A DNA stretch of 20,603 nt from Eggerthellaceae bacterium (GTDB lineage Bacteria; Actinomycetota; Coriobacteriia; Coriobacteriales; Eggerthellaceae). Location: the NCBI GenBank assembly GCA_900754955.1, contig CAAEEV010000192.1, positions 1-20,603 of the forward strand, written 5' to 3'. The notes below the pieces were generated by a model, which saw nothing but the letters and a program-made list of their open reading frames with translations, was not told the DNA's origin and did no database searches. A program made the position numbers and the translations under genes. Positions 1 to 20,603 of the stretch are shown in pieces; the first letter of the stretch is position 1, and each line of letters opens with the position of its first letter.

Positions 1-78
1 GAGGCGGCCGCGGCGCCTGCAGCGACGGACGAGGCGCCCGCTGCGGAAGACGCTCCCGCGCCGACGGCAGGTGAGTAG
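1..78 (+). CDS. C-terminal tail of upstream gene, probably xseA (partial)
   Basis: Reading from base 1, this frame is open to a TAG at 76-78 and encodes 25 residues made almost only of Ala, Pro, Glu, Asp and Thr. That composition is a disordered acidic tail, so the sequence itself does not identify the protein. The call as exodeoxyribonuclease VII large subunit rests only on context: the stop lies 2 bases before the start of xseB, and xseA-xseB is a common translationally coupled pair. The 5' part lies outside the window. Confidence 0.5.
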   Translation, partial: EAAAAPAATDEAPAAEDAPAPTAGE

Positions 79-80
79 CG

Positions 81-347
81 GTGGATTCCCGCGAGACGTC
101 GTTCGACGAGGTGCGCGCGCGTCTTGACGAGATCGTCGAGGAGGTGGGCGCCGAGGGCATCACGCTCGACGAGGCGCTTTCCCTCTACGAGGAGGCGGTC
201 AAGCTTGGGCTCGCAGCATGCGACCTGAGCGAGCAGGACGCGCTGTCGGCAGCCGGCATGCTCGACGAGCAGGCGGCCGCCGCCGGGGAGGATGCAGCCG
301 ATGCGCAGGCGGCGGCGGACGCAGCGTCGCACGCGGCACAGCAGTAA
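81..347 (+). CDS. xseB: Exodeoxyribonuclease VII small subunit
   Basis: The 88-residue product begins at GTG 81. Residues 8-40 carry the family core: a helix with FDEVRARLDEIVEEV, then the GITLDEALSLYEEAVKLG hairpin and second helix that pack on the large subunit. Several small subunits bind one XseA chain to form the nuclease that degrades single-stranded DNA into acid-soluble oligonucleotides in both directions. The family is usually 60-85 residues. Here the last 35 or so residues are an Ala/Asp-rich tail that is probably disordered. The gene starts 2 bases after the upstream stop, which implies translational coupling, and is followed by dxs 26 bases later. I chose the GTG because it keeps the whole conserved core and abuts the upstream gene. 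Confidence 0.9.
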   Translation: MDSRETSFDEVRARLDEIVEEVGAEGITLDEALSLYEEAVKLGLAACDLSEQDALSAAGMLDEQAAAAGEDAADAQAAADAASHAAQQ

Positions 348-373
348 CGGCGCTTTCGAGCGAGGTGATTTTC

Positions 374-2260
374 GTGACCAGAGAGCATCGCATTCTTGAC
401 GTGGTCGAGTCTCCCGCGGACCTCAAGGTCTTGAGCGAGGAGGAGCTCGGCATCCTTGCGCAGGAGATCCGCGAGCAGATCGTGGCGACGACGTCGAAGA
501 CGGGCGGGCATGTCGCCTCGTCGCTCGGCGCAGTCGAGATCATTCTCGCCGTCCACAGCCTGATCGACGCGCCGAAGGACAAGATCGTGTTCGACGTGGG
601 CCATCAGGCCTACGCCCACAAGCTCATTACGGGCCGGCGCGACCGCTTCGACACGCTGCGCTCCTATCACGGCGTCTCGGGTTTTCCGCGTCCGAGCGAG
701 AGCCCGTACGACACGCATCCCTCGGGACACGCCTCCGACTCGCTGTCGGTTGCCACGGGACTCGCCAAGGCGCGCCTGCTCAAAGGCACCGACGAGAAGA
801 TTGTCGCGATCATCGGCGACGCGTCGCTGTCGGGCGGCATGGCGTTCGAGGCCCTCAACTACATGGGGCAGGAGCAGCTGCCGCTCGTCGTCATCCTCAA
901 CGACAACGAGATGTCGATCTCGCGCAACGTCGGCGCCCTCATGCGGCACCTCGGCAACATGCGCGCCACCTCGCAGTACCGCGACGCGCGCGAGGCGCTG
1001 CAGGCGCGGCTCGAGAGCAGCGGCGTGGCGGGGCGCGCCCTCGCGGCGTTCGGCAAGAACGTCAAGGAGTCGATGAAGCAGTTCGTCATCCCGCAGTCGA
1101 TGATCTTCGAGCACCTCGGCATCGTGTGCACGGCGCCGATCGACGGCCACAACATCCATGAGCTGCGCGAGACGCTCGCGCTCGTGCTCGCCATGGATGC
1201 GCCGGTGCTCATGCACGTGGTCACGAAGAAGGGCGCGGGCTACGAGCCGGCGCTGCGCGACCCCGAGCGCTTCCACGGCGTGGGCCCCTTCGACATCAGG
1301 ACGGGCGCCTCGACTGCAGCGCCCTCGAGCGCGCCGTCGTACACGAGCGTGTTCGGCGCGGCGCTCGTGCGCGAGGCGCAGGCCGATGAGAACGTGGTCG
1401 CCATCACGGCGGCGATGGAAGGCGGCACGGGCCTCAAGCCCTTCGCCGCGGCGTTCCCCGACCGTTTCATCGACGTGGGCATCGCCGAGGAGCAGGCGGT
1501 CGGCATGGCGTCGGGACTCGCCGCAGGCGGCAAGAAGCCGGTGGTGGCGATCTACTCCACCTTCCTCCAGCGCGCAATCGACCAGATGATCATCGATGTG
1601 GCGCTGCCGAACCACAACGTGGTGTTCGCGATCGACCGCGCGGGCGTGGTGGGCAACGACGGCCCCACGCACCACGGCGTGTTCGATCTCGCGTACACGC
1701 GCATGGTGCCGAACATGCGCGTGCTCGCCCCGTCGAACGAGGCCGAGCTGGCCTGTGCGCTCCATACGGCGCTCGCGCTCGGCGGTCCGTTCGCGGTGCG
1801 CTATCCGCGCGGCGCGGGCGAGGGCGTTCCCGTCCCCGAGGAGCCGGCTGTGTTCGAAGAGGGCTGCGCGCGTCTCGTGCGCGAGGGATCGGATGTGGCG
1901 CTGCTCGCGTTCGGGCGCATGGTGTCGAGCGCGTCCGCGGCGGCTGATCTGCTCGCCGAGCAGGGCGTGAGCGCACGTGTGCTCGACATGCGCTGGGTCA
2001 AGCCGCTCGACGCCCAGGCGATCGCCGACGCTGCGCAGACCGGCCTCGTGGTGACGGTCGAAGACGGCGTCATCGCCGGCGGCGCGGGCGCCGGCGTGCT
2101 CGAGGAGCTCGCTCGCCAGGGGCTGTGCCCGCGGACGCTCGTCCTCGGCATCGACGACGAGTACGTCATGCAGGGCAAAACCGAGCTTCTCATGCGCGAT
2201 CTGGGTCTCGACGCTGCAGGCATCGCGCAGCGCGTGCTGGCGGCGCTCGGCTCCAACTAA
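374..2260 (+). CDS. dxs: 1-deoxy-D-xylulose-5-phosphate synthase
   Basis: The 628-residue product is of normal family length (about 620-640). The enzyme condenses pyruvate and glyceraldehyde 3-phosphate to DXP with thiamine diphosphate, the first step of the MEP isoprenoid pathway, which also feeds thiamine and pyridoxal synthesis. Visible motifs are DVGHQAYAHKLITGR (about 74-88), the ThDP/Mg motif GDASLSGG (148-155) followed by ILNDNEMS (174-181), PIDGHNIHEL, the transketolase pyrimidine domain with DVGIAEEQAVGMASG and NDGPTHHGVFD, and the C-terminal transketolase domain with VEDGVIAGGAG. The ThDP motif reads GDA rather than the usual GDG. The start is GTG 374, preceded by GAGCGAGG at 8 bases; GTG 365 is an in-frame alternative. 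It probably shares a transcript with xseB. Confidence 0.97.
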   Translation: MTREHRILDVVESPADLKVLSEEELGILAQEIREQIVATTSKTGGHVASSLGAVEIILAVHSLIDAPKDKIVFDVGHQAYAHKLITGRRDRFDTLRSYHGVSGFPRPSESPYDTHPSGHASDSLSVATGLAKARLLKGTDEKIVAIIGDASLSGGMAFEALNYMGQEQLPLVVILNDNEMSISRNVGALMRHLGNMRATSQYRDAREALQARLESSGVAGRALAAFGKNVKESMKQFVIPQSMIFEHLGIVCTAPIDGHNIHELRETLALVLAMDAPVLMHVVTKKGAGYEPALRDPERFHGVGPFDIRTGASTAAPSSAPSYTSVFGAALVREAQADENVVAITAAMEGGTGLKPFAAAFPDRFIDVGIAEEQAVGMASGLAAGGKKPVVAIYSTFLQRAIDQMIIDVALPNHNVVFAIDRAGVVGNDGPTHHGVFDLAYTRMVPNMRVLAPSNEAELACALHTALALGGPFAVRYPRGAGEGVPVPEEPAVFEEGCARLVREGSDVALLAFGRMVSSASAAADLLAEQGVSARVLDMRWVKPLDAQAIADAAQTGLVVTVEDGVIAGGAGAGVLEELARQGLCPRTLVLGIDDEYVMQGKTELLMRDLGLDAAGIAQRVLAALGSN

Positions 2261-2321
2261 CGGACGCTCTTCGAATGCGGCGGCCCGGCGGAACACCGTC
2301 GGGTCGCCGTCGTGTTTCCGT

Positions 2322-2360
2322 ACCGTAACGCTCAAGGTTCGGGCGCGTTACGGTGTTCTT
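2322..2360 (+). terminator. Probable intrinsic terminator after dxs
   Basis: ACCGTAACGC (2322-2331) pairs perfectly with GCGTTACGGT (2345-2354) across a 13-base loop, followed by GTTCTTT. The stem is good but the U-tract is short and broken. The same arms carry GTAAC motifs (see the amtB upstream entry), so the inverted repeat could instead be a protein-binding site. Confidence 0.5.
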
Positions 2361-2369
2361 TCGCCTTCG

Positions 2370-2401
2370 TAATATCGGCGCGCCGTAACAATCGCCGAAA
2401 C
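2370..2401 (+). promoter_or_regulatory. Possible amtB promoter and nitrogen-control motifs
   Basis: A -10-like TAATAT lies at 2370-2375, with a poor -35 candidate TTACGG at 2348-2353 (16-base spacer). Just downstream, GTAAC (2385-2389) and GAAAC (2397-2401) are separated by 7 bases. This resembles, but does not exactly match, the gTnAC-n6-GaAAC layout of actinobacterial GlnR boxes. Further GTAAC copies sit at 2325-2329 and, inverted, at 2347-2351. The placement before a nitrogen operon is suggestive only. Confidence 0.3.
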
Positions 2402-2459
2402 ATGGGGTGCCAAGATCGAGGTGTCGTTATTCGATGACTCGTTGAAGGAGGCTTTTCCC

Positions 2460-3734
2460 ATGTTCGATTCAGGTTCGACCGGCTTCATGGTGGTATGCAC
2501 GATGCTCGTGCTGCTCATGACGCCCGGGCTGGCGTTTTTCTACGGCGGCTTGTCGCGCAGGAAGAACGTCGTGAACACCATGATCATGACGTTCGGCGTG
2601 CTCGGCATCGTCGGCGTGGTGTGGGTGATTGCGGGGTGGTCGTTCGCCTACGGAGGCGACGGGTCGATCCCGTTCTTCGGCGGCGTCGATCAGCTGGGGC
2701 TCACGGGGCTTGTGAGCACCCTGCTGTCCGGCTCTCCCGACGCGCTCAGCCATGACGCGTATCCCGTTATCGTCGACGTGGCGTTCCAGCTGGCGTTCGC
2801 CATGATCACCACCGCCATCATCACCGGCGCGGTGGCAGGCCGCATGAAGTTCGGTGCCGTGTGCGCGTTCGTGACGGTGTGGGTGCTCGTGGTGTATGCG
2901 CCGCTCGCCCACATGGTGTGGGGCGGCGACGGCTCGCTCATCGGCGACATGATCGGGGCGCTCGACTTCGCGGGCGGCGATGTCGTGCACATCAGCTCAG
3001 GCTTGACCGGCCTCGTGCTCTGCCTCTTCCTCGGGAAGCGCAAGGGCTTCGGCATGATGAACTACCGCGCCCACAACGTCCCGTTCGTGGCTCTCGGCGC
3101 GGCTCTGCTGTGGTTCGGCTGGTTCGGCTTCAACGGCGGCTCCGAGTTCGCCGCTGACGGCGTGGCGGCGCTCGCCGTGCTCAACACGGTGGCGGCCAGC
3201 GCGGCGGCTCTGCTGTCCTGGATGGTGGTCGAGCGGGTGCGCGTCGGCAAGCCCACGCTCGTCGGTGCGGCGACGGGCCTCGTCGCGGGCCTCGTGGTGA
3301 TCACGCCGGCCGCCGGCTTCGTCGAGCCGTGGGCCGCGGTCATCATGGGCATCATCGTATCCCCGGTGTGCTACTTCGCCATCTCGCGCATCAAGAAGAA
3401 GATCGGCTACGACGATGCGCTCGACGCGTTCGGCTGCCACTGCATCGGCGGCATCACGGGCGGCATCCTCACGGGCATCTTCTGCGTACCCGACCTGTCC
3501 TGGACCGACTTCGGCGGCTTCATCTACACGGGCGATCCTACGCTGCTCGGCGCCCAGGTGCTCGGCATCCTCGTGACGATCGCGTTCGTGGTGGTGCTCG
3601 ACGTGGTGCTCGCCCTCATCGTGAAGGCGCTGTTCAAGGGCAGCCTGCGCGTGAGCGAGGAAGATGAGGCGGTCGGCCTCGACGTGTCCGAGCACGGCGA
3701 GTCTGCCTATCCGGCGTACGTGGGTCTTGATTAG
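2460..3734 (+). CDS. amtB: Ammonium transporter, Amt/MEP family
   Basis: The 424-residue membrane protein has about 11 hydrophobic helices. The N-terminal Amt signature MTPGLAFFYGGLSRRKNV is at residues 20-37. The twin pore histidines are present at H177 (in GGDVVHISSG) and H327 (in FGCHCIGG), and WFGFNGGSEF is at 221-230. The protein conducts ammonium across the cytoplasmic membrane as a trimer. The second His is flanked by two cysteines where family members usually have Val and Gly. I chose ATG 2460 because GAAGGAGG ends 8 bases upstream; a GTG 13 codons earlier lacks a comparable site. The 3' end lies 16 bases before the PII gene, the standard amtB-glnK arrangement in which PII plugs the pore when ammonium is abundant. 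Confidence 0.97.
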   Translation: MFDSGSTGFMVVCTMLVLLMTPGLAFFYGGLSRRKNVVNTMIMTFGVLGIVGVVWVIAGWSFAYGGDGSIPFFGGVDQLGLTGLVSTLLSGSPDALSHDAYPVIVDVAFQLAFAMITTAIITGAVAGRMKFGAVCAFVTVWVLVVYAPLAHMVWGGDGSLIGDMIGALDFAGGDVVHISSGLTGLVLCLFLGKRKGFGMMNYRAHNVPFVALGAALLWFGWFGFNGGSEFAADGVAALAVLNTVAASAAALLSWMVVERVRVGKPTLVGAATGLVAGLVVITPAAGFVEPWAAVIMGIIVSPVCYFAISRIKKKIGYDDALDAFGCHCIGGITGGILTGIFCVPDLSWTDFGGFIYTGDPTLLGAQVLGILVTIAFVVVLDVVLALIVKALFKGSLRVSEEDEAVGLDVSEHGESAYPAYVGLD

Positions 3735-3750
3735 GAGAGCGGAGGAGACG

Positions 3751-4089
3751 ATGAAGAGGATCATCGCGATTGTGCGGCCTGAGAAGCTCGAGCCGCTGAA
3801 GGACGCGCTGTTCGCCGCCGAAGTGCGCGGCATGACCATCTCGCAGGTCAACGGCTGCGGGAACCAGCACGGCTGGAAGGAGTACTTCCGCGGCACGGAG
3901 GTGCTGCTCAACATGGTGCCTAAGGTGAAGTTCGAGATCGTCGCGCACGACGACCGCGTCGACGACATCGTGGACGTCATCATGAAGACGGCTCGCACGG
4001 GAGAGGTGGGCGACGGCAAGATATTCGTCTCGCCCGTCGAGGAGGTCATCCGCATCCGCACGGGCGCGACGGGCGACGACGCCATCTAG
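3751..4089 (+). CDS. glnK: PII-family nitrogen regulator (GlnK-type)
   Basis: The 112-residue product matches PII length and fold: MKRIIAIVRPEKLEPLKDAL at the start, T-loop residues 36-52, then PKVKFEIV (55-62) and the C-terminal TGEVGDGKIFVSPVEEVIRIRTG nucleotide-binding region (split here as TGEVGDGKIF and VSPVEEVIRIRTG). PII trimers sense ATP/ADP and 2-oxoglutarate and control AmtB and nitrogen enzymes. Numbered against E. coli GlnB, position 51 is Val rather than the modified Tyr, position 46 is Phe, and position 49 is Thr. Covalent modification at Tyr51 is therefore not possible. ATG 3751 follows GGAGGAG at short spacing, 16 bases after amtB, so the two are almost certainly co-transcribed. 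Confidence 0.95.
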   Translation: MKRIIAIVRPEKLEPLKDALFAAEVRGMTISQVNGCGNQHGWKEYFRGTEVLLNMVPKVKFEIVAHDDRVDDIVDVIMKTARTGEVGDGKIFVSPVEEVIRIRTGATGDDAI

Positions 4090-4110
4090 CCCGCGTGCTG
4101 GCCTCGTTTC

Positions 4111-4119
4111 TGCTACCAT
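4111..4119 (+). promoter_or_regulatory. Possible extended -10 promoter for the TSCPD gene
   Basis: TGCTACCAT at 4111-4119 fits the extended -10 form TGn-TAnnnT, about 45 bases before the start codon. There is no clear -35. The same TGCTAC pattern recurs at the two T-box promoters in this window. Confidence 0.35.
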
Positions 4120-4163
4120 ATGCGTCGCAAAACGGGAAGCGAAGAAGAGACGAGGTTTCGAAC

Positions 4164-4412
4164 ATGTACAGCTTCACTCCGCGCGGCGTGTGCTCGCGCC
4201 AGATCGATGTGGAACTCGACGGCGACACGGTGAAGAACGTTCAGTTCACGGGCGGCTGCGACGGCAATCTGAAGGCCATCTCCAAGCTCGTGCGCGGCCA
4301 GAAGGTCGACGAGGTGGTGTCCCTGCTCGAGGGCAACACCTGCGGACGCCGCTCCACGTCATGCGCCGACCAGATGTGCAAGGCGCTGCGCGAGGCGCAG
4401 GCGCAGCAGTAA
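4164..4412 (+). CDS. Small stand-alone TSCPD-domain protein (TIGR03905-like)
   Basis: The 82-residue product has the layout of the TSCPD domain: C10, then VQFTGGCDGNLKAISKLVRG (27-46), C60 in LEGNTCGRRST, and TSCADQ (65-70), a variant of the name-giving TSCPD. The same domain occurs at the C terminus of some class II ribonucleotide reductases (NrdJ), where its cysteines are thought to bind metal or take part in reduction. As a separate protein its role is not known. Five cysteines (10, 32, 60, 67, 72) could form a metal site; that is inference. ATG 4164 follows GAGG at 8 bases. It lies 74 bases after glnK and may have its own promoter. The distance does not argue for a nitrogen role. Confidence 0.85.
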   Translation: MYSFTPRGVCSRQIDVELDGDTVKNVQFTGGCDGNLKAISKLVRGQKVDEVVSLLEGNTCGRRSTSCADQMCKALREAQAQQ

Positions 4413-4429
4413 GCGTCTTCCAGGCGCAG

Positions 4430-4508
4430 GCGAGCCCCGCAGGCGGCTCCGCTCCTTCGGCTTGAAACGCCGCGGGGAGGGGGGCGCCTGCGGGGCTCGC
4501 GTCGTTTT
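4430..4508 (+). terminator. Strong GC-rich terminator hairpin
   Basis: GCGAGCCCCGCAGGCG (4430-4445) pairs perfectly with CGCCTGCGGGGCTCGC (4485-4500). The stem is 16 bp with a 39-base loop, and GTCGTTTTCG follows. The long stem and T-run suggest intrinsic termination downstream of the TSCPD gene, before the rpsA promoter. Confidence 0.65.
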
Positions 4509-4579
4509 CGCGGGCTTGTGCGCTCCTCGCGAATTCTTGCTGAGGGAAGGAAAAATCACCGAGTGGAGCTGGGGCTGCA

Positions 4580-4588
4580 TGGTATACT
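4580..4588 (+). promoter_or_regulatory. rpsA promoter, extended -10
   Basis: TGGTATACT at 4580-4588 is a near-ideal extended -10 (TGn-TATAAT with one mismatch). No good -35 is seen 17 bases upstream, which is acceptable for extended -10 promoters. The predicted transcript starts near 4595 and leaves a leader of about 150 bases. Confidence 0.6.
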
Positions 4589-4748
4589 AGCTCGGCCTGT
4601 GAAAAGTCGCACAGGTGAAGTAGTGTAGGCCCCCGAGACATGTTTTGTTGTACAGCTCGATCGCAAGCTCTCGCAAGCGAACATGGTAAGTATCAATTAA
4701 TCATGGCGAAGGGTCCCCGGAATTCAGAAGGTTCGAAAGGGGTCCGTT
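4589..4748 (+). other. Long 5' leader of rpsA
   Basis: About 150 untranslated bases separate the predicted promoter from the rpsA start. A hairpin CCTGTG (4596-4601)/CACAGG (4610-4615) sits at the very 5' end. GCAAGCTCTCGCAAGCGA (4672-4680 and just before) has repeated GCAAGC units. The segment just before the start is A-rich and ends in a good Shine-Dalgarno site, AAGGGG (4737-4742). S1 genes are autoregulated through their leaders in E. coli; whether this leader does that cannot be told from sequence alone. Confidence 0.45.
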
Positions 4749-5954
4749 TTGACCGAAATCAAGAACACGTCCGTCATTGACTTCTCCGATATCTCGGATG
4801 AGCAGATGAACGAGATGATCGACGGCACGCTGACCGACTTCGACGAGGGCGATCTCGTCGACGGCGTGGTCGTCAAGCTCGAGCACGACGAGGTTCTCGT
4901 CGACATCGGGTTCAAGAGCGAGGGCGTCATTCCCTCTCGCGAGCTCTCCATCCGCAAGGACGCCGATCCGTCCGATATCGTGAGCCTGGGCGACAAGATC
5001 GAGGCCCTCGTTCTCCAGAAGGAGGACAAGGACGGCCGTCTGATCCTGTCCAAGAAGCGCGCTGAGTACGAGCGCGCCTGGATCTCCGTCGAGGAGAAGT
5101 TCAAGGCTGGCGAGACGGTTACCGGCGAGGTCATCGAAGTCGTCAAGGGCGGCCTCATCCTCGACATCGGTCTGCGCGGCTTCCTGCCTGCCTCCCTCGT
5201 GGACCTGCGCCGCGTGAAGGACCTCGACATGTACCTCAACACCGAGATCGAGGCCCGCGTCATCGAGATGGACCGCAACCGCAACAACGTCGTGCTGTCC
5301 CGCCGCGTGCTGCTTGAGGAGGGCCGCAAGAACGAGCGCGCCGAGATCCTCAGCAAGCTGTCGAAGGGCATGCGCCTCAAGGGCACCGTTTCCTCCATCG
5401 TGGACTTCGGCGCCTTCGTGGACCTCGGCGGCATCGACGGTCTGGTGCACATCTCCGAGCTCTCCTGGAACCACGTCAACCATCCGTCCGAGGTCGTCAA
5501 GGTCGGCGACGAGGTCGAGGTCGAGGTTCTCGATGTGGATCTGCAGCGCGAGCGCATCTCGCTCGGCCTCAAGCAGACCACGCCTGATCCGTGGATCAAG
5601 CTCGTCGAGTCCTATCCGGTCGGCACCATCGTTGACGGCAAGGTCACCAAGGTTGTTCCGTTCGGCGCGTTCGTCGAGCTCGGCAACTCCATCGAGGGCC
5701 TCGTGCACATCTCCGAGATGGCTGGCCGTCACATCGACACCCCTGCTCAGGTCGTCAAGGCCGGCCAGGAGGTCAAGGTCAAGGTCATGGAGATCAACCC
5801 CGAGCGTCGTCGCATCTCCCTGTCGATGAAGGCTGCTGCCGAGGAGCTCGGCTTCGAGATCGAGGTTGACGAGTCCATCCAGGCCGAGGAGCGTCCGGCC
5901 AAGCGCAAGAAGGCTGACAAGGCCGAGAAGCCGGCGGAGGAGTCCGCTGAGTAG
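4749..5954 (+). CDS. rpsA: 30S ribosomal protein S1 (four S1 domains)
   Basis: The 401-residue product holds four S1 RNA-binding domains at about 33-103, 119-187, 206-275 and 291-362, against six in E. coli. Four is the usual actinobacterial form. Domains 3 and 4 are the best preserved, with [20 protein letters not shown] and [21 protein letters not shown] charged Lys/Glu tail (about 376-401) follows. The protein binds mRNA on the small ribosomal subunit and helps start translation. The start is TTG 4749, placed by AAGGGG at 6-7 bases; the protein from here begins with an acidic linker typical of the family. Codon use in this gene favours a narrower set (GTC, CTC, AAG, GAG) than its neighbours, as expected for high expression. 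Confidence 0.96.
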
Positions 5955-5980
5955 CGCTGGGTTGCAAACCCTGTAACGAG

Positions 5981-6013
5981 GAAGGCGGAGCGTGGGCTCC
6001 GCCTTCTTTTTTA
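5981..6013 (+). terminator. Intrinsic terminator of rpsA
   Basis: GAAGGCGGAGC (5981-5991) pairs with GCTCCGCCTTC (5996-6006) around a GTGG loop. The 11-bp perfect stem is followed by TTTTTT. This is a textbook Rho-independent terminator and separates rpsA from mnmA. Confidence 0.92.
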
Positions 6014-6062
6014 TGCGTGCCGTTTTGGACGGCGGTGCCGATAAGAGGCGAAAGGAGGCGCG

Positions 6063-7118
6063 GTGGAGGAGAAGCCGCGGGTTGCGCTCGGGATGAGCGG
6101 GGGCGTGGACAGCTCGGTGGCGGTCGCGGTGCTTCAGCACCACGGCTACGACGTGCTGGGCGTCACCTGCCTGTTCGACCGTATGGAAAAGTCGATGCAG
6201 GCGGCGCGCGATGCGGCGGCGGTCTGCGCGTGCTTCGGCATCGAGCACGTGGTGCATGATTGCGCCGCGGTGTTCGAAGAGCGCGTGGTGGCGCCGTTCG
6301 TGGACGCGTACCGCGACGGGTTCACGCCGAGCCCGTGCGTCGGCTGCAACGCGCGCATGAAGATTCCCGCGCTGCTCGACGTCGCCGCCGCGCACGGGTG
6401 CGCGCAGGTGGCGACGGGCCATTACGCGCGCGTGAACCGCATGCAGGATTCGGGCCGTTACGCCGTGCTCGCCGCGCTCGACCATCGCAAGGATCAAAGC
6501 TACATGCTCGCGTTGCTCTCCCAGGAGCAGCTTGCGCGGCTCGTGCTGCCGCTCGGCGGCATGACGAAGCTCGAGGCGCGCGCCTTCGCCGCCGATCTGG
6601 GCCTTGAGGTGGCGGATGCTCCCGACAGCCAGGACATCTGCTTCGCGCCGCACGGGTACCGCACGCTGCTCGCGCAGCGCGGCGTCGTCGAGGAGCCGGG
6701 CGACATTGTCAACCGTGCGGGTGAGGTGCTCGGGCGCCATGCGGGGCTTTCCGGCTACACGGTGGGGCAACGCCGCGGCATCGGGGTGGCGGGTCCCGAG
6801 CCGTACTATGTGATCGAGAAGCGCGCGACGACGCGCGAGCTCGTCATCGGCACCGAGGAGGAGAGCCGCATCGGAAGCGTGCTTGTGCGCAACGTGAACT
6901 GGCAGGCGGTCGCCGCTCCCGGATCCGCCCAGGAGGCGATGGTGAAACTGCGCTATCGAAGCACCCCCTGTGCGTGTATCATAGAACCCGTTGACGAGCG
7001 TTGTGTGCGCGCGATGCTGCTCTCGCCGCAGCCTGCGACGGCGCCCGGTCAATACGCGGTTTTCTATCAAGGCTCCGTCGTGCTGGGCGGCGGCATGATC
7101 GAGGAGGTACGTTCATGA
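6063..7118 (+). CDS. mnmA: tRNA-specific 2-thiouridylase
   Basis: The 351-residue enzyme adds the sulfur of 2-thiouridine at wobble position 34 of tRNAs for Lys, Glu and Gln, using ATP and a relayed persulfide. The PP-loop ATP-pyrophosphatase motif SGGVDSS is at residues 12-18. The two catalytic cysteines are C95 (in PSPCVGCNARMK) and C193 (in DSQDICFAP). VATGHYAR (117-123 region) and TVGQRRGIG are also family hallmarks. The start is GTG 6063, behind AAAGGAGG at about 6 bases. Its stop overlaps the coaE start by 4 bases (ATGA), so the two are translationally coupled. No sulfur-donor gene (iscS type) is adjacent. Confidence 0.96.
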   Translation: MEEKPRVALGMSGGVDSSVAVAVLQHHGYDVLGVTCLFDRMEKSMQAARDAAAVCACFGIEHVVHDCAAVFEERVVAPFVDAYRDGFTPSPCVGCNARMKIPALLDVAAAHGCAQVATGHYARVNRMQDSGRYAVLAALDHRKDQSYMLALLSQEQLARLVLPLGGMTKLEARAFAADLGLEVADAPDSQDICFAPHGYRTLLAQRGVVEEPGDIVNRAGEVLGRHAGLSGYTVGQRRGIGVAGPEPYYVIEKRATTRELVIGTEEESRIGSVLVRNVNWQAVAAPGSAQEAMVKLRYRSTPCACIIEPVDERCVRAMLLSPQPATAPGQYAVFYQGSVVLGGGMIEEVRS

Positions 7119-7723
7119 AGAAGCTGTTCATCATCGGCGGCATGGGCGCTGGCAAGACGGTGGCGCGCAAGGCCCTCACCGACCAGGGGCTCGAGTACAT
7201 CGACCTCGACAAGGTCGGTCACGATGTGCTGAAGTGGGACGTCGTCAAGGAGGAGCTCGTCGAGGCGTTCGGCGACGACATTCTCGATGAGGCGGGCGAG
7301 ATCGTGCGCCCGAAGCTCGCTGCGAAGGCGTTCCTCACGCCCGCCGACACGCGCAAGCTCAACCGCATCACGCTTCCGCGCATTGAGGAGAGCTACACCG
7401 ACAGGATCGTCGAGCTCGAGAAGGCCGGCTGCGAGGCGGTGGTGGTTGAGCATACGGTGTTCAAGAACCGCGCGATGTCGCTCGCATATTCGGCCGACGT
7501 GATCATCGCCATCCTCGCGCCGCTCGAGACGCGCATCAAGCGCGCTGTTGCTTCCGGCTTCGACGAGGCCGACGTGCGGCGCCGCATCGCACGCCAGATC
7601 ACCGACGCCGACCGCATCGAGGCGGCCGATATCGTGTTCAACAACGACGGCACGCCCGAGGAGCTGCGCAACAAGGTGATCGCGTGGTGGGAGGGCTACC
7701 GCGTCAAGGAGGGCCTTGCCTAG
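7115..7723 (+). CDS. coaE: Dephospho-CoA kinase
   Basis: The 202-residue P-loop kinase performs the last step of coenzyme A synthesis, phosphorylating the 3'-hydroxyl of dephospho-CoA. The Walker A motif GGMGAGKT is at residues 8-15, YIDLDKVGHDVL (about 27-38) corresponds to the DADxxAHEVL acceptor-binding segment, and TPADTRKLNRITLPRI resembles the family's R-x-L-x-x-I-x-HP-x-I helix with His replaced by Leu. Family length is about 200. The ATG at 7115 overlaps the mnmA stop, and GGAGG lies 7 bases upstream. The P-loop differs from the common GGIGSGKS. rpsA, coaE and uvrB are neighbours in other actinobacteria, which supports the call. Confidence 0.9.
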   Translation: MKKLFIIGGMGAGKTVARKALTDQGLEYIDLDKVGHDVLKWDVVKEELVEAFGDDILDEAGEIVRPKLAAKAFLTPADTRKLNRITLPRIEESYTDRIVELEKAGCEAVVVEHTVFKNRAMSLAYSADVIIAILAPLETRIKRAVASGFDEADVRRRIARQITDADRIEAADIVFNNDGTPEELRNKVIAWWEGYRVKEGLA

Positions 7724-7751
7724 CGGTTTCGCGTGCGCTGAAAGTTCCCAT

Positions 7752-7795
7752 GTGGGGCGTTGCGGCTGCGGCTGCAACGCCCCACGTTTATTTTC
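7752..7795 (+). terminator. Intrinsic terminator after coaE
   Basis: GTGGGGCGTTGC (7752-7763) pairs perfectly with GCAACGCCCCAC (7774-7785) around a 10-base loop, followed by GTTTATTTTC. The 12-bp stem with a T-rich tail closes the mnmA-coaE unit before the convergent uvrB. Confidence 0.85.
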
Positions 7796-7890
7796 GGGGT
7801 GCCGTTCTCGTTCGCGTGGTCGTTAGCGGCGGGGCTGCAATGCGGGAGCTGCGGTGCTTTCACGCCGCGGCTGCGATCGATTGTGCTGCG

Positions 7891-7913
7891 ACCCCGAGCT
7901 TCTCGGGGCGCTG
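7891..7913 (-). terminator. Weak hairpin downstream of uvrB
   Basis: CCCCGAG (about 7892-7898) and CTCGGGG (about 7902-7908) form a short GC stem just past the uvrB stop as read on the minus strand. No T-run follows in that direction, so termination by this hairpin alone is doubtful. Confidence 0.25.
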
Positions 7914-7934
7914 CCCCCCCGTTCGCGCCTCTCC

Positions 7935-10085
7935 CTACGAGCGACGGCTCGACCCGTAGGCGGCGTTCTTGCGGTTGCCGTAGGCGCTGCCCTTGCGCGC
8001 GGTGCGCTTGAGATCCTTGAGCACGTCCTCCTCGCTCGATCCCTCTACGCTTGCGCGCAGCTTCACCACCTGATCGCGCAGGCGGGCGGCTTCCTCGAAG
8101 TTCATGTCGCGCGATGCGGCGGCCATATCGTCCTCCATCGACGAGATGATGCGCAGCACCTCCTCGCGCGAGAGTTCGGCAAGCTCCTTGTTGACCTGCT
8201 CGGCGGTGGTTCCCTCGACGTCCTCGGTGATGTAACCCATGATGTCGTTGATGGCCTTGCGGATCGTCTGCGGCTCGATGCCGTGCTCCTCGTTGTAGGC
8301 CATCTGGATCTCGCGACGCCGGCGCGTCTCGTCGATGGCGCGCTTCATCGAGTCGGTGATCTTGTCGGCGTACATGATCACCTGGCCCGAGACGTTGCGC
8401 GCCGCGCGGCCGATCGTCTGGATGAGGGAGCGGTGGTTGCGCAGGAAGCCCTCCTTGTCGGCATCGAGGATGGCCACGAGCGACACCTCGGGCAAGTCGA
8501 GGCCCTCGCGCAGCAGGTTGATGCCGACGAGCACGTCGAACTCGCCGCGGCGCAGGTCGCGCAGGATCTCCACGCGTTCGAGCGTGCCGATGTCGGAGTG
8601 CATGTAGCGGGCGCGTACGCCCTGGTCGAGCAGGTGGTCGGTCAGATCCTCCGCCATCTTCTTGGTCAGTGTGGTGATGAGCACGCGCTCGTCGCGCGCG
8701 GCGCGTTCCTTCGCCTCGTCGATGATGTCATCGATCTGGCTCGCACTCGTGCGCACGATGATATCGGGATCGAGCAGGCCCGTGGGGCGGATGATCTGCT
8801 CGACCTGCTGCTGCGAAACCTTCTCCTCGTAGTCGCCCGGGGTGGCCGACACGTAGATGAACTGCGGAACGCGCTCCTCGAACTCGTCGAAGCGCAACGG
8901 GCGGTTGTCGAGACAGCTCGGCAGGCGAAACCCGTGCTCGGCAAGGGTGATCTTGCGGGAGCGGTCGCCCTCGTGCATGCCGCGGATCTGAGGCACCGTC
9001 ACGTGGCTCTCGTCGATGATGCAGAGGAAGTCCTTGGGGAAGTAGTCGATGAGCGTATAGGGCGGCTCGCCGGGGTCGCGTCCATCGAGGTGGCGCGAGT
9101 AGTTCTCGATGCCGCTGCAGAACCCCATCGTCTCGAGCATTTCGAGATCGTAGTTCGTGCGCATCTCGAGACGCTGCGCTTCGAGCAGCTTGCCTTCCGC
9201 CTTGAACTGCTGGAGGCGCTCGCGCAGCTCGTCGCGGATGGTGACGAGCGCGTGATCGAGTTTCGGCTTGGCGGTGACGTAGTGCGAGGCGGGCCAGATG
9301 GGCAGCGCCTCGTAGTCGTTGACGATCTCGCCGGTGACGTGGTCGACCTCGGCGATGCGCTCGATCTCGTCGCCCCAGAACTCGATGCGGATGGGATTGT
9401 CGGCGTAGGGCGGGAACACGTCGAGGGCGTCGCCGCGCACGCGGAACGTGCCGCGCTTGAGCTCGTAGTCGTTGCGGTCGTACTGGATGTCGATGAGCTC
9501 GTGGATGATGTCGTCGCGGTCGGCTTCCTTCTGCTTGTCGACGAACACGGCGAGGCCGGCGTAGTCCATGGGGCTGCCGATGCCGTAGATGCAGCTCACC
9601 GACGCCACAACGATGACGTCGCGTCGGGAGAGCAGGGCGCTCGTGGCGGCGTGGCGTAGCTTCTCGACCTCCTCGTTGATGGAGGCGTCCTTCTCGATGA
9701 AGGTGTCGGACGAGGGCACGTACGCCTCGGGCTGGTAGTAGTCGTAGTAGCTGACGAAGTACACCACGGCGTTGTCGGGGAAGAACTCTTTGAGCTCAGC
9801 GGCGAGCTGTGCGGCGAGGGTCTTGTTGGGCGCGAGCACGAGCGTGGGCTTCTGCACGGCCTCGATCGTCTTCGCCATGGTGAAGGTCTTGCCCGATCCG
9901 GTGACGCCGAGCAGCGTCTGGTAGCGCAGGCCCTCTTCAACGCCGCGAGCGAGCGCGGCGATGGCCTGGGGCTGATCGCCAGCGGGCTCATAGGGCGACA
10001 CGACCTTGAGCGGTGTGTTGGACAGGCGCACCTCGGGTAGCTTGCCTGCCATCTCGATGCCCTCGATGTTGGAAAGATGTGCCAT
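7935..10085 (-). CDS. uvrB: Excinuclease ABC subunit B
   Basis: The 716-residue DNA-damage recognition helicase of nucleotide excision repair is loaded by UvrA and recruits UvrC. Walker A GVTGSGKT is at residues 60-67, and the beta-hairpin [17 protein letters not shown] (about 113-129) clamps the damaged strand. CIIDESH (Walker B), the helicase motif QTIGRAARN, and a C-terminal UVR helix pair with [18 protein letters not shown] follow. It is about 40 residues longer than E. coli UvrB, mostly in a basic tail after the UVR motif. The start is ATG 10085, chosen because GAGGAGG lies 6 bases upstream on the minus strand; an ATG 12 codons earlier has no such site and lies downstream of the predicted -10 by only a few bases. 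Confidence 0.98.
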
Positions 10086-10111
10086 GCTGAGCCTCCTCGT
10101 ATCGGATCGCC

Positions 10112-10141
10112 AGTGTAACACAGGATGATAAACACGAACAA
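10112..10141 (-). promoter_or_regulatory. uvrB promoter
   Basis: On the minus strand, TTGTTC (10136-10141) and TACACT (10112-10117) are separated by 18 bases. The -10 is preceded by TG one base away, giving the extended form TGT-TACACT. Transcription would start near 10105, about 20 bases before the uvrB start. Confidence 0.5.
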
Positions 10142-10148
10142 ATGATCT
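10135..10148. promoter_or_regulatory. Candidate LexA (SOS) operator
   Basis: CGAACAAATGATCT matches the Gram-positive/actinobacterial SOS box CGAAC-n4-GTTCG perfectly in the left half and at 3 of 5 positions in the right half. It overlaps the -35 of the uvrB promoter and lies just upstream of the divergent promoter. uvrB is a LexA target in many bacteria. The match is imperfect, so this is tentative. Confidence 0.35.
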
Positions 10149-10156
10149 GATAAGTC

Positions 10157-10185
10157 TTGAAAGTAATACGGTATGACTCTATACT
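10157..10185 (+). promoter_or_regulatory. Promoter of the RHH/PIN/recN unit
   Basis: TTGAAA (10157-10162) and TATACT (10180-10185) are separated by exactly 17 bases. Each element has one or two mismatches to the sigma-70 consensus. Transcription would begin near 10192, leaving a leader of about 20 bases before ATG 10213. No comparable promoter was found between this point and recN. Confidence 0.75.
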
Positions 10186-10212
10186 GCCTCCTGATAGCGG
10201 AAAGGACGGCCC

Positions 10213-10497
10213 ATGGACGGAATGGTGACGGCACGTGTGCCGATTGAAGTGAAAGAGCGCGTGAACGCGCTGCTGCGCGAGCGCGGTTCGTCGCCGACCG
10301 AGCTGGTCAACGCGGCGTACGCGTACTATCTCTCGTGCGGCGAGCTTCCGCAGGCGCCCGGCGAGGCGGTGCCGACGCGCGTTGCGCTCACGCGCGATCA
10401 GGCACGGGACCTGCGCGCCAGGCTCGCGGCGGCGCGCTGCCCGCTGCCCGCTTCGTACTGGAGCCGCATCGACGGGGAAGAGGGGTGGCGTCCGTGA
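10213..10497 (+). CDS. Ribbon-helix-helix protein, RelB/DinJ-like antitoxin
   Basis: The 94-residue product opens with a short beta strand (VTARVPIEV, 5-13) and two helices (KERVNALLRERGSSPTELVNAAYAYYLSCGELP), the pattern of an RHH DNA-binding dimer as in RelB/DinJ antitoxins. The part after residue 45 would wrap the partner protein. It overlaps the next gene by 4 bases (GTGA), the coupled arrangement typical of antitoxin-toxin pairs, and antitoxins of this type commonly repress their own promoter. The start is ATG 10213; GGAAAGGA precedes it by about 8 bases. Assignment to DinJ specifically is by appearance only. The partner looks PIN-like rather than YafQ-like, so the pairing is mixed. Confidence 0.7.
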   Translation: MDGMVTARVPIEVKERVNALLRERGSSPTELVNAAYAYYLSCGELPQAPGEAVPTRVALTRDQARDLRARLAAARCPLPASYWSRIDGEEGWRP

Positions 10498-10925
10498 GGC
10501 TTCTGCTCGACGAAACCGTTCTCATCGAACTTGTGGGGGAGCGGCAGCCCTATTGCGCGTGCTGGAACAAGCTCGCCGCGCTGCAGCTCACGCATGCGGC
10601 GGAGCTCTGGGTTCCCGCTGACGCGTACGGCGTCCTCAAGCGCGCGCTCGACAACGAGCTGCCTGCGCGCGAGGTGTCCTCGGCGCTTGCCGCCACCCTC
10701 GATTTCATCGAGGTGTGCTCGGTGGCCGCCGATGACGTGCGCCGTGCCCTGGAGGGCGAGGACTACGACGAGGCGCTGCTCGACGCCTGCGCGCGGAAGG
10801 TCAAGGCCGATTTCATCATCACGCGGCGCGCGCCGTTCAGCGCGTCGGCGCGCGTCTGCACGCCTGAGGGCTTTTTCGACGAGCTCGAGCGCGCCGGCAC
10901 GGTGTTCGAGCTCGTCGACCTGTAA
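10494..10925 (+). CDS. PIN-domain-like protein with incomplete active site, possible VapC-type toxin
   Basis: The 143-residue product starts with MRLLLDETVLIELV, the first strand of PIN domains, and contains DYDEALLDACARKVKADFIITRR (90-112, here given in two parts: DYDEALLDACARKVKA and DFIITRR) and VCTPEGFFDEL near the end. That is the order seen in PIN_3/VapC RNases. Of the four acidic active-site residues, D6 is present, the usual DxN becomes DET, the second acid is not found near 40-46, the third is E93, and the fourth after TRR is absent. It may be an inactive or altered nuclease. GTG 10494 overlaps the upstream stop and follows AGAGGGG. Its stop lies 57 bases before recN. Confidence 0.65.
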   Translation: MRLLLDETVLIELVGERQPYCACWNKLAALQLTHAAELWVPADAYGVLKRALDNELPAREVSSALAATLDFIEVCSVAADDVRRALEGEDYDEALLDACARKVKADFIITRRAPFSASARVCTPEGFFDELERAGTVFELVDL

Positions 10926-10982
10926 GATGGTGGTCAAACGCGCGGCGCCACTGGGGCGCCTTGAAGGCGAGGAGCGGTAAGG

Positions 10983-12686
10983 ATGATTGACGAGATTCGC
11001 GTGCACGACGTCGCGCTCATCCGCGAGGCGTGTATGACGCCTGCACGAGGGCTGACGGTGCTCACAGGCGAGACGGGCGCGGGCAAGACGGCGCTCATCT
11101 CGGCGTGCAAGTTGCTCGCGGGGGAGCGCGCCGACAAGACGATGGTGCGCGAGGGTGCTGCGGCTGCGCTCGTGGAGGGGCGCTTCTTCCTCGACGAGGC
11201 AGCGCTCCGAAACGCGCAGGGGGATACGCCCGACGCGGAAGACGACGCGGCGTCTTTTGGCGAGGACGCCACCGATGCCGAGGTGGTGGTCGCGCGCCGG
11301 CTCGGTGCCGACGGGCGCTCGCGCGTGACGGTCAATGGCCGCATGTCGAGCGTGTCTCAGCTCTCCGCACTCATCGCGCCTTCTGTCGAGTTGTGCGGTC
11401 AGCACGAGCATCAGGCGCTCATGCGCGCCTCCGCGCACGGCGCACTGCTCGACGGCTGGGCGGCAGACGAGCTCGCCGATCTGCTCGAGGCGTATCGCGC
11501 AGCGTTTGCGGAGGCGCGCCGCGCGGCGGCGGCCTACGAGCGGGTGCGGGAGGCGTCAAACGCCTCGGCGGCATCGCTCGACGAGGCGCGCTTCACGCTG
11601 CGCCAGATTGATGCCGTCTCCCCCGAGGAGGGCGAATACGAGGAGCTTCTTTCCTATCTCGAGAAAGCCGAGCACGCCGAGTCGCTCGCGCAGGCGGCTA
11701 ACGGCGCCTACGAGGGCCTTTCGGGCGAGAGCGGTGCGCTTGACGGCATCGGCGCAGCCATCGAGGCGCTGCGCGAGGGCGCGCGGTTCGACGAGTCGCT
11801 CGGCGCGTACGCCGCATCGCTGCAGGAGGCGAGCTTCGTCATCGAGGACGTCGCGCGCGATGTGCTCTCGTATCGCGACAGCATCGAATACGATGCCGCG
11901 ACGCTCGCCGAGGCGCAGGAGCGCGCCTCGGCCTACCAGGGGCTGATGCGCTCCTTCGGGCCGCGCTTGGAAGACGTGTTCGCGCGAAGGGACGAGGCAC
12001 GCGAGCTCGTCTCGGCGGTCGATGACGCCGACGAGCGCGAGCGGCGTGCGAAGGCCGCGCTCGACGCGGCCGAGGAAGCCCTCGCCGCCGCCGCTGCGGC
12101 GCTGCACGACGCGCGCCTCGCCGCGGCGCCGCGCTTCGCCCGCGAAGTCAACGAGGTGATGGGCAAGCTCGAGATGGGCACGGCAGAGCTTGTGATCGAC
12201 GTCGATCTTCTTCCGCGCGCGTCGTGGACGGCGAGCGGTCCCTCATCGGTCGAGTTCATGTTTCGCCCTGGTACGGGCATGCAGGCGCGCCCGCTCGCGC
12301 GCATCGCCTCGGGCGGTGAGATGAGCCGCGTCATGCTGGCTGTCCACGTCGCGCTCGGCGAGCGCGACGGCGTCTCGACGCTCGTGTTCGACGAGGTGGA
12401 TGCGGGTGTGGGCGGTGCGACGGCGGTGTCGCTCGCGCGGGTGCTGGCGGGTCTCGCCCGAACACACCAGGTCATCGCAATCACGCATCTGGCGCAGGTT
12501 GCAGTTGAAGCCGACGCCCATTATGTGGTCGTCAAGTCGCAGGGCGAGATGCCCGAAACGGAGCTGCACGAAGTCGAGGGGGCCGAACGTGAGGCCGAGG
12601 TGGCGCGCATGCTGTCGGGCGATGCGACCGAGGCGTCGCTCGCGCACGCACGCGAGATGCTCGCGAACGCGCGCGAGAGCAGATAG
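10983..12686 (+). CDS. recN: DNA repair protein RecN
   Basis: The 567-residue SMC-like ATPase acts early in double-strand-break repair by binding and bridging DNA ends. The N-terminal half-ATPase has Walker A GETGAGKT (29-36) and the VTVNGR segment followed by LCGQHEHQ. A long Ala/Glu/Arg-rich coiled coil spans about 150-385. The C-terminal half has SGGEMSRVMLA (signature), TLVFDEVDAGVGG (Walker B and D-loop) and ITHLAQVA. Family length is about 550-590. The start is ATG 10983, behind GGCGAGGAG at 8 bases. It is probably transcribed from the 10157 promoter with the RHH/PIN pair; in related genomes recN more often follows a NAD kinase gene, which is my recollection and not shown here. Confidence 0.97.
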   Translation: MIDEIRVHDVALIREACMTPARGLTVLTGETGAGKTALISACKLLAGERADKTMVREGAAAALVEGRFFLDEAALRNAQGDTPDAEDDAASFGEDATDAEVVVARRLGADGRSRVTVNGRMSSVSQLSALIAPSVELCGQHEHQALMRASAHGALLDGWAADELADLLEAYRAAFAEARRAAAAYERVREASNASAASLDEARFTLRQIDAVSPEEGEYEELLSYLEKAEHAESLAQAANGAYEGLSGESGALDGIGAAIEALREGARFDESLGAYAASLQEASFVIEDVARDVLSYRDSIEYDAATLAEAQERASAYQGLMRSFGPRLEDVFARRDEARELVSAVDDADERERRAKAALDAAEEALAAAAAALHDARLAAAPRFAREVNEVMGKLEMGTAELVIDVDLLPRASWTASGPSSVEFMFRPGTGMQARPLARIASGGEMSRVMLAVHVALGERDGVSTLVFDEVDAGVGGATAVSLARVLAGLARTHQVIAITHLAQVAVEADAHYVVVKSQGEMPETELHEVEGAEREAEVARMLSGDATEASLAHAREMLANARESR

Positions 12687-12692
12687 CGTGCC

Positions 12693-13973
12693 CTACATGT
12701 CGGCGGGGTCGTTGTAGGCGAGCAGCTCGTCGATCGTGACGAAGCGGAAGCCCTGCTCCTTGAGGTAGGGCAGTGCGATGCGCAGCGCCTCCACGGTCTG
12801 CGAGCGATCGCCGCCGCCGTCGTGCATGAGGATGATGCTGCCGTTCTTCGCCTGCTTGATCTTCTCGGCGATGGCCTCGGCGCCGGGGCGGCGCCAGTCC
12901 TCGGTGTCGATGTTCCAGCCGATCTCGGCGCTCACGAGCGGCTTGAGGTTGAGCGCGGTCGACTCGTTGAAGTTGCCGCCCGGCGTGCGGATCACGTGGC
13001 TCGCCTCGGCGCCCGTCACCTGCGAGATGGCATCGTAGCCCTTCTGCACCTCCTGCACCTGCTCCTCGGCGCTCATGTAGCCGAGGTTTACGCCCTGGCC
13101 GCTGCCCGCAGCGTGGTCCCAGGTGTGCGTGCAGATCTGGTGCCCCTCGTTGTAGGCGCGCTTGACCGAATCGGCTTTCGCGCCGTCGATCTGGGAGCCG
13201 ATGGTGAAGAACGTCGCCTTCGCCCCGTTCTCGGCGAGGATGTCGAGGATCTGATCGGTGGTGTCGGGCCAGGGCCCGTCGTCGAAGGTGAGAGCGACGA
13301 CGCGATCGTCGCCGGTCTGGGCGTTGTACTTCTTGACAACGGCGTTCGTCGGTTCCTCAACCGTCTCGTCGACGACGATGCCCGAAACGTTGCCTGTCTT
13401 GCGGTTGGCCTTGCCGGGTGTTCCGTCGTCGGTGTAGCGATGGATGGCACCCGAGCCCTCGAACACGAGCTGAGGCGCCACGTCGACCGTCGACTCGGTG
13501 TAGTCCTCCGTCACGTCGTGGCCGTGGTCGATCTGGACGGTGTCGCCTTCGGCGATCACGGCGTTCTCGTCGTCCACCTCGGTGCCGTTGACCGTGGCAG
13601 TGAAGCGCACGCCGCCGCCCTCCTCGGCGATGCTGCCGTCAATTGCGAGCAGGTTGCCCGGGGTGGGCGTCACGATGCCGGCGTCCACGAGGTCGCTGAG
13701 CGTGCTGCCTGTGGCCACGCGCTCCTCCTGGCCGTTCACGGTGATGTCGATGTGCAACGACTGAACGTACGCGAAGATGCCCACGCCGACGAGGGCTGCG
13801 GCGAGCACGGCGACGGCGCCGCCGATGATCTTGTTGCGTTTCGGAGCGGGTTCGGGGCGGCGCATGGTGGGACGGGCCGCCCTGACGCGCGCGGCGTCTT
13901 CGAGGGGGATGGTCTGCGGCGCCGATGCGCGCGCCGAGGGCCGCGCGGCGGCGCGGCGGGGATTGTTGCTCAT
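12693..13973 (-). CDS. Membrane-anchored polysaccharide deacetylase (NodB-type)
   Basis: The 426-residue product has an Arg/Ala/Pro-rich cytoplasmic N terminus (1-46), one transmembrane helix (about 48-70), an outside ubiquitin-like region (74-150, DUF348-like: HIDITVNGQEERVATGSTLS), and a NodB deacetylase domain (about 225-420). The catalytic motifs are complete: TFDD (229-232), HTWDH (283-287) for metal, RTPGGNFN (329-336), DTEDW (356-360), and ILMHDG with H384. Such enzymes remove acetyl groups from peptidoglycan or other wall glycans, often giving lysozyme resistance; the substrate here is unknown. The start is ATG 13973, behind AGGAGA at 8 bases on the minus strand. Its stop is 6 bases from the recN stop, with no terminator between. 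Confidence 0.93.
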   Translation of the reverse strand: MSNNPRRAAARPSARASAPQTIPLEDAARVRAARPTMRRPEPAPKRNKIIGGAVAVLAAALVGVGIFAYVQSLHIDITVNGQEERVATGSTLSDLVDAGIVTPTPGNLLAIDGSIAEEGGGVRFTATVNGTEVDDENAVIAEGDTVQIDHGHDVTEDYTESTVDVAPQLVFEGSGAIHRYTDDGTPGKANRKTGNVSGIVVDETVEEPTNAVVKKYNAQTGDDRVVALTFDDGPWPDTTDQILDILAENGAKATFFTIGSQIDGAKADSVKRAYNEGHQICTHTWDHAAGSGQGVNLGYMSAEEQVQEVQKGYDAISQVTGAEASHVIRTPGGNFNESTALNLKPLVSAEIGWNIDTEDWRRPGAEAIAEKIKQAKNGSIILMHDGGGDRSQTVEALRIALPYLKEQGFRFVTIDELLAYNDPADM

Positions 13974-14156
13974 GATGTCTCCTGGCTATATGGCAAGCGC
14001 GCCTTGCGCGCGTGTGCTTCGGTGGGTCTCATCGACCATACCGCACCATGATCTACAAATGCACTACGCAGGGCAAGGATGCGCATTCGACACAAAAACA
14101 ATTTGAAGATTAAAGCTCGTCTGTGACGGTATCGTGCCGCGTGCATGAATTTTTCT
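13974..14156. other. Divergent intergenic region upstream of the deacetylase
   Basis: No gene is visible. On the minus strand a short inverted repeat (GCGCGC/GCGCGC around 13994-14010) lies in the predicted leader of the deacetylase. I could not pick a convincing promoter for that gene: several TTG-starting hexamers exist, but none is paired with a good -10 at proper spacing. The stretch 14085-14125 is AT-richer than the surroundings. Confidence 0.4.
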
Positions 14157-14184
14157 TTGCAATTTCGTCTGGATATGCTACATT
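14157..14184 (+). promoter_or_regulatory. Promoter of the tryptophan T-box/ECF operon
   Basis: TTGCAA (14157-14162) and TACATT (14179-14184) are separated by 16 bases. The -10 is extended (TGC-TACATT from 14176). The transcript would start near 14191, about 25 bases before stem I of the T-box. Confidence 0.65.
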
Positions 14185-14212
14185 CCGCTCCGTAATTGAA
14201 TACCTTAAAACC

Positions 14213-14497
14213 GTTGAGGCGAAGATCAAGCCATCACGAGCACTCACAGAGAGCGGGCGTAGCTGAGATTCCCGCAGGAACGCTGGATGGTAAATGGATC
14301 GCCGAGGGAAAGGGGAAAGGCCGCAGTTCGCTGCATCGCAGGGAACGGGCTGAGTATCTGGACCGTGAGCCCGCGTTAGAGGCAAGGCGTGTGATAGCAC
14401 GTCGCAGAGGGGGTTCGCTCATGCGAACCAATTAAAGGTGGCACCGCAGATCTTTTAAGACCTGTCCTTTAATCCAAAGGACAGGTCTTTTTTGTTT
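14213..14497 (+). promoter_or_regulatory. T-box leader, tRNA-Trp specific
   Basis: This RNA leader senses uncharged tRNA and controls read-through. Stem I closes with GGCGA (14218-14222)/TCGCC (14299-14303) and continues with GCCATC (14230-14235)/GATGGT (14286-14291). The AGAGAG motif is at 14248-14253 and a GCGGG/CCCGC distal stem at 14253-14275. The specifier loop 3' side (14292-14298) reads AAATGGA, giving UGG (Trp) followed by A; AUG is the other reading. A GGTTCGC/GCGAACC hairpin (stem III) precedes the T-box AAAGGTGGCACCGC (14434-14447). The bulge is UGGC, whose last base pairs with G73, the tRNA-Trp discriminator, and not with A73 of tRNA-Met. The antiterminator helix TTAAAGG (14432-14438)/CCTTTAA (14466-14472) excludes the terminator. 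Confidence 0.93.
14457..14497 (+). terminator. T-box-controlled terminator (Trp leader)
   Basis: AAGACCTGTCCTTT (14457-14470) pairs with AAAGGACAGGTCTT (14476-14489): 14 bp, a 5-base loop, then TTTTGTTTT. Its left arm contains the sequence used by the antiterminator, the expected mutually exclusive switch. Confidence 0.95.
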
Positions 14498-14622
14498 TCT
14501 TGCGACGCCCCTCGGGTTCCTCGCCCGCGTCTTTACGGCCTTTAAGGTAGACGGACTTGTCCGCCCCTCGAAGGCGGACGCGACAAGGCGGCTTCGCGCC
14601 GCCAGGAAAGGACTGAGGAACC
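14498..14622 (+). other. Post-terminator leader of the ECF operon
   Basis: These 125 bases between the T-box terminator and the first gene hold two hairpins: GTCCGCC (14559-14565)/GGCGGAC (14573-14579) and GGCGGC (14587-14592)/GCCGCC (14598-14603). The second sits directly before the ribosome-binding region AGGAAAGGACTGAGGAACC. They might modulate translation or may simply be GC-rich spacer. Confidence 0.35.
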
Positions 14623-15198
14623 ATGACCGAACTCAACACCGCAGCAGCACGCAAGCGCATCGTCGCCGAGCGCGAGAGGGAGGGCCTCTGCGTTCGCGAC
14701 CTCATCCTGGTCGCCGTCCTGCTGGCAGCAGGCGCCGTGCTCAAGCTCACCGTCTCGAGCTTTCTGAGCTTCGGCGGCATGAAACCCAACTTCATCATCG
14801 CCATGTACTGCCTCGCCATCATCCTCGTGCGGCCCAAGCTCGCCCAGGCGATCGCGATCGGCCTCATCGCCGGGCTCATCTGCCAGATCCCGATGCTCGC
14901 GGCAACGCCCTACGTCAACATTCCCTCCGAGGTACTCGGCGCGCTCGCCTGCGGCCTGCTCATTCGCATCCCGCTGAAGATCGGCGGCAAGCTCGACCTG
15001 AACCCGCTCGTGACCACCTTCCTCTCGACCGTCGTCTCGGGCTACACGTTCGCGATCATCGTCGGCGTGGTGCTCAACGGCCTGAGCCTTCCCGTGACGC
15101 TCGTTACCTACGCCGTCATGGTGTTCGGCACGGCGACGATCAACTGCATCCTGGTGGCGGTGCTTGCGATGCCGCTGCGCCGCGTGCTCGAGCGTTAG
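14623..15198 (+). CDS. ECF transporter S component, TrpP-like (tryptophan)
   Basis: The 191-residue membrane protein has a charged N-terminal segment (1-25) and about five to six hydrophobic helices. Residues 28-60 contain the pattern GAVLKLTVSSF...GGMKPNF, which resembles B. subtilis TrpP, where GGMKPD sits after the first helix. S components bind the substrate and are coupled by EcfT to the ATPases. Tryptophan as substrate is supported by this resemblance and, independently, by the tRNA-Trp T-box in front of the operon. The start is ATG 14623, with GAGGA and AAGGA just upstream. The ATPase and T genes follow directly, so this is a self-contained (group I-like) module. Confidence 0.85.
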   Translation: MTELNTAAARKRIVAEREREGLCVRDLILVAVLLAAGAVLKLTVSSFLSFGGMKPNFIIAMYCLAIILVRPKLAQAIAIGLIAGLICQIPMLAATPYVNIPSEVLGALACGLLIRIPLKIGGKLDLNPLVTTFLSTVVSGYTFAIIVGVVLNGLSLPVTLVTYAVMVFGTATINCILVAVLAMPLRRVLER

Positions 15199-15207
15199 GA
15201 GTTACCC

Positions 15208-16050
15208 GTGATCGAGGTACGGAATTTCAGCTTCCGGTATCGCGGGGCGTCGGCGCCGGCGGTGCACGACGTGAGCCTGAGCATCCCCGAGGGCTCGTTC
15301 GTGGGCGTTACGGGTGCAGCGGGGTCGGGCAAGTCGACGCTCACGTACGCGCTCAACGGCATCGTTCCGCATTGTTACCGAGGTGACTTCTTCGGATCGG
15401 TGCTCATCGACGGGTGCGACACCGTGGAGACGAGCCTGACCGACATCTCGCGCATCGTGGGAAGCGTCTGCCAGGACATCGACAGCCAGATGGTGTCGTC
15501 GGTGGTCGAGGACGAGGTGCTTTTCGGGCTGGAGAACTTCGGGGTGCCGCGTGCCGAGATCGAGGGGCGCCTTACGGGAGCGCTCGAGGCGATGGGCATT
15601 GCCGATTTGCGCTGTCGTTCGATCGACAGCCTCTCGGGCGGCCAGAAGCAGAAGGTGGCGATCGCGTCGATCCTCGCGCTCGAGCCGCGCGTGCTCGTGC
15701 TCGACGAGCCCACGGCTGAGCTCGACCCCGCCTCGTCGGAGGCGGTGTTCGCCCTGTTGGACCGCTATGCGCGTGAGAAGAAGTGTACGATTGTGGTGGT
15801 CGAGCAGAAGATCGCCCTGCTGGCGGAGTACGCCGATCTGCTCGTGGTGATGGAGGACGGCGCGGTGCGCTTCGCCGATGCGCCCGAGGCGGTGCTGGCC
15901 CATGCGGCCGAGCTTTACGAGATCGGTGTGAACTGCCCGCGTTCGACGAGCCTCGTGAACCGGCTGCGCTCCTGCGGGCTGTACCGGGGACGCGCGGTGC
16001 GCGACGTGGAGGGCGCAGTTGCTGCATGCAGGGAGGTGCTGGCATCATGA
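15208..16050 (+). CDS. ECF transporter ATPase A1, switch His replaced by Gln
   Basis: The 280-residue ABC ATPase energises the ECF module from the cytoplasm. Walker A GAAGSGKS is at residues 36-43, the Q-loop Q89 in SVCQDIDSQ, the intact signature LSGGQ (142-146), and Walker B VLVLDE (162-167) followed by the D-loop. Where the family has the switch His (VTHD), this protein reads VVEQKI with Q200 (codon CAG 15805-15807). The residues after about 235 form the C-terminal helical segment that contacts the partner ATPase. GTG 15208 follows AGGAG at 6 bases, 9 bases after the S-component stop. Its stop overlaps the next start (ATGA). Which subunit corresponds to EcfA or EcfA' is assigned here by gene order only. 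Confidence 0.93.
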   Translation: MIEVRNFSFRYRGASAPAVHDVSLSIPEGSFVGVTGAAGSGKSTLTYALNGIVPHCYRGDFFGSVLIDGCDTVETSLTDISRIVGSVCQDIDSQMVSSVVEDEVLFGLENFGVPRAEIEGRLTGALEAMGIADLRCRSIDSLSGGQKQKVAIASILALEPRVLVLDEPTAELDPASSEAVFALLDRYAREKKCTIVVVEQKIALLAEYADLLVVMEDGAVRFADAPEAVLAHAAELYEIGVNCPRSTSLVNRLRSCGLYRGRAVRDVEGAVAACREVLAS

Positions 16051-16925
16051 TCGAATTCGCCAACGTGAGCGCATCGTACGACGACGGGCGCACGGTGCTC
16101 GACCAGGTGAGCTTCCGCATCGAGGACGGCGCGTTCGTGGCGTTCGTGGGATCGAACGGCGCGGGCAAGTCGACGACGATGCGGCTTGTGAACGGCTTGC
16201 TCAAGCCAACGGCGGGCGAGGTGCTCATCGACGGTGCCTCGACGCGCGATCTCAAGACGAGCGAACTCGCACGGCGCGTGGGTTTTCTCTTCCAGAACCC
16301 CGACCGCCAGATCTGCTGCAACACGGTACGCGAGGAGCTCATGTTCGGCTTCGTCGCGCAGGGTCGGGCCGATGCGGAGGCGGAGCGCGCAGTCGATGCC
16401 GTCATCGAGCGGTTCGGCTTCGATGCGCAGGCTGAGCCCTACCTGCTCAATCGCGGAACGCGCCAGCTGCTCGCCCTCGCGTCGGTTGTGGTGCTCGATC
16501 CGCCCGTGCTCGTGCTCGACGAGCCGACGACGGGCCTCGACTTCCGCGAGTGCCGCACGGTGATGGAGGCGGTGAGCGAGATGAACGCGCACGGCGCCAC
16601 GGTGATCATGGTGTGCCACGACATGGAGGTGGTGGGAGACTACGCGCGCCGCGTGATCGCGATGGCGCAGGGGCGCGTGGTGGCCGACGGTCCCACGTTC
16701 GAGGTGCTGCGCGACCCGGCGGTGCGCACGCGCGCCTGCCTGCGCGCGCCGCAGGTGACCGAGGTGTCGATGCAACTTGTGCTGGACGACCCCGCGCTCG
16801 CCTTCACCGCGGTGGCGCAGGCCAACACGCTCGACGAGATGCAGGAGGCGATCGCGGATGTGTGCCGGCGGCGCGCAGCGGAGCGTCCTGTGTCGCACGC
16901 CGTCTGCCAGGAGGTGGCACGATGA
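16047..16925 (+). CDS. ECF transporter ATPase A2, degenerate signature motif
   Basis: The 292-residue ABC ATPase pairs with the preceding one. Walker A GSNGAGKS is at residues 35-42, Q-loop Q83 (LFQNPDRQ), Walker B VLVLDE (154-159) and switch H191 (VCHDME) are all canonical. The signature is not: the position of LSGGQ reads LNRGT (134-138, followed by RQLLALA), codons 16446-16460. A C-terminal extension of about 50 residues (from about 235) follows the ATPase fold. ATG 16047 overlaps the upstream stop by 4 bases, behind GGGAGG at about 10 bases. Its stop overlaps the EcfT start in the same way, so A1, A2 and T are translationally coupled. Confidence 0.93.
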   Translation: MIEFANVSASYDDGRTVLDQVSFRIEDGAFVAFVGSNGAGKSTTMRLVNGLLKPTAGEVLIDGASTRDLKTSELARRVGFLFQNPDRQICCNTVREELMFGFVAQGRADAEAERAVDAVIERFGFDAQAEPYLLNRGTRQLLALASVVVLDPPVLVLDEPTTGLDFRECRTVMEAVSEMNAHGATVIMVCHDMEVVGDYARRVIAMAQGRVVADGPTFEVLRDPAVRTRACLRAPQVTEVSMQLVLDDPALAFTAVAQANTLDEMQEAIADVCRRRAAERPVSHAVCQEVAR

Positions 16926-17689
16926 GAAAGTTCCTCGAATACGTTCCCGGCACGAGCTTCATCCATCGCATGAACCCCGTGGCGAAGCTCGCCTGCGCGC
17001 TGCTTATCTCCGTCGCGTGCTTCTGTACGACGAATTTGGCGTTCATCGCCGCGATCATCGTGATCGACGCGGCTTTGGCGGCGAGCTGCGGAATGGTGCG
17101 CGAAGCGCTCGGCCTGGCGCGTGCCGTGGCGGCATTCTCGGTGCTGCTTGCGCTCATCGCCCTGCTCACCACGCCGTCGGGTGCGGTGCTCGTCGAGTTG
17201 CCGTGGGGATACGTGGGCACGGGCAGCCTCATGGCGGCGCTGCTCATCGTCATGCGCCTCGTTGCGTGCGCGGTGCCGCTCTTCCTTGTCATGTACGTGA
17301 CGAAACTCACCGATCTGGCGAATGCGATGGTGAAGATCGTCCGCGTGCCGTACCGCTACGCGTTCACCTTCACCTCGGCCGTGCACTTCATCCCCGTGTT
17401 CATGAACGACATGGCGGGCATCATGGAGGCGCAGACGGCGCGCGGCGTGCAGTTCGACGGCGGCATCGTGCGGCGCATCCGCCTCATGGTTCCGCTGTGC
17501 GTGCCGCTGCTCGTGTCGTCGGTGCGCAAAACCAACTCCGCCGCCATCGCCGCCGAGGTGCGCGGGTTCAACATCCGTACGCGCGAGAGCGGCTACAAGG
17601 AGTATCCCTTCGCGCGGATCGACGTTGCGGCGCTCGCGTTCAGTGTGCTGCTCGTTGCGGCGGCGGTTGCGCTGTCACTGATCGGGTAG
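16922..17689 (+). CDS. ECF transporter T component (EcfT)
   Basis: The 255-residue membrane protein links the S component to the two ATPases. It opens with SFIHRMNPVAKL (12-23), the N-terminal family motif, and has about five to six hydrophobic helices, with the last near 234-254. The two coupling-helix motifs that dock on the ATPases are visible as AQTARGVQFD (ARG at 173-175) and AAEVRGFN (RG at 214-215). ATG 16922 overlaps the A2 stop (ATGA). It is the last gene of the tryptophan ECF operon; no clear terminator follows, only a GC-rich intergenic stretch with hairpin potential. Confidence 0.94.
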   Translation: MRKFLEYVPGTSFIHRMNPVAKLACALLISVACFCTTNLAFIAAIIVIDAALAASCGMVREALGLARAVAAFSVLLALIALLTTPSGAVLVELPWGYVGTGSLMAALLIVMRLVACAVPLFLVMYVTKLTDLANAMVKIVRVPYRYAFTFTSAVHFIPVFMNDMAGIMEAQTARGVQFDGGIVRRIRLMVPLCVPLLVSSVRKTNSAAIAAEVRGFNIRTRESGYKEYPFARIDVAALAFSVLLVAAAVALSLIG

Positions 17690-18096
17690 GCTCGCCTGAC
17701 GCTGTCCGAAGCCTGCGCGTTGTTCGTCTGTAGCTCGCGCGGGCAACATCGCGTCGCATTCGGGCGGCATCGCGGCGCGCCTGGGCGGCAAGGCGCGCAC
17801 CGCCCGCATCCCGCGGTGCCCGCCGCCCGCAAGTCTCATCCCGCGGTGCCCGCCGCCCGCCACCTGCATCGCGCCGCGCTCGTCCGCCGACTCGTGTTTT
17901 TTCAGCTGGAGGACTTGATCGGAAGAGGGTATTTCGGCGATGATGGGGAATGCTTGTTCGGATGCGGGGCCTCATTTCCCCTCATCGCATCCCGAATACG
18001 CGTGTCGGAGGCGTCTGCGGGCGCGCCGGCATCTGCACGTGTTGCGCACAATTTCGCGGCACGCGCACGCTATGTTGGGCAACGAAAGGCTGTCTT
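17690..18096. other. Gene-free GC-rich stretch between ecfT and the coiled-coil gene
   Basis: No frame here gives a convincing protein or ribosome-binding site. It holds a GCGCGCC (17775-17781)/GGCGCGC (17792-17798) hairpin, the 30-bp-period repeat described separately, and a T6 run (17896-17901) in CGTGTTTTTTCAG with no strong stem beside it. A -10-like TATGTT (18071-18076) lies shortly before the next gene, with no good -35. Confidence 0.5.
17807..17860. repeat. Two-copy 24-bp direct repeat, C3/G3-tract rich
   Basis: The 24-base unit occurs at 17807-17830 and again, identical, at 17837-17860, a 30-base period with AAGTCT between. Each copy contains the palindrome CCGCGG. Together with the flanking CCC at 17803-17805, the region carries seven CCC tracts, that is seven GGG tracts on the minus strand. 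Confidence 0.9.
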
Positions 18097-19230
18097 TTGA
18101 CGCACGCACATACAGCTGGCGAGAGGATCCTCGCGTTCGCGATGGCGCTCCTGCTCGCCCTGAGCACCATGGGCGCTCCTGCGGCGGCGTGGGCCGACGA
18201 GGTCGACGATGCCGAAGCCGCCGTGGCCGATGCGCAGGCGGTTCTCAGCTCGGCTCAGGCCTCGCTTGACGAGATCACGGCCGAGTACGAGACGCTTGCG
18301 AGCGAGATTGATGAGCTCCAGGCGCAGATCGACGAGGCTTCGGCGGAGGTCATGAAGGCGCAGGAGAGCATGCTCGCCGGACGCGAGTCGCTCGGCGACA
18401 TCGCACGCGGTGAGTACCGCAGCGATTCGGCCGTCAGCATGCTGTCGCTGCTGCTCGAGTCGAGCTCCTTCGAGGAGCTCATGCAGAACATGGAATACGT
18501 CGGTCACATCATGGACTACCAGACCGAGCAGATCGAGGAGCAGGAGCAGCGCTGCGCTCACTTCGAGGAGGTTTCGACCGACCTGAGCGCGAAGAAGGAC
18601 GAGCAGGAGCAGCTGCTCGGCGAGCTCGCGGACAAGAAGGCCGAGGCGGAGCGCGTCGTGTCGAACGCGGCTTCGAGCCTCTCGGGCGCACAGGCCGAGT
18701 ACGAGTCGCAGCTCGCCGCGCTCCAGGCGCAGGCCGCGCAGTTCGAGCAGCAGGCGCAAACCGGAGACGGCCCTGCCATCGACGCGGATGCCAATACGGT
18801 CGATCGCGAGGAGGCGGTCTCGGGTAACACGCCCGTCACGCCGAACCCCGATCCCGACCCGCCGGCGAGTTCGGGCGGCTCGGGTGGGTCGTCCTCCACG
18901 TCGGGCTGGCTTACCGGATCGGCGTCGGCCTACGGCGGGTCGAGCGACCCCTACACCCCGAACCCGGGCACCACGGCCACGGGCGCGGTGTGCGACGACA
19001 ACTCGATGGGCGTGGCTATTCCCATGTCGATGCCCAACTACCGCTCGTATTTCGGCCGCACCGTGGAGATCTCCTACGGCGGGCGCACGGTGTACGCGGT
19101 GGTGAACGACTGCGGCGGCCTGCTCGGTGGCGCGCGCGTGCTTGACCTGCAGCCTGGCGTGTTCAAGGCGCTCGGCTTCAACACGTGCCAGGAGTGGGGC
19201 GTTCGCACGGTGAGCTACCGCTTCCTGTAG
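18097..19230 (+). CDS. Secreted coiled-coil protein with C-terminal RlpA/3D-like barrel domain
   Basis: The 377-residue product has a signal peptide (hydrophobic core AFAMALLLALSTMGAPAAA, cut probably after AWA at 33), a long coiled coil (about 36-222), a low-complexity Pro/Gly/Ser linker (about 243-270), and a C-terminal domain (271-377). The coiled coil includes SMLSLLLESSSFEELMQNME (114-133), as in the N-terminal domains of PcsB/CwlO-type hydrolases that dock on FtsEX. The C-terminal domain, with TGSASAYG, VVNDCGG (D338) and ARVLDLQPGVFKALG (D350), looks like a double-psi beta-barrel of the RlpA/3D lytic transglycosylase type. It may cleave or bind peptidoglycan; activity is inferred. The start is TTG 18097, behind AAAGG; no ATG gives both a site and a clean signal peptide. 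Confidence 0.8.
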   Translation: MTHAHTAGERILAFAMALLLALSTMGAPAAAWADEVDDAEAAVADAQAVLSSAQASLDEITAEYETLASEIDELQAQIDEASAEVMKAQESMLAGRESLGDIARGEYRSDSAVSMLSLLLESSSFEELMQNMEYVGHIMDYQTEQIEEQEQRCAHFEEVSTDLSAKKDEQEQLLGELADKKAEAERVVSNAASSLSGAQAEYESQLAALQAQAAQFEQQAQTGDGPAIDADANTVDREEAVSGNTPVTPNPDPDPPASSGGSGGSSSTSGWLTGSASAYGGSSDPYTPNPGTTATGAVCDDNSMGVAIPMSMPNYRSYFGRTVEISYGGRTVYAVVNDCGGLLGGARVLDLQPGVFKALGFNTCQEWGVRTVSYRFL

Positions 19231-19313
19231 CGCAGGCGGCTCGCGCGGGCGAAGACCGCGTAGCTCGCGTGCTCCCAGTGCCCGGTTCGTGCGCCTTTCC
19301 GCATTGCAGTGCG

Positions 19314-19339
19314 CGCCCGCTTCTTAAGCGGGCGTTTGT
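19314..19339 (+). terminator. Intrinsic terminator before the pheS leader
   Basis: CGCCCGCTT (19314-19322) pairs with AAGCGGGCG (19326-19334), a 9-bp stem with a 3-base loop, followed by TTTGT. It probably ends transcription from the coiled-coil gene. Confidence 0.75.
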
Positions 19340-19360
19340 CGCACCATAGCATGCGGGATG

Positions 19361-19369
19361 TGCTACACT
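19361..19369 (+). promoter_or_regulatory. pheS leader promoter, extended -10
   Basis: TGCTACACT at 19361-19369 fits the extended -10 form. The nearest TTGTCG (19336-19341) is 22 bases from it, too far for a normal -35. The transcript would start near 19376, just before stem I of the T-box. Confidence 0.55.
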
Positions 19370-19381
19370 CTGCTGTTACAT

Positions 19382-19733
19382 GCGTTGACGAAGACAGTGG
19401 CGCGCAGAACCCCTGCCGACAGAGACGGGCTTCATCGGCTGAAAGGGCCCGGGCAAGCGGCGTGCGTCAATTCCCTTCCGAGCAGCGCGGCTGAAAGCGG
19501 ACGCATCGCCGCATGGCGCCGATCGGGGCGCCTGCGCGGTGCGAGACGTTCGGTAGGTCGTGCCGGTTGCCCCCGTGATCGGGCGAAAATGAGCGGGTGC
19601 ACGCATCGCCGTCCTTTGCAAGAAGGCCGTGCGGGCTGCGCCAACCGAGGTGGTACCGCGAGAGTCCTCTCTCGTCCTTGGACCTGAAAGCTTGCGTTTC
19701 GGGTCCCCGGGACGCGAGAGGGCTCTTTTTTAT
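19382..19733 (+). promoter_or_regulatory. T-box leader, tRNA-Phe specific
   Basis: Stem I closes with GCGTTG (19382-19387)/CAGCGC (19483-19488), then GAAG (19390-19393)/CTTC (19475-19478), and resumes above the specifier loop with GCGCGC (19400-19405)/GCGTGC (19460-19465). The loop 5' side has ACAGTG, and the 3' side reads GTCAATTCC, placing the Phe codon UUC at 19471-19473. The T-box AGGTGGTACCGCG is at 19648-19660. Its bulge is UGGU, whose U pairs with A73, the tRNA-Phe discriminator. A long terminator follows and pheS is the next gene. Starved tRNA-Phe would thus raise phenylalanyl-tRNA synthetase. The leader is long (about 350 bases). Confidence 0.95.
19661..19733 (+). terminator. T-box-controlled terminator (Phe leader)
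   Basis: The left arm from AGAGTCCTCTC (19661) pairs with a right arm ending GAGAGGGCTCT (to 19726), giving a stem of nearly 30 bp with a few mismatches and G-U pairs and a loop near 19692-19695. TTTTTTATT follows. Its left arm overlaps the 3' side of the antiterminator. Confidence 0.9.
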
Positions 19734-19755
19734 TGGCAAGAAAGGCAGAGTGATT

Positions 19756-20603
19756 ATGGCGATCACAGACGAGCTGTCGGACCTGCGCGCATCCACGCTG
19801 GCCGACATCGCTGCCGCCGAAACGTCGGCGCAGCTTGAGACGGTGCGCGTGGCCGTGCTGGGGAAGTCTGGCACCCTCACGGGGTACCTGCGCTCGATGG
19901 GACAGGTGCCCAAGGAGGAGCGCGCGGCCGTAGGCAAGGCGGTCAACGAGGCGCGCGTGTGCGTCGAGGAGGCGCTTGCCGCGGCGAAGTCGCGTCTCGA
20001 GGCGGCCGAGCTCGAGGCGGCCATCGACGCGGCGGCGGTCGACGTGACGATGCCGGGACGCGTGCAGCAGATGGGCACGCGTCACCTTATCAACGCCATC
20101 GCCGACGAGGTGACCGACATCTTCCTCGGCCTCGGCTACTCGGTGGCCGACGGCGATGAGGTGGAGACCGACTACTACAACTTCACGGCGCTCAACGCTC
20201 CGGCCGATCATCCAAGCCGCTCGATGCAGGACACGTTCTACGTGCGCGACCTCTCGGGCGAGAAGGCGGCGGTGCGCGGCGAGTCCGACGTGCTGCTGCG
20301 CACGCAGACCTCCGGCGTGCAGGTGCACGTCATGGAGGATCAGGACCTGCCGATCTACGTGATTTCGCCCGGCAAGGTGTACCGCCGCGACGTGGCCGAT
20401 CCGTCCCACCTGCCGCAGTTCCACCAGATCGAGGGCCTCGTGATCGACAAGGGCATCACCTTCGGCGACCTCAAGGGCACCCTCGACTTCCTCTGCAAGC
20501 AGATCTTCGGCCCCGAGCGCAAGACGCGCTTCCGCGCCCACTACTTCCCGTTCACCGAGCCGTCCGCTGAAGCCGACGTGAGCTGCGGCATCTGCCACGG
20601 CGA
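19756..20603 (+). CDS. pheS: Phenylalanine-tRNA ligase alpha subunit (partial, runs off the end)
   Basis: The open frame from ATG 19756 continues past the end of the window (282 codons seen; the family has about 340-360). The N-terminal coiled coil (about 1-90) binds tRNA-Phe. The catalytic class II domain then shows HLINAIADEVTDIFLGLGY (motif 1), NAPADHPSRSMQDTFYV, motif 2 with LLRTQTSGVQV and GKVYRRD, and FRAHYFPFTEPSAEADVSCG. The Cys pair CGIC at the end probably begins the zinc-finger-like insert seen in many PheS proteins. Position 3 of RTQTS is Gln where E. coli has His. AAGAAAGG lies about 10 bases upstream. pheT is expected just downstream, outside the window. Confidence 0.97.
   Translation, partial: MAITDELSDLRASTLADIAAAETSAQLETVRVAVLGKSGTLTGYLRSMGQVPKEERAAVGKAVNEARVCVEEALAAAKSRLEAAELEAAIDAAAVDVTMPGRVQQMGTRHLINAIADEVTDIFLGLGYSVADGDEVETDYYNFTALNAPADHPSRSMQDTFYVRDLSGEKAAVRGESDVLLRTQTSGVQVHVMEDQDLPIYVISPGKVYRRDVADPSHLPQFHQIEGLVIDKGITFGDLKGTLDFLCKQIFGPERKTRFRAHYFPFTEPSAEADVSCGICHG

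Follow-up and report, generated by a model that had tools for sequence, protein, structure and literature searches.

Gene content and predicted substrate of the operon

The window, that is, the whole stretch of 20,603 nucleotides that was analysed, harbours a complete ECF-type importer gene set, in which an S component, two EcfA ATPases and an EcfT are encoded together, in the order T-box leader, S, A1, A2 and T. The S component (14623..15198, + strand; 191 aa) is a TrpP-like membrane protein, putatively tryptophan-binding, as judged from orthologue matches. The two EcfA-type ATPases, A1 (15208..16050, +; 280 aa) and A2 (16047..16925, +; 292 aa), gave TIGR04520/04521 as their best profile matches, both under the equivalog cut-offs (226.1 versus 315 bits and 206.5 versus 330), and the T component (EcfT/CbiQ family; 16922..17689, +) matched PF02361 at 86.5 bits. 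The stop of A1 and the start of A2 (ATG at 16047) overlap as ATGA, and so do the stop of A2 and the start of T. Directly 3′ of the operon (17950-19230, +) lies a PcsB-like coiled-coil protein (26.4 bits versus a cut-off of 27), a secreted cell-wall protein by its look, while Pfam matches between 218 and 13973 include DXP synthase, an ammonium transporter, an S1-domain protein, a tRNA thiouridylase type, UvrB, a PIN domain, SMC_N (RecF/RecN type) and a polysaccharide deacetylase.

Upstream of S, a T-box leader (RF00230; 14205..14472, +) was identified at 65.1 bits (E 8.2e-14 in a search of a 701-base stretch). As this score is under the Rfam gathering score of 93, a default search of the window gave no hit; at that threshold no T-box was found in 11 related loci either. 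A specifier-like triplet UGG (Trp; 14295-14297, +) is aligned within the leader at what we take to be the specifier position of the T-box model, and an intrinsic-terminator-like hairpin plus T run (14457..14496, +) was recognized by eye after the antiterminator. When an E-value threshold was used instead, a leader with UGG at the equivalent place 5′ of S was found in 8 of the 10 related loci searched (L001, L002, L004, L005, L007, L024, L027 and L031), all with scores below the gathering score; L010 and L016 gave no match. At L001 a second T-box leader with a different specifier region (9637-9964; 57.8 bits) was located 3′ of the operon.

The likeness of the S component to the TrpP family (PF17099) consists in three orthologous S components, those of L010, L027 and L031, which score above the curated cut-off (33.8, 45.6 and 43.0 bits, respectively, versus 27.2), whereas that of the window misses this profile and has no Pfam match. 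Because of the UGG in the T-box-like leaders and the PF17099 matches of the orthologous S components, we conclude that the operon probably encodes a dedicated tryptophan ECF importer. Other TrpP proteins would use the shared ECF module.

Motifs of A1 and A2 in the window

A1 carries a Walker A (GAAGSGKST), a Q-loop Gln89, a Walker B (LDEPT) with Glu167, an intact signature (LSGGQ, residues 142-146; 15631..15645, +) and a switch (VVVEQKIALL) in which Gln200 (codon CAG; 15805..15807, +) occupies the position of the switch His. A2 carries a Walker A (GSNGAGKST), a Q-loop Gln83, LDEPT with Glu159 and a switch (VMVCHDMEVV) with His191 (codon CAC; 16617..16619, +), and its signature is LNRGT (residues 134-138; 16446..16460, +), in which Leu at position one and Gly at position four are kept. 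These assignments, which had been made in the original prediction, were borne out by translation and by alignment: A1 Q200 shares a column with A2 H191 in the multiple alignment, and LSGGQ lines up with LNRGT in one block. Misalignment, named in that prediction as what would overturn the motif calls, fails as an objection, with shared alignment columns and, by eye, neither another His in A1 190-210 nor another signature-like stretch in A2 125-150.

The same motifs recur among the homologues listed. For A2 (120 listed of 5865 found), LNRGT was present in 119 and LNRGA in one; for A1 (120 listed of 5732 found), EQK was present in 115 and AQK in one by pattern, and the four that the pattern missed also have EQK. 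The best of five predicted models of A2 has a mean pLDDT of 89.3 (two of the five are poor, at 50.7 and 47.0), and in a re-examination of the hits that Foldseek itself had listed it matched structures of CbiO and EcfA2 over ~270 residues, with an EcfA fold that includes the C-terminal domain. In this model the signature helix begins at residue 136 and H191 comes after a strand; the model shows only that the A2 fold is predicted to be normal.

In an ABC dimer each ATP site is shared between the chains: one supplies its Walker A/B, Q-loop and H-loop, and the partner supplies the signature (PMC7756269). In the ECF module of Lactobacillus delbrueckii, nucleotide on one ATPase engages the signature upon closing (PMC10368641). 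Because the sites are composite, Q200 and LNRGT would share one of them, hereafter site 1 (the Walker A/B, Q-loop and switch of A1 plus the signature of A2), while site 2 is composed of the Walker and switch half of A2 plus the signature of A1. The prediction that both deviations fall into a single composite site is therefore supported by the dimer geometry. Here ‘degenerate' is a statement about sequence, as A1 in the window keeps its Walker A, Q-loop Gln and catalytic Glu; replacement of the Walker-B Glu, a trait that is frequent, not universal, in degenerate sites, is absent in the window, where E167 is kept.

Distribution of deviations across 123 ATPase pairs

A first scan of species genomes yielded 80 loci (L001-L080), picked by the peptides LSGGQKQK and VGSVCQD[IV], so that the constancy of LSGGQ in A1 among them is partly due to selection. 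Within this set L001-L057 are relatives of the operon. All 57 have A1, 55 have an A2 next to it (L013 and L044 do not), and 55 have an S relative 5′ (L042 and L048 do not). As that scan had selected on A1 motifs, pair counts were taken from a motif-neutral search with the T protein as the query (E <= 1e-30). Matches were found in 205 of 396 genomes of the class of the L001 genome, 12 of 391 of the class of a Ruminiclostridium genome, 11 of 247 of the phylum of a Treponema genome, 13 of 120 of the phylum of a Synergistaceae genome and one of 61 of the family of a Gardnerella genome. A total of 127 places were examined, consisting of 90 in Coriobacteriia (the 30 best plus 60 chosen, not random) and all 37 others, and 124 of them harbour both A1 and A2 (L084, L109 and L171 do not have both). 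In 24 of these 124 loci, from several lineages, A1 and A2 are fused as one protein or ORF; L014, L017, L145, L146, L047 and L051 are among the fused loci, and the fusion at L145 carries LNRGT. Collapsing the loci by A2 sequence, with cut A1 sequences re-fetched, resulted in 123 pairs; an S relative lies 5′ of the ATPases in 107 of the 112 that have a complete A1.

At site 1, the A1 switch is Gln in 123/123 pairs and His in none. The A2 signature that would close this site has Ser in 55/123, the third Gly in 1/123, the fourth Gly in 123/123 and Q/E as the fifth residue in 56/123. The remainder of the A1 half is largely preserved, with the Walker-B Glu in 120/123, the D-loop in 122/123 and, where readable, the Q-loop Gln in 118/121 and the Walker A in 110/112. 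Site 2 is nearly invariant: Walker A in 122/123, Q-loop in 123/123, Glu in 123/123 and His in 122/123 on the A2 side, with a complete A1 LSGGQ in 123/123 and the D-loop in 123/123. Deviations in catalytic motifs are thus limited to one composite site in the window and in 122 of the 123 pairs (the exception being L263), in line with the prediction that the opposite site is canonical.

The A2 signatures are of the Asn type in 66/123 pairs (LNRGT in 46, LNRGA in 18 and MNRGA in two), a share that is no frequency in nature as the choice of Coriobacteriia favours high T scores, and Arg-Gly is retained in all 66. The other 57 have Ser (55) or Thr or Gly (two) in place of Asn, all with Gln at the A1 switch. 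The predicted co-occurrence of the two changes therefore held in one direction, as an Asn signature is always accompanied by Gln, but not in the other, as Gln stands without Asn in 57 pairs; Q200 and LNRGT as a coupled pair were rejected on this count. Random single changes, which the original prediction had set against its reading, were not seen: the pairs with Gln alone are ordered on the tree. At 26 positions in A1, A2 and T, the Asn included, candidate compensating substitutions are near-fixed in the Asn-signature group and rare elsewhere. Because some of them flank site 1 (A1 38, 40 and 88; A2 133 and 141) and others flank site 2 (A2 33, 36 and 45), no inference was drawn from them.

Nested order of the switch and signature changes

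In a tree of 110 rows from which signature and switch columns had been removed, all Asn-signature rows fall into one group of 44 (SH-aLRT 100), with L146 (LSRGS) as the sole exception inside it. A larger, concatenated tree, also with motif columns removed, agrees (a group of 65, support 100). Both are quick trees (LG+G4), with several long branches among the outgroups. Within the Asn-signature group, the rows that bear names are Eggerthellaceae, and the row nearest the window is Adlercreutzia (L001; 73% over 802 columns). LSRGE is the signature of Gordonibacter (L024) and of the neighbouring L164 and L161, none of which belongs to the group. Since Gln is fixed throughout the clan, the switch Gln would be older than the Asn signature, and the two changes are, as far as the sequences indicate, nested and not simultaneous. 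By parsimony, the Asn state needs two changes on the tree, which we read as probably a single gain and a reversion to Ser in L146.

Over nine features per site, within-clan parsimony gave 13 changes for site 1 and two for site 2 (one-sided sign test, 0.0037), a test read as descriptive since parsimony steps are not strictly independent. Two of the 13 steps, the Ser of L146 and the third Gly of L263, are toward the canonical letter; L263 also accounts for the D-loop step of site 1 and for both steps of site 2. The switch adds nothing to the 13 because the clan was picked by its switch Gln, unlike the 123-pair set, which was not. Within the tryptophan clan, the switch Gln would have come first; after it, Eggerthellaceae would have lost the signature Ser and Synergistota the catalytic Glu.

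Exceptions and generic ECF loci

Three Synergistota loci that form one tree group (L265, L266 and L267) have LDNPS as the A1 Walker B (Glu to Asn), a Q-loop Glu and a switch Gln, with the catalytic Glu kept in ADEPT and a THD switch in A2; by these motifs they represent a more decayed version of site 1, in the same A1 half. In Collinsella L022 the Walker A Lys of A1 is changed to Arg, which is the change named for ABCG5/G8 (PMC7756269). The Synergistota locus L263 (the same place as L202) is the only one of the 123 pairs with a deviant A2 half: its A2 has a switch Gln, a Walker A of GGNGAGKSV, a D-loop of AGLGC and a signature of LSGGE, and no S component was detected at this locus. As judged from its motifs L263 breaks the one-site rule. 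Outgroup modules from the motif-selected scan offer hints only: A1 has LDNAT with ENK in L059 and FDQAT with ETK in L066, and A2 has LTKSG in L062, L067 and L078 and MTKSG in L068.

A second, generic EcfT was located in seven related genomes, each of which also has generic EcfA genes. In six of the seven, neither the signatures (LSGGQ or LSGGE) nor the switches of the generic ATPases depart from the canonical state; in the seventh (L210) one generic signature was unmatched by the search pattern. As a wider control, 60 generic EcfT loci were collected from two classes, the 30 top-scoring ones of each; the classes showed generic EcfT matches in 112 of 119 and in 109 of 118 genomes. With a core pattern that would miss a very unusual Walker B or signature, these loci contained 79 ATPase cores (none in 4 loci, one in 33 and two in 23), with an [LI]SGGQ signature in 79/79 and a switch His in 77/79; both cores are canonical in 22 of the 23 loci with two. 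The generic modules L297 and L298 have TQH (Gln then His) at one switch, with LSGGQ intact.

Proposed mechanism and alternative readings

From the observed gene content, motifs, phylogenetic distribution and order of change, together with the sequence signs of tryptophan regulation, we consider it probable that the operon encodes an ECF tryptophan importer whose A1-A2 pair has one ATP-holding degenerate site and one hydrolysing consensus site. The confinement of deviations to one shared pocket suggests that only the other pocket hydrolyses ATP. With dimer geometry taken from known ABC and ECF structures, we infer a cycle in which site 1 (Walker A/B, Q-loop and Gln200 of A1, closed by LNRGT of A2) would keep ATP bound with slow or no turnover and would chiefly keep the A1-A2 pair together, while site 2 (Walker A/B and His191 of A2, closed by LSGGQ of A1) would hydrolyse ATP, opening the pair and resetting the T and S subunits, so that about one ATP would be spent per cycle. 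The relatives with Gln plus a milder signature (57 of 123) may hydrolyse at both sites.

The main counter-argument to an idle site 1 is that A1 retains its catalytic Glu. It could be that both sites hydrolyse, with the switch Gln and [S/N]RG[Q/E/T/A] tolerated and the asymmetry cosmetic or rate-tuning only. The retained Walker A and Q-loop of A1, the Walker-B Glu in 120 of 123 A1 and the two generic modules with Gln at one switch and LSGGQ intact are in line with this, as is the ECF module of Lactobacillus delbrueckii, in which either single Glu-to-Gln change abolished ATPase activity and transport (PMC10368641); that no precedent for one-site function in an ECF transporter was found likewise counts against a single working site. 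We nevertheless regard hydrolysis at both sites as unlikely, as 122 of 123 pairs have their deviations in one site only, where these build up in several lineages, the Glu itself is lost in three Synergistota loci, and the weak site of TAP bears the same two kinds of change (PMC5277011).

Other readings fit less of the evidence. The generic EcfA genes in the seven related genomes examined would allow pairing of A1 or A2 with a housekeeping EcfA, and either protein might also homodimerise; yet A1 and A2 are adjacent with overlapping start and stop and fused in 24 of 124 T-query loci, and homodimers would place Gln in both sites (A1) or a poor signature in both (A2), which leaves such pairing highly improbable. 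The stepwise build-up of non-canonical residues might instead reflect neutral decay in a lineage where the operon is losing its function. This is barely plausible for genes that are open in the window and that elsewhere keep Gln in 123 of 123 pairs, Arg-Gly in all 66 Asn-type signatures and a fully conserved signature and catalytic Glu at site 2. A misalignment, frameshift or assembly artefact found no support, deserves next to no credence and was rejected, as the motifs recur (single-letter variants apart) in 240 listed homologues and in many separate assemblies. The preferred reading is thus that of one holding and one hydrolysing site.

More broadly, it is conceivable, and offered tentatively, that ECF importers with dedicated modules evolved one-stroke ATP motors more than once, with the same half decaying each time. 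A dedicated module can work without expelling and exchanging S in each cycle, hence perhaps the repeated decay of the A1 Walker and switch half plus the A2 signature; the motif-selected outgroup modules hint in the same direction.

Comparison with known systems

The persistence of one weak ATP site in many ABC transporters has been called enigmatic (PMC5277011). Among exporters, degenerate ATP sites are a familiar feature, and the work found on weak sites deals with these transporters, while the ECF case, as far as sequence can define it, would be new here: no description of a degenerate ECF ATP site was found in the literature searched, most subscription papers lying outside that search, and the original prediction had likewise known of no standard description of such asymmetry for ECF modules. 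The system is a small importer distributed over several phyla, and its tryptophan clan allows the weak site to be read in ordered evolutionary steps, with the generic ECF modules of related genomes (six of seven canonical) as natural controls. It could be used to address whether one or two ATP are spent per ECF transport cycle, and whether a module with a single S escapes the S-expulsion step that has been suggested for shared modules.

Compared with the tryptophan module, the sampled generic ECF modules differ in having canonical signatures in 79 of 79 cores and a switch His in 77 of 79, and the group II EcfA-EcfA'-EcfT of L. delbrueckii differs in that both catalytic Glu are required. Degenerate-site ABC transporters likewise combine an altered Walker or H-loop region of one NBD with an altered signature of the other, and according to a review every human degenerate site has an altered NBD2 signature (PMC7756269); they differ in being mostly exporters, and the site of Pdr5, with LNVEQ as its signature, is far more decayed. 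The closest analogue is TAP1/TAP2 (ABCB2/ABCB3), which shows the same two kinds of deviation in one site and a consensus in the other: Gln replaces the switch His in TAP1 and the signature is LAAGQ in TAP2, both in NBS I, where ATPase activity is strongly reduced (PMC5277011). In TAP, ATP stays bound at NBS I and is hydrolysed at the consensus site (PMC12422388); by this analogy, site 1 would hold ATP and site 2 would do the work. TAP differs in being an antigen-peptide exporter with membrane domains of its own, and TAP1 has Asp in place of the catalytic Glu, whereas A1 of the window keeps Glu167.
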